From Kineococcus mangrovi (GTDB taxonomy: Bacteria > Actinomycetota > Actinomycetes > Actinomycetales > Kineococcaceae): a stretch of 64,000 nucleotides of DNA. The stretch covers positions 124,001 to 188,000 of the forward strand of contig NZ_JBGGTQ010000007.1 in assembly GCF_041320705.1 (NCBI RefSeq), read 5' to 3'. Shown one piece after another: positions 1 to 64,000 of this stretch. The stretch's first letter is position 1. Each line of letters starts with the position of its first letter. The notes under the pieces were generated by a model. The model searched no databases. It was not told where the DNA came from and worked only from the letters and a program-made list of their open reading frames with translations. The position numbers were made by a program, and so were the translations under genes.

Positions 1-586
1 TGAGCAGCAGCGGCTCGCCCCGCCACCCCGCCAGGGCCGCCCCCGAGACCGCGTCGGGGAACGCGTCCCCCCGGGCGAGCACGAAGGACGCCTGCCGGGT
101 GGGGAAGAACCGCTGCGCCACCGCGACCGCCGTGGCGTACCGGTCGGGGCCGGCCGTGCGGTCCACGCTCGCCGAGGGCAGCAACGCCCGCACGGCGGTG
201 AGCACGGCGTCGGGCACGCGGTCGGTCCCGCCGACGACGTGGACCGAGGCGGGGGACAGGCGCGTCAGCTCGGCGCGGGTGGCCGCCGGCAACCCGCCGG
301 CCGCGGTCAGCAGCAGCGGGCCGTCGAGGTGGGCGGCCGCCGGCCCGGCGGCGAGGGCGTCGGCGAAGGACTCCCCGCTGGCCAGGAACACCGTCGACCC
401 GGGCGAGGGCGCGAACGAGCCCTGCGAGACCAGCGCCGCCGTCGCGTAGCGGTCCACCCCGTCGGCGCGGACCGTGCCGCTGTAGACGAACGGGGTGCTG
501 ACCGCGTGGGCGGCCGGGCCGGTGGACAGCGCGGCCACCGCCACGAGCGCTCCGACCGGGCCGGCGAAGTGACGCTTGGTGAACAT
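1..586 (-). CDS. Cell wall-binding repeat 2 (CWB2) protein, 3' end outside the window
   Basis: Reading the minus strand from the ATG at 584-586 gives 195 codons that run off the window edge without a stop. The first 28 or so residues form a signal peptide: basic start (MFTKRH), alanine/valine core, and an AHA cleavage-like end. After it come two copies of the CWB2 pattern: 'VDRYATAALVS' with 'FLASGESFADALAAGPAA', then 'PDRYATAVAVA' with 'VLARGDAFPDAVSGAALA', with 'VVGGTDRVPDAV' between them. CWB2 repeats are known to hold secreted proteins on the cell wall. The enzymatic or adhesive part, if any, would lie beyond position 1. The family call is firm; the function is unknown. Confidence 0.88.
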   Translation of the reverse strand, partial: MFTKRHFAGPVGALVAVAALSTGPAAHAVSTPFVYSGTVRADGVDRYATAALVSQGSFAPSPGSTVFLASGESFADALAAGPAAAHLDGPLLLTAAGGLPAATRAELTRLSPASVHVVGGTDRVPDAVLTAVRALLPSASVDRTAGPDRYATAVAVAQRFFPTRQASFVLARGDAFPDAVSGAALAGWRGEPLLL

Positions 587-606
587 GGCTTGACTCTACG
601 AGGGGC

Positions 607-1002
607 TCACTCCCGCAGGTCGACCTCGCCGCGGTGGACGGGGTACCCCTCGGCGATCCAGCGCTCCACCCCGCCGACCAGGTCCGTGGCCCGGCGCAGC
701 CCGACGGCCCGCAGGGACGCCGCCGCCAGCGAGGAGCTGTACCCGTGCCGGCACACCACGACGACGCGCAGGTCCGGACCGCTCGCCTCGGGGACGCGGT
801 ACGGGCAGGTGGGGTCCAGCCGCCACTCCAGCACCGTGCGGTCGATGACGAGCGCCCCGGGGAACTCGCCCTGCGCGGCGCGGTGGGAGGGGGTGCGGGT
901 GTCGACGACGAGCGCCCCCGCGGCCTGCTCGGCGACCAGGGCCGCCGGGGTCAGCCGGTCCAGCCCCGCCCGCACCCGCGCCAGGTGCTCGGCCGCCCCC
1001 AC
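607..1002 (-). CDS. Rhodanese-like domain protein
   Basis: A 131-residue single rhodanese domain. It shows 'LVVDTRTPSHRA' near residue 31 and the active-site loop 'VVCRHGYSSS' with the predicted persulfide cysteine at about residue 84, followed by 'LVGGVERWIAEGYPV', the usual C-terminal helix. Rhodaneses carry sulphane sulphur on this cysteine and pass it to a thiophilic acceptor; the substrate here is unknown. The GTG start at 1000-1002 abuts the stop of the upstream gene at 1003, so the two are probably co-transcribed and translationally coupled. No signal peptide is seen, so it should be cytoplasmic. Confidence 0.85.
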   Translation of the reverse strand: MGAAEHLARVRAGLDRLTPAALVAEQAAGALVVDTRTPSHRAAQGEFPGALVIDRTVLEWRLDPTCPYRVPEASGPDLRVVVVCRHGYSSSLAAASLRAVGLRRATDLVGGVERWIAEGYPVHRGEVDLRE

Positions 1003-1359
1003 TCAGGCCGCTTCGCGGGCCTGCAGGGCGTGCTCGAGCATCTCCGCCATCCGCCACGCCTCGGACGGGGACAGGTGGAACCCCAGCTCGCGGTGGGTCC
1101 CCAGGCCGGAGTAGATCGCGATGCCCGACAGGTTCGGCTCGTGGCCGTCGTCCTCGATGACGGACAGGCAGATCCACGGCTTCATCCCCGGCCGGAAGTG
1201 CGCCATCCGCAGCGGAGGGACGTGGCGCTCACCCTTGAGGTAGGGCACGAGCATGCGGGCGTACGCGAGGTCGTAGACCTCCGTCCGGCCTTCGGCGCGG
1301 AAGAAGACGTCGTTCCCGCGGATGGTGAGGGATTCAGCGGCTGTGGCCCCGAGCTGCAC
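1003..1359 (-). CDS. Conserved hypothetical protein, about 118 residues
   Basis: I do not recognise this family. From the GTG at 1357-1359 the product begins 'MQLGATAAESLTIRG' and continues with a compact alpha/beta-looking sequence (FFRAEGRTEVYDLAYARMLV, then 'SEAWRMAEMLEHALQA' at the end). It has no signal peptide or membrane helix. Upstream in-frame sequence reads on towards 1620 but overlaps the next gene and is Arg/Gly/Pro-rich, so I prefer the internal start; the exact start is uncertain. It lies directly upstream of the rhodanese gene with no gap, which suggests a shared transcript. Confidence 0.6.
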   Translation of the reverse strand: MQLGATAAESLTIRGNDVFFRAEGRTEVYDLAYARMLVPYLKGERHVPPLRMAHFRPGMKPWICLSVIEDDGHEPNLSGIAIYSGLGTHRELGFHLSPSEAWRMAEMLEHALQAREAA

Positions 1360-1451
1360 ACCCTCATTTGACCCGACGGACGGCCCCGTGTCTCGTTCGT
1401 TACCGAATCTCCCCGCCGATCCGCCCCGCCGATCCCCGTGCGGGTCGGCTC

Positions 1452-2279
1452 CTACTGACCCTCGGTGAGCACGTTCTCGACCAACCGCGGGCTCGTCGAG
1501 GCCAGCGCGACCTCCTCGCGCGTGACGATGACCGGCCTGCGCAGACCCCGGTCCGCCGGGTCCGTCGCCGCCCAGGCCGCGCCCACGTAGGCGGGGTCGA
1601 TGCGGGCCAGGTCGAACCACCCGCGGGTCCGGTCCGGCACCGCGACGGCCCGCAGGACGTTGCCCGGCGTCCGGTCCGGGCCGGCGACGAGGTGCTCGCG
1701 CAGCGTCCGCGAGGCGAGCAGCGTCGGCACGTCGCAGCCGCCGACGGGTCGCAGCACACCCGCCGTGGGCGTCCCGGTGTCGCGCAGCAGCCGCTGCACG
1801 ACGAGGTCCCCGAACTCCTCCAGCCGCGCCAGGTCCTCCTGGCCGGTCAGCGTCGAACGGCCGGTGGCGCGCGCCGAGGCGACGGGCAGCGGCAGCGTCC
1901 GCTCGGAGCGGCCGTGCGGGACGACGACCCCCAGGCCCAGGTTCAGCGCACCCCCGAGGACGGTCCGGTGCGTCCAGCCGAACCCCGGGTGCCGGTCGGC
2001 GCCCGCCGGCACGGCCAGGGGCACCACCCGCGCCGTGCCCGAGTGCAGCTCGCGGTGGGCGTGCAGGACGTCCCCGACCCGCAGGCGGGTCACGTCCTCC
2101 TCACCGTCGGTCGCGGCGGTCCCGGCGGCCCGGGCCAGGTCGGCCCACTCCAGCGGTGAGCAGCCCGGCAGGCGGACGCCGTCGTCGTCCAGGTCGACGT
2201 CCAGGTCGTCCAGGACGCTCGTCGCCAGCACGCTGCGTCGCAGGATGGCCCGGACGGGGGGCGGCTGTTCGGTGCTCAC
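1452..2279 (-). CDS. Hypothetical protein, 275 residues
   Basis: The GTG at 2277-2279 opens a 275-residue reading frame beginning 'MSTEQPPPVRAILRRSV' with normal actinobacterial codon use. An acidic stretch (DDLDVDLDDDGVRLPG) follows near residue 25, and a Gly/Leu-rich segment (LGGALNLGLGVVV) lies in the middle. It has neither a transmembrane helix nor a recognisable catalytic motif. I cannot assign a family. About 90 bases separate it from the downstream small gene at 1003-1359, so it may or may not share its transcript. Confidence 0.6.
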   Translation of the reverse strand: MSTEQPPPVRAILRRSVLATSVLDDLDVDLDDDGVRLPGCSPLEWADLARAAGTAATDGEEDVTRLRVGDVLHAHRELHSGTARVVPLAVPAGADRHPGFGWTHRTVLGGALNLGLGVVVPHGRSERTLPLPVASARATGRSTLTGQEDLARLEEFGDLVVQRLLRDTGTPTAGVLRPVGGCDVPTLLASRTLREHLVAGPDRTPGNVLRAVAVPDRTRGWFDLARIDPAYVGAAWAATDPADRGLRRPVIVTREEVALASTSPRLVENVLTEGQ

Positions 2280-2335
2280 CTGCCCGACGGTAGGCGAAAC
2301 GGGCCCCGGTACCCCGCCGCCGTCGCCCGGACGGG

Positions 2336-2812
2336 TCAGCGTGTCGCGAGGTGGAACCACACCGTCTTCGCCGGGGACCCCTCGTCGCGGGGCTGGGGCC
2401 ACCAGCCGGCACCGTCGCCGCCGGCCTCCGCGCCGACCTCGTCGCTGCGGTAGACGCCCCACGCGGTGGCGAGCGCGTCCACGAGGGCGATGCCCCGCCC
2501 GTCGGTGGCCTGCGGCGACTGCGCCCGCAACGTCGGGACCCGGTCCTCACCGTCGGTGATGCCGACGAGGATGCCCTCCGCGTCGTGGGTCAAGGACAGC
2601 ACGACCGGCCCGCGGCCGTGGTCCAGGGCGTTCTGGACCAGCTCGCTGGTCAGGAGCTCGGCGATCCACCGCCGGGCGACGGGCAGGTGCTCGTCGGGGC
2701 AGTGGTCGCAGACCCAGTGGCGCGCCATCGCGGCGGCGGACAACTGCTCGTCCAGGGTGAGACGTTCCACGTCCAGCTCCGTCACCGTCGACCGACACCA
2801 CGACACCGTCAC
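2336..2812 (-). CDS. ATP-binding protein of the anti-sigma factor (RsbW/SpoIIAB-type) HATPase family
   Basis: The C-terminal two thirds show GHKL-type ATPase boxes: the N box in 'LTSELVQNALDHG', a G1-like 'VGITDGEDRVP', and the G2 box 'GRGIALVDALATAWG'. Actinobacteria use many such single-domain kinases as anti-sigma factors or partners of PP2C phosphatases. No partner gene lies next to it, so its target is unknown. The G1 box lacks the second glycine of the usual D-x-G-x-G pattern. Start chosen at GTG 2812; a GTG six bases downstream is equally possible. Product about 158 residues, cytoplasmic. Confidence 0.78.
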   Translation of the reverse strand: MTVSWCRSTVTELDVERLTLDEQLSAAAMARHWVCDHCPDEHLPVARRWIAELLTSELVQNALDHGRGPVVLSLTHDAEGILVGITDGEDRVPTLRAQSPQATDGRGIALVDALATAWGVYRSDEVGAEAGGDGAGWWPQPRDEGSPAKTVWFHLATR

Positions 2813-2877
2813 CGCTGCGTGACCGGGACGACCATCCCCCACTCGGGCGCACGCGGCAAGGCGAACGGTGTCGGGGC

Positions 2878-4188
2878 TCAGGACCCCGCGGGTTCGACGA
2901 TCCCCTCGTCCCTCGTGGGGGCCTGCGTCATCGCCTGCACGAGAACGGGGACCACGAGGTCGAGCTGCCAGGGGCGGGCCCCGCGCCCGGCCAGCGCCGC
3001 GCGGACCGAGGACTCCTCCAGCGGGGTCGGCGGCGCCCAGGCCAGGCGGCGCAGCGCGTCCGGCTGCAGCACGTTCTCCACCGGCAGGCCGTGCTCGTCG
3101 GCCACGGCGCTCACCGCGGCGCGCGCGGCGTTCAGCCGGGCTGCGGCCGCGGGGTCCTTCGCCGCCCACGTCCGCGGCGGCGGGGGACCGTCCCCGCGCG
3201 GCTGGTGCGCCGGCAGGTCGGTGTCCGGCAACGCCAGGGCGGCCGCGACGGCGTCCGCCCACAGCGGCAGCCGGGACCGGGAGGCGCGGCCGGTGAACCC
3301 CGACGTCGCGGCGAGCGCCTGCGGGGTGCGGGGCACCGCGCGGGCCGCGGCGACGATCGCGGAGTCCGGGAGCAACCGCCCCGGGGAGGTGTCCTTGCGG
3401 CGCGCCTCGCCGTCGCGGGCCAGCCACAGCTCGCGCACCACGGCGAGCTGGCGGCGCGAGCGGACCGCGTGCAGGCCGGACGTGCGGCGCCACGGCTCGG
3501 CCGGCGGCGGGGGCGGGGGAGTGGTCGCGACGTGCTCGAACTCCTGGCGCGCCCACGCCAGCTTCCCCTGGGCCTGCAGGCGTTCGGCGAGGACGTCGCG
3601 CAGCCGCACGAGGACCTCGACGTCCAGCGCCGCGTACGTCAGCCACGGCTCCGGCAGGGGACGGGTCGACCAGTCCACGGCGGAGTGCTCCTTGGCCAGC
3701 CGCAGCCCCAGCAGCTCCTCCACGACCGCGCCCAACCCCACCCGCGGCAGGCCCGCCAGGCGCGAGCCGAGCTCGGTGTCGAACAGGGTCGTGGGCCGCA
3801 TGCCCAGCTCGGCCAGGCACGGCAGGTCCTGGTTGGCCGCGTGCAGGACCCACTCGGCCCCCCGCAGCGCCTCGCCCAGGCAGGACAGGTCCGGCAGGGC
3901 GGCCGGGTCGACCAGCGCGGTGCCCGCACCCTCGCGGCGCAGCTGGACGAGGAACGCGCGCTGCCCGTACCGGTAGCCCGACGCCCGCTCGGCGTCGACC
4001 GCCACCGGCCCGGTCCCGGCCGCGAACGCGGCGACGACCTGCGCCAGCGCGGCCTCGTCGGCCACGACGGGCGGCAGGCCGTCGGCGGGGACCGACAGCA
4101 GCGGCAGCTCAGGCTCGGCGACCTGCTCCTGCTGCTCCGTCGGCGTGTTCGTCACCGCACCACCGTACGTGACCGGCGGTGCGCTCAC
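2878..4188 (-). CDS. rnd: Ribonuclease D (3'-5' exoribonuclease with HRDC domain)
   Basis: The N-terminal half has DEDD exonuclease motifs: 'VAVDAERASGYRYG' (motif I), 'HAANQDLPCL' (motif II) and 'YAALDVEVLVRL' (motif III, with its tyrosine). The C-terminal half carries HRDC-like helices, including 'RSRRQLAVVRELWLARD'. RNase D trims 3' ends of tRNAs and other stable RNAs. Length about 436 residues is normal for actinobacterial homologues. The GTG at 4188 lies one base after the stop of the upstream response regulator; an alternative start is the GTG at 4155. The gene is probably co-transcribed with that regulator. Confidence 0.9.
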   Translation of the reverse strand: MSAPPVTYGGAVTNTPTEQQEQVAEPELPLLSVPADGLPPVVADEAALAQVVAAFAAGTGPVAVDAERASGYRYGQRAFLVQLRREGAGTALVDPAALPDLSCLGEALRGAEWVLHAANQDLPCLAELGMRPTTLFDTELGSRLAGLPRVGLGAVVEELLGLRLAKEHSAVDWSTRPLPEPWLTYAALDVEVLVRLRDVLAERLQAQGKLAWARQEFEHVATTPPPPPPAEPWRRTSGLHAVRSRRQLAVVRELWLARDGEARRKDTSPGRLLPDSAIVAAARAVPRTPQALAATSGFTGRASRSRLPLWADAVAAALALPDTDLPAHQPRGDGPPPPRTWAAKDPAAAARLNAARAAVSAVADEHGLPVENVLQPDALRRLAWAPPTPLEESSVRAALAGRGARPWQLDLVVPVLVQAMTQAPTRDEGIVEPAGS

Positions 4189-4189
4189 G

Positions 4190-4792
4190 TCACTGGATCA
4201 CACCGGCCCGGAGGGTGATCGCGACCATCTCGGCCCGGTCGCCGGTGCCCAGCTTGCGGGCGATGCGGGCCAGGTGGCTCTTGACCGTCAGCGCGGACAG
4301 GCCGAGCAGGGCGCCGGTGTCCTTGTTCGAGCGGCCGTCCGCGACGTGCTGCAGCACCTCGACCTCGCGCTCGGACAACGAGTCCACCCCGGACTCCCCG
4401 CCGCGGCCCTCGAAGCCGACACCCTCGGGGCGGGTGGTGACGAGGTAGCAGCGCACCCCGGCCGCGACCGCGCCGCGCACGGCGAACGGGTCGGCGTTCG
4501 AGGACAGCACGACGCAGCGGTTCCAGCCGGCCGCGCGCAGCTCGGAGACGAGCTGGGCGCCGGAACCGTCCGGCAGCCCGGCGTCGGCGATGAACAGCGC
4601 GCGCGGGCCCGTGCGGGCCATCGCGCGGGCCTGGGCCACGCTCGTGGCGTGCTCGACGTTCACGGCGCCGAGCATGCGCAGCGTGCGCGTCACCGATTCG
4701 CGCACCGCGGGGTCCGCGACGGCGACGAGGGCCGCGAAGCGGCCGAGACGGGAAGGAACGGCCATCCCGGGGCGTTCGACGAGCGCAGTCAC
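4190..4792 (-). CDS. LuxR/NarL-type response regulator
   Basis: A 200-residue protein with an N-terminal receiver-like domain ('ALFIADAGLPDGSG', the candidate phospho-aspartate) and a C-terminal LuxR helix-turn-helix ('VDSLSEREVEVLQHVADGRS' then 'SALTVKSHLARIARKLG'). The GTG start at 4792 is supported by AGGAGG six bases upstream. Receiver similarity is loose and no histidine kinase gene is nearby, so it may be an atypical or orphan regulator. It is transcribed towards rnd with a one-base gap. Its target genes are unknown. Confidence 0.85.
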   Translation of the reverse strand: MTALVERPGMAVPSRLGRFAALVAVADPAVRESVTRTLRMLGAVNVEHATSVAQARAMARTGPRALFIADAGLPDGSGAQLVSELRAAGWNRCVVLSSNADPFAVRGAVAAGVRCYLVTTRPEGVGFEGRGGESGVDSLSEREVEVLQHVADGRSNKDTGALLGLSALTVKSHLARIARKLGTGDRAEMVAITLRAGVIQ

Positions 4793-4816
4793 CGTCGTCC
4801 TCCTGCAGGCGATGGA

Positions 4817-4835
4817 CGCACCCCTGGCGGGTGCG
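4817..4835 (-). terminator. Short perfect hairpin between DUF3000 gene and the response regulator
   Basis: CGCACCC / GGGTGCG form a perfect 7-bp stem around a 5-base loop. It sits after the stop of the DUF3000 gene and 25 bases before the regulator start. It could be a terminator or part of the regulator leader. No U-run follows on the minus strand. Confidence 0.4.
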
Positions 4836-4903
4836 CCTCTGGTTCTGAGGAGGTGATCGGCCGCCCGGGGGCGGTCCTTGAACGTTCTGGTACGACTCGT
4901 CGG

Positions 4904-5497
4904 TCAGCGGGTGCGCAGGCCCAGGGACGCGACGCCCTCCGGCAACGGGGGCAGCCCCGCCACGGTGCACACCAGTTCCCCCCAGGCCCGCAGGTGGGCG
5001 GCCACCCCGTCCGGGTCCAGCGGCGTCCACGACGCCCGCAGCTCCACGTCCACCGACGCGGGCCGGTCCGCGAGCGCCCCGTACCCCTCCGACAGCACCC
5101 GCGTCACCGTCCCGCCCACGCCCGTGGCCCCCGCGCCGGCGTTCGCGAGCCCGTCCTCCAGCCACGACCAGCCCACCTGACCCAGCAGCGGGTCCGCGCC
5201 CAGCTCGGCCTCGAGGTCGGCGCGCGCGTACGTGACGACGCGGAACTCCCCGCCCCACTCCTGCGGGGCCGAGGGGTCGTGCAGCAGGATGAAGCGTCCC
5301 GTGGCCAGCTCGTCCCCGCCGACGACGACGTCCCCGGCGACGGCCCAGGAGAACGGCGCGATCCGCGCGGGCGCCGGCACCTCCGCCAGCACCAGCTCCG
5401 GGCGCAGCCGCACCTCGCGCACCGCCGCCACCGCCGCCTCGAAGGCGACGGGCCCGCCGGGCGCACCAGGTCCTGAGCGTCCTCGGTGAGCGGTCAC
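4904..5497 (-). CDS. DUF3000 family protein
   Basis: About 197 residues from the GTG at 5497, beginning 'MTAHRGRSGPGAPGGPVAFE'. The segments 'FEAAVAAVREVRLRPELVLAEVPAPARIAPFSWAVAG' (quoted by its positions, about residues 19-54) and 'ATGRFILLHDPSAPQEWGG' are characteristic of actinobacterial DUF3000 proteins, which commonly sit divergently next to hemE as here. No biochemical role is established. The protein is soluble, with no signal peptide. The 65-base gap to hemE must contain both divergent promoters. Confidence 0.8.
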   Translation of the reverse strand: MTAHRGRSGPGAPGGPVAFEAAVAAVREVRLRPELVLAEVPAPARIAPFSWAVAGDVVVGGDELATGRFILLHDPSAPQEWGGEFRVVTYARADLEAELGADPLLGQVGWSWLEDGLANAGAGATGVGGTVTRVLSEGYGALADRPASVDVELRASWTPLDPDGVAAHLRAWGELVCTVAGLPPLPEGVASLGLRTR

Positions 5498-5562
5498 GGC
5501 AGGGAGCGTAGGCACCCACGCCCCCGGCGGCGGTGCAGCCACGCCGTGGGAGCATCGCGACC

Positions 5563-6660
5563 GTGCCCGACCCGACCGCGCCCGACCCGACCGTGCCCAC
5601 CCAGATCGGGCCCACCCCGGCCTCGCCCTACCTGCACGCCGCCGGCGGCGGGACCAGCCCCTCGCGCACCCCGGTGTGGTTCATGCGCCAGGCCGGTCGC
5701 TCGCTGCCGGAGTACCGCGCGGTGCGGGCCGGGACGACGATGCTGGAGTCCTGCCGCCGCCCCGAGCTCGTCGCGGAGATCACGCTGCAGCCCGTGCGGC
5801 GCTACGACGTCGACGCGGCCGTCTTCTACTCCGACATCGTCGTCCCCCTCGAGGCGGCCGGCGTGGGGGTCGAGATCGTCCCCGGCACCGGCCCGGTCAT
5901 CGCCGAGCCGTTCCGCACGCGCGCCGACCTCGACCGCGTCCCCGAGCTGTCCCTGGACGCCCTGCAGCACGTCACCGACGCCGTGCGGCTGACCACCGAT
6001 CAGCTCGGCGACGTCCCCCTCATCGGGTTCGCGGGCGCCCCGTTCACCCTCGCCAGCTACCTCGTCGAGGGCGGCCCGTCGCGGGACCTGCTGCGCACCA
6101 AGGCGTTGATGCACGCCGACCCCCAGCTGTGGCACGACCTCGCCGCCCGCCTGGCTCAGATCACCGGCACGTTCCTGCGCGCCCAGGTCCTCGCCGGCGC
6201 CTCGGCCGTGCAGCTGTTCGACTCCTGGGTCGGCTCGCTGCCGCTGGCCGTCTACGAGCGGTTCGTCGCCCCCCACTCCGCCGCCGCCCTCGGCGCCGTC
6301 GGCGACCTCGGCGTCCCGCGCACCCACTTCGGGACCGGCACCGGGGAACTGCTCGGGGCCATGGCCGCCGTCGACGGCGGGGTCGACGTCCTCGGCGTCG
6401 ACTTCCGCGTGCCCCTCGACGAGGGCGCCCGCCGCGGTGCCGCCGGGGCCGGTCGTCCCGTCGCCGTCCAGGGCAACCTCGACCCCGCGCTGCTGTTCGC
6501 GCCCTGGGAGGTCCTGCGCGCGGACCTGCACCGCGTCCTGCGCGAGGGCGAGCGCGCCGGCGCCGGTCACGTCGTCAACCTCGGCCACGGCGTCCCGCCG
6601 ACCGCCGACCCCGACGTCCTGCACCGGGTCGTGCAGGAGGTCCACTCGTGGCGGGGGTGA
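5563..6660 (+). CDS. hemE: Uroporphyrinogen III decarboxylase
   Basis: Converts uroporphyrinogen III to coproporphyrinogen III in the cytoplasm by four decarboxylations. The signature 'TPVWFMRQAGRSLPEYR' near the N-terminus contains the substrate-binding arginines, and 'SDIVVPLEAAGVGVEIVPG' plus 'HFGTGTGELLGAMAAVDGG' are typical. About 365 residues from GTG 5563; a run of Pro/Thr/Asp codons precedes the conserved core, so a downstream GTG at 5593 is also possible. Its stop overlaps the start of hemY, so translation of the two is coupled. It begins a hemE-hemY-hemQ operon. Confidence 0.95.
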   Translation: MPDPTAPDPTVPTQIGPTPASPYLHAAGGGTSPSRTPVWFMRQAGRSLPEYRAVRAGTTMLESCRRPELVAEITLQPVRRYDVDAAVFYSDIVVPLEAAGVGVEIVPGTGPVIAEPFRTRADLDRVPELSLDALQHVTDAVRLTTDQLGDVPLIGFAGAPFTLASYLVEGGPSRDLLRTKALMHADPQLWHDLAARLAQITGTFLRAQVLAGASAVQLFDSWVGSLPLAVYERFVAPHSAAALGAVGDLGVPRTHFGTGTGELLGAMAAVDGGVDVLGVDFRVPLDEGARRGAAGAGRPVAVQGNLDPALLFAPWEVLRADLHRVLREGERAGAGHVVNLGHGVPPTADPDVLHRVVQEVHSWRG

Positions 6661-8039
6661 CCGCCCGTCCGCGTGGTCGCCGCCGGGTCGTCGTCGTCGG
6701 CGGCGGGATCTCCGGGCTCGTCGCCGCCCGCGATCTCGCGGGCCGCTGCGACGTCACCGTCCTGGAGGCCGCGGGCAGCCTCGGCGGTGTCCTGCGGCGC
6801 GCCGACGTCGGTGGTCTGACGGTCGACCTCGGCGCCGAGTCGATGCTCGCCCGCCGCCCCGAGGGCACGACCCTGGCCCGCGAGCTGGGCCTGCCCCTGG
6901 TCCACCCCGCCACCACCACGGCCTCGCTCGCCACCGCCACCGGGCTGCACCCCCTGCCCGCGGGCACGCTCATGGGCGTCCCGCGCACCGCGGAGTCCGT
7001 CCACGACCTGCTCGACCCCGTCGCCCTCGAACGCGTCCGCACCGAACCCGAGCGTCCCGCGGCCCCGCTCGAGCACGACGTCAGCGTCGCCGACTACGTC
7101 GCCGACCGGGTCGGGCAGGAGGTCGTCGACCGCCTCGTCGAACCCCTCCTGGGGGGCGTCTACGCCGGGCACGCCCACCGGTTGTCGTTGCAGGCGACCG
7201 TCCCCGCCCTGTGGGAGCTCGCCCGCCGCGGCGGCTCGCTGCTGACCGGCCTGGGCCCCGCGCCGGCCGCCACCACGGCCCCCGTCTTCGCCGGTGTCGA
7301 CGGTGGCCTGGCCCGCCTCCCGCTCGCCCTCGCCGACGACCTGCGCGCCCGCGGTGCCGTCGTCCGCACCGCCACCCCCGTCCGGGCCCTGCACCGCACG
7401 GCGACGGGCTGGCGCGTGGAGCCGGCGGGATCGTCGGGGCGGGAGGTGCTGGAGGCCGACGCCGTCGTGCTCGCCGTCCCCGCCCCGGCCGCGGCCCGGC
7501 TGCTGGCCGCCGAGGTCCCCGCCGCCGCGGCCGAGCTGGCCGACGTCGAGACCGCGAGCATGGTCATCGCGGCGCTCGCCGTCCCGGCCGCCGACCTCGA
7601 CGGGCTGACGGGCTCCGGGGTGCTCGTGCCGCCGGTGGTGGGGGCCGGCCGGGGGCTGCGCGTGAAGGCCCTGACGCTGTCGGGGCGCAAGTGGGACTGG
7701 GTGGGGGCCCAGAGCGGGGAGCTGGCCGTCCTGCGCGTCTCCCTCGGGCGGGCCCGCGACACCGAGGCCCTGCGCGCCGACGACGCCGACGTCCTCGGCT
7801 GGGCGACGCAGGACGCCTCCGCCCTCCTCGGCCGGCAGCTGCACCCCGTCGACCACGCCGTCGTGCGCTGGGTGGACGGGTTGCCGCAGTACGCCGTCGG
7901 GCACCTGGACCGGGTCGCCCGGCTGCGCGCCGCCGTCGCCGCCGCCGGCGGGCTGGCCGTGTGCGGCTCGGTGCTCGACGGCGTCGGGGTGCCCGCGTGC
8001 GTCGCGGCGGCCCGGCGGGCGGCCGCCGAGGTGGGCTGA
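6648..8039 (+). CDS. hemY: Coproporphyrinogen III / protoporphyrinogen oxidase (HemY/CgoX type)
   Basis: An FAD flavoprotein of about 463 residues. 'VVVVGGGISGLVAARDLAG' is the dinucleotide-binding motif and 'DLGAESMLARRPEG' the following FAD contact region; 'GGVYAGHAHRLSLQATVP' is typical of the family. In actinobacteria this enzyme oxidises coproporphyrinogen III to coproporphyrin III in the coproporphyrin-dependent haem route, which the adjacent hemQ supports. The start is GTG 6648 or the GTG at 6657 that overlaps the hemE stop as GTGA; both imply coupling. Confidence 0.92.
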   Translation: MAGVTARPRGRRRVVVVGGGISGLVAARDLAGRCDVTVLEAAGSLGGVLRRADVGGLTVDLGAESMLARRPEGTTLARELGLPLVHPATTTASLATATGLHPLPAGTLMGVPRTAESVHDLLDPVALERVRTEPERPAAPLEHDVSVADYVADRVGQEVVDRLVEPLLGGVYAGHAHRLSLQATVPALWELARRGGSLLTGLGPAPAATTAPVFAGVDGGLARLPLALADDLRARGAVVRTATPVRALHRTATGWRVEPAGSSGREVLEADAVVLAVPAPAAARLLAAEVPAAAAELADVETASMVIAALAVPAADLDGLTGSGVLVPPVVGAGRGLRVKALTLSGRKWDWVGAQSGELAVLRVSLGRARDTEALRADDADVLGWATQDASALLGRQLHPVDHAVVRWVDGLPQYAVGHLDRVARLRAAVAAAGGLAVCGSVLDGVGVPACVAAARRAAAEVG

Positions 8040-8063
8040 GCGGCGCTGGGGGACACTGGGGGC

Positions 8064-8783
8064 ATGTCCGAGACCACCCCCACCGCGACTCCCAGCGCCC
8101 CCACCTCCGACGAGATCAACCAGACCATCGCCTACGCGATGTGGTCGGTGTTCGCCGTCGAGACCACCCTCGGCGAGACCGACCGGGCCGAGCTGACCGA
8201 GGAGGTCTCGGGTCTGCTCGAGGAGCTGACCGGCAAGGGGCTCGTCGTCCGCGGCCTCTACGACGTCGCCGGCCTGCGCGCCGACGCCGACGTCATGGTC
8301 TGGTGGTACGCCCCGACGGTCGAGCTCGTCCAGGAGGCCTACCGTCGCCTGCGCCGCACCCGCCTGGGGCGCCACCTCGCACCCGTGTGGTCGGTCGTGG
8401 GCCTGCACCGCCCGGCGGAGTTCAACCGCGGCCACGTGCCGGCGTTCATGTCGGGGGAGCGGGCGCGCGACTACGTGTGCGTCTACCCGTTCGTGCGCTC
8501 CTACGACTGGTACCTGCTGCCGGACGCCGAGCGCCGGACGATGCTGCGCGACCACGGCCTGGCGGCCCGCCCCTACGAGGACGTGCGCGCCAACACCGTG
8601 TCCGCGTTCGCGCTGGGCGACTACGAGTGGGTCCTCGCGTTCGAGGCCGACGAGCTGCACCGCATCGTCGACCTCATGCGCGACCTGCGGGCCACCGAGG
8701 CCCGCCGTCACGTCCGCGAGGAGGTCCCGTTCTTCACCGGGCCGCGCGTGGAGCTGCCCGAGCTCGTCAACGCGCTGCCCTGA
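8064..8783 (+). CDS. hemQ: Coproheme decarboxylase (HemQ/ChdC)
   Basis: A 239-residue member of the chlorite dismutase-like fold. Family features are '[10 protein letters not shown]' near the start, '[15 protein letters not shown]', '[15 protein letters not shown]' and '[15 protein letters not shown]'; the histidine of RDHG lies where the proximal haem ligand of ChdC is expected. The enzyme decarboxylates coproheme to haem b with peroxide, the last step of the Gram-positive pathway. It lies 24 bases after hemY in one operon. The ferrochelatase of the pathway is not in this window. Confidence 0.93.
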
Positions 8784-8798
8784 GCCCGGCCCCGGGGC

Positions 8799-9116
8799 TC
8801 AGACCTGGCGGTAGTCCGCCTCGGAGTCGGCGTCGCCCGCCCCGGCGGCGTCGACGTCCGGCACCTCCTGGGCCAGCCGCTCGTCGAGGGTCTCCCCGGC
8901 GCGGTCGCCGTCGGTGACGAGCTCGGCCGTGAAGCCGCTCAGGCGGTTCTCCGGCTCCCAGCCCTGGTCGTCCTGGTCGTCGCGCATGAGCGTGTCGCTG
9001 GAGAGCACCTCGGGGTCGTCGGCCGAGGGGGCGGCGTCCGGGTCGACCTGCTGGAGGTCGGGGTCCGCCAGCGGGTCGACGTCGGGATCGCGGGGTTCGT
9101 AGGGCTGCTCGCTCAT
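8799..9116 (-). CDS. Small acidic protein, DUF5709-like
   Basis: A 105-residue, strongly acidic protein from the ATG at 9116 ('MSEQPYEPRDPDVDPL'). It has many Asp-Pro and Asp-Asp pairs and a conserved-looking 'AGETLDERLAQEVPD' segment. This resembles the acidic actinobacterial DUF5709 proteins, which have no known function. It looks intrinsically disordered, with neither cysteines nor membrane segments. It is convergent with hemQ and follows msrB on the same strand after a 15-base gap. The family call is tentative. Confidence 0.6.
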   Translation of the reverse strand: MSEQPYEPRDPDVDPLADPDLQQVDPDAAPSADDPEVLSSDTLMRDDQDDQGWEPENRLSGFTAELVTDGDRAGETLDERLAQEVPDVDAAGAGDADSEADYRQV

Positions 9117-9131
9117 GCAACCCACCCTGCC

Positions 9132-9569
9132 TCAGGCCTGCGTCGGGCGCAGGGTGAGGCTGATCGAGTTGATGCAGTACCGCTGGTCGGTGGGCGTGGG
9201 GTACCCCTCGCCCTCGAACACGTGACCCAGGTGCGAACCGCAGGTGGCGCACCGGACCTCGACGCGGCGCATGCCGAGGGAGCGGTCCTCCAGCAGCTCC
9301 ACGGCGTCGGAGTCCTTCGGGTCGAAGAACGACGGCCACCCGCAGTGCGAGGAGAACTTCTCGGAGCTGGTGAACAGTTCGGCCCCGCAGGCGCGGCAGG
9401 CGTAGACGCCCTCGGTCGTGGTGTCCTCGTACTCGCCGGTGAACGGGCGCTCCGTCCCGGCCTGGCGCAGCACGTGGTACTCCTGCGGGTCCAGCTGCGC
9501 GCGCCACTGCTCGTCCGTCCTGGTCACGCTGTAGGTCTTGCCGCTGGTCTCGGGGGTGTGCGCAGTCAT
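9132..9569 (-). CDS. msrB: Peptide-methionine (R)-S-oxide reductase
   Basis: Reduces the R epimer of methionine sulphoxide in damaged proteins. The 145-residue product has both zinc-binding CxxC pairs ('YACRACGAELF' and 'RCATCGSHLGHVF'), the 'SSEKFSSHCGWPSFF' substrate loop, and the catalytic cysteine in 'RYCINSISL' at about residue 132. The resolving-cysteine position in 'FSSHCGWPSF' is also a cysteine. It is cytoplasmic, with no signal peptide. The ATG at 9569 is the first residue of a normal-length protein. Confidence 0.95.
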   Translation of the reverse strand: MTAHTPETSGKTYSVTRTDEQWRAQLDPQEYHVLRQAGTERPFTGEYEDTTTEGVYACRACGAELFTSSEKFSSHCGWPSFFDPKDSDAVELLEDRSLGMRRVEVRCATCGSHLGHVFEGEGYPTPTDQRYCINSISLTLRPTQA

Positions 9570-9605
9570 GTCCCCCTCAACCCCCGCGGCGGGTCGGCTG
9601 TTCCG

Positions 9606-10139
9606 TCAGCCCAGCCGGGTGGTGCCCGCGTACACGTGCAGCACGGGGACGCCGAGGGTGTCGCGGGCCTGGGAGGCCCAGTCGGTGCGGAACGTGTCCT
9701 CGACCGCCCGCGGGCGGGTGACGACGACCAGCTCGCGCGCGTCCGGCTCCTGCGCCAGCGCGGTCCGGACCTCCGGCAGCGGGTCGTCCCCGGTGGTGCG
9801 GCCCTCGACGGTGAGCCCCTCGGCGCGCAACGCCTCGACCGTGGCCCGCAGCGCGGTCTCGGCGTCGGCGCGGAGCTCGTGCGCGCCCGGCCGGTCCCCG
9901 CGCAGGTCGGCCAGGGCCTCCTTGAGCTCCCCGAGGCTGACCTTGTCGACGACGTCGGCGAGCAGGCTGCGCCGGGTGTCGGCCGGGACGAGCACGAGGT
10001 GGCGCACGTCCTGCCCCTCGGCGCGCTCGGCGGCGTGCAGCTGGGCGACGTTGCGCGCGTCGACGTCGCCGAACGCCTCCTCGGTGAGCACGACGACGGT
10101 CCACGGCGAGGCGTTCGGGGAGACGTTCTGCGCAGGCAC
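9606..10139 (-). CDS. Conserved hypothetical protein with a universal-stress-protein-like pattern
   Basis: About 177 residues from GTG 10139. The sequence alternates strands and helices: 'WTVVVLTEEAFGDVDARNV' at the start, 'VRHLVLVPADT' in the middle, 'ARELVVVTRPRAVEDTFR' later, ending 'LGVPVLHVYAGTTRLG'. The repeated hydrophobic strand followed by an acidic loop recalls a USP/Rossmann-like fold, but no ATP-binding motif is present. I do not assign a function. It follows the divergent start of a DoxX-like gene by about 60 bases. Confidence 0.6.
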   Translation of the reverse strand: MPAQNVSPNASPWTVVVLTEEAFGDVDARNVAQLHAAERAEGQDVRHLVLVPADTRRSLLADVVDKVSLGELKEALADLRGDRPGAHELRADAETALRATVEALRAEGLTVEGRTTGDDPLPEVRTALAQEPDARELVVVTRPRAVEDTFRTDWASQARDTLGVPVLHVYAGTTRLG

Positions 10140-10199
10140 GTCCGCGACCCTAACGGGGGCGGGTGCGCCCGGCAGCCCGGTGTCCGGCAGGATCGGAGC

Positions 10200-10580
10200 G
10201 TGATCGCCGGGCGGAGCAGTCGTGCGGTGCCGCGCTGGGTGGCCCCCGCGGCGCTCTTCACCGTCGCCGGGGTCGCGCACTTCGCGCGCCCCCGGGGTTT
10301 CGACGCGATCGTCCCGCGGGTGCTGCCGGGCCCCGCGCGGGCCTGGACGCACGGTTCTGGCGTGGCCGAGCTGGCGCTCGCGGTGGGGTTCGCGGTCCCC
10401 GCCACCCGGTGCGCGACGTCCCGGGCGGCCGCCGCCTTCCTCGTCGCGGTGTGGCCAGCCAACGTGACGATGGCCGTGGACGCGTGGCGCTCCGGTTCTC
10501 GCCGGGCCCGCGTCGTGACGACCGTCCGCCTCCCGCTGCAGGTGCCGTTGATCGGCCTGGTCCTGCGGGCGGGCCGGTGA
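10200..10580 (+). CDS. DoxX-like small membrane protein
   Basis: A 126-residue protein with about four hydrophobic segments: 'WVAPAALFTVAGVAHFA', 'GVAELALAVGFAVPAT', 'AAAAFLVAVWPANVTMA' and 'LPLQVPLIGLVLRA'. The motif 'GVAHFARPRGFDAIVPRVLP' and the 'ANVTMAVD' segment match DoxX-like family proteins annotated as membrane proteins of unknown role, some linked to redox or thiol stress. The GTG start is at 10200. Its stop overlaps the GTG of the next gene (GTGA), so they form a coupled pair. Confidence 0.75.
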   Translation: MIAGRSSRAVPRWVAPAALFTVAGVAHFARPRGFDAIVPRVLPGPARAWTHGSGVAELALAVGFAVPATRCATSRAAAAFLVAVWPANVTMAVDAWRSGSRRARVVTTVRLPLQVPLIGLVLRAGR

Positions 10581-11749
10581 ACGGGCGCCGGACCGCCGCG
10601 GTCGGGGCCGTGGCGACGGCGGCGGCCGCGACCGTGACGGGGGCCGCCCTCACCGCGACCGCGGTGACCTTCGCGCGGGCCGTCGTGACCCCGCGCCGGC
10701 ACAAGCCGGACGACTTGGACGTGCTGCAGGTCGGCCCGCGCCGCGTCGTGCTGTCGGCCACCGCCGACACGGTCGTGCCCGGCCGGTACGGGGTGTGGAC
10801 CGACGGCGGCCGCGGGCACTTCCGCGTGGGCGACGTCCTGGGAGCGGACGAGGACCGCGTCACGCGCGAGCTGCTGGCCGTCGACTCCGGGGTGCCCGCC
10901 CCCGGCGCCGGCCGCTGGAACCAGTACTACTTCGCGGGCGACCCGACGGCGGCGCTCGGGCTGGCGCACGAGGACGTCCTCGTCCCCAGCGAGGTCGGTG
11001 CGCTGCCCTGCTGGTCGGTGCCCGGCCCGGCCGAGGGGGCCTCGCACACGTGGGCCGTGCTCGTCCACGGTCGCGGCGCGACGCGCGAGGAGGCGTTGCG
11101 CGCGGTGCCCGTCCTGCACGACCTGGGCCTGCCGTGCCTCGTGCCGGCCTACCGCAACGACGCCGACGCGCCGGAGGCCGAACCCGGCCTGTACGGGCTG
11201 GGGGACACCGAGTGGCGCGACGTGGAGGCGGTCGCCCGGTACGCCCTGGACCGGGGTGCGCGCCGGCTGCTGCTCGTCGGCTGGTCGATGGGCGGGGCGA
11301 TCGTCCTGCAGCTCGTGGCCCGCTCGGCCCTGGCCGGGCACGTGGCCGCCCTCGTCCTGGACGGACCCGTCGTCGACTGGTTCGACGTCCTGGACCACCA
11401 GGCCCGGCAGGCGGGGGTCCCCGTGCGGCTGGGGCGCTTGGGCCTGCAGCTCCTGGGGCACCCGGTCGGACGCCGGCTGGTCGGTCTCGCCGGGCCGGTG
11501 GACCTGCGGGCCATGGACTGGGTGCGCCGGGCCGAGGAGCTGGCGCTGCCCGTGCTGCTGCTGCACTCCGACGCCGACGACTACGTCCCCTCCGGACCCT
11601 CCCAGCGGCTGGCGCAGGCGCGCCCGGACCTCATCACCTACGTCGCCAGCAGCACCGCGCGGCACACGAAGGAGTGGAACGTGGACCCGCAGGGGTGGGA
11701 GTCGGCCGTCCGGGAGTTCCTCGCCCCGCGACCGGGGGACGCGGCGTGA
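10577..11749 (+). CDS. Alpha/beta hydrolase with N-terminal membrane segment
   Basis: About 390 residues. The N-terminus has an Ala/Thr/Val-rich hydrophobic helix (about residues 6-33) that could be a signal anchor. The hydrolase core shows '[17 protein letters not shown]' (oxyanion region), the nucleophile elbow '[11 protein letters not shown]', an acid in '[13 protein letters not shown]' and a histidine in '[10 protein letters not shown]', which together give a plausible Ser-Asp-His triad. The substrate is unknown. It is coupled to the DoxX-like gene upstream, and its stop overlaps the GTG of the dehydrogenase downstream. Confidence 0.8.
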
Positions 11750-12723
11750 GCGTGGCGACGGCGCTGTGGGCCACCGGCCCGGGGCGGGCCGAGCTCCGCG
11801 ACGAGCTCCTGCCCGTCATCGGCACGGCCGACGTGGAGATCCGCACGGAGTTCTCCGCCGTCAGCCGCGGCACCGAGGCGCTCGTGCTGGCCGGAGCGGT
11901 CCCGCCCAGCCAGCACGACACGATGCGCGCCCCGTTCCAGTCCGGGGAGTTCCCCTTCCCCGTCAAGTACGGCTACCTGTCGGTCGGCACCGTCGAGCAG
12001 GCCGGTCCACGCGCGCTGGACCTGGTGGGGCGCAGGGTGTTCTGCCTGCACCCGCACCAGGACCGGTACGTCGTGCCGGCCTCGGCCGTGCTGCCGGTGC
12101 CCGCCGCCGTCCCGCCCGGCCGGGCCGTGCTGGCCGGGATGCTCGAGACCGCCGTCAACGGGGTCTGGGACGCCGGTCTCGGCATCGGCGACCGCGTCAG
12201 CGTCGTGGGTGCCGGGGTTCTCGGGCTGCTGGTGGCGGCGCTCGCGGTGCGGGTCCCCGGCACCGACGTCGAGGCCGTCGACGTCCGCACCGACCGCGCC
12301 GGGACCGCCGAGCGGCTGGGGTTCCGGCTCGTCGCCCCCGACGACGCCCGCCGCGAGCGCGACGTCGTCCTGCACACCAGCGGCACCGGCCCCGGGCTCA
12401 CGACCGGTCTGCAGCTGCTCGGCGACGAGGGGTTGCTCGCCGAGCTGAGCTGGTACGGCGACCGCAGCGTCGAGGTCGGCCTGGGGGAGGGTTTCCACTC
12501 CCGGCGGCTGACGATCCGCGCCTCGCAGGTCGGGCGCGTGCCCCCCGCGCGGGCGCCGCGGTGGACGACCCGGCGCCGGCTCGCCCTCGCGCTGGACCTG
12601 CTGTGCGACGAGCGGTTCGACGCCCTGCTCGACGGGGTCACCCCGTTCGGGCGCGCCGCCGAGGTCCTGCCCGGGATCGCCGCCGTGGGCGGGGACGCCC
12701 TGTGCCACCGGTTCAGCTACTGA
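11746..12723 (+). CDS. Medium-chain (zinc-type) dehydrogenase-like protein
   Basis: A 325-residue MDR-fold protein. '[20 protein letters not shown]' near the start is the family's N-terminal signature, and '[19 protein letters not shown]' is the NAD(P)-binding Rossmann motif. The usual catalytic Cys/His zinc ligands are not obvious: the '[10 protein letters not shown]' segment is the only Cys/His cluster. It may therefore be a zinc-independent oxidoreductase. It opens a tight run with a pterin-synthase-like gene, a glycosyltransferase and a methyltransferase, suggesting one pathway of unknown product. Confidence 0.8.
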
Positions 12724-12773
12724 GCCCGGCCACCGAGCCCGGCCACCGAGTCCAGCCACCGAGTCCAGCCACT
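12722..12773 (+). repeat. Tandem repeat of a 13-bp unit (four copies)
   Basis: The unit GAGCCCGGCCACC occurs twice, followed by two variant copies (GAGTCCAGCCACC, GAGTCCAGCCACT). The array begins inside the stop codon of the dehydrogenase gene and fills most of the gap to the next start. It looks like slipped-strand duplication of the gene junction. Confidence 0.85.
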
Positions 12774-12785
12774 GAGGAGTCCTGC

Positions 12786-13169
12786 GTGTTCTCGTTGACG
12801 GTCCGCGACCGGTTCATGGTGGCCCACAGCTTCACCGGCGAGGTCTTCGGCCCCGCCCAGCAGCTGCACGGGGCGACCTTCGTCGTGGAGGCGACGTTCC
12901 GCCGCGCCGAGCTCGACCCCGACGGCCTCGTCGTCGACATCGGAGTCGCCTCGCAGGTGCTGCGCGGGGTGCTCTCGCAGCTGGAGTACCGCAACCTCGA
13001 CGACGTCGAGGAGTTCTCCGGGCACAACACCACGACGGAGTTCCTCTGCCGCTGGATCGCCGACCGGCTCGCGCTCGTCCTCGGCCCGGCCGCCGCCGGG
13101 CTCGCCGGCATCTCGGTGCTGCTGCGGGAGTCCGACGTGGCGTGGGCGGCCTACGAGAAGGTGGTGTGA
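12786..13169 (+). CDS. 6-carboxytetrahydropterin synthase (QueD/PTPS)-like protein lacking key residues
   Basis: A 127-residue T-fold protein. The PTPS pattern is visible: '[15 protein letters not shown]', '[12 protein letters not shown]', '[19 protein letters not shown]' and '[13 protein letters not shown]'. In canonical enzymes the second segment reads HGH and, with an earlier His, binds zinc; here the last His is Ala, and no cysteine occupies the catalytic position before it. It may bind a pterin or another ligand without the usual chemistry. The stop overlaps the start of the glycosyltransferase gene, so the two are coupled. Confidence 0.8.
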
Positions 13170-14068
13170 GGTTCCTCCTGGCGCCGGACCTGTCGGCGCC
13201 CACGGGCGGCAACCGCTACGACGCCGAACTCCTCGCGCGCGCCGTGGCGCGGCACCTGGTCGTGGGGTCCTCGGCGGGGTCGCTGGAGCGTTCGCTCGCG
13301 CAGGTCCCCGACGGGGCCACCGTCCTGCTCGACGGCCTGGTGGCCTCCGCGCGCCCGGACGTCCTGGCCGCGCACGCGGGCCGGGTCCGGCTCGTGCTGC
13401 TCGTCCACCTGCTGCGGGCGGACGACGTGCCCGTCGAACCCGTGCTGGAGCAGGAGGTGCGGTCCCTGCGCCTCGTCGACGCCGTCGTGGTGCCCAGCCG
13501 CAGCGCCGCCCGGCGGGTGCAGGAGGTCTCCGGCGTGCAGGCCGTCGTCGCCGAACCCGGCACCGCCCCGGCCCGGCCCTCCACCGCGCGCGGTGCGCAC
13601 CGGTTGCTGTCGGTCGGGACGGTCGGTCCCCGCAAGGGGCAGCGGATCGCCGCCGAGGCCGTCGCCCGGCTCGGCGGCCCGTGGACCCTGCGGTGCGCCG
13701 GGACCGTCGCCGAGGGGTTCGCGCTGCCGGGCACCTCGCTCCTGGGCCCCCTGGACCCGGCTGCGCTGCAAGCCGAGTGGGACCGGGCCGACCTGCACGT
13801 CCTGCTCTCGCAGGCCGAGCCGTACGGCATGGCGGTCGCGGAGGGGCTGGCCCGCGCGGTGCCCTCCCTCGTCGCCGACCGCGGTGAGCTGCCCGACCTC
13901 CTCGGCGGGGCCGGGATCGTCGTCGAACCGGACGTGGACGCGGTGTGCGCGGCGCTGGTGCGGTGGGCCGCCTCCGCCGACCTGCGGCGCAGCGCGCGCC
14001 GGGCGGCCGCGGACCGGGAACTGCCGACGTGGGAGGAGACCGCGCGGATCGTGAGGGAGACGTCGTGA
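13166..14068 (+). CDS. Glycosyltransferase (GT4-like, GT-B fold)
   Basis: About 300 residues. '[20 protein letters not shown]' is the typical start of the C-terminal donor-binding domain, and '[20 protein letters not shown]' holds the E-x7-E motif of family 4 enzymes, followed by '[14 protein letters not shown]'. The N-terminal domain is short ('[14 protein letters not shown]'). The donor and acceptor are unknown. The gene is coupled at both ends by GTGA overlaps, to the PTPS-like gene upstream and the methyltransferase downstream. A pterin or other small-molecule glycoside is a reasonable guess for the product. Confidence 0.85.
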
Positions 14069-14805
14069 GCGAGCTGGAGAACTTCGACCCCGACTGGCTG
14101 GCCCTGCGCGAACCGGTGGACCACGCCACCCGCTCCCGGCGGCTGGAGGAGCTGCTCGCGGCCCGGCTGACCGGGCGCGACCGGGTGCGCGTCGTCGACC
14201 TCGGGGCGGGGTCGGGCTCCACGCTGCGCCACCTCGCACCACGGTTGCGCGAGCTGGGCGTGGGGGCGGTGCAGGACTGGGTGCTCGTCGACCACGACGA
14301 GGACCTGCTCGCGCGGGCCCTGGCGAGCCCCGTGCCCGCCGCGGCGTCGGTGCGGACCGCGCGCGCCGACCTCGCCGACCGGGACGCGCTGCGGGACGTG
14401 CTGTCCGGCGCGGACGTCGTCGTCGGCTCGGCCCTGCTCGACGTGCTGCCCGCACCCGTGGCGGCGGGACTCGTCGAGGTGCTCTCGGCGCTCGACCCGC
14501 GGCCGGCGGTCCTGTTCGTCCTCACCGTCCGCGGTGGGGCCACGACCGAACCGGCGGTGCCGGGCGCGGCCGAGGGGTTCGACGCCGACCAGCGCGCCCA
14601 CGGTCTCGGCCCCGACGCGGCCGGTGTCGTCGCCGAGGCGTTCACGGCCGCCGGCTGGTCGGTGCAGCGCGCGGCGACGCCGTGGCGCCTGGGCCCCTCA
14701 CCGCTGCTCGCCGCGTGGGCGCGGGGCTGGTTCACGGCCGCCGGGGTCGTGCCGCAGCCGGTGTCCAGCGCCGTCGTCCCGCACGAGGACCTGCTGGCGC
14801 AGTAG
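14065..14805 (+). CDS. Class I SAM-dependent methyltransferase
   Basis: About 246 residues. 'VRVVDLGAGSGSTLRHLAP' is motif I, 'DWVLVDHDEDLLARAL' is the acidic-loop strand, and 'DVVVGSALLDVLP' corresponds to motif II. The C-terminal part ends 'SSAVVPHEDLLAQ'. The acceptor is not predictable from sequence. It is the last gene of the four-gene run (dehydrogenase, PTPS-like, glycosyltransferase, methyltransferase). A GC-rich hairpin follows within 60 bases. Confidence 0.85.
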   Translation: MSELENFDPDWLALREPVDHATRSRRLEELLAARLTGRDRVRVVDLGAGSGSTLRHLAPRLRELGVGAVQDWVLVDHDEDLLARALASPVPAAASVRTARADLADRDALRDVLSGADVVVGSALLDVLPAPVAAGLVEVLSALDPRPAVLFVLTVRGGATTEPAVPGAAEGFDADQRAHGLGPDAAGVVAEAFTAAGWSVQRAATPWRLGPSPLLAAWARGWFTAAGVVPQPVSSAVVPHEDLLAQ

Positions 14806-14840
14806 CGGGTCGGGCGGGGTCGAGGGCGCACGGGTGCGCT

Positions 14841-14856
14841 GCCGGCGCCCGCCGGC
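14841..14856. terminator. Possible bidirectional terminator hairpin
   Basis: GCCGGC repeated around a 4-base loop forms a 6-bp stem between two convergent genes (methyltransferase and permease). The position fits a terminator; the stem is short and no U-run is present. Confidence 0.4.
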
Positions 14857-14868
14857 CGGCCCCGGGGG

Positions 14869-15930
14869 TCACAGCAGGGGGAGCACCGCCGCGCTCAGGA
14901 GGCTGCCCGCGCCCACGACGAGCAGCGTCCAGCCCACGACGCGCCGGCCCAGGGCGCCCACGACCATGACGGCCGACGGCAGGCTGACGGCCGGCAGGGC
15001 GATGAGCAGCGCGCCCACGACCGCGGGTCCGAACCCCGCCGCCGCCAGCCCCTGGGCCAGCGGGACCTCCCCGGCGGTCGGGACGACGAGCAGCGCCCCC
15101 AGGCCCACGGCGACGAGCACGCCCAGCACGCCCCACGACCGCGCCGACTCCCCCAGGGGGAACAGCCACCCCGCGAAGGTGCCGACGGTGAACACGACGA
15201 CCAGGTACTCCGGCACCAGGTAGGCGCTCATCCGGGCCAGGACGGGCAGGAACCGGCGCGGTCCCCCCTCGTGCTGGCCGGCGACCTCCTCGACGGCGGC
15301 GGCGGGCACCCGCTCCCCGGCGAGCCGGGCCACCAGCGCGCTGCCGCCGACGACGAGCAGCAGCCCGACGACCAGGCGCGTGGCGGCCCACTGCCAGGGC
15401 GCCACGAGCACGAGGAAGACGAGGACGGCCGGGTTGAGCAGCGGGTTGCCCAGCCAGTACGCCACGACCCCGGCCGTGGGGGCCCCGCTGCGCCGCAGCG
15501 CCGTGGCCACGGGCGCGGTGCAGCAGGTGCACATCATCGACGGTGTCGACAGCAGACCGCCGACGAGCGCGCTGGAGGGGCCCGAGCGCCGACGCAGCAC
15601 CGCGGTCAGCCACCGGCGCGGCACGAGGGTCTGCACGGCGGCGGCGATGAGCAGCCCGGCCACGAGGGCCTTCCAGACCGCCAGGGCGTACACCTTCGTG
15701 AACTCCCAGCCGGCCGCCAGACTCGGCCCGGACCCCGCCTCGATGCCGGCGCCCGACAGCACCGACGTCCCGGACCAGGCGCGCGTGCCCGACAGCTGGT
15801 CCACCTTCGCGGTGTAGGGCAGCCACTTCGACCACAGGAGCAGACCGACGGTCAGCAGCAGGGCGCAGACGGCGAACGCCGCCGCGCTCGAGGGAGTGCG
15901 GCGGCGTCCGGGCAGGGCGGGGGAGGTCAC
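14869..15930 (-). CDS. Permease of the ArsP/DUF318 (UPF0718) family
   Basis: A 353-residue membrane protein with about eight hydrophobic helices. The family hallmark 'MMCTCCTAPVATALRR' lies in the first half, followed by 'YWLGNPLLNPAVLVFLVLV', and the second repeat has 'VPTAGEVPLAQGLAAAGFG'. ArsP members export organo-arsenicals through the paired cysteines; other members have unknown substrates. No arsenic regulator or arsenite gene is next to it, so the substrate is open. The GTG start is at 15930. Confidence 0.82.
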   Translation of the reverse strand: MTSPALPGRRRTPSSAAAFAVCALLLTVGLLLWSKWLPYTAKVDQLSGTRAWSGTSVLSGAGIEAGSGPSLAAGWEFTKVYALAVWKALVAGLLIAAAVQTLVPRRWLTAVLRRRSGPSSALVGGLLSTPSMMCTCCTAPVATALRRSGAPTAGVVAYWLGNPLLNPAVLVFLVLVAPWQWAATRLVVGLLLVVGGSALVARLAGERVPAAAVEEVAGQHEGGPRRFLPVLARMSAYLVPEYLVVVFTVGTFAGWLFPLGESARSWGVLGVLVAVGLGALLVVPTAGEVPLAQGLAAAGFGPAVVGALLIALPAVSLPSAVMVVGALGRRVVGWTLLVVGAGSLLSAAVLPLL

Positions 15931-15951
15931 GGCCCCGACCCTACGAGGGGC

Positions 15952-16794
15952 TCAGGAGGGGACGAAGTCCAAGGTGTCGGGGTGGCCCCCGATGCGGCCG
16001 GAGTCCCCCTGGTCCAGGGCGGTGATGAGGGCGAGGTCCTCCTCGGTGAGCTCCACGTCGAAGAGGTCGAAGTTCTCCTCCACGCGCGAGCGCGTCACCG
16101 ACTTTGGGAAGACGATGTCGCCGCGCTCGACGTGCCAGCGCAGGACGACCTGGGCCGGGGACTTCCCCAGCCGCTTCGCCACGTCCGTGATGGTGGGGTC
16201 GTCCAGCACCTTGCCCTGGGCGATCGGCGACCAGGCCTCGACGCCGATCTGGTGCTCGCCGCAGAAGGTGCGCACCGCCTCGTTGCCGAAGTAGGGGTGC
16301 ACCTCGATCTGGTTCACCGCCGGCACCACGGTCGTCTCCTGCAGCAGCCGGTTGAGGTGGTGGACCTGGAAGTTCGAGACGCCGATGGAGCGCAGCCGGC
16401 CGTCGGCGTGCGCCTCCTCCAGCACCTTCCACGTCGAGACGAAGTCGCCGCCGTACAGGGTCGGCAGCGGCCAGTGGATGAGGTACAGGTCGACGGGCCC
16501 GCCGAGCTTGTCGACGGAGGAGTCGATCGCGGCGCGGGCGGCGTCCGGCTCGTGGGCGCCGTTGTTCAGCTTGCTGGTGATCCAGACGTCCTCGCGGGGC
16601 ACACCGGAGTCCAGGACGCCCTGCAGCGTCTCGGCCTCGTTGCCGTACATCTGGGCCGTGTCCAGGTGCCGGTAGCCGACCTCCAGGGCGGTCCGCACGG
16701 CGGCGGCCGTCTCCTCCGGCGGGATCTGGAAGACCCCGAAGCCGAGCTGGGGGATCTCGCGGCCGTCGTTGAGCATGATCGTGGGAACAGTCAC
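15952..16794 (-). CDS. Aldo/keto reductase
   Basis: A 280-residue (beta/alpha)8 oxidoreductase. The catalytic tetrad can be placed: Asp and Tyr in 'HLDTAQMYGNE', Lys in 'VWITSKLNN', His in 'DLYLIHWPLPT'. 'VFPKSVTRSRVEENFDLFD' is the NADPH-binding C-terminal segment. It reduces aldehydes or ketones such as 2,5-diketo-gluconate-type substrates; the true substrate is unknown. The start chosen is GTG 16794 ('MTVPTIMLNDGREIPQLGFG'), because the upstream in-frame sequence crosses the formate dehydrogenase promoter. Confidence 0.93.
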   Translation of the reverse strand: MTVPTIMLNDGREIPQLGFGVFQIPPEETAAAVRTALEVGYRHLDTAQMYGNEAETLQGVLDSGVPREDVWITSKLNNGAHEPDAARAAIDSSVDKLGGPVDLYLIHWPLPTLYGGDFVSTWKVLEEAHADGRLRSIGVSNFQVHHLNRLLQETTVVPAVNQIEVHPYFGNEAVRTFCGEHQIGVEAWSPIAQGKVLDDPTITDVAKRLGKSPAQVVLRWHVERGDIVFPKSVTRSRVEENFDLFDVELTEEDLALITALDQGDSGRIGGHPDTLDFVPS

Positions 16795-16861
16795 GGGAAC
16801 GATCCTGGTACGGGCGGGTCGGGGGCGCACGCGGAGCCGGTCCGGGGGTATGTTCCGGGAC

Positions 16862-19800
16862 GTGGGCATCAAGACGTTCCTGGAGGGGTGGCCGGTCTAC
16901 CGGCAGCTGACGGGCGACGACCCGCTGGGCCGCGGTGCCGCGACCCAGTCGGCGCGCTCGAAGTCCCTGACGCCGCGCACCGCCACGGCCGACCGCGTCG
17001 CCAGGTCGGTCTGCCCCTACTGCGCGGTCGGCTGCGGCCAGCGCGTCTACGTCAAGGACGAGAAGGTCGTCCAGATCGAGGGCGACCCGGACTCGCCGCA
17101 CTCGCGCGGGCGGCTGTGCCCGAAGGGCTCGGCCAGCGAGCAGCTGGTCAACGGCGACTCGCGCGCCACGACGATCCGCTACCGCGCGCCCTACGCGACG
17201 GAGTGGACCGACCTCGACCTCGACACCGCGATGGACATGATCACCGACCGGGTCATCGAGGCCCGCCGGCGCGGCTGGCAGGACGAGGACGAGCACGGCC
17301 GGCGCCTCAACCGCACGATGGGGATCGCCAGCCTCGGCGGCGCGACGCTGGACAACGAGGAGAACTACCTCATCAAGAAGCTGTTCACGGCCATGGGCGC
17401 GATCCAGGTCGAGAACCAGGCCCGCATTTGACACTCCGCCACGGTGCCCGGTCTGGGTGCCTCGTTCGGTCGTGGTGGAGCCACCGGTGACCTGCAGGAC
17501 CTGAGCAACGCCGACGTCATCGTCATCGAGGGCTCGAACATGGCCGAGTGCCATCCCGTCGGGTTCCAGTGGGTGATGGAGGCCAAGGCGCGCGGCGCCA
17601 AGGTCTTCCACGTCGACCCCCGCTTCACGCGCACCAGTGCGCTCGCGGACACCTACGTCCCGATCCGCACCGGGACGGACATCGTCCTGCTCGGGGCGAT
17701 CATCAACCGCGTCCTGACCCAGGAGCGGGACTTCCGCGAGTACGTGGTGGCCTACACCAACGCCTCGCACCTGGTCAGCGAGGACTTCCAGGACACCGAG
17801 GAGCTCGACGGCCTGTTCTCCGGCTTCGACCACGAGACGCGCTCGTACGACACGAAGTCCTGGCAGTACGCGGGCGGCGAGAGCGGCGGTGACGAGGAGG
17901 AGGAGTCCGCCGAGTCCTCCGACGTCGAGACCGGGCAGTCGATGGGGTCCGGTGGTGCCCCGGTGGAGCACCGCAGGATCCAGCGCGACGAGACGCTGCA
18001 GGACCCGCGGTGCGTGTACCAGGTCCTCAAGCGGCACTTCGCCCGGTACACCCCCGAGATGGTCGCCGACGTCTGCGGCATCCCGGAGGACCTGTTCGAC
18101 GAGCTCGCCGAGGCGTGGATCTCCAACTCCGGCCGGGACAAGACCGGTGCGCTGGTCTACAGCGTGGGCTGGACCCAGCGCGGCACCGGGGTGCAGTACA
18201 TCCGCACCGGGGCGATCCTGCAGCTGCTCCTGGGCAACATGGGCCGTCCCGGAGGCGGGGTCATGGCCCTGCGCGGGCACGCCTCGATCCAGGGGTCCAC
18301 GGACATCCCCACGCTGTACAACCTGTTGCCCGGGTACCTGCAGATGCCGCACGCCGAGCGGCACGCCGACTTGCGGGGTTACGTCGACGCCATCAAGGGC
18401 CAGAACCAGAAGGGGTTCTGGGCCAACGCCGACGCCTACACCGTCAGCCTGCTCAAGGCCTACTTCGGCGAGAACGCGACGGCCGAGAACGACTACCTGT
18501 TCGACGAGCTGCCCCGCATCAACGGCGACCACGGCACCTACAGCCAGGTCATGGACATGATCGAGGGCGGGAAGATCTTCGGGTACTTCCTGCTCGGGCA
18601 GAACCCCGCCGTCGGGTCCGCGAACGGGCGCGCCCAGCGCCTCGGCATGGCGAACCTGGACTGGATGGTCGTGCGCGACCTCGTGATGATCGAGAGCGCC
18701 ACGTTCTGGAAGGACGCCCCCGAGGTCGAGACCGGCGAGATCGTGCCGGAGGAGTGCCGCACCGAGGTGTTCTTCCTGCCCGCCGCCTCCCACGTGGAGA
18801 AGGAGGGCACGTTCACCCAGACCCAGCGGTTGCTGCAGTGGCGCGAGAAGGCGGTCAACCCGCCGGGCGACGCCACGAGCGAGCTGTGGTTCTTCTACCA
18901 CCTGGGCCGGCGCATGCGCGAGAAGCTGGCCGAGTCCACCGACCCGCGCGACCAGCTCCTGCTCCAGCTCGCCTGGGACTACCCGGTCCACGGGCAAGAG
19001 CAGGAACCGGACTCCGACGCGGTCCTGCGCGAGATCAACGGGTACGACGGGTCCGGGGAGCTGCTGTCCGGGTACACCGGGCTGAAGCCCGACGGGTCCA
19101 CCTCCAGCGGGTGCTGGATCTACTCGGGCGTGTACGCCGACGGGGTCAACCAGGCCGCGCGGCGCAAACCCGGCCGCGAGCAGTCCCTGCACGCCCCCGA
19201 GTGGGGCTGGGCGTGGCCGATGAACCGGCGGGTGCTCTACAACCGCGCCTCGGCCGACCCGGACGGCAAGCCGTGGAGCGAGCGCAAGGCGCTGGTGTGG
19301 TGGGACGAGGACGCCCAGCGCTGGGTCGGTGACGACATCGCCGACTTCGAGGCCACCAAACCGCCGTCGTACCGGCCGCCCGAGGGGGCGACCGGGGTGG
19401 AGGCCATCGCCGGTGACGACCCGTTCGTCATGCAGAGCGACGGCAAGGGCTGGCTCTACGCGCCCAAGGGGGTCGTGGACGGTCCGATGCCGTCGCACTA
19501 CGAACCGGCCGAGTCCCCGTTCCGCAACGCCGTCTACACCCAGCAGGCGAACCCGGCGCGGGAGATCTACACCAACCACCTCAACGAGGTGCACCCCTCG
19601 CCGCCGGAGAACGGCAGCGAGGTGTTCCCGTTCGTGTGGTTCACCTCGCGGCTGACCGAGCACCACACGGCCGGTGGGATGAGCCGGTTCCTGCCCTACC
19701 TGGCGGAGCTGCAGCCCGCGCTGTTCATGGAGGTCTCGCCGGAACTGGCGCGGGTGCGCGGTCTGGAGCACCTCGGCTGGGCCCACGTCGTCACCGCTCG

Positions 19801-20335
19801 CGCGGTGGTCGAGGCCAGGGTCCTGGTCACCGACCGGCTGGCGCCGCTGAAGGTGCAGGGCACCGAGGTGCACCAGGTGTGGCTCCCCTACCACTGGGGT
19901 TCCGGTGGGCTGACGACGGGTGACGTGGTCAACGACCTGGCGCACCTGACCCTGGACCCCAACGTGCACATCCAGGAGTTCAAGGCCGGCACGTGCGACG
20001 TGCTGCCCGGTCGCCGCCCGCGCGGTCGCGAGGTGCTCGACCTCATCGACGAGTACCGGGTCCGCGGCGGGGTCACGATGGCGTCGGGATCGGTGGCCGT
20101 CACCAGCGACCTCCTGCACGCCGGCGGTCGCGACCGGGCCGAACTCGCCCAGGACGGGGCGACCGACGTCGGCGCCGGGCACGACCCCGAGCAGATCCCG
20201 AAGGTCCTCGGGGTGCGGCACGACACCCGGTCCCGGCCCGGTGACGCCCAGCAGCACGGCGTGGACCCGGACGTCCTGGACCCCCACCCCGACCTGCGGC
20301 GGCCCCCCGCCCCCCACGACACCGGAGACGAGTGA
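16862..20335 (+). CDS. fdhA: Formate dehydrogenase major (molybdopterin) subunit, selenocysteine-containing
   Basis: Oxidises formate to CO2 at a Mo/W-bis-MGD centre. The frame opens at GTG 16862, reaches UGA at 17429-17431 (codon 190) and continues unchanged to 20335, for 1157 residues. The UGA falls exactly at the selenocysteine of this family, in '...VENQARI-U-HSATVPGLG', with the conserved His next to it. N-terminal cysteines C51, C54, C58 and C86 bind a [4Fe-4S] cluster. No twin-arginine signal is visible, so the enzyme probably stays in the cytoplasm. A strongly acidic insert at about residues 338-360 is unusual. The stop overlaps fdhB. Confidence 0.95.
17429..17431 (+). other. In-frame UGA selenocysteine codon of fdhA
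   Basis: The triplet TGA interrupts a frame whose two halves are contiguous formate dehydrogenase sequence. The full decoding set (selD, tRNA-Sec, selA, selB) lies 6-10 kb downstream, and a SECIS hairpin starts 11 bases after it. A sequencing error or nonsense mutation is much less likely. Confidence 0.95.
17443..17461 (+). promoter_or_regulatory. SECIS element in the fdhA mRNA
   Basis: GGTGCCC (17443-17449) pairs with GGGTGCC (17455-17461), with two G-U pairs, around the loop GGTCT (17450-17454). The hairpin begins 11 bases after the UGA. The E. coli fdhF SECIS also has a GGUCU apical loop at about this distance, so this is the expected SelB-binding site. Confidence 0.88.
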
Positions 20336-21492
20336 TGGCGGCGCTGCCCGACCTGACCGCCAGCCTGTACGGACGGCTGGACGACCCCGCCCGCGACGCC
20401 GGCTACGCCGACCCCCCGCCGCGCAAGGGGTTCTTCACCGACACCTCCGTGTGCATCGGCTGCAAGGCGTGCGAGGTGGCCTGCAAGGAGTGGAACGCGG
20501 TGCCCGAGGACGGCATCGACCTGCTGGGGATGTCGTACGACAACACCGGCGGTCTGGGGGCCGACTCCTGGCGGGCGGTCGCGTTCGTCGAGCAGTCCCG
20601 GCCCGTGGGGAACAAGACCGCCCCGTTCGCGGGTGCGGCCACCGGCGGCACCTCGCAGCACCTGCAGCAGGACGCCCCGGCGGCCGGTTTCGACGCCTTC
20701 GCCGAGGCCGCCCGCCTCGGCACCGGGGTCCCCGGGGGGCACCCGGTGGCCGAGCGGGCCCACGAGAACACCGGCGGCGGGTGCGGCGGGGGCTGCGGGG
20801 GTGGATCGCCCGCTGCTCCCTCGGCACGGTCCGGGGAGCAGACCGAGGGGCAGACCGGGGGGCAGTTCCTCGGCATGCCCGGGATGCTGGCCCCGGCCCC
20901 GCTGCCGGACCGCGAGGGCCGGCAGGACGTGCGCTGGCTGATGATGTCCAACGTCTGCAAGCACTGCACGCACGCCGCCTGCCTCGACGTCTGCCCCACC
21001 GGTGCGCTGTTCCGCACCGAGTTCGGCACCGTCGTCGTGCAGCAGGACGTCTGCAACGGCTGCGGGTACTGCGTCTCGGCCTGCCCCTACGGGGTCATCG
21101 ACAAGCGCGAGGACGACGGCCGGGCCTGGAAGTGCACGCTGTGCTACGACCGGCTCGGGCAGGACGAGACCCCCGCCTGCGCCAAGGCGTGCCCCACGGA
21201 GTCCATCCAGTTCGGGGACCTCGACGAGCTGCGCGAACGCGCCGAACGCCGCCGGCAGCAGCTGCACGACGTCGGCGTCACCGAGGCCCGCCTCTACGGG
21301 GAGGACCCCGAGGACGGCGTCGGCGGGGACGGGGCGTTCTTCCTGCTCCTGGACGAGCCGGAGGTCTACGGCCTGCCCCCGGACCCGGTCGTCACCACGC
21401 GCGACCTGCCCTCGATGTACAAGCACATGGCGGCGGCCGCCGGGTTCATGCTGCTCGGCACCGTCGCCGCGGCGCTGGGACGGCGCTCGTGA
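20335..21492 (+). CDS. fdhB: Formate dehydrogenase iron-sulphur (beta) subunit
   Basis: Transfers electrons from the large subunit to the membrane subunit. Four ferredoxin-type cysteine groups are visible: 'CIGCKACEVACKEWN', 'CKHCTHAACLDVCPTG', 'CNGCGYCVSACPYG' and 'CTLCYDRLG...CAKACPTES'. A hydrophobic C-terminal helix (about the last 20 residues) can anchor it in the membrane. An odd Gly/Cys segment ('GGGCGGGCGGGS') lies in a low-complexity insert near residues 145-157. The ATG at 20335 overlaps the fdhA stop by one base (TGATG). No signal peptide is present. Confidence 0.93.
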   Translation: MAALPDLTASLYGRLDDPARDAGYADPPPRKGFFTDTSVCIGCKACEVACKEWNAVPEDGIDLLGMSYDNTGGLGADSWRAVAFVEQSRPVGNKTAPFAGAATGGTSQHLQQDAPAAGFDAFAEAARLGTGVPGGHPVAERAHENTGGGCGGGCGGGSPAAPSARSGEQTEGQTGGQFLGMPGMLAPAPLPDREGRQDVRWLMMSNVCKHCTHAACLDVCPTGALFRTEFGTVVVQQDVCNGCGYCVSACPYGVIDKREDDGRAWKCTLCYDRLGQDETPACAKACPTESIQFGDLDELRERAERRRQQLHDVGVTEARLYGEDPEDGVGGDGAFFLLLDEPEVYGLPPDPVVTTRDLPSMYKHMAAAAGFMLLGTVAAALGRRS

Positions 21493-22619
21493 GTCCGGAA
21501 CCGTCCCAGCAGACCCCGCACCAGCCCGGGCAACCGGGGTTCGAGCACGTTCCCGGCACCGACCCGATCGGGGGGCAGGCCGCCCGCATGTGGGACGCGG
21601 GCATGGGTTCGCGCACGGGGGGGAACAAGGACGGCAGGAGGCGCCGGCGCGGTGACGTGAACGCCGTCGTCCCGGACGCGGAGTTCCGCTCGTACTACGG
21701 CCGCGCCGTCCTCAAACCGCCGGTGTGGACGCACGAGATCGCCTACTACCTGTTCTCGGGAGGGTTGGCGGCCGGTAGCTCCCTGCTCGCGGCCGTCGCC
21801 GACGCGCACGGGGACGTCTTCGCGCGCCGGGCCCTGCGCACCACCTCCCTGACGGCGGTCGGGGCGAGCGCGTACTTCCTCATCGCCGACCTCGGCCGGC
21901 CCGAGCGCTTCTACAACATGCTCCGCGTCGCCAAGGTGACGTCACCGATGTCGGTCGGCACGTACATCCTGTCCGTGTTCGGCCCGTTGTCCGGGGCGGC
22001 CGCGGTCGCCGAACTCGGTGCGCTGCTGCCCGAGCGCGGCGCCCTGGGCCTGCTCCGCCGCGTCGCCGGTCCGGCGGGGTCCCTCGCGGGGGTGGGAGCG
22101 GCCGTCACCGGTCCGCTGCTGGCCACCTACACGGCCGTCCTGTTCGCCGACACGGCCGTCCCGAGCTGGCACGAGCCCTACCGGGAACTGCCGTTCGTCT
22201 TCGGCGGCAGCGCTCTGGCCGCCGGCTCCGGGGCGGCCCTGCTGCTCGCGCCGGTGTCGCAGACCGGTTCCGCCGCGCGGCTCGCGGCGATCGGTGCCAC
22301 CGTGGAACTCGCTGCCGCGCACCGGATGGAGACCGCGCACGGGCTCGTCAGCGAACCCTTCCACCTCGGTCGGCCGGGCCGGTTCCTCACAGCCGCCCGC
22401 ACGCTCACCGTAGCCGGAGCCGCCGGCGGCATCGCCGCCCGGTTCCTGCCCCGGCGCGCGGCCCGGGTGGTCTCGGCCCTGTCGGGGGCGAGCCTGCTCA
22501 CCGGTTCGTTCCTCACCCGCATGGCCGTGTTCGAGGCGGGAGTCGTCTCGACGAAGGACCCGAAGTACGTCGTCGTCCCGCAACGGGAACGTCTGGAGGC
22601 ACGCCAGCGCGCCTCCTGA
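21489..22619 (+). CDS. NrfD/PsrC-type membrane subunit of the formate dehydrogenase
   Basis: About 376 residues. A polar N-terminal 75 residues precede 'WTHEIAYYLFSGGLAAGSS', the NrfD-family start, and then about eight hydrophobic helices, with 'ADLGRPERFYNMLRVAKVTS' between early helices. NrfD proteins anchor iron-sulphur/molybdopterin complexes and exchange electrons with quinone without haem. Here it replaces the cytochrome b subunit of classical FDH-N. The GTG at 21489 overlaps the fdhB stop, so the three subunits form one coupled operon. Confidence 0.88.
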   Translation: MSPEPSQQTPHQPGQPGFEHVPGTDPIGGQAARMWDAGMGSRTGGNKDGRRRRRGDVNAVVPDAEFRSYYGRAVLKPPVWTHEIAYYLFSGGLAAGSSLLAAVADAHGDVFARRALRTTSLTAVGASAYFLIADLGRPERFYNMLRVAKVTSPMSVGTYILSVFGPLSGAAAVAELGALLPERGALGLLRRVAGPAGSLAGVGAAVTGPLLATYTAVLFADTAVPSWHEPYRELPFVFGGSALAAGSGAALLLAPVSQTGSAARLAAIGATVELAAAHRMETAHGLVSEPFHLGRPGRFLTAARTLTVAGAAGGIAARFLPRRAARVVSALSGASLLTGSFLTRMAVFEAGVVSTKDPKYVVVPQRERLEARQRAS

Positions 22620-22638
22620 ACCACGAGGAGTCAACCGC

Positions 22639-23436
22639 ATGGCGTTCAAGACACCGGAGCAGATCGCCGTCGCCGCGCTCGCGAGCGGTGAGAAGAAGGC
22701 GCACCTGCCGATCGCCAAGATGGTCGTCGGGGGTTTCCTGGCCGGCGCCTACATCGCGTTCGCGGGCCTGCTGGCCGTCGACGTGACGGCCGGGTTGAAC
22801 CCGCAGCTGTGGGGCGGGGTCGTCACCCTGCTGACCGGGGCGGTGTTCAGCCTGGGCCTGGTGCTCGTCATCATCGCGGGTTCGGAACTGCTCACGGGGA
22901 ACATGGCGCTGGTCCCCATGGCCGTCCTGGGCCGCAAGGTCACGATCGGGCGGCTCGCGCTGAACTGGGGCGTCGTCCTCGTCGCGAACCTGCTGGGGGC
23001 CCTGTTCGTCGCCTACGTCCTCGCCGTGCAGACGGGCGTCATCGGCGCGGAGGGAACGGCCTCGTACGCGCGCATCGCCGCCATCGCCACCGGCAAGGCC
23101 GTCACCGAGACGGACCTGACGATCTTCCTGCGGGCCATCGGGTGCAACTGGCTCGTCTGCCTGGGCGTCTGGATGGCGATGGCCGCCGAGGACGTCGCGG
23201 GGAAGATCCTGGCCATCTTCTTCCCCATCACCGCGTTCGTCGCACTGGGTTTCGACCACGTCGTCGCCAACATGTTCTTCCTGCCCGCCGCCCACTGGGC
23301 CGGGGTGCCCGGCATCGGCTGGGGCCACGTCGTGAACAACTGGGTGTTCGCCGGTCTGGGCAACGTCGTGGGCGGCGGGTTCTTCGTCGGGGTCCTCTAC
23401 TGGTTCCTCCACCTGCGCGGCCGGTCGGCCGACTGA
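22639..23436 (+). CDS. Formate/nitrite transporter (FNT) family channel
   Basis: A 265-residue protein with six hydrophobic segments. FNT hallmarks are 'GGFLAGAYIAFAGLLAVDV' (helix 1), 'GSELLTGNMALVPMAVLGRK' (helix 2 and loop) and 'NNWVFAGLGNVVGGGFFVG' (helix 6). The E. coli relatives FocA and NirC move formate or nitrite. Its place 19 bases after the formate dehydrogenase operon argues for formate uptake feeding the enzyme. An 'AGGAGT'-like ribosome site (GAGGAGT) precedes the ATG. Confidence 0.92.
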   Translation: MAFKTPEQIAVAALASGEKKAHLPIAKMVVGGFLAGAYIAFAGLLAVDVTAGLNPQLWGGVVTLLTGAVFSLGLVLVIIAGSELLTGNMALVPMAVLGRKVTIGRLALNWGVVLVANLLGALFVAYVLAVQTGVIGAEGTASYARIAAIATGKAVTETDLTIFLRAIGCNWLVCLGVWMAMAAEDVAGKILAIFFPITAFVALGFDHVVANMFFLPAAHWAGVPGIGWGHVVNNWVFAGLGNVVGGGFFVGVLYWFLHLRGRSAD

Positions 23437-23440
23437 GACC

Positions 23441-24424
23441 TCAGCGGACCACCAGCGTCGTGTCCCCGCGCCGGGGGACGAGTTCCCCGACGACGGGGTA
23501 GCCCGGGACCTCACCGGCGACGAGCAGCCCGCCGGAGGTCTGCGCGTCGGCGAGCAGGACGAGTTCGTCCTCACCGGCGGACCCGGCGTCCAGGTGGGGT
23601 CGCACCCAGTCGAGGTTCCGGCGGCTGCCGCCGGGCACGAACCCGTCGGCCAGCGACCGGCGCGCCCCCTCGACGTAGGGCACCGCAGCCGCGTCGACGA
23701 CGGCCGTGACGCCGCTGGCGCGGGCCACCTCGTGCAGGTGGCCCAGCAGGCCGAACCCCGTGACGTCCGTCGCGCAGCGGACCCCGGCGGCCAGCGCCGC
23801 GGCGGCGGCGTCCCGGTTGAGCGTCGTCATGACGGCGATCGCCTCCTGGAACACCTCGCCGGTCGCCTTGTGCCGGTTGTTGAGGACACCGAGACCCAGG
23901 GGTTTGGTCAACGTCAGCGGCGACCCCGCCCGCGCCGCGTCCCCGCGCAGCAACCGGTCCGGGTCGCCGATCCCGGTGACCGCCATCCCGTACTTGGGTT
24001 CGGGGTCGTCGATGCTGTGCCCGCCGCCCAGGTGGCAGCCCGCCGCCGCGGCCGCGTCGGCGCCCCCGCGCAGCACCTCCCGGGCCAGCTCGGCGGGCAG
24101 GACGTCGCGGGGCCAGCCCAGCAGGTTCACCGCCACCAGCGGCGTCCCGCCCATGGCGTAGACGTCCGACAGCGCGTTCGTCGCCGCGATCCGGCCGAAG
24201 GTGTACGCGTCGTCGACGACGGGGGTGAAGAAGTCCGCGGTGACGATGACGGCACGTCCACCCTCGATGCGCACCACGGCCGCGTCGTCGCCCACGCCGA
24301 TCAGGAGGTCCGCGGAGGGGGGCGGGGCCAGACCGGCCACCATCTCCTCGAGCTCCCCGGGCGGGATCTTGCACGCGCACCCTCCGCCGTGGGCGTACTG
24401 CGTCAGTCTCTGCGGCGAGCTCAT
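23441..24424 (-). CDS. selD: Selenide, water dikinase (selenophosphate synthetase)
   Basis: Makes selenophosphate, the selenium donor for Sec-tRNA. The N-terminal catalytic loop reads 'HGGGCACKIPPGELEEM' with C16, C18 and K19, so this SelD uses cysteine and not selenocysteine. 'VGDDAAVVRIEGGRAVI' and 'ATNALSDVYAMGGTP' are typical of the AIR synthase-like fold, and 'ATDVTGFGLLGHLHEVA' of the C-terminal half. Length 327 from ATG 24424. It faces the formate dehydrogenase operon with only a 4-base gap, so the two transcripts must meet end to end. Confidence 0.96.
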   Translation of the reverse strand: MSSPQRLTQYAHGGGCACKIPPGELEEMVAGLAPPPSADLLIGVGDDAAVVRIEGGRAVIVTADFFTPVVDDAYTFGRIAATNALSDVYAMGGTPLVAVNLLGWPRDVLPAELAREVLRGGADAAAAAGCHLGGGHSIDDPEPKYGMAVTGIGDPDRLLRGDAARAGSPLTLTKPLGLGVLNNRHKATGEVFQEAIAVMTTLNRDAAAAALAAGVRCATDVTGFGLLGHLHEVARASGVTAVVDAAAVPYVEGARRSLADGFVPGGSRRNLDWVRPHLDAGSAGEDELVLLADAQTSGGLLVAGEVPGYPVVGELVPRRGDTTLVVR

Positions 24425-24455
24425 GGGCCCCACCGTAGGGTGGTCCCGCGTGCGT

Positions 24456-24551
24456 GGAGGCGTACGGGTGCCTGGTGGCCCCCGCGGTCTTCAACACCGA
24501 CGTGACCGAGCACCTCGGTCAGGTGGGTTCGATTCCCATCCGCCTCCGCCA
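24456..24551 (+). tRNA. selC: tRNA-Sec (anticodon TCA)
   Basis: The 5' GGAGGCG (24456-24462) pairs with CGCCTCC (24541-24547), then G and CCA (to 24551). The anticodon loop CTTCAAC (24489-24495) carries anticodon TCA, which reads UGA. A long variable arm has a perfect 7-bp stem (GACCGAG/CTCGGTC), and the T-loop is TTCGATT with stem GTGGG/CCCAT. At 96 bases it has the size of a selenocysteine tRNA. It lies between selD and selA. Confidence 0.95.
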
Positions 24552-24589
24552 CGCACGCCCCTCGCGCACCCGTCGCGTAGGTTGCGCGT

Positions 24590-25909
24590 GTGCACCCCGC
24601 GGAGCCGCAGGACCCCCGACGCAGCGTGCCGCGCACGGACGCGGTGCTGACCGACCCGCGGGTGGCGGCCGCCGTCGCCGAGCGCGGGCGCGACGTCGTC
24701 AAGGACGCCGTCCGCCGGGCTCAGGCCCGGGTGCGCGCCGGGGAACTGGCCGCCGGGGACCTCGTCGAGGCGGTGCTGACCGCCCTGCCGCCCGCGGGCA
24801 CCACGCTGCGGCGGGTCCTCAACGCCACCGGCGCGGTCCTGCACACCAACCTCGGCCGGGCGCAGCTGTCGGTCGCCGCCGTGGAGGCCGTCGTCACCGC
24901 CGCGGGGGCCACGGACGTCGAGATGGACCTGGTGACCGGTCGCCGGGCCCGCCGCGGGCGAGGGACGGTGGCGGCGCTGCGGGCGGCCGTCCCGGCCGCG
25001 GGTGACGTGCACGTCGTCAACAACGGCGCCGCGGCCCTCGTCCTCGTCGCCACCGCCCTGGCGGCCGGGAAGGAGATCGTCGTCAGCCGCGGTGAGCTCG
25101 TCGAGATCGGCGACGGGTTCCGGTTGCCGGACCTGCTGGAGTCCACCGGCGCGCGGCTGCGGGAGGTCGGCACCACCAACCGCACCTCGCTCGCGGACTA
25201 CCGCGCGGCCCTGTCGGAGCGGACCGGGTTCGTCCTCAAGGTCCACCCCTCGAACTTCGTCGTCACCGGTTTCACCGCCGGGGTGCAGGCCGGGGAGCTG
25301 GCCGGGGAGTTGGCGGGGCTGGGCGTGCCCGTCGTGGTCGACATCGGCTCGGGGCTGCTCGCCCCGGACCCGGCGCTGCCGGCCGAACCGGACGCCGCGA
25401 CGGTCCTGGCGGCCGGCGCCGACCTCGTGACCGCGTCGGGCGACAAGCTGCTCGGCGGACCCCAGGCGGGGCTGCTGCTGGGGCAGGCCGGGCTCGTGGA
25501 GCGGTTGCGGCGCCACCCGCTGGCCCGCGCGCTGCGGGTGGACAAGCTCACCCTCGCCGCCCTCGAGGCGACCCTGCGCGCGGCGCCCAACCCCACCCGC
25601 GACGCCGTCCACGCCGACCCGGCGGTGTTGCGCGAGCGGTGCACCGCGGTGGCGGAGGCGTTGCGGGGCAGCGGGATCGACGTCGGTGTGGAACCGTCCG
25701 CAGCGGTCGTCGGCGGTGGCGGTGCGCCCGGGGTGGAACTGGACTCCTGGGTGGTCTCGCTGCCTCCCGACCTCGCCGTCCCGCTGCGGACCGGGGACCC
25801 CTCGGTCGCCGGGCGCGTCGAGGGCGGCCGCTTGCTGCTGGACCTGCGGACCGTGCCCGCCGACGCCGACGGCCTCCTCGTCGCGGCGGTGCGCGGAGCG
25901 GGCCGGTGA
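24590..25909 (+). CDS. selA: L-seryl-tRNA(Sec) selenium transferase
   Basis: A PLP enzyme that converts Ser-tRNA-Sec to Sec-tRNA-Sec using selenophosphate. Diagnostic segments are 'LRRVLNATGAVLHTNLGRA', 'VHVVNNGAAALVLVATAL' and the PLP lysine in 'VTASGDKLLGGPQAGLL' (K286 from this start). Length 439 is normal. The GTG start at 24590 lies 38 bases after tRNA-Sec. The stop overlaps the selB start by four bases (GTGA), so SelA and SelB are made together. Confidence 0.96.
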   Translation: MHPAEPQDPRRSVPRTDAVLTDPRVAAAVAERGRDVVKDAVRRAQARVRAGELAAGDLVEAVLTALPPAGTTLRRVLNATGAVLHTNLGRAQLSVAAVEAVVTAAGATDVEMDLVTGRRARRGRGTVAALRAAVPAAGDVHVVNNGAAALVLVATALAAGKEIVVSRGELVEIGDGFRLPDLLESTGARLREVGTTNRTSLADYRAALSERTGFVLKVHPSNFVVTGFTAGVQAGELAGELAGLGVPVVVDIGSGLLAPDPALPAEPDAATVLAAGADLVTASGDKLLGGPQAGLLLGQAGLVERLRRHPLARALRVDKLTLAALEATLRAAPNPTRDAVHADPAVLRERCTAVAEALRGSGIDVGVEPSAAVVGGGGAPGVELDSWVVSLPPDLAVPLRTGDPSVAGRVEGGRLLLDLRTVPADADGLLVAAVRGAGR

Positions 25910-27669
25910 GCCGGGTCGACGTCCGCACGAGCGTCGTGGCGACGGCGGGGCACGTCGACCACGGCAAGTCCTCGCTCGTGCGTGCCCTCACCGGCCGCGA
26001 CCCCGACCGGTACGAGGAGGAGAAGCGCCGGGGGCTGACGATCGACCTGGGCTACGCGTGGACCGACGTGCCGGGTGCGGGGACCGTCGCGTTCGTCGAC
26101 GTGCCCGGGCACGAGCGGTTCGTCCCGACGATGCTGGCCGGGGTCGGACCGGTCCCCGTGGTGGTGTTCGTCGTCGCCGCCGACGGCGGCTGGATGCCGC
26201 AGTCCGCCGAGCACCTCGCGGCCCTGGACGCCCTCGACGTCCGGCACGGGCTGCTCGTCGTGACGCGCGCCGACCTCGCCGACCCGGCGCCGACCCGGCG
26301 GGCGGCGCTGGCGGAACTGCGCCGCACCAGCCTCGGCGACGTCCCCGCGGTGGCGTGCAGCGTCCTCACGGGTGAGGGGCTGGACGCCGTGCGGACCGCG
26401 CTGGCGTCGGTGCTGTCCACCGTGCCCGCCCCGGACCCGACGGCGCCCGTGCGCTTCTGGGTCGACCGCAGCTTCTCGGTGACGGGCGCCGGGACCGTCG
26501 TCACGGGGACCCTGGCGGCCGGGACGCTCGCGGTGGGCGACGAGCTGGTGGTGGGTGGGCGCACCGTGCACGTGCGGGGGGTGCAGTCGCTGGAACGTCC
26601 CGTCGAGCGGGTCGCGGGCGTCGCCCGGGTGGCCGTGAACCTGCGTGGGGTGGACCGGCGGGACGTGCGCCGCGGAGACGCCCTGCTGACCCCCGGCACG
26701 CACGTGCGCACCGACGTGGTGGACGTCCGCGGCGACGTCGGAGCGGGCGCCGGCGAGCTGCCGGCCGAGCTCGTCGTGCACCTCGGCTCGGCCGCGGTGC
26801 CCGCTCGCGTGCGGCCGCTGGGGGGTGCGCTGGCCCGTCTGCAGCTGCGCACGGAGCTGCCCCTGGTGGTGGGGGACCGGCTGCTGCTGCGCGACCCCGC
26901 CCGGCACGAGGTCCTCGGCTCGGCCGCCGTGCTCGACGTCACCCCGCCCGCGCTGCGCCGCCGGGGGGCCGCCGCGGCCCGCGCCGCCGACCTCGCCGAC
27001 GTCACCGGTCCCGACCTCGCCTCCGAGCTGCGGCGGCGTCACCTCGTGCCCGGGGCGGCGCTGCGGGCCATGGGCGTCCCGGTCTCGGGGACACCGGTCG
27101 TGGGGGACTGGTACGCGGACCCCGCGTGGTGGGCGGCGCAGCGCGCCCGGGTGCCCGAGGTGGTGCGGGCCCACCGCGCCGCGAACCCCCTGCACCCCGG
27201 TCCGACGCTGGAGCACGTGCGGCGCACGCTGCGGCTGCCGGACCTCGACGTCGTCACCGCGCTCGTGACCGACCCGCTGCAGGTGCGGGACGGGCGCGTC
27301 GTGGAGCGCATCGACGACCTGCCGCCGGCCGTCGAGCGCGCCGTGGCCGCGGTGCTCGCCGACCTGGCCGCCAGCCCCTTCGCCGCCCCGGACGTCGAGC
27401 GGTTGCGGGACCTGCACCTGGGCCGGTCCGAGCTCGCGGCGGCGGTGCGGGCGGGCCGGCTGGAACGCGTCGCCGACGGGCTGGTGCTGGCCCCGGGGTA
27501 CCGGGAACGCGCCGTCGCGGCGCTGCGGGCCGTGCCGCAACCCTTCTCCCTCAGCGAGGCGCGCAAGGCGCTCGGCACGTCCCGGCGCGTCGCGGTGCCG
27601 CTGCTGGAGGCGCTCGACGCCGCGGGCGCCACCGTGCGGGACCCCGACGACCGGCGGCGGCTGCGGTGA
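25906..27669 (+). CDS. selB: Selenocysteine-specific elongation factor SelB
   Basis: Delivers Sec-tRNA to UGA codons that carry a SECIS hairpin. The GTPase motifs are clear: 'ATAGHVDHGKSSLVRALTG' (G1), 'DVPGHERFVPTML' (G3) and 'LVVTRADLADP' (G4 as TRAD). EF-Tu-like beta-barrel domains follow ('FSVTGAGTVVTGTLAAGTL'). The C-terminal winged-helix part, which binds SECIS, ends with 'FSLSEARKALGTSRRVAVPL'. Start GTG 25906 gives 587 residues. A tandem repeat overlaps its stop codon. Confidence 0.96.
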   Translation: MSRVDVRTSVVATAGHVDHGKSSLVRALTGRDPDRYEEEKRRGLTIDLGYAWTDVPGAGTVAFVDVPGHERFVPTMLAGVGPVPVVVFVVAADGGWMPQSAEHLAALDALDVRHGLLVVTRADLADPAPTRRAALAELRRTSLGDVPAVACSVLTGEGLDAVRTALASVLSTVPAPDPTAPVRFWVDRSFSVTGAGTVVTGTLAAGTLAVGDELVVGGRTVHVRGVQSLERPVERVAGVARVAVNLRGVDRRDVRRGDALLTPGTHVRTDVVDVRGDVGAGAGELPAELVVHLGSAAVPARVRPLGGALARLQLRTELPLVVGDRLLLRDPARHEVLGSAAVLDVTPPALRRRGAAAARAADLADVTGPDLASELRRRHLVPGAALRAMGVPVSGTPVVGDWYADPAWWAAQRARVPEVVRAHRAANPLHPGPTLEHVRRTLRLPDLDVVTALVTDPLQVRDGRVVERIDDLPPAVERAVAAVLADLAASPFAAPDVERLRDLHLGRSELAAAVRAGRLERVADGLVLAPGYRERAVAALRAVPQPFSLSEARKALGTSRRVAVPLLEALDAAGATVRDPDDRRRLR

Positions 27670-27702
27670 GGGTCCTGCGGTGAGGGTCCTGCGGTGAGGG
27701 TT
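27661..27702 (+). repeat. Tandem repeat of a 14-bp unit (three copies)
   Basis: CTGCGGTGAGGGTC occurs at 27661-27674 and 27675-27688, with a one-base variant at 27689-27702. The first copy contains the selB stop codon. Each copy repeats a GTGA stop/start junction ahead of the decayed anmK gene. Confidence 0.9.
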
Positions 27703-27707
27703 CCCCG

Positions 27708-28640
27708 GTGAAGGTGCTGGGGATGGTGTCGGGGACGTCGCACGACGGCGTCGACGTCGCCGTCGTCGAGTTCACCGAGACCCCCGGCGAGGACGGCGAC
27801 GTGGTCCGGGCCCGGCTGGGGGAGCACCGCTCGGTGCCGTACTCGCCCGCGCTGCGGGCCGACCTCGTCGCGGCCCTGCCCCCGGGACGGCCCGGGTTCG
27901 CGCAGGTCTGCGCGCTCGACGTCCGGATCGGGCAGGAGTTCGCGGCCGCGGCGGCCGCGGTGGGGGAGCGGTTCGACCTCGTCTGCTCCCACGGCCAGAC
28001 GGTGTTCCACCGGGTCGACGACGGTGCCGTGCGGGGGACCCTCCAGCTCGGGCAACCCGCGTGGACCGCCGAGGCGACGGGCGTTCCCGTGGTGAGCGAC
28101 CTGCGGACCGCCGACGTCGTCGCCGGCGGCCAGGGGGCGCCGCTCGTGCCGCTGCTGGACCGGCTGCTGCTCGCCCCGTTCCTCGCCCGGGGGCTCACGT
28201 CGGCGGCGCTGAACCTCGGCGGCATCGACCGGGACGGGAGGCTCGCTGCTGCCGGTGCCGTCGAGGGTGGACTGCTCACCGCGCTGCTGGCCGAGGAGTT
28301 CTCCTCGCGCTCGCCGCCGGAGACGACGGGCGAGGAACTGTTCCACCCCGGGTACGTCACCCCGTTCCCGCGCGGGCGGACGGTCCCCCGGCCCGACCTC
28401 CTGGCCACCCTCACCGAGCTCACGGTCCGGACCGTGGCCGACGCCCTCACCGGCGTCGACGTCGTCGTCGCGTCCGGGGGCGGGGTCCGCAACCCCGTGC
28501 TGCTCGCGGGGCTGCGGCGGGAACCGGGGCAGGTGCTCCTGGCGGACGACCTCGGCTGCCCGGCCGGGGAACGTCCCGAGCTGCACGGGGGCCCGCGGGG
28601 AGCGTGTGCTGGACCGGCTGACCCCGGGACGAGGGGGTGT
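27708..28640 (+). pseudogene. anmK: Decayed anhydro-N-acetylmuramic acid kinase gene
   Basis: Intact AnmK phosphorylates anhydro-MurNAc in cell-wall recycling. Family segments are present: 'LGMVSGTSHDGVDVAVVEF', 'CSHGQTVFHRVDDGAVRGT', 'VAGGQGAPLVPLLDRLLLA' and 'ELFHPGYVTPFPRG'. Two pieces are missing. After 'NLGGI' (junction 28226/28227) the sequence jumps to 'DRDGRLAAAG', losing about 40 residues including the FDTGPGN motif. Near 28560-28570 a second deletion shifts the frame: the family end 'GNVPSCTGARGERVLDRLTP' continues in another frame. A functional enzyme is unlikely. Confidence 0.82.
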
Positions 28641-29004
28641 TCCCACCGTCCCGGGGCCGAGTTCGCGGCCCTGGGCGACGCGGCTGGAGATCAGCCGAGC
28701 GGGACGACCCCCGTCGCCACCACCCGGCTCAGCGGCACCTCGCCGCGTTCGGCAGGCAGGGTCGGCTCGCGCTGCGGCTGCGCCCCGAGCAGCGGTGCGC
28801 GCCGCTGACGTGAGGCTCGACGTGCGGGTCGGTCTGCGCCGATCGGGTGACGTGGGGGCCGATCGGGGTGGGTCGTCGTGACGCGGCCGACCGGGTGAAG
28901 TAGACAGAACGTGTGCGGTCGATGACGATGAGCAGTCAACGAGCTGCTCGGGTGACACCAGCGCCCGGAGCGGGGCACGAGGTCCGGCGAGGAGGGGTCC
29001 GGGG
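28641..29004. other. Intergenic region without a recognisable gene
   Basis: Between the decayed anmK and the GGDEF-EAL gene I see no coding pattern on either strand. Two copies of GCCGATCGGG (28838 and 28858) occur but lack the upstream partner of the flagellar promoter motif. The last 100 bases must hold the promoter of the downstream gene. Confidence 0.6.
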
Positions 29005-30606
29005 ATGAGCCGCTGGCCGTGGTCGGCGCGGCACTCGGCGGGCGACGACGTCCGCACCCGGGTCGTGCCCTGGGCGATCGTCTCGCCCCTCGTCGTCGTC
29101 GGGGTCGTGGCCCTCGTCGAGGTCGTGGCCACCGGGGAGCCGTCGCTGCGGGTCCTGCTGTCCGCGCTCGCGGGCGGTCTCGTCGCCGCCCTGCTGCTGC
29201 TCGTGCTGGCCCTGCAGTCGGCCGTGCGCCTGGACGCGGAGGGCCGGCACCGCCAGGAGGCCCTCGACGCGGCGCTGCGCCAGGCGCTGCACGACCCGCT
29301 GACCGACCTCGGCAACCGGCAGCTGTTCACCGACCGCCTCCAGCACGCGCTCGCGCGCCGCAGCTCCAGCGCCTGCGCCGTCCTCTACCTCGACCTCGAC
29401 GGGTTCAAGGGCGTCAACGACACCCACGGGCACGCCGTCGGCGACGTCGTCCTGGTGGAGGTGGCGCACCGGCTGCGCGCCGCGGTCCGGCCGGAGGACA
29501 CCGTCGCCCGGTTCGGCGGGGACGAGTTCGCCGTCCTGTGCGAGGACCTCGCCGACGAGCTGAACGCCTCCCGCATCGCCGAGCGCGTCGTGAACTCCAT
29601 CGCCGACCGGCCCATCGAGTTCGGCGGCGGCCGGCGCCTGGTCATCACCCCGAGCGTCGGCATCGCGCTGGCCCGCGACGAGGCCGACGCCTCCAAGCTG
29701 CTGCGCCGCGCCGACGCCGCCCTGTACCGGGCGAAGGAGGGCGGCAAGGCCCGCTCGGAACTGTTCGACGAGCGGATGCAGGCGCAGGCCGTCGACTCGC
29801 TGCAGACCGAGGACGACCTGGCCGTGGCCGTCGCCCAGGGGCAGCTGCGGCTGCACTACCAGCCGATCATCGACCTGCGCGACGGGCACGTGACCGGGGT
29901 GGAGGCGTTGCTGCGCTGGGAGCACCCGCGTCGCGGGCTCCTGCAGCCGGCCGACTTCGTGCCGCTGGCCGAGCGCAGCGGGTTGATCGTGGAGATCGGC
30001 AAGTGGGTCATCGACGAGGCGTGGCGGACGCTGGAGCACTGGTACGCCACCATCGAGGACTGCCACCTGACGATCGCGGTCAACGTCTCGCGCCGGCAAC
30101 TGGCCAACGCCGAACTCCTGGACGCCGTCGCCTCCTCCCAGCCGACGGGCCCGGCCGGCAGCGCACTGCTCGTGGAGGTCAGCGAGGAACTCCTCGTCGC
30201 GGACGCGAACGCCGGTTTCTCCACCCTGCACGCCCTGCGGATGATGGGGGTGCGCGTGGCCGTCGACGACTTCGGCGCCGGGGTCTCCTCCCTGGCGCAC
30301 CTGCAGACCATGCCGATCGACCACGTCAAGGTGGACCGGCACTTCGTCGCCGGGCTCGGCCGGCACCGCCAGGACGAGGCGGTCGTGGCCGGGATCATCG
30401 GCATGGCCAAGAACATGGGCGTCGGGGTCGTGGCCGAGGGGGTCGAGTCCTCCGACCAGCTGGAGGCGCTCAAGCGGCTCGGCTGCGACTCGGCGCAGGG
30501 GTTCCTGCTGGGCCGGCCCAGCGCCGACGTGCGGGACGTCGTCGACCTGCCCGCGCTGGAGTCCCGCACCCTGCCCGAGCCGCCGCGCTCGGTCGTCGTG
30601 CGCTGA
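29005..30606 (+). CDS. Membrane-bound GGDEF-EAL protein (cyclic-di-GMP turnover)
   Basis: A 533-residue protein. Two hydrophobic helices lie near residues 22-41 and 49-69, followed by a GGDEF domain ('LYLDLDGFKGVNDTHGHA', 'ARFGGDEFAVLCEDL') and an EAL domain ('GVEALLRWEHPRRGL', 'VEVSEELLV', 'VAVDDFGAGVSSLAHL', 'HVKVDRHFVAGL', 'VVAEGVESSDQLEAL'). Both domains keep the residues expected for activity, so it could make and degrade cyclic-di-GMP or be biased to one reaction. No sensory domain is recognisable. The ATG at 29005 follows GAGGAGGGG. Confidence 0.92.
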   Translation: MSRWPWSARHSAGDDVRTRVVPWAIVSPLVVVGVVALVEVVATGEPSLRVLLSALAGGLVAALLLLVLALQSAVRLDAEGRHRQEALDAALRQALHDPLTDLGNRQLFTDRLQHALARRSSSACAVLYLDLDGFKGVNDTHGHAVGDVVLVEVAHRLRAAVRPEDTVARFGGDEFAVLCEDLADELNASRIAERVVNSIADRPIEFGGGRRLVITPSVGIALARDEADASKLLRRADAALYRAKEGGKARSELFDERMQAQAVDSLQTEDDLAVAVAQGQLRLHYQPIIDLRDGHVTGVEALLRWEHPRRGLLQPADFVPLAERSGLIVEIGKWVIDEAWRTLEHWYATIEDCHLTIAVNVSRRQLANAELLDAVASSQPTGPAGSALLVEVSEELLVADANAGFSTLHALRMMGVRVAVDDFGAGVSSLAHLQTMPIDHVKVDRHFVAGLGRHRQDEAVVAGIIGMAKNMGVGVVAEGVESSDQLEALKRLGCDSAQGFLLGRPSADVRDVVDLPALESRTLPEPPRSVVVR

Positions 30607-30649
30607 GCGGGCGGTGCCGCGACGGGCGGGTGCCGACAGGCGTCCCGAC

Positions 30650-30674
30650 TGATATCATCAAAGCGATATCATTA
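30650..30674 (+). promoter_or_regulatory. Operator/promoter region of the toxin-antitoxin pair
   Basis: GATATCAT occurs twice as a direct repeat (30651-30658 and 30665-30672), each copy centred on the palindrome GATATC and spaced one and a half turns apart. The AT-rich block stands out from its GC-rich surroundings and lies just upstream of the antitoxin gene. Ribbon-helix-helix antitoxins usually repress their own promoter through such sites. Confidence 0.7.
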
Positions 30675-30684
30675 GTCGGAGGGT

Positions 30685-30921
30685 GTGGTCGACGTGGAGC
30701 AGATCGTGGTGCGCAACCTCCCGACCGGGACGAAGGGCGCGCTCAAGGCGCAGGCCCAGCGACACGGTCGGTCCCTCGAAGCCGAGGTGCGTGAGATCCT
30801 GGCCCGCAGCATCGCCCACGAACCGGCTACCCTCGTGGACTTGCTCGGCGTCGACGAGGGGGTCGACGTGGAGTTCGAGCCCGAGCGGCTACGGCTCCTG
30901 CCACGGACCCCCGAGCTGTGA
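30685..30921 (+). CDS. FitA/VapB-type ribbon-helix-helix antitoxin
   Basis: A 78-residue protein beginning '[13 protein letters not shown]', followed by '[20 protein letters not shown]', the FitA-like DNA-binding pattern (beta-strand plus two helices). The acidic/hydrophobic C-terminal tail ('[17 protein letters not shown]') is the expected toxin-binding part. It overlaps the PIN-domain gene by four bases, the usual antitoxin-first order. It should neutralise the toxin and repress the operon through the upstream GATATCAT repeats. Confidence 0.88.
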
Positions 30922-31343
30922 AGTACCTGCTGGACACCAACGTGGTGTCGGCTTTGCGGGTCCGTGGACGCAACCCAGCCGTCGAGGACTGGTCCCGGTC
31001 GGTCACCGTGGGCGACCAGTACGTCGCCGCCACCACCATCGCTGAGATCGAGCGGGGGGTCGTGGGGAAGGAACGGTCCGACCCGGCACAGGGTGAGGTC
31101 CTGCGCCGCTGGTTCGAGCGGAACGTCCTGCCCGCTTTCGTCGACCGCGTCCTGCCGTTCGACCTGTCTGCCGCCCGGCTCCTGGCCGGGTACCGCGTCC
31201 CCGAGCACGCGCCCCTGGACGATGCGCTGATCGCCGCTGTCGCCCAGGCCCGCGGCATGACGGTGGTGACCCGGAACGTGAAGCACTTCGCACCCCTGGA
31301 CGTCGCCTGCCTAGACCCCTGGGCGCAGGACCGGCTCGGGTAG
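30918..31343 (+). CDS. vapC: VapC-type PIN-domain ribonuclease toxin
   Basis: A 141-residue PIN domain. Acidic residues expected at the metal site are present: D6 in '[12 protein letters not shown]', a Glu in '[11 protein letters not shown]', and Asp residues in '[16 protein letters not shown]', followed by '[12 protein letters not shown]'. VapC toxins cut tRNA or rRNA and stop growth until the antitoxin returns. Start GTG 30918 overlaps the antitoxin stop, so the genes are co-translated. The RNA target cannot be predicted from sequence. Confidence 0.88.
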
Positions 31344-31352
31344 CGTGCCCCG

Positions 31353-32171
31353 GTGCCGCGGATCGACCTCGACGACCTCACCGACCCCCGGTACACGGGT
31401 TTCCTGCGCGACTTCACCGCGCTGCGCGACGTGCAGCTGCGCACCCGCCGGGAACCGGCCGAGGGGTTGTTCCTCGCCGAGAGCGTCGAGGTGATCCGCC
31501 GGGCGCTGGAGAACGGGTACGTCCCGCGGTCCTTCCTCCTGTCCCCGCACCGGTACGCCGAACTCGCCGGTGACCTGCCCGGCGACGTCCCCGCGTTCGT
31601 CGCGCCACCGGAACTGGTGGAGGCCCTCACCGGGGTCGACCTGCACCGCGGTGCGCTGGGGTCCTTCGCCCGGCCCGCACCGCGGTCGGTCCCCGACCTG
31701 CTCACCGCGCTGGCGCCGGGACCGGCGCGGCTCGTGGTGCTGGAGGACATCGCCGACGCCACCAACGTCGGCGCCATCGTGCGGTCGGTCGCGGCGTTCG
31801 GCGTCGACGGGTTCGTCGTCAGCCCGCGGTGCGCGGACCCGCTGTACCGGCGCAGCGTGCGGGTGTCGATGGGGACGGTGCTGCACCTGCCGTGGGCGCG
31901 GGCCACGTCGTGGCCGGGTGACCTGGACCTGCTGCGGGACGCGGGGTTCACCGTCGCCGCGCTCGCGCTGTCGGACGACTCCGTGGCCCTGGGGGAGTTC
32001 GCGGCCCCCGAACGCCTCGCGTTCCTGCTCGGCGCCGAGGGCGACGGGTTGAGCCGCCGCGCGATCACCGCCGCCGACGTCGTGGTGCGGATCCCGATGG
32101 ACCCGCGGGTCGACAGCCTCAACGTCGCGGCCGCCAGCGCGGTCGCCCTGTGGGAGACGCGGCGTGCCTGA
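31353..32171 (+). CDS. SpoU/TrmH-family RNA methyltransferase
   Basis: A 272-residue SPOUT enzyme. 'ATNVGAIVRSVAAFGVDGF' is motif 1, 'AFLLGAEGDGLSRRA' motif 2 and 'RIPMDPRVDSLNVAAASAVAL' (about residues 248-268) motif 3, which forms the knot that binds SAM. The N-terminal part ('PAEGLFLAESVEVIRRALEN') is the RNA-substrate-binding domain. It methylates a ribose 2'-OH of rRNA or tRNA; the site is unknown. Its end overlaps gpsA by eight bases. Confidence 0.9.
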   Translation: MPRIDLDDLTDPRYTGFLRDFTALRDVQLRTRREPAEGLFLAESVEVIRRALENGYVPRSFLLSPHRYAELAGDLPGDVPAFVAPPELVEALTGVDLHRGALGSFARPAPRSVPDLLTALAPGPARLVVLEDIADATNVGAIVRSVAAFGVDGFVVSPRCADPLYRRSVRVSMGTVLHLPWARATSWPGDLDLLRDAGFTVAALALSDDSVALGEFAAPERLAFLLGAEGDGLSRRAITAADVVVRIPMDPRVDSLNVAAASAVALWETRRA

Positions 32172-33135
32172 CACGGGCCGCCGCGTCGCGGTCCTGGGCG
32201 CCGGGGCGTGGGGGACGACGGTGGCCGCCGTCCTCGCGCAGAACGCCGACGTCGGGTTGTGGTGCCGCCGTCCGGAGCTGGCCGAGGAGATCACGCTGAC
32301 CCGGGAGAACTCCCGGTACCTGCCCGGGGTGGGGTTGCCGCCGCGCATCGCGGCGAACCCCGACGTCGAGGTCGTCCTGGCCGGGGCGTCGCTCGTGGTG
32401 CTCGCGGTCCCGTTGCAGCAGTTGCGGTCCCGGCTCACCGGGTGGCGTCCGGTAGTGCCCGGGGTCCCGGTCGTGAACCTCGCCAAGGGGGTGGAGACGG
32501 CGACCGGGCGGTTCGGGACCGAGGTCGTCCAGGACGTCCTGCCGGACGCGGAGGTGCTGGCCCTGTCCGGGCCGAACCTCGCCGCGGAGATCGCCCGGGG
32601 CCAGCCCGCGGCCACGGTCGTGGCGGGCCCGGACGACCACGTGGCCCGGGAGGTGGCGTCGGCGTTCGCGACGGCGCAGTTCCACGCCCACGCCGTCACC
32701 GACGTCGTCGGCGTCGACGTGGCCGGGGCGTTCAAGAACGTGGTGGCCCTGGCCGTCGGGATGGTGGAGGGCGCCGGGCTGGGGGCCAACGCGCGGGCCG
32801 CCGTGCTCACCCTGGGTCTGAGCGAGATGGCCGCCCTGGGTGGGCGGCTGGGGGCGCGGCCGGGGACGTTCCTCGGCCTGGCCGGTGCGGGCGACCTCGT
32901 CGCCACGAGCACGTCGCGGTTGTCGCGCAACCACCGGGTCGGGGTGGCGCTGGGGGAGGGGCTGGCGCTGGCGGACGCGGTCGGGCGGGCCGGCGGTACC
33001 GCCGAGGGCGTCGCGACCGCGCCGGCCCTCCTGCGCCGCGACCCGGACCTGCCGTTCGTCCGCGACGTCGTCGCCGTGCTGGCGGGGGAGCGTTCACCCG
33101 TCGCCGCGGTGTCCCGGCTGCTGTCGGCGACGTGA
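32164..33135 (+). CDS. gpsA: Glycerol-3-phosphate dehydrogenase (NAD(P)+)
   Basis: Reduces dihydroxyacetone phosphate to sn-glycerol-3-phosphate for phospholipid synthesis. 'RRVAVLGAGAWGTTVAAVLA' is the Rossmann motif, 'LSGPNLAAEIARGQPAA' the substrate region, and 'VDVAGAFKNVVALAVGMVEG' contains the catalytic lysine. 'GLAGAGDLVATSTSRLSRN' is typical of the C-terminal domain. Length 323, cytoplasmic. It overlaps the methyltransferase gene upstream, and its last 42 bases overlap a convergent small gene. Confidence 0.95.
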   Translation: MPDTGRRVAVLGAGAWGTTVAAVLAQNADVGLWCRRPELAEEITLTRENSRYLPGVGLPPRIAANPDVEVVLAGASLVVLAVPLQQLRSRLTGWRPVVPGVPVVNLAKGVETATGRFGTEVVQDVLPDAEVLALSGPNLAAEIARGQPAATVVAGPDDHVAREVASAFATAQFHAHAVTDVVGVDVAGAFKNVVALAVGMVEGAGLGANARAAVLTLGLSEMAALGGRLGARPGTFLGLAGAGDLVATSTSRLSRNHRVGVALGEGLALADAVGRAGGTAEGVATAPALLRRDPDLPFVRDVVAVLAGERSPVAAVSRLLSAT

Positions 33136-33483
33136 GACGGGGACGGACACCAGCTGGCGCAGGGCGAGCCACGCCACGGGGAGGTACGGGGCCGGTCCGT
33201 CGAACGTCGTGACGCACCCGCCGGGGACGGCGCGGACCGCGTGGGCGAGGTCGATCCCCAGCACCCGCCACGTCCACGTCATGGCGTCCTCGTCGACGGC
33301 GGTGATGCGGAACGGCAGGCGTACCGGACCGCCGCGGACGCGGCCGGTGACGCCGACGGCGATGCGTTCCGCACCCGTCTCGACGGACGTCACGTGCGGG
33401 GCCCAGGCCGGCCAGCGGGCGATCCGGGCGTAGTCCGCCCACACGTCCGCCGCCGACCGCGGGCCCCGCACCGTCAGGCGCAC
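33094..33483 (-). CDS. SRPBCC (START-like) family protein
   Basis: About 129 residues from GTG 33483. The segments 'GPRSAADVWADYARIARWPAW' (about residues 7-27), 'VTGRVRGGPVRLPFRI' and 'MTWTWRVLGIDLAHAV' match the polyketide-cyclase/SRPBCC pattern, a hydrophobic ligand-binding fold. The ligand is unknown. The 3' end overlaps the end of gpsA on the other strand, so the last residues are less certain. It starts three bases after the stop of the YbaK-like gene and may share its transcript. Confidence 0.75.
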   Translation of the reverse strand: MRLTVRGPRSAADVWADYARIARWPAWAPHVTSVETGAERIAVGVTGRVRGGPVRLPFRITAVDEDAMTWTWRVLGIDLAHAVRAVPGGCVTTFDGPAPYLPVAWLALRQLVSVPVSRRRQQPGHRGDG

Positions 33484-33485
33484 GG

Positions 33486-34034
33486 TCAGGACGCCGGGGC
33501 GGTGTCCAGGCAGATGTCCACCACCTCCGCGCCGGGGCGCCCGGCGAGGTCGCTGCCCCGCACGACGAGCTTGGAACGGCGCACCCCGGACCCGATGAGC
33601 AGCCAGTCCGTCTGCGCCACCCGACGGTCGACGAGGAGACGCCAACCCGCCGGGAGACCGACGGGGGTGATCCCGCCGTGCTCCATGCCGGACTCCTCGA
33701 CGGCGCGGTCCATCGCCAGGAACGACGCCTTGCGGACCTCCAGGAGCCGCTTGACGGCCCCGTTGACGTCCGCGCGGGTGCTGGCGAGGACGACGCACGC
33801 GGCGACCCGCTCCTGGCCCTCCCGCTTGCCCGCCACGACGACGCAGTTCGCCGACCCGTCCAGCGGGACGCCGGCCGCCTCGACGAGCGCGGCCGTGTCG
33901 GCGAGGTCGGGGTCGATGTCCGCCACCCAGGCACCCTCGGGCAGCGCCGACCGGACCGCCTCGGGAAGGAGCTCGGGGTGCTCGGCGGCGGGGTGCAGGG
34001 TGAGGGAGCCCGCCGCGTGCTGCGGTCCGCTCAC
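33486..34034 (-). CDS. YbaK/EbsC-type aminoacyl-tRNA deacylase
   Basis: A 182-residue protein. '[20 protein letters not shown]', '[20 protein letters not shown]' and '[19 protein letters not shown]' are characteristic of the YbaK/ProX fold, which hydrolyses mischarged tRNAs such as Cys-tRNA-Pro. The conserved lysine for catalysis lies in the KAS/KRLL region. Substrate choice cannot be read from sequence. Start GTG 34034 overlaps the stop of the PEBP gene by four bases, so they are coupled. Confidence 0.85.
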
Positions 34035-34537
34035 CGCGCGTAGACGGGGCTCAGCGTCGCGCGCGCCAGCACGTGGCCGAGGGTGGAGAACGCCGCGACG
34101 GTGGGCGAAGCGCCGTCGGGTAGGCCCAGGGACTCCACGTCGAGGGCGTGCACGGCGAAGACGTAGCGGTGCTCGCGGTCCCCGGGCGGCGGGGCGGCAC
34201 CGGTGAAGTCCGCCGTGCCCATGTCGTTGCGCAGGACCGTCGCGCCCTCGGGGACGGCGGCGCCCTGCTCCAGGCTCGTCACGCCTACCGGGACGTCGAC
34301 GATCGTCCAGTGCCAGAACCCGGCCGGGGTCGGGGCATCGGGGTCGAAGCAGTTCACGAGGAAGCTCCTCGTGCCCTCGGGGAACCCGTCCCAGCTCAGC
34401 TGCGGGGACACGTTGCCGCTCGCGTGCTTCTCGTCCATCTGGTGACCCGACGTGACGTCGGCCGAGTGCAGGGAGAAGCCCGGCACCGCGGGCAGGAGCG
34501 AGTAGGGGTCCGGGGCGATGGGGCGTTCGAGGTCCAT
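34031..34537 (-). CDS. YbhB/YbcL family (PEBP, Raf-kinase-inhibitor-like) protein
   Basis: A 168-residue PEBP-fold protein. '[19 protein letters not shown]', '[20 protein letters not shown]' and '[18 protein letters not shown]' are the conserved pocket motifs (DPDAP and the HW pair). Bacterial members have no settled function; a phosphate-like ligand is expected in the pocket. It has no signal peptide. It is upstream of and coupled to the YbaK-like gene. Confidence 0.9.
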
Positions 34538-34596
34538 GCCCCGACGCTAACCGGTGCGCGCCGGACCGGCCCCTCGGCCGGCCCGGCTGCGCGGCG

Positions 34597-35001
34597 TCAG
34601 ACCTCGCGGACGAGCGGGGCGTCCAACGGCTGGTCCTTGCCGTAGAGGACGGCCTGGGTCGCACGGTGGGCCCTGGGGTTCAGGACGATGGGGGCGAGCA
34701 GGTTCATCGTCGCCTTCTCGGCACCGCCCAGCATGTTGACCACGGCCAGGACGGCCCCGTCCTTCTCGTCCGCGATCTCGAGGGAGCGGGCGGTGTCCCC
34801 GTCGATCACGGGTTCGTAGTCGGGGTAGAACGGCATCGGGTCCGCCACCACCAGCTGGAGGCCGGGGTCCGACATCGACCGCATCGTGAAGAACAGGCCG
34901 TCCTCGTCGAGGGGCTCGAGCTCGAAGCTGCGGTGGTCCTCGAAGCCCACGAGGGGTGAGATGAACTCGATCTTGGAGGTGGTTTCGGAAGCGATGCTCA
35001 C
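34597..35001 (-). CDS. fliW: Flagellar assembly factor FliW (copy 1)
   Basis: A 134-residue FliW. Typical segments are 'IEFISPLVGFEDHRSFELEP' near the start, 'LQLVVADPMPFYPDYEPVID', 'VLAVVNMLGGAEKATMNLLA' and 'PIVLNPRAHRATQAVLYGKD'. In other bacteria FliW binds flagellin and CsrA, linking flagellin level to its own translation. The start is GTG 35001 after GAAGGG. A hairpin with GGA in its loop lies 25 bases upstream. No csrA gene is in this window. Confidence 0.9.
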   Translation of the reverse strand: MSIASETTSKIEFISPLVGFEDHRSFELEPLDEDGLFFTMRSMSDPGLQLVVADPMPFYPDYEPVIDGDTARSLEIADEKDGAVLAVVNMLGGAEKATMNLLAPIVLNPRAHRATQAVLYGKDQPLDAPLVREV

Positions 35002-35025
35002 AACGACGATCCCTTCGTCTGCAAG

Positions 35026-35049
35026 ACCCCGGGGGACTCCTCCCGGGGT
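35026..35049 (-). promoter_or_regulatory. Leader hairpin of fliW copy 1 with GGA in the loop
   Basis: On the minus strand ACCCCGGG and CCCGGGGT form a perfect 8-bp stem around loop AGGAGTCC. A GGA in a hairpin loop is the core of a CsrA-binding site. It could instead be a simple structural element, since no CsrA gene is visible. Confidence 0.45.
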
Positions 35050-35133
35050 GTGTCGCCGGCTGCTCGGCCACTACCGACAGTAGCGAAGAATCAGCGATCC
35101 GTCGCGCCACTCGTGTCTCCCCCGGGAACGCGC

Positions 35134-35165
35134 GGACGCCCCGCCGAGAGCTCGGCGGGGCGTCC
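35134..35165 (-). terminator. Strong terminator-like hairpin after fliW copy 2
   Basis: GGACGCCCCGCCGAG pairs perfectly with CTCGGCGGGGCGTCC around two bases. It lies 14 bases after the stop of the second fliW gene and ends the flgN-flgK-flgL-fliW run. No U-tract follows, as is common in high-GC actinobacteria. Confidence 0.8.
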
Positions 35166-35179
35166 GGTGCAGTGCTGGA

Positions 35180-35581
35180 TCAGCGGGCCAGGAGCGGTGC
35201 CCGCAGAGGATGGTCGGTACCCACGAGGACGGCCTGCGCGGCCCGCAGGTTCCGGTGGTTGACGACGATCGGCGCCAGCAGGTTGACGGTCGCCGTCGCG
35301 GGGTCGTCCCCGATGTTCACGACGTTCAGGACGGCCGCCTCGCTCGCCTCGCGCAGGTCCAGCGCGGCTGCCGTCTCGTCGTCGATCTCCGGCGCGTAGC
35401 CCGGGAAGAACCGCCCGGGCGTCACCACCACGAGCCGCGTCCGAGCCCCGCCCGCCTCGCGCAACGACCACAGGTTCCCCTCCTCGTCCAACGGCAGGAG
35501 GTGGAACGCCGTGTGGTGCGGAAGGCCCATGATGGGCGAGACGAACTCGATGACGGGGGCGGACACGGGCGCGTCGGTCAT
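35180..35581 (-). CDS. fliW: Flagellar assembly factor FliW (copy 2)
   Basis: About 133 residues from the ATG at 35581. It shares the pattern of copy 1: 'IEFVSPIMGLPHHTAFHLLP', 'LVVVTPGRFFPGYAPEIDDE', 'VLNVVNIGDDPATATVNLLA' and 'PIVVNHRNLRAAQAVLVGTD'. The two differ at many positions, so this is an old duplication. It is the last gene of the flgN-flgK-flgL-fliW operon, 35 bases after flgL. One copy may serve flagellin and the other a different client. Confidence 0.9.
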   Translation of the reverse strand: MTDAPVSAPVIEFVSPIMGLPHHTAFHLLPLDEEGNLWSLREAGGARTRLVVVTPGRFFPGYAPEIDDETAAALDLREASEAAVLNVVNIGDDPATATVNLLAPIVVNHRNLRAAQAVLVGTDHPLRAPLLAR

Positions 35582-35616
35582 GAGGGTCACTCTAGGAACT
35601 CCGGAGGTGGACGGGG

Positions 35617-36516
35617 TCAGCGGAGGAAGTCGAGCAGGGAGACCTGGACGGTCTTCGCGGTCGCCTGCAGGGCGGCCTGGTAGGCGATGTTCTGCTGGTT
35701 GAACTCCAGGTACGCCTTCATCGGGTCCACGCCCTGGACGTCGTCCAGCTGCGACTGCAGGTACTGCAGCTGCGTCGTGTTGACGTCGTCGGCGTGGTCG
35801 AGCTGGTTGGTCTTCGCGCCGATGACGGCACGAGCGTTCGTGGCCAGGTTGATGCGGCTGTCGATCGTGCTCAGCGACACGGTGCTGCTGCTGACGTTGC
35901 CGGCCGCGATGTCGTCGGCGAGGGTGTCCAGCTCTTGGAAGACCGTCGTGGTCCCGGGTGCCTGGGCACCGTAGACGTCGTTGCCGGAGACGTTCACGGT
36001 CATCGTCACGCCGGGGGAGACGGTGCGCGTGACCGAACCGCCGTCGTCGGCCGAGGCGTAGGGCGTCGTCGTGCCGAACGCCGTGGTCGTCGCCGAGGTG
36101 CCGGCGAAGACGGCCCGGCCCTGGTACTGGGTGTTCGCGTCACCCAGGACCGTGTTCTTGATCTCCCGGATCTGCCGCGCGATCGCCGCCCGGCCGTTCG
36201 CGTCCAGCGCGCTGTTGCCGGCCTGGACCGTGAGGTCGCGCACCTTCTGCAGCGCCGACGTGGTGCTGTCCAGCGCCGGTTCCTGCGTCGTCATCCAGCC
36301 ACGGGCCTCGTTCAGGCTCCGGGCGTTCTCGGTGTTGACGGCGATCTGGTCGTTCAGGCGCAGAGCGGCGGCTGCGCGGACGGAGTCGTCCGAACCCTTC
36401 GACAGGGAGGTGCCGCTCGTGATCTGCTCCTGGAACTTCGCCGCCCGGGCCTGCGTGTTCTGCAGGTTGGTCAGGGCGTTCGCGGCGATGCTGCGCTGGG
36501 TGATGCGGCCGAGCAT
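35617..36516 (-). CDS. flgL: Flagellar hook-associated protein FlgL (HAP3)
   Basis: Joins the hook to the filament on the outside of the cell. The N-terminus 'MLGRITQRSIAANALTNLQ' and the flagellin-like D0/D1 helices ('SDDSVRAAAALRLNDQIA') are clear, and the C-terminal helix ends 'KTVQVSLLDFLR'. Length 299. It has no cleavable signal peptide, as expected for export by the flagellar type III apparatus. It follows flgK after 27 bases with a GAGGAGA ribosome site. Confidence 0.93.
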   Translation of the reverse strand: MLGRITQRSIAANALTNLQNTQARAAKFQEQITSGTSLSKGSDDSVRAAAALRLNDQIAVNTENARSLNEARGWMTTQEPALDSTTSALQKVRDLTVQAGNSALDANGRAAIARQIREIKNTVLGDANTQYQGRAVFAGTSATTTAFGTTTPYASADDGGSVTRTVSPGVTMTVNVSGNDVYGAQAPGTTTVFQELDTLADDIAAGNVSSSTVSLSTIDSRINLATNARAVIGAKTNQLDHADDVNTTQLQYLQSQLDDVQGVDPMKAYLEFNQQNIAYQAALQATAKTVQVSLLDFLR

Positions 36517-36543
36517 GGGTCTCTCCTCGGGTCAGGTCGAGCG

Positions 36544-37953
36544 TCAGCGGCCGACGAGGCCGGTGCGGTTGATGAGGGTGTCGAGCGCCTCGTCGATGCT
36601 CGTCAGGACGCGAGCGGCGGCGGAGTACGCGTGCTGGTAGGCCACCAGGTTCGTCATCTCCTCGTCGAGGTTGACACCCGAGACGCCGTCGCGCACCGCA
36701 CCGGACTTCAGCGACACCTGGGCGGCGAGGTCGGCGCGGTTGGACGCGGACTGCGTCGAGGCGGCGAGGTTCGTCACGTTGGTGCGCCAGGCGCTCTTGA
36801 CGTCGCCGAACGCGTTCTTGACGGCCGTCGCGTAGACGCGGTCGGCCGAGCCCGTGCCCGTCCCCGTGCCCGTGCTGTCCCGGAACGTCGCCGTCGTCAC
36901 GGACACCTGCAGCTGCGAGGCCTTCACGGGGTCACCGCTGGTCCAGCCCGCGGCGACGCTGCTGAAGAAGGTGCCGTCGTAGGCGGTGTTGACCGTCGAG
37001 GCGAGCTTGGTGGCGAAGTCGTCCAGGCCCTTCTGCTGGTCGACGAGGGTCTTGTTCGCGCCGTCCAGCGTGGCCTTCAGCGAGCCGGTGACCGGTCCGG
37101 CGTCCTGGCCGCCGATGGTGACGACGAGCTGGTTGCCGATCCTCTCGGCCCCGGCACCGACCGGGGTGCGGTCCGTGGTGCTCGCGACCGTGCTGACCCG
37201 CAGCCCGTGGGAGAGGTCACCGCTGACCAGGGACGCGTTGCCGACGAGGACGTCGACCGTCCCGTCCTGGCGGTCGACCACCCGTGCGCCGGTGAGGTCG
37301 GCGAGCTGGTTGAGGTACTGGTCGCGCTGGTCGAGGAGCTCGTTGGCCGAGGCACCGTTGACAAGGGTCTCGCGGATCGAGGTGTTCAGCGTGGCGACGT
37401 TCGCCGCGATGGTGTTCGCCTGGCTCGCCAGCGTCTGCGCCTGCAGGCCGAGCTGGGCGTACTGGGCCTCGAGCTGGCCGTCCATCCCGGCGAGCTCGGC
37501 CGCCACACCCTGGCTGCGCGTGATCACCAGGGCCTGCGCACCCGCCAGACCGTCGTTGCCGCTCTTGGCGGCCAGGTCGCTCCAGGACGAGGACAGGTCC
37601 GCCAGGCTCTTGCTCAGGCCCGTGGCGCCGGTGTCCCCGATCGCCGACTCGATGCCCGACCAGACGGTGCTGGCGGCGGCCTGCTCCCGGGCGGCCGCGG
37701 AGTCCTGGCGGGCGGTGGCGGTCGCCAGCGCGTCGGAGACGCGCGACAGTCCCGTGACCACCACACCGTCACCGGGGACGAACTTCTGGCTGAACTGCCC
37801 CGTCTGGTTCAGGACGCTCGCCGACTGCTCGACGCGCTGGCGCGAGTAGCCCTCGGTGCCGACGTTGGCGATGTTCTGGCCCGTGACCTCCATGCCGCGC
37901 TGGGCGGCGGACAGGGCGCGGGAGGCGGTGTTGATGCCGGAGAAGGTGCTCAT
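36544..37953 (-). CDS. flgK: Flagellar hook-associated protein FlgK (HAP1)
   Basis: Forms the first hook-filament junction ring. 'FSGINTASRALSAAQRGMEV' and 'TGQNIANVGTEGYSRQRVE' are the conserved N-terminal rod/hook motif. The C-terminus 'EEMTNLVAYQHAYSAAARVL' then 'TSIDEALDTLINRTGLVG' is the matching D0 helix. At 469 residues it is on the short side but complete. An AAAGGACC site precedes the ATG at 37953. It lies 27 bases after flgN in the same operon. Confidence 0.94.
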   Translation of the reverse strand: MSTFSGINTASRALSAAQRGMEVTGQNIANVGTEGYSRQRVEQSASVLNQTGQFSQKFVPGDGVVVTGLSRVSDALATATARQDSAAAREQAAASTVWSGIESAIGDTGATGLSKSLADLSSSWSDLAAKSGNDGLAGAQALVITRSQGVAAELAGMDGQLEAQYAQLGLQAQTLASQANTIAANVATLNTSIRETLVNGASANELLDQRDQYLNQLADLTGARVVDRQDGTVDVLVGNASLVSGDLSHGLRVSTVASTTDRTPVGAGAERIGNQLVVTIGGQDAGPVTGSLKATLDGANKTLVDQQKGLDDFATKLASTVNTAYDGTFFSSVAAGWTSGDPVKASQLQVSVTTATFRDSTGTGTGTGSADRVYATAVKNAFGDVKSAWRTNVTNLAASTQSASNRADLAAQVSLKSGAVRDGVSGVNLDEEMTNLVAYQHAYSAAARVLTSIDEALDTLINRTGLVGR

Positions 37954-37980
37954 CGTCTCGGGGTCCTTTCAGCGGGCCGG

Positions 37981-38472
37981 TCAGAGTGCTTCGTCGACGA
38001 AGTGGGCGCGCGAGCCACCGGTCGACGCGGCCGTGTTCTTGCCCTGGGCGGTGTAGGTGTCGAGGGGCTTGTCCAGCCCGAGGAGGGTCTCGCGCAGGGC
38101 GCGGGAGCCGGCGTGCAGGAGGTCGCGGTTGGCGTCGGCCAGGTCCTGGATCTCGGCGGTGAGGGTGAGGAAGGAGTCGCGGTGGCCGCGGAAGATCTCC
38201 CCCCACGGGTCCGGCGCCGCCTCGGCGATCGCGTTCAGGCTCGGGCCGGGCCCGAGGCCGAGCTCGGTGGCCACGGCGTCGACCTCGGTCGCGCGCAGGA
38301 GCTCGGTCGTCCGGATCTGCTCCATGACGAACTCGACCTCGCGGGTCGCGTGCGCCAGCCAGCGCGTGCGGCCGCTGGCCAGCACGAGCTGCTCCTCCTC
38401 CAGCTTGAACAGGAGCAGCTCGAGCAGCTCCCGCTCCTTCCAGAGGATGCCGGAGACCTCGGCGAGTCCCAT
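37981..38472 (-). CDS. flgN: FlgN-type flagellar export chaperone
   Basis: A 163-residue, mostly helical protein. The N-terminal 'GILWKERELLELLLFKLEEE' and 'LAHATREVEFVMEQIRTTEL' helices match FlgN, the chaperone that keeps FlgK and FlgL export-ready. Its place directly upstream of flgK-flgL supports this. The ATG at 38472 follows GGAAGGAC. A flagellar-sigma-type promoter motif lies 45-71 bases upstream, so this gene leads the operon. Confidence 0.85.
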   Translation of the reverse strand: MGLAEVSGILWKERELLELLLFKLEEEQLVLASGRTRWLAHATREVEFVMEQIRTTELLRATEVDAVATELGLGPGPSLNAIAEAAPDPWGEIFRGHRDSFLTLTAEIQDLADANRDLLHAGSRALRETLLGLDKPLDTYTAQGKNTAASTGGSRAHFVDEAL

Positions 38473-38516
38473 GCGTGTCCTTCCCCGTTGCCTGTCGTGG
38501 GTGGTGCTCGAGGCGT

Positions 38517-38543
38517 CCATCGGCGGGCGCTACCACGAGCTGA
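38517..38543 (-). promoter_or_regulatory. Flagellar (sigma-28 type) promoter of flgN-flgK-flgL-fliW
   Basis: On the minus strand TCAG, a 15-base spacer and GCCGATGG. The -10 GCCGAT core and the spacer match FliA/WhiG-class promoters. The same motif occurs upstream of fliC, fliS and a glycosyltransferase gene in this window. Confidence 0.85.
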
Positions 38544-38616
38544 GGCCGGACGAGGGTGGATCGGGGCGGCCGGCTGGCTAAGATCGGCCCAGGACGACGG
38601 GGGAGGAGGCGGTCTC

Positions 38617-39147
38617 GTGACGGTGTCGATCGGCACGTCGCTGCCCTTGCACCTGGAGGACCTGCCGCAGGACGAGGGTGGTCCCCGCATCGAGCTCGTG
38701 GACGGAGGTCTGCTCGTGACTCCGCTGGCCGGACCCGGCCACCAGTACGTCGTGGGTGAGCTGCACAACGCCCTTCGAGCTGTCGCTCCCGCGGGGTGGA
38801 CCGTCCTCCCGGGGGCCAACGTCGTCCGCCGTGGTGCTCAGGACCGGCTGCTCATCCCCGACGTGCTCGTCGTCGAGACCGCGGTGCTGTCCGAGGACAG
38901 CCCCTACGTCGACCCGTCGGACGTCCTCCTGGCGGTCGAGGTCGAGTCCCCCTCGACGAAGTCCACCGACCGCCTGCTCAAGCGGGAGCTCTACGGTCAG
39001 TGGCGCATCCCGAGCTACTGGATCGTCGACACGCAGGCGTGCACCGTGACCCGGCTGCGGCTCGGTGAAGAGCGACGCTACGAGGTCGGTGACCCCGACG
39101 GGAGCTGGTTGTCGAGCGTCGACGTCGGCGGGGTCTGGGCGCGCTGA
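38617..39147 (+). CDS. Uma2-family (DUF820, PD-(D/E)XK-like) protein
   Basis: A 176-residue protein. 'PRIELVDGGLLVTPLAGPGH', 'LIPDVLVVETAVL', 'VEVESPSTKSTDRLLKRELYG' (about residues 108-128) and 'IPSYWIVDTQACTVTRLRLG' match the Uma2 nuclease-like fold with its D...E-x-K-type residues. The biological role of Uma2 proteins is unknown; they are frequent and mobile in actinobacteria and cyanobacteria. The GTG at 38617 follows GGGAGGAGG. It sits divergently between the flgN promoter and a flagellar-linked gene and need not be related to motility. Confidence 0.85.
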   Translation: MTVSIGTSLPLHLEDLPQDEGGPRIELVDGGLLVTPLAGPGHQYVVGELHNALRAVAPAGWTVLPGANVVRRGAQDRLLIPDVLVVETAVLSEDSPYVDPSDVLLAVEVESPSTKSTDRLLKRELYGQWRIPSYWIVDTQACTVTRLRLGEERRYEVGDPDGSWLSSVDVGGVWAR

Positions 39148-39148
39148 C

Positions 39149-39496
39149 TCAGGCGCCCGTCTTCTTGATGAACTGCGCGTGCTTGGTCGGCTTGCGCAGG
39201 GCGTAGGGGCGGCCGTCCTCGCGGGCCCGGCGCATCTCCTGGTTCAGGACGCGCGCCTCCTCCTCCATGGCCCGTTCCACCGCCCGCTGGTCCAGGCCGC
39301 GCGAGCGCTCGGTGGCGATGTGGTCGTTGCGGCCGATCTCGTGCTCGACGTCGAGGAAGTTCTTCGCGCACAGCGCGTAGAGGGCGCTGACGCGCTCGCC
39401 GTTCTTCACCGCGTAGTTGTCCAGGAAGGTCGGCGTCAACCAGCCCTTCTTGGCAGCGAACTCCAGGTCCTGCACGACCTGCCACAACGGTTTCAC
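39149..39496 (-). CDS. Hypothetical protein in the flagellar locus, 115 residues
   Basis: I do not recognise this family. The product is small, charged and mostly helical ('LWQVVQDLEFAAKKGWLTPT', 'RVSALYALCAKNFLDVEHEI', then 'QRAVERAMEEEARVLNQEMR'), with a basic tail 'RKPTKHAQFIKKTGA'. It has no signal peptide. The start is GTG 39496 after GGAGGTCG. A TCAG-N16-GCCGAGAG motif upstream resembles the flagellar promoters here, and the gene is divergent from the FliA-type sigma gene. A motility role is therefore plausible, but unproven. Confidence 0.75.
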   Translation of the reverse strand: MKPLWQVVQDLEFAAKKGWLTPTFLDNYAVKNGERVSALYALCAKNFLDVEHEIGRNDHIATERSRGLDQRAVERAMEEEARVLNQEMRRAREDGRPYALRKPTKHAQFIKKTGA

Positions 39497-39560
39497 GAAC
39501 GACCTCCAGCCTCACCGGTCCCACGCGCCTCAGGGTGCGGGCGGTGGTGTTCCACGACAA

Positions 39561-39588
39561 CTCTCGGCGCGCGGCGGTCGTCCGCTGA
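39561..39588 (-). promoter_or_regulatory. Weak flagellar-type promoter candidate for the 39149-39496 gene
   Basis: On the minus strand TCAG, a 16-base spacer and GCCGAGAG. Both the spacing and the -10 box differ slightly from the four stronger sites in the window, so this is only a candidate. Confidence 0.4.
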
Positions 39589-39706
39589 ACCGCGCTGCGC
39601 CGATCGGGTCGCACCTCACCCCGCCTGGTGAGCCCGGCACGCTCCGTACCCGCGGCTCCCCCCGTTCGGAGCAGCGCAGCCGGGAGAGGACTCACCCGTC
39701 CGGCGC

Positions 39707-39735
39707 TCAAGTCGCGAGGGGGCGCGTGCCGAGAA
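39707..39735 (+). promoter_or_regulatory. Weak flagellar-type promoter candidate at the sigma gene
   Basis: TCAA, 17 bases, then GCCGAGAA just ahead of the sigma gene start at 39743. The spacing is long, and GAGAAGGGG is also the likely ribosome site, so the match may be chance. Confidence 0.25.
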
Positions 39736-39742
39736 GGGGTGT

Positions 39743-40639
39743 GTGACCGCAGACGTTGCCACCGCCACCCGGGAGCTCCCCATGGTCGAGCTCAGCGCAG
39801 CCGAGCGCAGTGCGCTCGTCGAGCAGCACCTGCCGCTCGTCGGCTACATCACCTCCGAGTTCATCGGCCGCCTGCCCTCGCACGTGAGCCGGGACGATCT
39901 CACCTCGGCCGGTCTCATGGCGCTGTTCCAGGCCTCGCGCGCCTACGACCCGAACACCGGCGTCCCCTTCAACCGGTACGCCAACACCCGCATCCGCGGC
40001 GCCATCCTCGACGACCTGCGCGGCGCGGACTGGGCCTCGCGCGGCGTCCGCAGCCGCCAGCGCAGGCTGTCGCAGACCGAGGACCAGCTGACCACCCAGC
40101 TGGGCCGCACCCCGACCTCCACCGAGCTCGCCGCCGCCCTCGGCGTCTCGGAGAAGGAGCTCGCCGAGACGCGCGACGAGGCGCAGCGCTCGATGGTGCT
40201 GTCGATGCAGGGCTTCACCGCCGAGGGTGCCTCCCTCGACGACCACCTGCCCACCCACACCCCGGGCCCGGAGCAGGAGCTGCTGCACCGCGAACGCCTG
40301 GGCTACCTGCGCTCGGCCGTCAGCGTCCTGCCCGAGCGGCTGCGGCACGTCGTGGAGGGCTACTTCCTGCACGAGCGCCCCATGGCCGAGCTGGCCGAGG
40401 AGCTGGGGGTCTCCGAGTCCCGGATCTCGCAGATGCGCGCCGAGGCGCTCGTGCTGCTGCGCGACGGCATGAACACCCACCTCTCGCCCGAGATGGTCCT
40501 CAAGGCCGCCGGCTCCGGCGCGGCCGTGAAGCGCAAGGAGGCGTACTACGCCGCCGTCGGGACGCAGAGCGACTTCCGCAGCCGGCTGGCGCTCAGCAGC
40601 TTCGCGCAGTTCTCGGTGCCGGTGGCGCGCACGGCCTGA
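39743..40639 (+). CDS. fliA: FliA/WhiG-type alternative sigma factor
   Basis: Directs RNA polymerase to flagellar promoters of the TAAA-N15-GCCGATAA class. Region 2 is visible in 'LTSAGLMALFQASRAYDPNT' and 'FNRYANTRIRGAILDDLRGAD' (about residues 76-96), region 3 in 'RTPTSTELAAALGVSEKELA', and region 4 helix-turn-helix in 'RPMAELAEELGVSESRISQM'. At 298 residues it is slightly longer than typical FliA, with a tail after region 4. GCCGATG-type promoters in this window are its probable targets. The anti-sigma factor FlgM was not found here. Confidence 0.93.
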   Translation: MTADVATATRELPMVELSAAERSALVEQHLPLVGYITSEFIGRLPSHVSRDDLTSAGLMALFQASRAYDPNTGVPFNRYANTRIRGAILDDLRGADWASRGVRSRQRRLSQTEDQLTTQLGRTPTSTELAAALGVSEKELAETRDEAQRSMVLSMQGFTAEGASLDDHLPTHTPGPEQELLHRERLGYLRSAVSVLPERLRHVVEGYFLHERPMAELAEELGVSESRISQMRAEALVLLRDGMNTHLSPEMVLKAAGSGAAVKRKEAYYAAVGTQSDFRSRLALSSFAQFSVPVARTA

Positions 40640-40643
40640 GGGT

Positions 40644-41768
40644 TCAGGCAGAGCTGCCGCGGACCGAGGCGATCAGGACGTCGCAGACCCGGTCGACCTC
40701 TTCCCGGTCGATGCCGGGGAACATCGGCAGACTGAGCAGTCGGGGGCTCGTTGCCTCGGTCTCGAGGACACCGGCCCGCGGCATGACGGCGTAACCCTTC
40801 TGCTGGTGGCAGGGGAACGGGTAGTGCACGGCCGTACCGATGCCCTCGGCGGCCAGGTCAGCCTGCGCCCGGTCCCGGTCGTCGACCCTGACCACCTGCA
40901 GGTGGTGCACCGACGTGCTCGCCGGTGCTTGTCGAGTGAGGGTGATGCCGGGTTCTTCGCCGAGTCGCTGCGAGTACTGGTCCGCAGCGTTCCGGCGGTG
41001 GGTGTTCCACGCCTGCAGGTGAGGGAGCTTGACGAGGAGGACGGCGGCCTGGAGAGCGTCCAGGCGACTGTTCCTGCCGACGACGGGGTGTTCGTACTTG
41101 AAGATCTCCGACCGCCCATGGTCCCCGAAACTGCGAACCGCACGAGCGAGCGCTGCATCACGCGTCACGACAGCCCCACCATCACCGAAAGCACCCAGGT
41201 TCTTGCCGGGGTAGAAGCTCGTGCAACCGGCGACTCCGAACGTTCCCACGGCCCGGCCGTCCCACTGGGCCCCCTGTGCCTGGGCGCAGTCCTCGACGAC
41301 GGCGATGCCTCGACGACTCGCCAGCGCCGTGATGGCCGTCATGTCGGCGGCCTGGCCGTAGAGGTGGACCACGATGACGGCGGCCGTCCGATCGGTGATG
41401 CCGCTCGCCACCGTGGACGCCGTCACGAGCAGAGTGTCGGGGTCGACGTCCACGAAGTGGGGGAGGGCGCCTACCGCCAGCACCGCCTCCGCCGTGGCGA
41501 TGAAGGTGTTGGCGGGGACCACCACTTCGTCACCAGGGCCGATGCCGAGACCGCGGAGCACGAGTTCGAGGGCGTCGGTCCCGTTGGCCACACCCACCGC
41601 GTGGTCGAGTCCGTGCTCGGCGGCCCAGGCCCCCTCGAAAGCTTCCACCACGGGCCCGCCGACGTACCTGGCGCTGCGGGTGATGGATCGCCACGCGGCG
41701 TCGAACTCCTCGTAGAGGTCTCGCTGACTCCTCTCCAGGTCCAGGAAGGGGACGGGAGGCGGGGTCAC
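40644..41768 (-). CDS. DegT/DnrJ/EryC1-family sugar aminotransferase
   Basis: A PLP enzyme that transaminates keto-sugar nucleotides. 'FLDLERSQRDLYEEFDAAWR' starts the domain, 'VANGTDALELVLRGLGIGPG' and 'DEVVVPANTFIATAEAVLA' are family motifs, and the PLP lysine lies in 'SFYPGKNLGAFGDGGAVV'. Length 374 from GTG 41768, whose start overlaps the stop of the Gfo/Idh gene by four bases. The pair suggests ketone formation followed by amination at one sugar carbon. The product is probably an amino sugar for a surface glycan such as a flagellin decoration. Confidence 0.93.
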   Translation of the reverse strand: MTPPPVPFLDLERSQRDLYEEFDAAWRSITRSARYVGGPVVEAFEGAWAAEHGLDHAVGVANGTDALELVLRGLGIGPGDEVVVPANTFIATAEAVLAVGALPHFVDVDPDTLLVTASTVASGITDRTAAVIVVHLYGQAADMTAITALASRRGIAVVEDCAQAQGAQWDGRAVGTFGVAGCTSFYPGKNLGAFGDGGAVVTRDAALARAVRSFGDHGRSEIFKYEHPVVGRNSRLDALQAAVLLVKLPHLQAWNTHRRNAADQYSQRLGEEPGITLTRQAPASTSVHHLQVVRVDDRDRAQADLAAEGIGTAVHYPFPCHQQKGYAVMPRAGVLETEATSPRLLSLPMFPGIDREEVDRVCDVLIASVRGSSA

Positions 41769-42817
41769 CGCAGCACCAGGGCCGGGTGGTCCCTGCGAGA
41801 GGGCTCGGCGAGGTCGATCTGGTCGAGGCGCACCTCGACGCCCTTCTCGAGCGAGACGGATGCAGCTTCGAGGGTGCGCACCACGTCGAGTCCTGCCCCG
41901 CCCCCGGTCAGCGGGGCGTTCCCGGTGCGGATGCACTCGACGAAGTGCTGGTCCTCCAGGAGGAGTGGTTCTTGGAACGGGATGTAGGGGACGTGGATGT
42001 CGCCGTACCGGTAGGTCATGGGCTGGTCATGCGTGTGCGGCACGTCGACCGGGGTGACGCCCTTGTCGAAGACGCGCAACCGTTCGTCGTTCGCGAGGTC
42101 GTCGAAGACCGCCATGCGCTGTGACCCTACGACGGTGAGCCGGCGGACGCGGTGCGGGCTCAACCAACTGACGTGGACGACGGCTTGGGTGCCCGACTCC
42201 TCGTAGTCGAGCATCAGGTAAGCGTTGTCCGTCACCGCGCGGTCGATGTGGCCCCGTCCCCAGCACCGAACGGAGCTGGGGGAAGTACCGGTGATGGAGT
42301 TGACGATGCTGATGTCGTGCGGGGCGAGGTCCCACAGCACGTCGCAGTCGGACTGGTAGAGACCCAGGTTGAGCCGCTCGCTGTCCATGTGCAGCACGTC
42401 CCCGAGTTCACCTCGCCCGATGAGATCGCGGAGTGCGCGGACAGCGGGGTTGTACGCGAAGGTGTGTCCCACCATCAGGGTCGTCCTCGTGGCTGCCGCG
42501 AGGGTCACGAGATGGCGCGCATCCAGCGAATCGAGCGCCAGGGGCTTCTCCACGAGGACGTGGACGCCGCGCTCGAGCGCGGCCCGAGCGATGGCCGAGT
42601 GGCTCGACGGTTGCGTGGCCACCACGAGACCGTCGACGGCTTCCAGGAGGGAGTCGAGCGAACTGGCCCGCCGGACGCTGGGGAACGCCGTGGCGACGGC
42701 CTCGATGCGATCGGCGTTCGCATCGTGGACGACCAGCTCGTCGACCTCGTGCACGGTGCTGAGGACCCTGGCGTGCTTCGAGCCCCAGTAGCCGAGTCCC
42801 ACGACGCCGATGCGCAT
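41765..42817 (-). CDS. Gfo/Idh/MocA-family sugar dehydrogenase
   Basis: Oxidises a sugar hydroxyl with NAD(P). 'RIGVVGLGYWGSKHARVLS' is the Rossmann motif, 'GVHVLVEKPLALDSLDARHL' contains the conserved EKP, and 'DVLWDLAPHDISIVNSITG' has the catalytic-site histidine. Length 350 from ATG 42817, preceded by GGAGGAAGAG. With the coupled DegT gene and the acetyltransferase-like gene across the divergent promoter, it recalls the WlbA/WlbE/WlbB set that builds 3-acetamido sugars. The precise substrate is not determined by sequence. Confidence 0.92.
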   Translation of the reverse strand: MRIGVVGLGYWGSKHARVLSTVHEVDELVVHDANADRIEAVATAFPSVRRASSLDSLLEAVDGLVVATQPSSHSAIARAALERGVHVLVEKPLALDSLDARHLVTLAAATRTTLMVGHTFAYNPAVRALRDLIGRGELGDVLHMDSERLNLGLYQSDCDVLWDLAPHDISIVNSITGTSPSSVRCWGRGHIDRAVTDNAYLMLDYEESGTQAVVHVSWLSPHRVRRLTVVGSQRMAVFDDLANDERLRVFDKGVTPVDVPHTHDQPMTYRYGDIHVPYIPFQEPLLLEDQHFVECIRTGNAPLTGGGAGLDVVRTLEAASVSLEKGVEVRLDQIDLAEPSRRDHPALVLR

Positions 42818-42956
42818 CTCTTCCTCCTGCTCCGAGTCCGTGACTCGAGTGACCACAGTGGCAGCGGAGATCACATCTCATCACGTAAAGTGCGCTCCCG
42901 TGACGGGGAGTGGGCAAACCATAGCCAGAAGAGGGGCCGCCGCGTGTCCGGAACGC

Positions 42957-43910
42957 GTGTCGACGTCCTCAGCCACTGCGACGTCCGCTGCGACCCCGGC
43001 CCGCCCGCAGGAGGGCACTCCCCGCGACCGGTGGCCGGAGGACCTCTTCTACCGCGGCGACTACCACGACCTCCACGCCGCAGACCGACCCTCGCTCTAC
43101 TGCCGGTGGGACGCCGGCGGGCTCGACGTCGGTGCGATCCACTTCGGGGAGGTCGGTGCGGGGGTCTGGCGGAGCCCGGCGCGCGGCACCTTCGCAGGGC
43201 TCGCCTGGCGAGCGGACAGACCCCTGCACGAGGCCTCCGAGTTCGTCCGGGTCGTGGAGACGCGACTGCGGGACCGTGGGGCTCGTCGCCTCGAGGTCGT
43301 GCTCCCACCGCTGGGGCACGACCTGCAACGTGTCAGCGACCAGGTGCAGGTCCTGTCGGAGCTCGGCTGGGGGGTCGCTCGCACCGAGGTGGACGAGATC
43401 ATCCCTGTTGACGAGGTGCCGCTCGAGACGAGGATGGAACGGGGGAACGCCAAACGCTTGAGGAAGTGCCGGCGCGACGGCTTCCACGCCGCGGTCCTCG
43501 AGCCCGACGAGCTCCCGTCCGTCTACTCCACCCTGGTGGCCAGTCGTGTCGCGCGCGGGTGGCGGTTGTCCATGGACCTGCCTCGGATGCACGACATGCA
43601 ACGCCTCTACCCGGACCGGGTGGTCCTCTTCGGTGTGCGCGCCGGCGACCAGCTCGCGGCCAGCGCCTTCTGCCTGCGTCTCAGCGAACGGGTCCTGTAC
43701 GTCTTCGCCTGGGGGCACCTTCCGGTGTTCCACGCGTGGAGCCCCGTGGTCGCTCTCGCCGAGGCGATCCACGACCACTGTCGGGCAGCAGGGGTGCAGC
43801 ACCTGGACCTCGGAACCTGCCCGTCGGATCAGCCGGGTCTCGTCCGGTTCAAGCGCGGACTGGGGGCCTCCGGGTCCTTGAAGGTCACCATGGCCAAGGA
43901 CCTGACGTGA
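42957..43910 (+). CDS. GNAT/FemAB-like acyltransferase family protein
   Basis: About 317 residues. 'DLFYRGDYHDLHAADRPSLY' lies near the start, 'GNAKRLRKCRRDGFHAAVLE' and 'VYSTLVASRVARGWRLSMDL' in the middle, and 'VVLFGVRAGDQLAASAFCLR' plus 'VQHLDLGTCPSDQPGLVRFK' in the GNAT-like core. Such BioF2/FemAB-like proteins transfer acyl or aminoacyl groups; here an amino sugar made by the divergent genes is a likely acceptor. The start is uncertain: GTG 42957 is used, with GTG 42900 as alternative. The gene heads a coupled four-gene run. Confidence 0.72.
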   Translation: MSTSSATATSAATPARPQEGTPRDRWPEDLFYRGDYHDLHAADRPSLYCRWDAGGLDVGAIHFGEVGAGVWRSPARGTFAGLAWRADRPLHEASEFVRVVETRLRDRGARRLEVVLPPLGHDLQRVSDQVQVLSELGWGVARTEVDEIIPVDEVPLETRMERGNAKRLRKCRRDGFHAAVLEPDELPSVYSTLVASRVARGWRLSMDLPRMHDMQRLYPDRVVLFGVRAGDQLAASAFCLRLSERVLYVFAWGHLPVFHAWSPVVALAEAIHDHCRAAGVQHLDLGTCPSDQPGLVRFKRGLGASGSLKVTMAKDLT

Positions 43911-44692
43911 GCGCACCGGCGCCGGACGGCCCCGCGGTGGCGGGCGACGAGCCGCGGAACCTCGACGACTACGTGGTCCAGTACGGCCGCCTGCCCTTCG
44001 AGCCCCTCCAGGCGGCGGTTCGCCGTCGTCGTGTGCTGCAACAGGTCCGGAGCATCGCCCCGCGGCGACTCCTCGAGATCGGGTGCGGGCTCGACCCGTT
44101 GTTCACGGACCTGCCCGACGTGCAGGAGATCGTCGTCCTGGAACCCGCGGCGGCCTTCGCGTCGGCGGCGCGCGCTGCGGCCTCGGGATGCCGTGGGGTC
44201 ACGGTCGTGGAGGCGCGCGCCGAGGACGTCGCCCCGGCTGATCTCGGCGCGCCGTTCGACGCGGTGGTGCTGAGCAGCCTGCTGCACGAGGTCCCCGACC
44301 CTTCGGCCCTCCTGCTCGCAGTCAGGAGGTTCTGCGGCCGATCCACCGTGGTGCACGTCAACGTCCCGAACGCCCGTTCCCTGCACCGCCTCCTCGCCGT
44401 CGCCATGGGACTCGTCGAGGACGTCTACGCGTTGTCGCCGGTCCAGCGGCAGATGCAGCAGCGTGGCACCTACGACCTCGACGGCCTCCGCGCGGAGCTG
44501 GCAGCAGCGGGGTTCGTGGTCGCGCGGTGGGGAACGGTGCTCGTCAAACCGTTCCCGCACGCCCAGATGCAGGAACTCGTCGACTCGGGGTTCCTGACGC
44601 CACGACTGATCGACGGCCTGGATTCGCTCGCGGAGGCGTTGCCCGAGATCGGTTCGGAGCTGTGGGTCGACGCCGAGGTCGCGGATGTCTGA
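43907..44692 (+). CDS. SAM-dependent methyltransferase (first of two in the island)
   Basis: About 261 residues. 'RRLLEIGCGLDPLFTDLPDV' is motif I, 'EIVVLEPAAAFASAARAAAS' follows, and 'FDAVVLSSLLHEVPDPSALL' is the motif II region. The C-terminal part ('TYDLDGLRAELAAAGFVVAR', 'LVKPFPHAQMQELVDSGFLT') resembles that of the methyltransferase at 46055, so the two are paralogues. The acceptor is probably a sugar or a lipid-linked glycan, by context. The GTG overlaps the upstream stop, and its end overlaps the next gene by eight bases. Confidence 0.85.
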   Translation: MSAPAPDGPAVAGDEPRNLDDYVVQYGRLPFEPLQAAVRRRRVLQQVRSIAPRRLLEIGCGLDPLFTDLPDVQEIVVLEPAAAFASAARAAASGCRGVTVVEARAEDVAPADLGAPFDAVVLSSLLHEVPDPSALLLAVRRFCGRSTVVHVNVPNARSLHRLLAVAMGLVEDVYALSPVQRQMQQRGTYDLDGLRAELAAAGFVVARWGTVLVKPFPHAQMQELVDSGFLTPRLIDGLDSLAEALPEIGSELWVDAEVADV

Positions 44693-46058
44693 GCATCTGC
44701 TGGTGGGCGGTAATCTCGCCATGCTCGTCGCCGCGGCTGACCTCGTCGCCCGAGGCCACGGCGTCCGCCTCCTGACCGACGGCGCCGCGCCCGGTGGGTA
44801 CTTCCGCGGATCCGTGGTCGAGGGCGAGACGTTCGACAACGGCATGGTCCTGATCGAGCGCAGGACCGAGGCCGGCGGGTCGGCGGCTGACGAGCCGACA
44901 CCGTACGCCCCCTCCGCCCTGCACGATTGGACGCGGTTCGGCCAACGTGTGGACGACTGGCTCACCGGCCGGGTCGAGCTCCGTCGCGCACCGTCCCTGG
45001 AGGTGTCGGTGGATGGTCGGCGGTGGCCGGACCACCTGTTGAGCAACCGTTTGGACGTGTTCGGCCACCTGGGGACGGACGACCCCGCGCCGTTCCAGGT
45101 CGGGGACGCCCGACACCCTGCGGTGAAGTCCACGTCGCCGACCTTCGACGAGGTTACCTACGGCGAGCTCGCGCCCCTCGTCCACGGTGCGCGCAACCAC
45201 GCCCACCTGATCACCCCCTTCGCCCGCAAGGTGCTCGGACCGTCCCACGAGCACGTGCTGGCGCGGCACCACCGCAGCGGCTGGCTGCCGCTCTACTGGC
45301 CCGAGTCGGTCGCGAGCGCCCGAGCCGGGCTTCCCGTGGGCATGCCCGAGTACCCCTTCTGGTCCGTGGCCGGGGGGACGGTGAGCGATGTCGTCGCTGG
45401 ACTGGTCGGGGAACTCGCTGACTCCAACGCGTGCGAGGTCGACACCTCACCGGTCGTCGCCGTGGGCCGCGACGCCCGCGGCTGGCAGGTGCGAACGGCC
45501 GCGGCGGGGAGAGGCAGAGCCTCCAGGCTGGCCGTCGGACTGACTCCGGCCCGTCTGCACGAGGTGTCGGGCGGTGCGTGTGCCGCACCCGTCGACCCAC
45601 CTGCGGCGAACGGGGTGGACCTCGTCTACTGCCTCGTCCGGGCAACCGGGGCTCGAACCCCCGTGAGTTGTCTCCTGGTCACCGAATCCCACCTCGACGT
45701 GTACCGCCTCACCGACCAGGACGTGCTGGCCGGTACGGACCGGCCCTGGCACCGCGTGGTCCTCGAGGCCCGGACGCGGGGTGCGTCGGTGACCGGTGCG
45801 GTTCCAGGGCTCGTCGGTGAGCTCTGCGCCCTGCTGGGTGTGGACGCCGAGGACGTCCGGGTCCTGGGAGCACGGCGGGCAGAGCGGGGGATCCCGCTCC
45901 TGTCGGCGCCCGTCGTCGAGGCCGACGCCGCTCGGGCTGCCGCGACGGTGGCGTGGGCCCGGGACGCGCCGCTCAGCGGCTCGCTGCTCGGCCTGCACGT
46001 CACCTCGATGAACGACCAGATCGTCCAAGGACTCGAGATCGCCGAGGAGCTGTCGTGA
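44685..46058 (+). CDS. NAD(P)/FAD-binding oxidoreductase-like protein
   Basis: A 457-residue protein. The N-terminus 'EHLLVGGNLAMLVAAADLVA' followed by 'GHGVRLLTDGAAPGGYFRGS' is a dinucleotide-binding pattern like those of amine oxidases, PPOX and UDP-galactopyranose mutase, although the glycines (VGGNLA) are atypical. A C-terminal 'LSGSLLGLHVTSMNDQIVQG' could be the second FAD contact. I cannot name the reaction; a sugar oxidation or ring contraction would suit the island. It is coupled to both neighbouring methyltransferases. Confidence 0.7.
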   Translation: MSEHLLVGGNLAMLVAAADLVARGHGVRLLTDGAAPGGYFRGSVVEGETFDNGMVLIERRTEAGGSAADEPTPYAPSALHDWTRFGQRVDDWLTGRVELRRAPSLEVSVDGRRWPDHLLSNRLDVFGHLGTDDPAPFQVGDARHPAVKSTSPTFDEVTYGELAPLVHGARNHAHLITPFARKVLGPSHEHVLARHHRSGWLPLYWPESVASARAGLPVGMPEYPFWSVAGGTVSDVVAGLVGELADSNACEVDTSPVVAVGRDARGWQVRTAAAGRGRASRLAVGLTPARLHEVSGGACAAPVDPPAANGVDLVYCLVRATGARTPVSCLLVTESHLDVYRLTDQDVLAGTDRPWHRVVLEARTRGASVTGAVPGLVGELCALLGVDAEDVRVLGARRAERGIPLLSAPVVEADAARAAATVAWARDAPLSGSLLGLHVTSMNDQIVQGLEIAEELS

Positions 46059-46786
46059 ACACCCGTGTCCAAGAGCTGGAGCGCATCGCCGCCCAGTACC
46101 ACCTCAACGACGACGTCGTCGACAAGTTCATCGAGGACCTGTGTCAGGAGTACTGCTGCGACTGGCTGGCCACTCTCGTCGACCCGACCCACGACGTCGT
46201 CGAGCTGGGGTACGGGGAGGGAGTGACCGTCTCCCGCCTGGGGCGGCTGGCCCGGCGGTACACCGTCGTCGAGGGAGCCCCCACCCTGGCGCAACGCGTC
46301 CGGGAGGAGCACCCCGGGCTGGAGGTCGCCGAAGCGCTCTTCGAGGACTGGGCCCCGGCACAGCCCTGCGATCTGCTCCTCGCCCTGCACGTCTTCGAAC
46401 ACGTCGACGACCCCGTCTCCCTCGCCCGTCACCTGCGGTCGTGGGTCGCTCCCGGCGGCGAGATGGTCGTGATCGTCCCCAACCGCGACTCGCTGCACCG
46501 CCGTCTCGGGGTCGCCATGGGGCTCCAGCCCACTCTGGACACCCTCAGCCCCAGGGACGTCCTGGTCGGCCACCAGCGGGTGTACGACCTTCCCGGTCTG
46601 GAACGGGACCTGGCCCAGGCGGGGTTCGCGACGGTCGAGAGGCGCGGGTTCTTCGCCAAGGCCCTCCCCAACGCCCTCATGCTCGACCTGGGGCCGGAGC
46701 ACATCCGGGGGCTGAACGCGCTGGCTGAGGAGTTGCCGGCGTCGCTGTGCGCGAACATCGCCGTCCGCGTACGACCGATCGGGTGA
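46055..46786 (+). CDS. SAM-dependent methyltransferase (second of two in the island)
   Basis: About 243 residues from GTG 46055. 'HDVVELGYGEGVTVSRLGRL' replaces the usual E/DxGxGxG with ELGYGEG, 'YTVVEGAPTLAQRVREEHPG' follows, and 'CDLLLALHVFEHVDDPVSLA' with 'EMVVIVPNRDSLHRRLGVAM' is typical of class I enzymes acting on sugars. The C-terminal segment mirrors the paralogue at 43907. It ends the coupled run; a separate flagellar-type promoter begins ten bases after its stop. Confidence 0.85.
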   Translation: MNTRVQELERIAAQYHLNDDVVDKFIEDLCQEYCCDWLATLVDPTHDVVELGYGEGVTVSRLGRLARRYTVVEGAPTLAQRVREEHPGLEVAEALFEDWAPAQPCDLLLALHVFEHVDDPVSLARHLRSWVAPGGEMVVIVPNRDSLHRRLGVAMGLQPTLDTLSPRDVLVGHQRVYDLPGLERDLAQAGFATVERRGFFAKALPNALMLDLGPEHIRGLNALAEELPASLCANIAVRVRPIG

Positions 46787-46796
46787 GCCCAGGGGT

Positions 46797-46823
46797 TCAG
46801 GACGGTCACCGACCGGCCGATGT
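46797..46823 (+). promoter_or_regulatory. Flagellar (sigma-28 type) promoter of a glycosyltransferase gene
   Basis: TCAG, 15 bases, GCCGATGT. It matches the sites before flgN, fliC and fliS in every motif position except the last base of the -10 box, which is T as in fliS. The glycosyltransferase start codon lies 36 bases downstream. This is the main sequence link between the glycan island and motility. Confidence 0.82.
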
Positions 46824-46858
46824 TCCTGCCGACGGGTTGCCGGAGTCAGGAGGATGTC

Positions 46859-48811
46859 GTGACGGGAACAACGGTTCCGCCTGAGGCGACGGTGCTGGTC
46901 ATCGGCGCGGGTGCGGAGGGGGTGCACGAACCTCTGGGGCGTGCGCTGGCGAACGCTCGTGCCGCGGGCTGGGACTTCCTGGGAGTCGACCCCTCGGTCG
47001 CTGCGGCCGCGCGCCTGAAGGGGAGCCCGGGGGACGTGGTCACCTGGATGCTGAGCGCTTTCGTCCCGCAGCTCGTCCTCGTCACCGACGACGTGGACCC
47101 CGGTGGCGAGCTGCCCGCCGGGACGGACGTCCTGGCGGTGACCTCGATGCAGCTGGTGCACGCGCTCGCGCGGGTGCTGGGCGTGCCTCCGACGACTTGG
47201 CGAACAGGCCAGGAGGTGGGCGCCGACCAGATCACCGAGCCTGACGACGACTCTGTCCGGGGGCTGCAGCAGAAGCTGCTCGGCCTGCGGGCCGGCGGGC
47301 TCCAGGTCGTCGAGCACACCCCGAGGGCGAGCATCGTGATCGCCTGCCACAACCTCGACTCCTACGCGCACGAGGTGATGCGGTCGTCGCTGGACCAGAC
47401 GTTCGACGACTACGAGGTCGTCGTGGTGGACGACGGGTCGACGGACCGCACGGCTGAGATCCTGCGTTCCTACGCCACCAACCCCAAGGTGCGGGTGGTG
47501 ACGCAGCCGAACATCGGCGGTACGGGGCGGATGGACCTGGTGCAGAACCGGCTGATCCGCGAATCCCGGGGTGAGTTCGTGGCCTGGGTGGGGGGCGACG
47601 ACGTCAACACACCGCGCCGCCTCGAGGTGCAGGTGCAGGCGTTCGACGACGACCCGGGCCTGGACGTGTGCCACGCGGGTGCTCACTTCATCGACGAGCT
47701 GGGTCGCGTCACCGGTCGAGGGTTCCGGCCCCCGGTGCCCTACGACGACCTGAGCATGCTCCGCCAGATCATCCACACCAACCTGGTGGGGGCACCGTCG
47801 GTGATGATCCGTCGGTCCGCCCTCGAACGCCACGGGTTGTTCGAGCAGGGACTGGCGTCCGACTACCACTTCTGGTTGAAGACGGCCGGGATCCTCCGCT
47901 ACCGGTACCTCCCGCACGTCCTCGTGCACTACCGACGGCACAGCCAGAGCCTGTCGACCAGCGCCTCCGGTGTCGAGCGGACGGTGCGCGACTCGATGAG
48001 GCTCCGCTCGCTCGTGCTCGCCGCTCGGCCGCTGGTCGACTTCTTCCCCGAACTGCGCGGTGGCCAGCACGTCCGGGCCGAGGCCGAGGCGTCCATCGCC
48101 CTCGGCAACGCGCTCCTGCAGCTCGATGCGCAGCTGGCGCTGCAGGCTTACGACACCGCCCTCGGGCACGGTTCGGCCGACGCGTTCCACAACGCTGCCA
48201 TCGCCCACGTCTTCGCCGGGCAGGCCGATCAAGCCCTGGCCTGTGCCCGCACCGCCGCCTCCCTGGACCCCACGTGCGCGGCGCTGCAGGAGGCGTGGTC
48301 GGGGCGCGGGGAGTCCCAGGTGGCGCTGCGGCAACCGCGCGGTCACCTGCTACCGGCCGTGCAGGAGGCACGCCGACTGCTGGGTGGCTCGGCACGGCGG
48401 TGGGACGGTACGACGCTGCAGACTCGACGCGCCTACCTCGCCTTCGCTCCCGGTCGCGAGGATCTCGCCCGGGCGGCCCTGCAGATCTGGTCCACCCGGA
48501 CGCACAGCACGAACCCGTTGCGCTGGATCCTGCCCGCACGCCCCGGGCAGGCTCAGGACGCGTTCGCCGACTTGGTCTCGCTCGCGGCGGGACTGTCCCT
48601 CGACGACGCAGCGGACATCACGATCGAAGAGGTGGAGGACCTGTCGATGCTCCCCCCGCAGGAGGACCAGGCCAACGTTCTGCCCGACACGGAACGGCGG
48701 CTGGTCGGCTCGTTGTCTTCAGAGGCCGACCTGGGGGTCTTCACGCGGTGGGTGGGAGAGTGCCAGATGGACCTCGCCCGACGGGGATTCGAGTCCTGGC
48801 TGCCTGCCTGA
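46859..48811 (+). CDS. Family 2 glycosyltransferase with extended N- and C-terminal domains
   Basis: A 650-residue protein. A Rossmann-like N-terminal domain ('ATVLVIGAGAEGVHEPLGRA') precedes the GT2 core: 'RASIVIACHNLDSYAHEVMR', 'YEVVVVDDGSTDRTAEILRS' and 'EFVAWVGGDDVNTPRRLEVQ' with a D-D pair for the metal. The C-terminal 200 residues are helical and TPR-like ('GSADAFHNAAIAHVFAGQAD'). Start GTG 46859 is chosen for its AGGAGG site. The flagellar-type promoter upstream suggests it glycosylates flagellin or another filament protein. Confidence 0.88.
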   Translation: MTGTTVPPEATVLVIGAGAEGVHEPLGRALANARAAGWDFLGVDPSVAAAARLKGSPGDVVTWMLSAFVPQLVLVTDDVDPGGELPAGTDVLAVTSMQLVHALARVLGVPPTTWRTGQEVGADQITEPDDDSVRGLQQKLLGLRAGGLQVVEHTPRASIVIACHNLDSYAHEVMRSSLDQTFDDYEVVVVDDGSTDRTAEILRSYATNPKVRVVTQPNIGGTGRMDLVQNRLIRESRGEFVAWVGGDDVNTPRRLEVQVQAFDDDPGLDVCHAGAHFIDELGRVTGRGFRPPVPYDDLSMLRQIIHTNLVGAPSVMIRRSALERHGLFEQGLASDYHFWLKTAGILRYRYLPHVLVHYRRHSQSLSTSASGVERTVRDSMRLRSLVLAARPLVDFFPELRGGQHVRAEAEASIALGNALLQLDAQLALQAYDTALGHGSADAFHNAAIAHVFAGQADQALACARTAASLDPTCAALQEAWSGRGESQVALRQPRGHLLPAVQEARRLLGGSARRWDGTTLQTRRAYLAFAPGREDLARAALQIWSTRTHSTNPLRWILPARPGQAQDAFADLVSLAAGLSLDDAADITIEEVEDLSMLPPQEDQANVLPDTERRLVGSLSSEADLGVFTRWVGECQMDLARRGFESWLPA

Positions 48812-48820
48812 CGGGGGAGG

Positions 48821-48841
48821 GTCCGGTGCCACGTACCGGAC
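48821..48841. terminator. Terminator hairpin between two convergent glycosyltransferase genes
   Basis: GTCCGGT and ACCGGAC form a 7-bp stem around seven bases, extendable by a G-T and a G-C pair. It fills the 35-base gap between convergent genes. Confidence 0.6.
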
Positions 48842-48846
48842 TCCGT

Positions 48847-50382
48847 TCAGGCGGGCACCAGGGAAGCTGCCAGAGCTGGTGCGTACCGGGTCAAGCTCGC
48901 GACGACGTTGTCCACCTGGTCGTCCGGCACCACCGCGAGCATCGCCTCCAGTGCCGGGGTGATCCAGGTCTCGCCGATCTCGTGGAGGACGCCGGCGCAG
49001 ACGATGCGGGTCGTGGTGTCCCGCTGACCCGCGGCAGCCGCGATCCGACGCAGGGGACAGAGATCCTCCAGACCCGCTTCCCGCAGACGAAGGGACCACC
49101 TCAGCGCCTCGTCCACCGTCATGGACGGCCACTGCCTGGCCACGGCGGCGAGCAGGGAGGGCCGGTGCCCGGTCCTGGTCCACAGCGCCTCGAAGAAGCC
49201 GGCCGTCACCTCGGCGAGGCACGTCTGCAGCTGCGCCAGGAACGGCTTGACCAGGGCGTCCGGCAGGGCGGCGGCCAGCCGGGCTGCCCCGTCGGCCGTC
49301 TCCTCGACCAGCAGCAGAGCGCTGACGGGGGAGATGCCGGACCTGCCGGTCGTGACGTGCGACAGCAACAGCTCCGCTGCCTCCGCACCGCGCCCCTGGC
49401 GAGCGACGCACGTGATCAGTTGATCGGTGTGGGCGTCCGCCCGGAACTGCGCCGACGTCCGGTGCACGTCGTCCTCCAGCCCGCGCAGCAGGTCCTCGGC
49501 TCGGTTCCAGTCGCCCTCAGCCATGCTGACCTGCGCGCGCATGGCCGAGCACACGTGCTTGCTCTCCCCCCACGCCTCCATGCGGTCGATCCACCGGCGC
49601 GCCGTCGTCAGGTCGCTGAGGGCCAGGGCGCTGACCAGGACCGTCGGCCCGGCGATCAAGCCCGACCCGTCCGGGAGGGAGTCGAGGTCGAGGGTTGCGA
49701 AGGTTCGCAGGGCCTTGGCGTGGTCACCGGCGAGCGTCGCCGAGCGCGCCACGTTGATGACCAGGTCCGGTTCCACCGTCCTGCCTCCTCCGCGAGCCTT
49801 CTCCAGAGCTGCCTCGGCGAGGGCCAGGTTGCGTGCGCCCTTGTTGCGCTCCCGCATGTAGACGGCGGTGTAGCCGTAGTGGCGCAGGAAGATCGTCGAG
49901 TTCTGGACCTGGCTGACCGCCCCCCAGCGGCCGACGATGACCTCGTGCAGCATGCCCTCGAAGCGGCAGTGCGACCGCCGCAGCACACGGGCCACCATCG
50001 CCCGGTGCTCGGCCCCGCCGTCCGCGTAGGAGCTGGACACCACCTCGAGCGCGAAGCTGTCCGTCGTCGCCAGGCGCAGCGACCGGCGCCAGGCGCGCGG
50101 GTCGCCGTGCACGACCTCGTCGGCGTCGACGCTCAGGACCCACTCGCCGGTGCAGTGCTCGAGCGCGCGGTTGCGGGCCGCGCCGAAGTCGTCGTCCCAG
50201 AACCCCTCGACGACCGTGGCACCGTGCTCCCGGGCGATCGCCACCGTCCGGTCCCGGCTCCCGGTGTCGTAGACCACGATCTCGTCGACGAACGGAGCCA
50301 CCGCGGCCAGGGATGCCCCGAGGAGCTCTTCCTCGTCCTTCACGATGTAGCTCGCGGTGACGAAGGTGGTGGCTTCGGGCAT
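48847..50382 (-). CDS. Family 2 glycosyltransferase with TPR-like C-terminus
   Basis: About 511 residues. The GT2 domain is clear: 'VTASYIVKDEEELLGASLAA', 'DEIVVYDTGSRDRTVAIARE', 'GFWDDDFGAARNRALEHCTG' and the metal-binding 'WVLSVDADEVVHG'. Helical repeat-like sequence fills the C-terminal 300 residues. This is the layout of SPR/Wcaa-type transferases that add sugars to proteins or lipids. GAGAGGGG followed by ATGCAG favours the ATG at 50382 over that at 50388. It is divergent from fliC, which supports a role in flagellin glycosylation. Confidence 0.88.
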   Translation of the reverse strand: MPEATTFVTASYIVKDEEELLGASLAAVAPFVDEIVVYDTGSRDRTVAIAREHGATVVEGFWDDDFGAARNRALEHCTGEWVLSVDADEVVHGDPRAWRRSLRLATTDSFALEVVSSSYADGGAEHRAMVARVLRRSHCRFEGMLHEVIVGRWGAVSQVQNSTIFLRHYGYTAVYMRERNKGARNLALAEAALEKARGGGRTVEPDLVINVARSATLAGDHAKALRTFATLDLDSLPDGSGLIAGPTVLVSALALSDLTTARRWIDRMEAWGESKHVCSAMRAQVSMAEGDWNRAEDLLRGLEDDVHRTSAQFRADAHTDQLITCVARQGRGAEAAELLLSHVTTGRSGISPVSALLLVEETADGAARLAAALPDALVKPFLAQLQTCLAEVTAGFFEALWTRTGHRPSLLAAVARQWPSMTVDEALRWSLRLREAGLEDLCPLRRIAAAAGQRDTTTRIVCAGVLHEIGETWITPALEAMLAVVPDDQVDNVVASLTRYAPALAASLVPA

Positions 50383-50648
50383 CTGCATCCCCTCTCGATG
50401 AACGCCGAACGGGCTCCGGTTGCGCCGGTGCTCTCGTGCCGACGCTGGCAAGGGTAGTGCGTCCGAGGAGATGTCGTCACCGGTAGTCACTAAACGGCTA
50501 CTTAGGGCACTATTGAGGGGCAGTTCGTGCACCCGTGTGGGTCAGGACGCCCACCCGTCCGTCGCGCCGTCGACGGGCAGCAGGTGCACACAGGCGGGGC
50601 GGTCCGAGCCGGCTCGGAGCATCACCCGAACGGGCCAGGGGGAAACCT
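50383..50648. other. Divergent control region between a glycosyltransferase gene and fliC
   Basis: No coding sequence is seen. An AT-rich island at about 50484-50516 stands out. On the minus strand it contains TCAA-N14-GCCGTTTA (50491-50516), a weak flagellar-type promoter candidate for the glycosyltransferase. The rest is ordinary GC-rich sequence. Confidence 0.5.
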
Positions 50649-50675
50649 TCAGGTCTCTCGGGCTCCGGCCGATGG
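50649..50675 (+). promoter_or_regulatory. Flagellar (sigma-28 type) promoter of fliC
   Basis: TCAG, 15 bases, GCCGATGG. The flagellin start codon lies 97 bases downstream, leaving a leader of about 90 bases. Flagellin is the classic FliA target, so this site anchors the motif. Confidence 0.88.
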
Positions 50676-50771
50676 AATGACTGTCCGGCCCGCTCAGGCG
50701 GACCGAGGACGACCGGACCACGGATGGACCGGTTCCCCCACATCGACCCCACTCACGGAGGAATGAACGTC

Positions 50772-51932
50772 ATGGGTCTTCGCGTCAACAACAACATCGC
50801 GGCTCTGAACAGCTACCGGAACCTGCAGGCGACGGACAAGCAGCTCAACGGCTCCCTCGAGAAGCTGTCCTCCGGGCTGCGCATCAACAAGGCTGCCGAC
50901 GACGCGGCCGGCCTGGTGATCTCCGAGGGTCTGCGCTCGCAGATCGGTGGCCTCACCGTCGCGGCCCGCAACGCCCAGGACGGCGTCAACGTCGCCCAGA
51001 CCGCGGACGGTGCGCTGAGCACCTCCACCACCATCCTGCAGCGCATGCGCGACCTGGCCGTGCAGTCGTCCAACGACACCAACGACACCGCGTCCCGCAC
51101 GGCCATCCAGAAGGAGATCACCTCCCTCTCGGCCGAGCTCGACCGCATCTCCGACAAGTCCTCCTTCAACGGTGTGAACCTGCTCGACGGCACCTTCGCG
51201 GGCAAGATCTTCCAGGTCGGTGCGTACAACGGCGACACGATCACCTTCGACGTGAAGTCCGGTGCCGCCGCCGCCTCGGCCGTCGCCGCCGCGACCGAGA
51301 CCTTCGTGTCCACCGGTGCCTTCGACGACGCGGCCGTCAGCGCCGTCAGCTCCGTCACGGTCAACGGCACCACGGTCTCGTTCGCCACCGGTGGCACCGC
51401 GGCGGCGGCGGTCTCGCTGATCAACGCGAACGCCACGATCTCCGCCAACTGGACCGCGTCGATCTCGGGCAGCTCGCTCGTCCTGACCTCCAAGGTCGCC
51501 GGCAACGTGACCGACGCCGCCGTCTCGCTCGGTGGTGCGGCCTTCGGCGGCACCACGACCGACGGTGCCAAGGCGGCGGCCGCGATCAAGGCCGACTCCT
51601 TCGGCTCCGGTGGCCTCGGGCTGGCCTCGATCGACCTGTCCACCCAGAGCGGTGCGGCCGCGGCGATCGCCACGATCGACAGCGCGCTCAAGACGGTCTC
51701 CGCCTCGCGCGCCTCGATCGGTGCTCTCCAGAACCGCTTCGAGCACGTCATCAACTCCGTCAACGTCGCGGTCGAGAACCTGACCGCGTCGGAGTCGGCC
51801 ATCCGCGACACCGACATGGCCAAGGAGATGACGAAGTTCACCCGCAGCCAGATCCTGTCGCAGGCGGGTACGAGCATGCTCGCGCAGGCGAACTCCGCCT
51901 CGCAGAACGTCCTGACGCTGCTGCGCGGCTGA
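50772..51932 (+). CDS. fliC: Flagellin
   Basis: The filament subunit, exported by the flagellar apparatus. The N-terminal D0/D1 helices read 'MGLRVNNNIAALNSYRNLQA', then 'LSSGLRINKAADDAAGLVIS', and the C-terminal pair ends 'MTKFTRSQILSQAGTSMLAQ' and 'SASQNVLTLLRG'. The central domain is short and rich in Ala, Val, Ser and Thr, offering many O-glycosylation sites. Start: GGAGGA touches the ATG at 50763 but lies nine bases before the ATG at 50772, so the latter is preferred (386 residues). A terminator follows. Confidence 0.97.
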   Translation: MGLRVNNNIAALNSYRNLQATDKQLNGSLEKLSSGLRINKAADDAAGLVISEGLRSQIGGLTVAARNAQDGVNVAQTADGALSTSTTILQRMRDLAVQSSNDTNDTASRTAIQKEITSLSAELDRISDKSSFNGVNLLDGTFAGKIFQVGAYNGDTITFDVKSGAAAASAVAAATETFVSTGAFDDAAVSAVSSVTVNGTTVSFATGGTAAAAVSLINANATISANWTASISGSSLVLTSKVAGNVTDAAVSLGGAAFGGTTTDGAKAAAAIKADSFGSGGLGLASIDLSTQSGAAAAIATIDSALKTVSASRASIGALQNRFEHVINSVNVAVENLTASESAIRDTDMAKEMTKFTRSQILSQAGTSMLAQANSASQNVLTLLRG

Positions 51933-51975
51933 GTCTGACACGAGGCGGTCCGACCTCGGTCGAGCCACTCCTTGA

Positions 51976-52008
51976 GGCGGGGGTGCCGGTGCTGCCGGTG
52001 CCCCCGCC
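51976..52008 (+). terminator. Terminator hairpin after fliC
   Basis: GGCGGGGGTGCCGG and CCGGTGCCCCCGCC form a 14-bp stem with two G-U pairs around five bases, 43 bases after the fliC stop. It probably limits read-through into fliD. Confidence 0.8.
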
Positions 52009-52050
52009 CGTCTCCACATCAACCTCGAACAGACAGGAAGGGAGACCGGG

Positions 52051-53514
52051 ATGACTTCCGTCTCATCGTCCACTGTCGACGGATTGATCAGCGGGCTCGA
52101 CACCAGCACGATCATCTCCCAGCTGCTGTCCGCGGACGCCGCTCCGCAGAAGCAGATGAAGACGAACGTCAGCACGGCCCAGCTGAAGGTGACGGCGTAC
52201 CAGTCCGTCAACACCAAGATGTCGGCACTCCAGACCGCCGCGGAGAACGTGTCCAAGGCGGCGACCTGGTCCTCGGCGAAAGCCACGTCGTCCAGCGACG
52301 TCGCCACCGCCACCACGAGCAGCACAGCCCAGCCGGGCACCGTGTCCCTGGACGTCACGCAGCTCGCCACCGGCCGCAGCGTGCTCAGCAAGGGCACCTA
52401 CAGCGCGACGGACACCGGCGCCAAGGCGGACATGGGGTACCCGCTGGACGTCGTCGCCGACGGGAAGATCGTCGGCACGGTCAGCCCCAGCAAGGGCACG
52501 CTGTCCGATGTCGTCGCCGCCATCAACAAGGCGACGAACCTCGGGATCACGGCCGTCGCGGTGCGGGTGGGGGAAGACCAGTACCGCCTCCAGATCACCT
52601 CCACCAGGACCGGCGAGAGGGAGGGGCACTTCCAGCTCGTTCCTCGCACCCCTGACGGCACCCCCGACGGTGCGACCGCCACCACGCTCGATCCCCACGG
52701 CAAGGTGGTCGTCCCCCCCGGGGCGGAGAGCACGAACTACGACGACATCGCCACCGCCAAGGACGCACTGGCCACGCTCGTGACCGAGGCGGGGCTCGCC
52801 AGCCCCGCCAACGCCGTCCTGAAGTCGTCGACGAACACGTTCAAGGACGTGCTCAACGGCGTGGACGTCACGGCGGCCAAGACCGGGCAGGCCACCATCA
52901 CGGTGGCCGGCGACCCCGACGCGGTCGCCTCCGCCGTGGAGGCGTTCGTGAAGGCCGCGAACGCCGCGGTCGACACGATCGGCATCCAGTCCCGTGCCGG
53001 CGCCGTCGGCTCCGACGGCAAGGTCGTCGGTGGTGGCACCTTGCGAGGTGACGCGACCCTGCGTCAGCTCAAGACGTCGATCCTGGCGAACATGACGTCG
53101 GCGCTCGGGACGAACGTGTCTCCGGCCGCCTACGGCATCCAGTCCACCAAGGACGGGGAACTGACCTTCGACAAGGCGAAGTTCCTCGAGGGGTACAAGG
53201 CCGACCCGGTGGCGGCGCAGAAGCTCCTCGCTCCCCGGAGCGTGGATCCCGACAGCACGGCAGCCGGCCTCGTCGACCGCCTGGCCGGGATCGCCAAGGG
53301 TGCGACGGACCAGTACACCGGTTCGCTCACGACGGCGATCACGGGCCAGAACTCCACCATCAGCGACTTGACCAAGCGGATCGCCGACTGGGACGACCGG
53401 CTCGCGGGCAAGAAGGAGCGGTACCAGAAGTACTACTCCGCGCTGGAGTCGTCCCTGGGCAAGTTGAAGAGCCAGTCCTCCTGGCTGGCCGGGCAGCTGT
53501 CGTCGCTCAGCTGA
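52051..53514 (+). CDS. fliD: Flagellar filament capping protein FliD (HAP2)
   Basis: Caps the growing filament and folds flagellin at the tip. 'SSTVDGLISGLDTSTIISQL' is the FliD N-terminal signature, followed by 'SADAAPQKQMKTNVSTAQLK'. The C-terminal part has 'AAYGIQSTKDGELTFDKAKF' and 'STISDLTKRIADWDDRLAGK' with the final coiled coil ('ERYQKYYSALESSLGKLKSQ'). Length 487. GGAAGGGAG precedes the ATG. No flagellar promoter motif is visible directly upstream, so it may depend on reduced read-through from fliC. A perfect hairpin follows. Confidence 0.95.
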   Translation: MTSVSSSTVDGLISGLDTSTIISQLLSADAAPQKQMKTNVSTAQLKVTAYQSVNTKMSALQTAAENVSKAATWSSAKATSSSDVATATTSSTAQPGTVSLDVTQLATGRSVLSKGTYSATDTGAKADMGYPLDVVADGKIVGTVSPSKGTLSDVVAAINKATNLGITAVAVRVGEDQYRLQITSTRTGEREGHFQLVPRTPDGTPDGATATTLDPHGKVVVPPGAESTNYDDIATAKDALATLVTEAGLASPANAVLKSSTNTFKDVLNGVDVTAAKTGQATITVAGDPDAVASAVEAFVKAANAAVDTIGIQSRAGAVGSDGKVVGGGTLRGDATLRQLKTSILANMTSALGTNVSPAAYGIQSTKDGELTFDKAKFLEGYKADPVAAQKLLAPRSVDPDSTAAGLVDRLAGIAKGATDQYTGSLTTAITGQNSTISDLTKRIADWDDRLAGKKERYQKYYSALESSLGKLKSQSSWLAGQLSSLS

Positions 53515-53537
53515 CGCGAGAGGGCCGGTGACCGGTG

Positions 53538-53570
53538 GAGCCGGGTGTGCGCGGTGCGCACACCCGGCTC
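53538..53570 (+). terminator. Strong terminator hairpin after fliD
   Basis: GAGCCGGGTGTGCGC pairs perfectly (15 bp) with GCGCACACCCGGCTC around a GGT loop, 24 bases after the fliD stop. Confidence 0.88.
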
Positions 53571-54003
53571 CTCGTCGTTCCCCGGTCGTGGGCGTGCGCT
53601 CCGCGGTGCCCCGGGCCCGCGGCGGTGCCGGGTACACCCGCGTCCTCCGGGACCGGGTGACGTGGCCCCGCGGTGCGCGGATCGGACCCGCGTCGCGGGA
53701 CCGGTTCCTCGCGACCGCGGCCGGACGACCGAGACGGGTCGTGTCGTGTCGACCCTGCTCCAGGCGCGGGCCGGCCAGGAGAACCAGGACGGCCAGGCAG
53801 GCCAGGACGGCCACGGCGACCACGTTCCTCGACGTCGAGGTCGTGCTCCCTGCCGACCTCGTGCACGTCCCCGCCGGCAGGAGTGCCCGGTGCGGGTGCG
53901 CCCCCGGGGCCCGTCACCGGGTCCGCACCACCGGGCGGGCCCGCCGGGCTGCGAGGTCGCCCTCACCCCGCCCACCCCGCCCGCCCCGTCGCGGACGCGG
54001 TGC
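53571..54003. other. Intergenic region without a recognisable gene
   Basis: About 430 bases between the fliD terminator and the end of the GGDEF-EAL gene. Open frames exist on both strands, but their products are Arg/Gly/Pro-rich and match nothing. One minus-strand frame starting near 53823 begins with a hydrophobic stretch, yet has no stop until deep inside fliD. Confidence 0.6.
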
Positions 54004-56244
54004 TCAGGCTGTGGGGACGGGGTGGTGGGCGTGCTCGGCCCACCACGCGGCGAACGCCGCGGCGGGCAGGGGTCGTGCGAACAGGTACCCCTGGCCCACC
54101 GGACAGCCCATCTCGCGCAGCGCATCGGCCTCGGCGGCCGTCTCGACGCCCTCGGCGACGGCCCGCAGGTTCAGCGCTGCCGCCAGGTCGACGATGGTGC
54201 GCACCAGGGAGGTGTCCTGCCCCTGCCCCAGCGCGGAGACGAACGACCGGTCGATCTTGAGCACGTCGACGGGGAGCCGGCGCAGGTAGGACAGCGAGGA
54301 GTACCCGGTCCCGAAGTCGTCGACGGCCACCTCGACCCCGAGCCCGCGCAACGCCTGCAGCACCTCCACCGCCGTCGCCCCCTCGCTGACCAGCACCGTC
54401 TCGGTGACCTCGACCGTCAGCGCCGTCCCGTGCAGACCGGCCGCGTCCAGCGCCTCGAGCACCTCGGTGACGAGCTGGGGGCGCAGCTGGGCGGCCGACA
54501 GGTTCACCGCAGCTCGCACGTGCAGACCCTCCCGCCGCCACTGGCCGAGCTGGTCGCACACGTCGCGCAGGACCCGTTCGCCCAGCGCGCAGACCAGACC
54601 GCTGTCCTCGGCGACGGGGATGAACTCGGCCGGGGACAGCAGCCCGTGCCGCGGGTGCTGCCAACGCACCAGCGCCTCGCAGCCGATCGCGGCACCGTCG
54701 TGCAGGGCGACGGTGGGCTGGTAGTGCACGACGAGCTGGCCGGAGTCGATCCCCTGGGCCAGGTCGCCCTCCAGCTCCAGCCGTTGCGCCCGGCGCGACT
54801 GCATGGCGGCCTCGAAGACGGCGACCCCGGTACCGCGCGAGCCCACCGGGACGGCCTTGACGGCGTACATCGCGGTGTCGGCGTCGCGGACGAGGGTCTG
54901 AGCGCTCGTACCCTCCCGCCCCAGCACGGCCACCCCGATGCTGGCCGCGACCTGCAGGGTGTGGCCGTGGTGCTCGACGGGTTCGCGCAACCGCTCCGCC
55001 AGCCGCCGGGCGACCGCGCGGGCCTGGTCCACGTCGCTGGTGTGCAGCACGACGGCGAACTCGTCACCGCCGAGGCGGGCGGCGGTGTCCTGCTCGCGCA
55101 GACCGTCACGCAGCCGGGCGGCGGTGGCCTGCAGCACGGCGTCACCCGCCGCGTGCCCGTACCGGTCGTTGATCGGTTTGAACCCGTCCAGGTCCAGGTA
55201 GAGCAGCGCCAGGTCGCCGTCGTCCGCCCCGGCCACCGCGGCGTCCAGCCGGTCCAGGAACAGCGCTCGGTTGGGCAGCCGGGTCAGCTGGTCGTAGAAC
55301 GCCTCGCGCAGCGACGTCGCGGTGTAGGAGTCGTTCAACGCGGTGCTGGCGTGCTCGGTGAAGGCGGTCAACAGCTGCTCGCGCCCGTGCGCCCGGTCGT
55401 CGGTGTCGAGCAGCACCAAGGCTCCGACCACGCGGTCGTGGGCCCGCACCGGCGCCGCCCGCCAGGAGCACTCCCCGGTACCGGTGCGGTGACGACCGGC
55501 CACCTCGCCGGTGGCGACCACGGCCTGCCGACCGTGGTCGACGGCCTCGGGGCAGTCGTGCGCACCGACCCGTGAGCGGCGGGCGCCGACCTGCAGCTGG
55601 TCGGGGTGCAGCGGGTCCTCCAGGACCACCACGACCTCGTCGCCCCCGAGGACCTGCAGGGCACCCTGGCCCAGCAGGTCCAGCACTTCCTCCAGGGGCA
55701 ACCGGTGGGAGATGGCGCGCTGCAGGTCCAGGACGGTGTTGAGCAGCACCTCACGATCACGCAGGGTGGCGAGCAGCTCTTCGCGCTCGGCGGCGAGGCG
55801 GTCGCTGCGGCGACGCTGGGCGCGTTCGTCCTCCAGGGCGCGCGCCGAGACCAGGGCCTGGCCCAGCAGCCTCCCCATCCCCACCAGGAGCAGCCGCTCG
55901 GTGGCCTCGAAGGGTTCCTCGACCCGGGCCACGATCAAGCGGGTGCGTCCACCACCGTCGTGCGGAACCGCAGCGGCGGTGACGAAGACCGTGCCCAGGG
56001 CGGGCAGCTCGGTCCCCTCGGGCAGGTCCACCGCGGCCAGGGCACGCGCGAGCAGGTCGGTGTCCGTCTCGCGCAGGCCGACCCCGGCCAGGACCCGATC
56101 GTCCTCGACCACGGCGGCGATCTCGGCGTCCAGGGCCTCCCCGGTCCACCGGGCCGCCCGCAGGGCGCGCTGGCGCTGGTCGGGGGCGTCGGCCAGGACC
56201 GTCAGCATCTCGACGAGCTGCAGGTTGAGCGTGCCGGTGTCCAC
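54004..56244 (-). CDS. GAF-like-GGDEF-EAL protein (cyclic-di-GMP turnover)
   Basis: About 746 residues, no membrane helix. Two GAF-like N-terminal modules are suggested by 'QRALRAARWTGEALDAEIAA' and 'EVLLNTVLDLQRAISHRLPL' with the following strands. The GGDEF domain is intact ('LYLDLDGFKPINDRYGHAAG', 'ARLGGDEFAVVLHT'), as is the EAL domain ('GCEALVRWQHPRHGLLSPAE', 'LTVEVTETVLVSE', 'VAVDDFGTGYSSLSYLRRLP', 'DVLKIDRSFV', 'RAVAEGVETAAE'). Start GTG 56244. It lies 11 bases after the FIST gene, which probably supplies a sensory signal. Confidence 0.9.
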   Translation of the reverse strand: MDTGTLNLQLVEMLTVLADAPDQRQRALRAARWTGEALDAEIAAVVEDDRVLAGVGLRETDTDLLARALAAVDLPEGTELPALGTVFVTAAAVPHDGGGRTRLIVARVEEPFEATERLLLVGMGRLLGQALVSARALEDERAQRRRSDRLAAEREELLATLRDREVLLNTVLDLQRAISHRLPLEEVLDLLGQGALQVLGGDEVVVVLEDPLHPDQLQVGARRSRVGAHDCPEAVDHGRQAVVATGEVAGRHRTGTGECSWRAAPVRAHDRVVGALVLLDTDDRAHGREQLLTAFTEHASTALNDSYTATSLREAFYDQLTRLPNRALFLDRLDAAVAGADDGDLALLYLDLDGFKPINDRYGHAAGDAVLQATAARLRDGLREQDTAARLGGDEFAVVLHTSDVDQARAVARRLAERLREPVEHHGHTLQVAASIGVAVLGREGTSAQTLVRDADTAMYAVKAVPVGSRGTGVAVFEAAMQSRRAQRLELEGDLAQGIDSGQLVVHYQPTVALHDGAAIGCEALVRWQHPRHGLLSPAEFIPVAEDSGLVCALGERVLRDVCDQLGQWRREGLHVRAAVNLSAAQLRPQLVTEVLEALDAAGLHGTALTVEVTETVLVSEGATAVEVLQALRGLGVEVAVDDFGTGYSSLSYLRRLPVDVLKIDRSFVSALGQGQDTSLVRTIVDLAAALNLRAVAEGVETAAEADALREMGCPVGQGYLFARPLPAAAFAAWWAEHAHHPVPTA

Positions 56245-56255
56245 GGTGCGGCGGC

Positions 56256-57437
56256 CTAGAGGGCGAGCGCGACGACGGTCTGGTTGTGGCAACCGGCCGA
56301 GCCGCGAACACGTGCGATCTCGCCCGCGCTGTAGGCCAGCACGACGTTCTGGGAGGCGCTGGCGGTGCGCGCGGCGGCCTTCTCCGCCAGGTGGCCGGTG
56401 CCGCCGAGCAGGGCCTCCCGTGCCAGGCAGCTGAACAGGATGACCCCGCCGGCGGGGAGGTCCAACGCGCCCACGGCCTCGTCGCAGGCCGCGCGGGCAC
56501 CGGCGATCATGTCGTCCTCCGTGCCGCTCAGCAGGTGCACCAGGCTGCCCTGCGGGACGGCCGAGACGAACTCCAGGGCGCCCTGGTCGGGGTGCACCGC
56601 GATCACCGTGCGGGCCTCGTCCCGGCGGCGTCGGGCCAGGCCCAGCGGGTGCGAACTCGCCAGTCGGCCCCAGCCGTCGCCGTCCAGCCCGTCGGCGACC
56701 TCGACGCCGGCCGCCACGAGGTGTTCCCGGTAGACGTCCAGCGCCCCCCGGCCGTCGAGCCCCCGCACCAGCAGGCCGTCGGACTCGGTGACCACCATGC
56801 CCTGCCCGGTCCGGTGGTAGCCGTGCGCGGTACCGATCCCCAGGGGGCGGTCGCTGCCCAGGGCCAACCCGACCAGCCCGTTCTCCACGACTTCCCGGCC
56901 CAGGAACTGCCAGGAGCGACGCTGCACCAGATCACCGGTCGAGCCGCCGCCGGCGAGCGGGACCGTGGGGCCGAGGTGCTCGTAGGCGGCCCGCACGACC
57001 TCCTGGTGGTCACCGGTCGTCCCCGCCGGCAGGAGCACCACGACCCGGTGCGCGTCGGACAGCCCGTCGGCAGCCGCGGCCACCTCCGCGCCGCGCGCGG
57101 TGGGATCCTGGTGGCTGCTGAGCATCCCTCGCGCGGACAGGCCCTGACCGCCGAGGGCGGTGATGACGACGTCCGAGGGCAGGCTGTCGTCACGGGCGTA
57201 GACCGTCTGGGAGCTGGAGCCGACGACCACGGCGGCACCGGCCAGCTCCGTGACGGTCCGGGCCACCACCGCGAGGTCCAGGGTCCAACGCGCCAGCACG
57301 ACGATCGCGCTGGCCGACCGGCCGGCCAGCGCCTGTGTCGTGGCCCGCCGCACCGCGTCGGTGACGGCGTCCTCGTCCTGCCGGGAGCGCTCGGCCATCC
57401 TGGCCGACCCGACACCCACCCACCTCTCGCTGTTCAC
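56256..57437 (-). CDS. FIST-domain sensory protein
   Basis: About 393 residues. 'ERWVGVGSARMAERSRQDED' begins the FIST N domain, 'AAVVVGSSSQTVYARDDSLP' and 'TVPLAGGGSTGDLVQRRSWQ' are typical, and the FIST C domain ends with 'GGVILFSCLAREALLGGTGH' and 'QNVVLAYSAGEIARVRGSAG'. FIST modules are thought to bind small ligands, perhaps amino acids, and are often next to GGDEF/EAL proteins, as here. It has no enzyme motif of its own. Start GTG 57437 is chosen from the domain boundary. Confidence 0.85.
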   Translation of the reverse strand: MNSERWVGVGSARMAERSRQDEDAVTDAVRRATTQALAGRSASAIVVLARWTLDLAVVARTVTELAGAAVVVGSSSQTVYARDDSLPSDVVITALGGQGLSARGMLSSHQDPTARGAEVAAAADGLSDAHRVVVLLPAGTTGDHQEVVRAAYEHLGPTVPLAGGGSTGDLVQRRSWQFLGREVVENGLVGLALGSDRPLGIGTAHGYHRTGQGMVVTESDGLLVRGLDGRGALDVYREHLVAAGVEVADGLDGDGWGRLASSHPLGLARRRRDEARTVIAVHPDQGALEFVSAVPQGSLVHLLSGTEDDMIAGARAACDEAVGALDLPAGGVILFSCLAREALLGGTGHLAEKAAARTASASQNVVLAYSAGEIARVRGSAGCHNQTVVALAL

Positions 57438-57721
57438 GGGGGGGACATCGACCCGCCCGGTCTTCGAGTTGAGGAACGGAACCCGCCATCGCCCGGTCGG
57501 CGGACGCGCCGGGCCGCGCTCGTCCGGCCCACCCCCGGGACGTCGAGGAGAGCGGATCCACCGGCCCGGGTCCACGGTGCCGCCAGAGCGGTGGAGCGTG
57601 CGAGACCGCCTGCACCGGTCGCTGAGGGGCCTCGCGCCGGGGAGCAGCACGCACGCGGCGGGTGCGCCGTCACCTCCTCGCGATGTCGCGCCAGGACCTG
57701 CTCTCGCGTCCGCGCCGACTC
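57438..57721. other. Divergent intergenic region between the FIST gene and fliS
   Basis: About 280 bases with no convincing coding sequence. It must contain the FIST promoter, for which I see no clear motif. The fliS promoter lies at its right end. Confidence 0.5.
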
Positions 57722-57748
57722 TCAGGAACGGGTCGCCGTTGCCGATGT
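57722..57748 (+). promoter_or_regulatory. Flagellar (sigma-28 type) promoter of fliS
   Basis: TCAG, 15 bases, GCCGATGT. The fliS start codon lies 40 bases downstream. The site is identical in its motif positions to the one before the glycosyltransferase at 46859. Confidence 0.85.
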
Positions 57749-57787
57749 ACTGCACGACAAGCCGTCCACCCCACGGAGGACCTCCGC

Positions 57788-58204
57788 ATGACCGCGATGA
57801 CGTACGGCCGCCAGGCCAACCGCTACCTCGGTGACTCCCTGGCCACCGCGAGCCCCACCGCGCTGCTCGTGATGCTCTACGACCGTCTGCTGCTGGACCT
57901 GCGGCGCGCCGAGCAGGCCCAGCGCGAGCAGGACCGCGAAACCGCCCACGTCAACCTGGTCCACGCCCAGGCCATCGTCCAGGAGCTCCAGGCCAGCTTG
58001 AAGGTCGACGCCTGGGAGGGCGGTACCGGACTCATGGCCCTCTACACCTGGGTGCTGTCCGAACTCACCGCCGCCAACGTCGACTGCGACGCCGAGCGCA
58101 CGGCTCGTTGCCGTGTCGAGACCGTCGAACCGCTGGCCGAGGCCTGGCGCGAAGCCGCTCTCGTCCACCTGAGCGGTCAAGCCGGGCAGCCGGGCTCGGC
58201 GTGA
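57788..58204 (+). CDS. fliS: Flagellin export chaperone FliS
   Basis: Binds the C-terminus of flagellin in the cytoplasm and prevents early polymerisation. 'YGRQANRYLGDSLATASPTA' and 'LLVMLYDRLLLDLRRAEQAQ' are the FliS signature, and 'VDAWEGGTGLMALYTWVLSE' lies in the C-terminal helices. Length 138 from ATG 57788 with GGAGGA seven bases upstream. Its stop overlaps the GTG of the next gene, so both are translated together. It is far from fliC and has its own flagellar promoter. Confidence 0.93.
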   Translation: MTAMTYGRQANRYLGDSLATASPTALLVMLYDRLLLDLRRAEQAQREQDRETAHVNLVHAQAIVQELQASLKVDAWEGGTGLMALYTWVLSELTAANVDCDAERTARCRVETVEPLAEAWREAALVHLSGQAGQPGSA

Positions 58205-58563
58205 GCGAGAACCCCGGGGCCCGTGTCGAACCGGTCTGCGCGGCGACGTGGGTGGCGTCCTGGTCGGACGCCTTGCGCACGGTCGAGCTGGACGTCGACC
58301 GCGCCGAGGAGCTCATCCGGCGGATGCACCGGGACCCGGGGTTCACCCCAGAACCCCCTGGAGCCGACGAGTGGGTCAGCCCCGACCTGGAGGGCCCGGT
58401 CCCCGAGCAGTTCGCCGCCCGGGCGCGCCGGCTGCTGCAGCGCCAGATCGAGGTCAGCGCCCAGCTCGGCGAGGCGATGGGCCAGGCCCGCTCGCAGCGC
58501 AGCGCCCTGGAGAAGCTGGAGCAGGCCGAGCGGCGACCGGTGTTCCTGGACACCGCGGTCTGA
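58201..58563 (+). CDS. Small helical protein coupled to fliS (FliT-like position)
   Basis: A 120-residue protein. 'WSDALRTVELDVDRAEELIR' and 'QFAARARRLLQRQIEVSAQL' suggest long helices, ending in 'ALEKLEQAERRPVFLDTAV'. I do not recognise the family by sequence. Many bacteria have fliT, a chaperone for FliD and FlgK, directly after fliS, and its size and helical content fit that role. The GTGA overlap with fliS makes a shared function likely. The call rests on context. Confidence 0.7.
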   Translation: MSENPGARVEPVCAATWVASWSDALRTVELDVDRAEELIRRMHRDPGFTPEPPGADEWVSPDLEGPVPEQFAARARRLLQRQIEVSAQLGEAMGQARSQRSALEKLEQAERRPVFLDTAV

Positions 58564-58616
58564 ACCCGCGCTGCGCACCGCCCGGTGCTCCCGCGGGCTG
58601 CTCCCCGGTGCCGTCC

Positions 58617-58637
58617 CACCGGCCACGACGGCCGGTG
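58617..58637 (+). terminator. Hairpin after the fliS operon
   Basis: CACCGGCC and GGCCGGTG form a perfect 8-bp stem around ACGAC, 54 bases after the last stop. It is a plausible terminator without a U-run. Confidence 0.55.
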
Positions 58638-58969
58638 ACCGCTGACCGGTGATCGCTGGCCGCGGCACCTGCGAGGGTTTCGCCGACGACGACGTCGTGC
58701 CCGGGACCGGGCCGGGGTACGCAGTGCCCACCCGGTTGCGGGCGCCGTCCGTCGCGGGGAGCCGGGGCCGACGACCTCGCCACTGCGCACCCCCGTCGTC
58801 CCACGGGCCCGACCGCGCGCCGGTCGTCCGCGCCCGTGACGCGGAGGCCGACGGCGCACCCGCGCACGAGCCCGGCGCGGTCCTGCTCCGCACGAACCCC
58901 GGGCCGTTCCGGGGCTCCGGAGACCACCGATCACCTGGCCACCTCGTCCGCACGCTCCGCCCTGCGACC
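58638..58969. other. Intergenic region without a recognisable gene
   Basis: About 330 bases before the end of the GAF-EAL gene. Frames are open on both strands, but the translations are low-complexity and match no family I know. Confidence 0.55.
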
Positions 58970-61093
58970 TCAGGCCGCCGCGACCCGCAGCGGCGCGGGC
59001 CGCGCCAGGTGGTACCCCTGCCCCAACCCCACCCCGAGCTCGCGCAGCACCGAGAGCTCGGCCGCGGTCTCGATCCCCTCGGCGACGATCCGGGCGCCGG
59101 TCGCCTGCGCGAACGTCACCAGCCCCGCGGCCAGGGCCCGGCGGGAGGGGTCGGCGTCGATGCCGCGCACGAGGGAGATGTCGAGCTTGATGAAGTCCGG
59201 CAGCACCGCCAGCACGTGCGACAGCGAGGCGTACCCGGCGCCGGTGTCGTCCACCGCCACCCGCAGGCCGGCGCGGCGCAGCGGTTCCAGCGTCCGCAGC
59301 AACGTCGCGTAGTCCGCGACGGCGGAGTGCTCGGTGACCTCGACCACGATGCGTTCGGGCGGCACCGTCTCCAGCCGGCGCAGGAACGCCGGGGTCGTGA
59401 TGGTCGCGGGGGAGACGTTGAGGGCCAGGAAACCCGGCAGGTGCGGCAGGCCCCGCAGCGCGTTGTCCAGGGCCGCCAGCTCGAGGTCCTGCCCGGCGCC
59501 GACCTGCGCGGCGTCGGCGAACCAGCGGTCCGGCGTCGGCGTCCCGGCCGGGAAGCGGCTGAGCGCCTCGGCACCGACGGCGGCGCCGGAGACCAGGTCG
59601 ACGACGGGCTGGTAGACGACGTCCGGGCCGCCCGCGGCGGTCAGGTCGGCGAGCCGGGCCAGCTGCACCCGCCGCAGCCGCCGCGCGCCGTCCTCCTCCT
59701 CGATGAGCTCCATGACGGCACCGGCCACGGCGTCCAGCACGTCGGCGTCCCGGGGTCGCAGGTCCGGGTCGGACTCGCGCGACAGGGCGCACAACGTCCC
59801 GTACAGCGATCCGTCGCGCCGGCGCAGCGGCACCCCCACGTAGGTGTTCAGACCCTGGCGGTGGGCGGTGGACGTGGCGTGCGCCACGGACAGGTCGGGC
59901 ACGACGTACGGCGCACCGGTGGCCAGGACCCGGTCGCACAGGCCGTTGCCCAGCGGTGCGGGCATGCCCGGGGCGATGGGGACGACCTCGGGGCAGGCCA
60001 CGTTGCGGATGACGCGGCGCTCGCCCTCGACCGTGGTGATGAAGGCGATGTCGGCGCCGAGCTGGCGCCGGGCGAGGTCGAGCAGGGCGTCCAGGACGCC
60101 GCCACCGACGGCCCGGGTCGTCAGGGCCGGGCCGGGCCGGGCGGTCGTGGGGGCGTCGGCGGCCAGGCGGTCCTCGGCGTCCGACCAGGCCGCGAACAGC
60201 GTCGTGGTGTGCGACCGGGTGGCCCGGCCGGTGCGCACGGCCACCCCCTCGGCGGCCAGCGCGGTGCGCAACCGGTCGGTGAGCGCCGCGGCCCCGTCCT
60301 CGCCCGTCCCGGGCAGCAGCAGGCCGAACCGGTCCGGACCGGTGCGGGCCAGCAGGTCACCCTCGCGCAGCCGGGCCCCGACGGCGGTGGCCGCGCGGTG
60401 CAGCAGGGCGTCGCCGGCGGGCGTCCCCAGGTCGGCGTTGGCCCGTTCCAGTCCCAGCACCTGCAGCAGGACCACGGAGACGGGCACGGCGTGCCGGGCG
60501 GCGTGCGCCTCCTCCTGCGCCAGCCCCTCCTGCCAGGACTGCGCCGTCGCCACGCCGGTGACCTCGTCCGCCCGCCCGGCCAGGTCCGCGCGGGCGGCCG
60601 CGCGGGTGCGGTCGGCCAGCTCCAGCTCGGCGGCCAGCAGGGCGCCGAGCAGGTCGCCCTGGACGCGGATGCTGTCCAGCAGGTCCGGCAGCTGCGCCCC
60701 GTCCCCGGCCCCCACCCCGCACAACGTGGCCAGCACCCGGCCGTCGGGGGCGGTCAGCGGGACGGAGACGACGGAGACGCCGTCGACGGGGGCGCCGGTT
60801 CGCGCGCCGGCGCGGGCGGCCAGGGAGTCCGGCCACCGCGGCAGGCCCGGGGCCACCGGGTGCGCGCCCTGTTCCACGACGCGGCGGCAGTGCGTGTCCG
60901 CCCACGGCAGCGCGTCGCCCGCCGCCAGGCCCAGGACGGGGTCGACGACGGCGAGCAGCACCTGGTCGGGACCTTCGGTGCGCCCGATCCACCAGCTGTC
61001 GAGCCCGGCGCGCTCGGACAGGTCGCGCAGGGCGCGGTGCGCGACGGCGAAGAAGTCGACCGCGGGGCCGGGAGCGGGACGGGGCACGTGCAT
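58970..61093 (-). CDS. GAF-(degenerate GGDEF)-GAF-EAL protein
   Basis: About 707 residues. A GAF-like N-terminus ('RALRDLSERAGLDSWWIGRT') is followed by a GGDEF-like domain whose signature reads 'RTGPDRFGLLLPG', so cyclase activity is unlikely. A second GAF domain ('CDRVLATGAPYVVPDLSVAH') follows. The EAL domain keeps 'GAEALSRFP', 'VEVTEHSAV', 'VAVDDTGAGYASLSHV', 'FIKLDISLV' and 'RIVAEGIETAAE', so it probably degrades cyclic-di-GMP. The ATG at 61093, with GGAG 11 bases upstream, is preferred over GTG 61135. Confidence 0.88.
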   Translation of the reverse strand: MHVPRPAPGPAVDFFAVAHRALRDLSERAGLDSWWIGRTEGPDQVLLAVVDPVLGLAAGDALPWADTHCRRVVEQGAHPVAPGLPRWPDSLAARAGARTGAPVDGVSVVSVPLTAPDGRVLATLCGVGAGDGAQLPDLLDSIRVQGDLLGALLAAELELADRTRAAARADLAGRADEVTGVATAQSWQEGLAQEEAHAARHAVPVSVVLLQVLGLERANADLGTPAGDALLHRAATAVGARLREGDLLARTGPDRFGLLLPGTGEDGAAALTDRLRTALAAEGVAVRTGRATRSHTTTLFAAWSDAEDRLAADAPTTARPGPALTTRAVGGGVLDALLDLARRQLGADIAFITTVEGERRVIRNVACPEVVPIAPGMPAPLGNGLCDRVLATGAPYVVPDLSVAHATSTAHRQGLNTYVGVPLRRRDGSLYGTLCALSRESDPDLRPRDADVLDAVAGAVMELIEEEDGARRLRRVQLARLADLTAAGGPDVVYQPVVDLVSGAAVGAEALSRFPAGTPTPDRWFADAAQVGAGQDLELAALDNALRGLPHLPGFLALNVSPATITTPAFLRRLETVPPERIVVEVTEHSAVADYATLLRTLEPLRRAGLRVAVDDTGAGYASLSHVLAVLPDFIKLDISLVRGIDADPSRRALAAGLVTFAQATGARIVAEGIETAAELSVLRELGVGLGQGYHLARPAPLRVAAA

Positions 61094-61191
61094 CGAGATC
61101 GGGTCTCCTGTGGCGATGCTTGAGAGTTGATCCACCGCGTGGACGAACGATGCCGCGATGTCAACGCTGCGTAAAAGGATTGTGACGGACG

Positions 61192-61218
61192 AAACACCGC
61201 GGGGGTGTGGGCCGATGG
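61192..61218 (+). promoter_or_regulatory. Possible flagellar-type promoter of the 61276 gene
   Basis: GAAA, 15 bases, GCCGATGG. The -10 box is identical to that of fliC; the -35 box differs from TCAG but is one base from the classical TAAA. The start codon is 58 bases downstream. Confidence 0.5.
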
Positions 61219-61275
61219 TGGGGGAGAGCGTGGACGAACGCTCGCACGAGACCGCTGAGAACCCAGGAGACCCCC

Positions 61276-61824
61276 ATGGCCACGACCCGCACCACGCTCG
61301 CCGCGTGCCTCGTGCTCCAGGGCACCGCCGACACCGCCGCCCTGGCCCCCGCGCTCGAGCAGGACCTGCGCGGCCTGGTCGACGTGGCCGACGAGGTCGT
61401 CGTCTACGACACGGCCGACCACATCGCCCCCGGCAGCGCGGCCTTCGCGGCGACCCTGCACCCGGCCGTCACCGTGGTCTCCGGGTTCTGGGCCGAGGAC
61501 CGCGAGCGTGCCCAGGAGGCCGCGCTCGCCCACGTCGACGCCGACTGGGCGCTGTGCGTCCTGGCCGGGGAGCGCGTCACGGCCGCCACCGGGCAGCTGC
61601 GCGAGCTGCTGGAGCGCGCCACCGACGTCCCGGCCCTGTCGGTGCGGGTGGACGACGTCGTGCGCGGCACGCACCGCTCGGCGCGGTTGCTGCGCAAGTC
61701 CGTCCCCGGCGCCTCCCGGCACGCGGAGGTGCCCGAGGTGCCGAGCGCGGTGCTGACCGTGCGGCAGCCGATCGCCACGACGGCGAACCTGCCGCGCCAG
61801 CGCGGGGTGTTCGACCGGGTCTGA
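61276..61824 (+). CDS. Glycosyltransferase-2-like protein without the metal-binding motif
   Basis: A 182-residue protein that follows the GT2 domain of the gene at 48847-50382. 'DEVVVYDTADHIAPGS' parallels that protein's 'DEIVVYDTGSRDRTVA', and 'VVSGFWAEDRERAQEAALAH' parallels 'VVEGFWDDDFGAARNRALEH'. Then 'WALCVLAGERV' replaces 'WVLSVDADEVV'. The DxD needed for the metal and nucleotide-sugar is lost, so it is probably not an active transferase; a regulatory or binding role is possible. AGGAGA precedes the ATG. A GCCGATGG promoter-like motif lies upstream. Confidence 0.75.
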   Translation: MATTRTTLAACLVLQGTADTAALAPALEQDLRGLVDVADEVVVYDTADHIAPGSAAFAATLHPAVTVVSGFWAEDRERAQEAALAHVDADWALCVLAGERVTAATGQLRELLERATDVPALSVRVDDVVRGTHRSARLLRKSVPGASRHAEVPEVPSAVLTVRQPIATTANLPRQRGVFDRV

Positions 61825-61912
61825 ACCAGTCGGGCGCACGGGCCGCGACGCTCGGGTCTGCGTCCGGGACCGGAGCAACGGAAAACCCGGTACCCGTCGC
61901 TGACGTGGGTGC

Positions 61913-62812
61913 GTGGCGACGGACGGCTGGGTGGCGATCGGCCACGAGGACCGCCCCTGGACGTCGCGGGTCCCGGCGGACCTCGTCTCGCGCCGGGTCC
62001 GTGAGTCCCACGCGGGGGGCTACCGCGCCGCCGTCCTGCCGCCGATCACCGACCTCGAACCGGTGCTGCCGCTGGCGCTGCTGGTGCACGCCGAGCGCGC
62101 GGCAGGACTGATCGCCCGCTTCGACGCGGAGAGCGAGGGGACCCCCGTGCCGTCCTCGGCGCTGCTGCGGTCGGAGTCCGCGTCCAGTTCGCAGGTCGAG
62201 AACACCACCTCCGGTGCCCGGGCCCTGGCCGTGGCGGCCATCGACGCCCAGGAGGCGCCGCGCGACGCGGGCCTGGTGCTGGGGAACGTGCGGGCGACGG
62301 AGCGGGCGATGCACCACGACCTGCTCGCCGAGTCCGCCCCCGACCGCGCCGGCCGGTGGCGTCAGGAGCAGGTCTGGATCGGGGGCAGCGGGTACGGACC
62401 GCACCAGGCCGAGTTCGTCCCCCCGCACCACGAGGCGGTCCCGGCCGCGCTCGAGGACCTGGTGGCCTTCGCCGCCCGCCGGGACGTCCCGGTCCTGGTC
62501 CACGCCGCGCTCGTCCACGCCCAGTTCGAGACCGCGCACCCCTTCGTCGACGGCAACGGCCGCACCGGCCGGGCCCTCGTCCACGTCCTGCTCCGCCGGC
62601 GCGGTCTCGTGCGGCACACCGTCGTCCCGGTCTCGGCCGGGCTGCTGCGCGAGGCGGACCGGTACGTCGACGCGGCCAAGGCGCTGGCCACGCTCACCGA
62701 CGCCGGGTCGTCGTGGAGTTTCTCCGGCCGCCGCCGGGGCCGTCGCTGGCAGGCGCCGGAGGTCATCAGCGCCCTCGACGAGTTCGCCCGCCGCGCGGGA
62801 CGGCGCAGCTGA
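61913..62812 (+). CDS. Fic-domain protein (class II, self-inhibited AMP transferase)
   Basis: A 299-residue protein. The catalytic loop 'HPFVDGNGRTGR' starts at H209 and has every residue needed to move AMP onto a hydroxyl. Upstream, S92-S-Q-V-E96-N97 fits the inhibitory (S/T)xxxE(G/N) helix, which places it in class II with intramolecular inhibition. 'QVWIGGSGYGPHQAEFVPPH' is the flap/beta-hairpin region. The target protein is unknown. No antitoxin-like gene is adjacent, as expected for a self-inhibited Fic. Confidence 0.92.
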   Translation: MATDGWVAIGHEDRPWTSRVPADLVSRRVRESHAGGYRAAVLPPITDLEPVLPLALLVHAERAAGLIARFDAESEGTPVPSSALLRSESASSSQVENTTSGARALAVAAIDAQEAPRDAGLVLGNVRATERAMHHDLLAESAPDRAGRWRQEQVWIGGSGYGPHQAEFVPPHHEAVPAALEDLVAFAARRDVPVLVHAALVHAQFETAHPFVDGNGRTGRALVHVLLRRRGLVRHTVVPVSAGLLREADRYVDAAKALATLTDAGSSWSFSGRRRGRRWQAPEVISALDEFARRAGRRS

Positions 62813-62870
62813 CCCTCTCGTGTACCGGGGCCGCACGGCTAGGCTGGCCCCGACCCGGAGGAGGTGTCCC

Positions 62871-63437
62871 GTGACCGAGCAGCCGACCACGCTGTCCACC
62901 GTGGGGCGGTCCCTCACCTGGGAGGAGTACCAGAGCCTTCCGCAGGACCCGCGTGCGGAGTACATCGACGGGCGTCTCGTCGTGAGCCCGAGCCCCAGCG
63001 AGCAGCACCAGTTCATCGCCCTCGAGCTGGCATGGCTGATGAAGGGAGTCCTGCCGGTGACGCACCGGGTGAACACCGCATGGGCGTGGAAGCCGGGGCG
63101 GGACGAGTTCATCCCCGACGTCGTGGTCTACGACCTCGCCACCGCGAGCGCCGGCACCGGTGCCCGCTTCACGGGAACCCCGGAGCTGGTGGTGGAGATC
63201 TTGTCCTCCAACCGCGGCGACGACCTCGTCTGGAAGAGCGCGAAGTACGCCGCCGCCGGGCTGCCCCGGTACTGGATCGTCGACCCCCGCGACGAGCGGG
63301 TCACCGCCTACGCCCTCCTCGACGGGATCCTCACCCCGACCGCCGTGCTGGGTCGCGGCGAGGGCGCCGACCTCGACGTCGGTGTGGCGACGGTCCACGT
63401 CGACGTGGACACCCTGCTGGGCCCATCTGAGGCCTGA
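62871..63437 (+). CDS. Uma2-family (DUF820) protein
   Basis: A 188-residue protein. 'SLTWEEYQSLPQDPRAEYID' begins the domain, 'FIPDVVVYDLAT' holds the first acid, 'ELVVEILSSNRGDDLVWKSA' the E and K positions, and 'GLPRYWIVDPRDERVTAYAL' the conserved YWIVD strand. This is the nuclease-like fold of Uma2 proteins, whose role is not known. The GTG at 62871 follows GGAGGAGG. The next gene is a close tandem relative. Confidence 0.88.
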   Translation: MTEQPTTLSTVGRSLTWEEYQSLPQDPRAEYIDGRLVVSPSPSEQHQFIALELAWLMKGVLPVTHRVNTAWAWKPGRDEFIPDVVVYDLATASAGTGARFTGTPELVVEILSSNRGDDLVWKSAKYAAAGLPRYWIVDPRDERVTAYALLDGILTPTAVLGRGEGADLDVGVATVHVDVDTLLGPSEA

Positions 63438-63449
63438 GGAGCTGGGCGC

Positions 63450-64000
63450 GTGGTGGAGGGGCCCGTCGAACCGCACGTCAGCGTGGGACCGAGGGTGACC
63501 TGGGAGCAGTTCGAGCAGCTTCCGGAGGACCCGCGTGCCGAGTACATCGACGGTCAGCTCATCGTGACCCCGAGTCCCACCGAGCAGCACCAGTACATCG
63601 CCTTCGAACTGGGGGTGGCCATCCGCTCCGTCGCGCCGCCCACCCACCGCGTCGTGCTGGGGTGGAGCTGGAAGCCCGGTGCGGATGAGTTCATCCCGGA
63701 CCTCATGGTCTGCGACAAGGCCACCATCGCCGCCGGTGGTCAGGCCCGCTTCACCGGCACTCCAGCGCTCGCGGTCGAAGTCCTGTCCTCCAATCGTGGC
63801 GACGACCTCATCCGGAAGATGGCCAAGTACGCCGAGGCCGGCCTGCCGCACTACTGGATCGTCGACCCGCGCGCGCAGACGCTGACGACGTACGCGATCG
63901 TCGAGGGGTTGTACGCCCCGACCGCCGTCCACGGCCGCGGCGCCGTGGCCGACCTGGACCTGGGCGTGGCGACGGTCCGCGTGGACGTGGCGGAACTGCT
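63450..64000 (+). CDS. Uma2-family (DUF820) protein, 3' end outside the window
   Basis: From GTG 63450 (or 63453) the frame stays open to the window edge, giving 183 codons. It repeats the pattern of the gene before it: 'RVTWEQFEQLPEDPRAEYID', 'FIPDLMVCDKAT', 'AVEVLSSNRGDDLIRKMAKY' and 'GLPHYWIVDPRAQTLTTYAI'. Many positions differ, so it is a diverged tandem copy and not an assembly repeat. Only a few residues should be missing at the end. Confidence 0.85.
   Translation, partial: MVEGPVEPHVSVGPRVTWEQFEQLPEDPRAEYIDGQLIVTPSPTEQHQYIAFELGVAIRSVAPPTHRVVLGWSWKPGADEFIPDLMVCDKATIAAGGQARFTGTPALAVEVLSSNRGDDLIRKMAKYAEAGLPHYWIVDPRAQTLTTYAIVEGLYAPTAVHGRGAVADLDLGVATVRVDVAEL

Follow-up and report, generated by a model that had tools for sequence, protein, structure and literature searches.

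A flagellar-sigma-type promoter core upstream of a glycosyltransferase gene in a putative flagellin glycosylation island of Kineococcus mangrovi

Background

The flagellar locus of Kineococcus mangrovi holds, between a sigma factor gene and the flagellin gene fliC, a group of genes for sugar metabolism and glycosyl transfer, one of which, encoding a 650-aa glycosyltransferase (hereafter referred to as GT2-A), is preceded by a promoter core of the flagellar-sigma type. This raises the question whether flagellin is glycosylated by the products of this locus and, if so, whether GT2-A is the enzyme that acts on the protein and is expressed together with it. The question is addressed here by an analysis of the window, i.e. 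the whole stretch of 64,000 nucleotides (G000:C7:124001-188000) taken from a genome of 4.36 Mb and high GC content, and of related genomes.

Control of a flagellin glycosyltransferase by a flagellar sigma factor is already known from C. difficile, as described in the available parts of the reports. The glycosyltransferase gene CD0240, next to fliC, is strongly reduced in a sigD mutant, with values of 0.06 and 0.008 in the excerpted comparison (PMC3865298), which are read here as mutant/wild-type ratios, the excerpt being without its column heads. CD0240 is the predicted first transferase, and the glycans on flagellin influence both the motility and the aggregation of the cells (PMC4441256). 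For the type A flagellin glycan genes CD0240-CD0244, the accessible text gives no SigD promoter inside the cluster and suggests co-transcription from the fliC promoter (PMC3865298). GmaR, likewise an example of this known kind of system, attaches N-acetylglucosamine to the flagellin of Listeria and has a tetratricopeptide repeat (TPR) part (PMC9638930), and FlmG of Caulobacter is characterised as a soluble enzyme that glycosylates flagellin and has a TPR-containing domain for the acceptor (PMC7591256). Among the open-licence papers listed, none was seen to describe glycosylated flagellin in actinobacteria, and a 2023 paper on actinobacterial flagella carries no "glycosyl-" word in its main text (PMC10746217).

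Results and Discussion

The promoter core and its occurrence in the genome

The core TCAG-N15-GCCGATG (TCAGGACGGTCACCGACCGGCCGATG) lies at 46797-46822 on the plus strand, separated by 10 bases from the preceding stop (46786) and by 36 bases from the start of GT2-A (46859-48811, plus strand, GTG start to stop end), in agreement with the placement given in an initial annotation of this DNA; an AGGAGG at 46848-46853 precedes the GTG. Identical cores are found before flgN (37981-38472, minus strand; core at 38518-38543, minus), before fliC (core at 50649-50674, plus) and before fliS (57788-58204, plus; core at 57722-57747, plus), and the GT2-A site thus has the two boxes at the fixed spacing seen at fliC, flgN and fliS of the same genome. 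The window contains these 4 matches, compared with an average of 0.05 over 100 shuffled sequences, and the core occurs no more than 150 nt upstream in 4 of its 66 genes (flgN, GT2-A, fliC and fliS), as called by our own script with the start of GT2-A placed by hand at 46859.

Genome-wide, the core has 19 matches and the reversed pattern has 2. Seven of the 19 are located 37-98 nt 5' of a gene, namely flgN, fliC, fliS, flbD, cheA, a PAS-GGDEF gene and GT2-A; the other 12 comprise nine within called genes, one across the end of a gene, one 27 nt before a gene for a 491-aa protein and one before a doubtful 40-aa frame only. Since five of the six gene-head sites other than that of GT2-A precede flagellar or chemotaxis genes (flgN, fliC, fliS, flbD and cheA), the core appears mostly to mark such genes. 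The sixth, at G000:C7:91956-91981 (L012:1501-1526), is 58 nt before the PAS-GGDEF gene, which suggests the presence of a c-di-GMP enzyme in the flagellar regulon.

Strength of the GT2-A site

The initial annotation had described the site as a perfect copy of the motif, which is correct for the 11-base core and does not extend to the flanks, where neither the usual T at position 6 nor the final A is present. Because of these two absences, the site scores 18.1 in a two-box extended matrix trained on 16 non-glycosyltransferase sites (from the window, the congeners, flbD and cheA), below all the training sites (21.8-27.9). Among 305 upstream regions, taken from 16 sequences and including the training sites, it ranks 27th, and the 26 regions above it belong to 13 fliC, 7 flgN and 3 fliS genes, one MCP (chemoreceptor) gene and two glycosyltransferase genes. 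The fliC sites of the second bacterial family considered below (n=3) score 18.6-20.6. An earlier full-length matrix, over-fitted to the conserved flgN spacer and therefore superseded by the two-box matrix, gave the GT2-A site 15.1, sixth in the window after flgN, fliS, fliC, 39860 (minus) and 33709 (minus), the last two of which are not known promoters and yet score higher. Judged from the sequence, the GT2-A site is taken to be a real but possibly weaker promoter.

It had also been proposed that the promoter sets GT2-A apart from the upstream run of genes. The gene does have a core of its own in the 72-nt gap; this core, however, need not set it apart, since the four upstream genes overlap by 4-8 bases and a terminator-like site was not found at 46600-51000, so that read-through into GT2-A is possible. 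A sigma-70-type promoter was likewise not found at 46600-51000, and an RNA structure in the 72-nt gap was considered and rejected (z -0.44).

Sites of this kind were also sought before other glycosyltransferase genes. In a hand-made list of such genes in the fetched flagellar loci, in which gene starts come from our own script and may be off, 4 of 22 score at least 14: GT2-A (18.1), the GT2-B gene (see below) of the sister genome G006 (a strong site, 25.3), a 251-aa weak GT2 in G018 (20.9) and a 666-aa GT2-B relative in G002 (14.6). The G018 gene was listed on account of its site, and leaving it out gives 3 of 21. A random-window control reached the same threshold in 46 of 3000 windows, a figure which overstates the background because true flagellar promoters are among the windows. 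The GT2-B gene of the window itself is without a site (best score 1.9), and no site was found directly upstream of the GT2-A relatives in G018, G093 and G106 (0 of 3). The promoter thus recurs on glycosyltransferase genes in different genomes and is fixed on none.

Domain organisation of GT2-A

The 650-residue open reading frame and its assignment to GT2 agree with the initial annotation, PF00535 being matched at residues 159-325 with 88.1 bits (cut-off 23.3). The acidic motifs D191 D192 G193 S194, G245 G246 D247 D248 and D335 Y336 are invariant in the four sequences available, and these motifs (DDGS, GGDD and the later DY) are presumably catalytic, as in GT2 enzymes. The N-terminal region of about 150 aa, earlier called Rossmann-like, matches no Pfam or NCBIfam family. 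A TPR-like C-terminus had been proposed as well and is weakly supported; residues 408-487 do match designed consensus TPR proteins, while the Pfam TPR_2 match, at 18.9 bits, stays under its cut-off of 27. An AlphaFold2 model of GT2-A alone has a mean pLDDT of 39.2 and a pTM of 0.25.

The best match of GT2-A among solved structures is a polysaccharide synthase (chondroitin synthase), which indicates that GT2-A may not act on protein. Three assignments to known classes of flagellin-modifying enzymes were rejected. GmaR is absent among the 22 sequences of solved structures matched at E<=0.001, no Maf-type Pfam domain is present at E<=0.001 in GT2-A (nor in GT2-B), and the GT2 domain at 159-325 precedes the TPR-like part at 408-487, an order which does not fit the FlmG class (N-terminal TPR and GT-B). 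The likeness to FlmG would lie in a TPR-containing acceptor part; FlmG is a GT-B enzyme with an N-terminal TPR, whereas GT2-A is a GT2 enzyme with its TPR-like part C-terminal.

GT2-B, a relative of GmaR beside fliC

The adjoining gene, GT2-B (48847-50382, minus strand), is divergent from fliC and encodes a 511-aa glycosyltransferase with PF00535. Its best solved-structure match is GmaR (22ao, E 1.1e-21 with phmmer), confined to residues 6-193, and the catalytic domain of GT2-B is thus homologous to that of GmaR; the Listeria protein also has TPR and anti-repressor domains, and a TPR_16 follows the glycosyltransferase domain in a GT2-B relative of G005. The second solved match is SunS (7msp, E 6.1e-11 with phmmer), a peptide S-glycosyltransferase that acts on a bacteriocin peptide. 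SunS is also the best NCBIfam model, with a score (51.1 bits) far under its cut-off of 350.

Of the 11 genomes of the genus, 9 have relatives of GT2-B at E<1e-30, and weak short matches only are seen in G007 and G010. The relatives lie no more than 10 kb from fliC in 7 of 10 congeners, i.e. in 8 of the 9 genomes with relatives when the present one is included; in the ninth, G009, the relative and the flagellin match are on separate contigs. The relative in G001 (33% identity over residues 8-350) has a stop codon inside. On the basis of sequence similarity, GT2-B is favoured over GT2-A as a candidate for direct action on flagellin.

Elsewhere in the window, at 61276-61824 (plus), a 182-aa protein is similar to a portion of the catalytic domain of GT2-B (38% over 109 aa). 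Relatives of this protein are encoded near fliS in G010 and G007, and it is perhaps a degenerate or regulatory paralogue.

Gene content between the sigma gene and fliC

The sigma factor of the flagellar locus (39782-40639, plus) belongs to the FliA/WhiG family (TIGR02479, 187.4 bits, just below the cut-off of 189.6), and a sigma gene of this family is found near flgN or fliC in seven congener loci. It is followed by a DegT/DnrJ sugar aminotransferase gene (40644-41768, minus), with matches to WbpE, QdtB and other sugar aminotransferases, and a Gfo/Idh/MocA dehydrogenase gene (41765-42817, minus), for which the nearest NCBIfam model is UDP-GlcNAc 3-dehydrogenase (172.9 bits, below the cut-off of 450). 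The four genes that lead up to GT2-A, all on the plus strand, encode a GNAT-type acyltransferase (42957-43910, Acetyltransf_6), a SAM-dependent methyltransferase (43907-44692) with a 46% identical relative in the G106 island, a 457-aa protein (44685-46058) with no Pfam or NCBIfam match and a second SAM-dependent methyltransferase (46055-46786, Methyltransf_23). The start of the 457-aa protein resembles a nucleotide-binding fold by eye. The pairing of the Gfo/Idh and DegT enzymes suggests a 3-amino sugar, which may be acylated by the GNAT protein and methylated. GT2-A and GT2-B follow, and the interval ends with fliC (50772-51932, plus), encoding a 386-aa flagellin with Pfam Flagellin_N and Flagellin_C, the proposed acceptor. 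Ser/Thr enrichment of this flagellin was rejected as evidence, the fraction of 0.25 in the middle region not being distinctive against 0.21-0.34 in 12 other flagellins.

In the excerpted account of Kineococcus radiotolerans, the flagellar gene order (flgL, flgK, sigma, fliC, fliD, fliS) matches that of the window, and the sigma gene (Krad1625) and fliC (Krad1626) have consecutive locus tags (PMC2587704); the window holds about 10 kb of other genes between the two. Third-position GC is 0.84-0.92 in the island genes, compared with 0.98 in the sigma gene and 0.95 in fliC, and the lower values fit a later arrival of the island. After flgL, the window carries two FliW-like genes (34597-35001 and 35180-35590, both minus), PF02623 being found on the first and the second being related to the first through congener cross-matches.

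Occurrence of GT2-A and the island in other genomes

GT2-A is absent from all 10 congeners examined, so that 1 of 11 genomes of the genus has it, and it is regarded as an accessory gene. Another family supplies full-length relatives with 39-40% identity, in three (G018, G093 and G106) of six genomes belonging to a single genus. A scan of contigs with GT2-A gave eight loci from unrelated bacteria, each a partial match around the GT2 domain. The C-terminus, used as a single sequence against 396 genomes of the order, retrieved its own gene, G018, G093, G106 and two weak partial matches; as a profile against 394 genomes of the class, it retrieved its own gene and four weak partial matches, G018, G093 and G106 being outside the tally of this sample and presumably not drawn.

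In all four genomes having it at full length, GT2-A lies in a flagellar cluster with fliC and relatives of GT2-B and DegT. In G106, GT2-B and GT2-A share a 4-base overlap (GTGA), and after a 325-aa minus-strand gene come relatives of the Gfo (62%), DegT (56%) and methyltransferase (46%) genes. In G093, a single same-strand run leads from GT2-B, which crosses from one fetched stretch into the next, through genes for a 283-aa protein and a further GT2 to GT2-A. Such linkage to flagellar genes, seen in two families, is the strongest indication that GT2-A takes part in flagellin modification.

Within the genus, the island varies. In G005 (L100:6922-11000), GT2-B, NTP_transf_3 and Glyphos_transf genes stand side by side in the interval from fliC to the sigma gene, a combination which recalls the C. 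difficile type A system. A further likeness to that system is a glycosyltransferase gene near fliC under flagellar-sigma control, which in the present island is predicted, and a difference is the site that GT2-A has of its own; the type A sugar genes also differ from those of the present island, and the likeness to CD0240 is one of description and gene place. In the sister genome G006, a Mutator-family transposase lies within the island (L096:8259-9284), which is consistent with gene exchange there.

Proposed explanation and its alternatives

The promoter core, the gene content, the domain families and the co-location with flagellar genes in two families are direct observations. It is very probable that the island in the sigma-to-fliC interval modifies flagellin. 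The fuller account, in which the island glycosylates flagellin with GT2-B acting first and GT2-A second, and with GT2-A co-expressed with flagellin, is regarded as probable. The Gfo/Idh and DegT enzymes, together with the GNAT protein and the methyltransferases, would produce a UDP-activated 3-amino (2,3-diamino) sugar carrying acyl and methyl groups. GT2-B, from its similarity to GmaR and its place, would transfer the first sugar onto flagellin in the cytoplasm, and GT2-A would add the sugar of the island to that first sugar, or place a second sugar directly on flagellin, its TPR-like tail possibly holding the acceptor. The promoter of GT2-A likely makes its expression sigma-dependent and concurrent with that of flagellin. 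Several observations weigh against the fuller account, namely the lack of a site before the three GT2-A relatives and before the GT2-B of the window, the small share of listed glycosyltransferase genes with a site (4 of 22), the low score of the GT2-A site, the second sigma factor described below, the chondroitin synthase match of GT2-A and the ordinary Ser/Thr content of the flagellin. The initial annotation had assigned the modification of flagellin to GT2-A and made no mention of GT2-B; flagellin glycosylation remains the best reading, and the GmaR-like GT2-B is the better candidate for acting on the protein. The accompanying proposal that modification occurs during export finds no support. 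Transfer is placed tentatively in the cytoplasm before export because of the analogy with FlmG, described as cytoplasmic in the available text (PMC7591256).

The sigma factor and the timing call for caution. The genome encodes another FliA/WhiG-type sigma factor (G000:C10:87121-87801) with a higher score (283.5 bits vs 188), and either of the two might read the GT2-A site. K. radiotolerans is reported to be without flgM (PMC2587704), and hence the usual checkpoint timing cannot be assumed. Beside the sigma gene, at 39149-39496 (minus), lies a gene for a 115-aa protein with no Pfam or NCBIfam match, 60-91% identical in seven congener loci, which could be a place to seek a substitute for the missing anti-sigma factor FlgM.

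A rather unlikely alternative is that GT2-A itself is the protein-acting transferase and attaches the first sugar, recognising flagellin by its TPR-like tail. Its own promoter core, which the GT2-B of the window lacks, and the TPR-like stretch at 408-487 would be explained in this way, and precedents are seen in GmaR, whose TPR part has been suggested as the means of recognising flagellin (PMC9638930), and in the N-terminal TPR-containing domain of FlmG, which binds flagellin (PMC7591256). However, the GmaR-like enzyme of the locus is GT2-B, relatives of which occur at E<1e-30 in 9 of the 11 genomes of its genus as against 1 of 11 for GT2-A, and GT2-A resembles polysaccharide-type GT2 enzymes. 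The same resemblance, its nearest named relatives being surface polysaccharide enzymes, could mean that GT2-A works on a different surface glycan (of capsule, spore or cell wall) made along with flagella and leaves flagellin unmodified; the 34 GT2-domain matches in the genome make such genes common and count in favour of this view. It is nevertheless considered very unlikely, given the place of GT2-A in flagellar clusters in four of four genomes and its overlap with the GmaR-like gene of G106.

The remaining alternative concerns the promoter, holding that the GT2-A core is fortuitous or inactive and that transcription comes from the upstream methyltransferase operon. It is compatible with flagellin glycosylation, so that its probability is not exclusive of those of the other readings. 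The flanks weaker than those of the training sites, the gap without a terminator-like site and the lack of a site in the three GT2-A relatives all agree with it. Yet the 12 other sites in the genome amount to 1.4e-6 per position and strand, which gives less than 1e-4 for the 72-nt gap, and among about 2 million random positions only 6 score as high as GT2-A in the earlier full-length matrix; a fortuitous core is thus held to be unlikely.

Conclusions

The preferred reading, glycosylation of flagellin by GT2-B and then GT2-A, can be extended tentatively to the genus, with somewhat less confidence than an even chance. The sigma-to-fliC interval may be an exchange site of flagellin-glycan cassettes. 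Around a near-constant GmaR-like transferase, further transferases and amino-sugar genes would be gained and lost, and the transferase that acquires a flagellar-sigma promoter would vary with the species, being GT2-A in the present genome, GT2-B in the sister genome and the 666-aa GT2-B relative in G002. The flagellin of motile actinobacteria would then carry a 2,3-diamino-sugar glycan built by two transferases that differ in kind. With a GmaR-like enzyme, a second transferase and amino-sugar genes in one locus, flagellin glycosylation becomes open to direct tests in a motile actinobacterium, and the variability of the island offers a way to ask why close species differ in the sugars on their flagellin.
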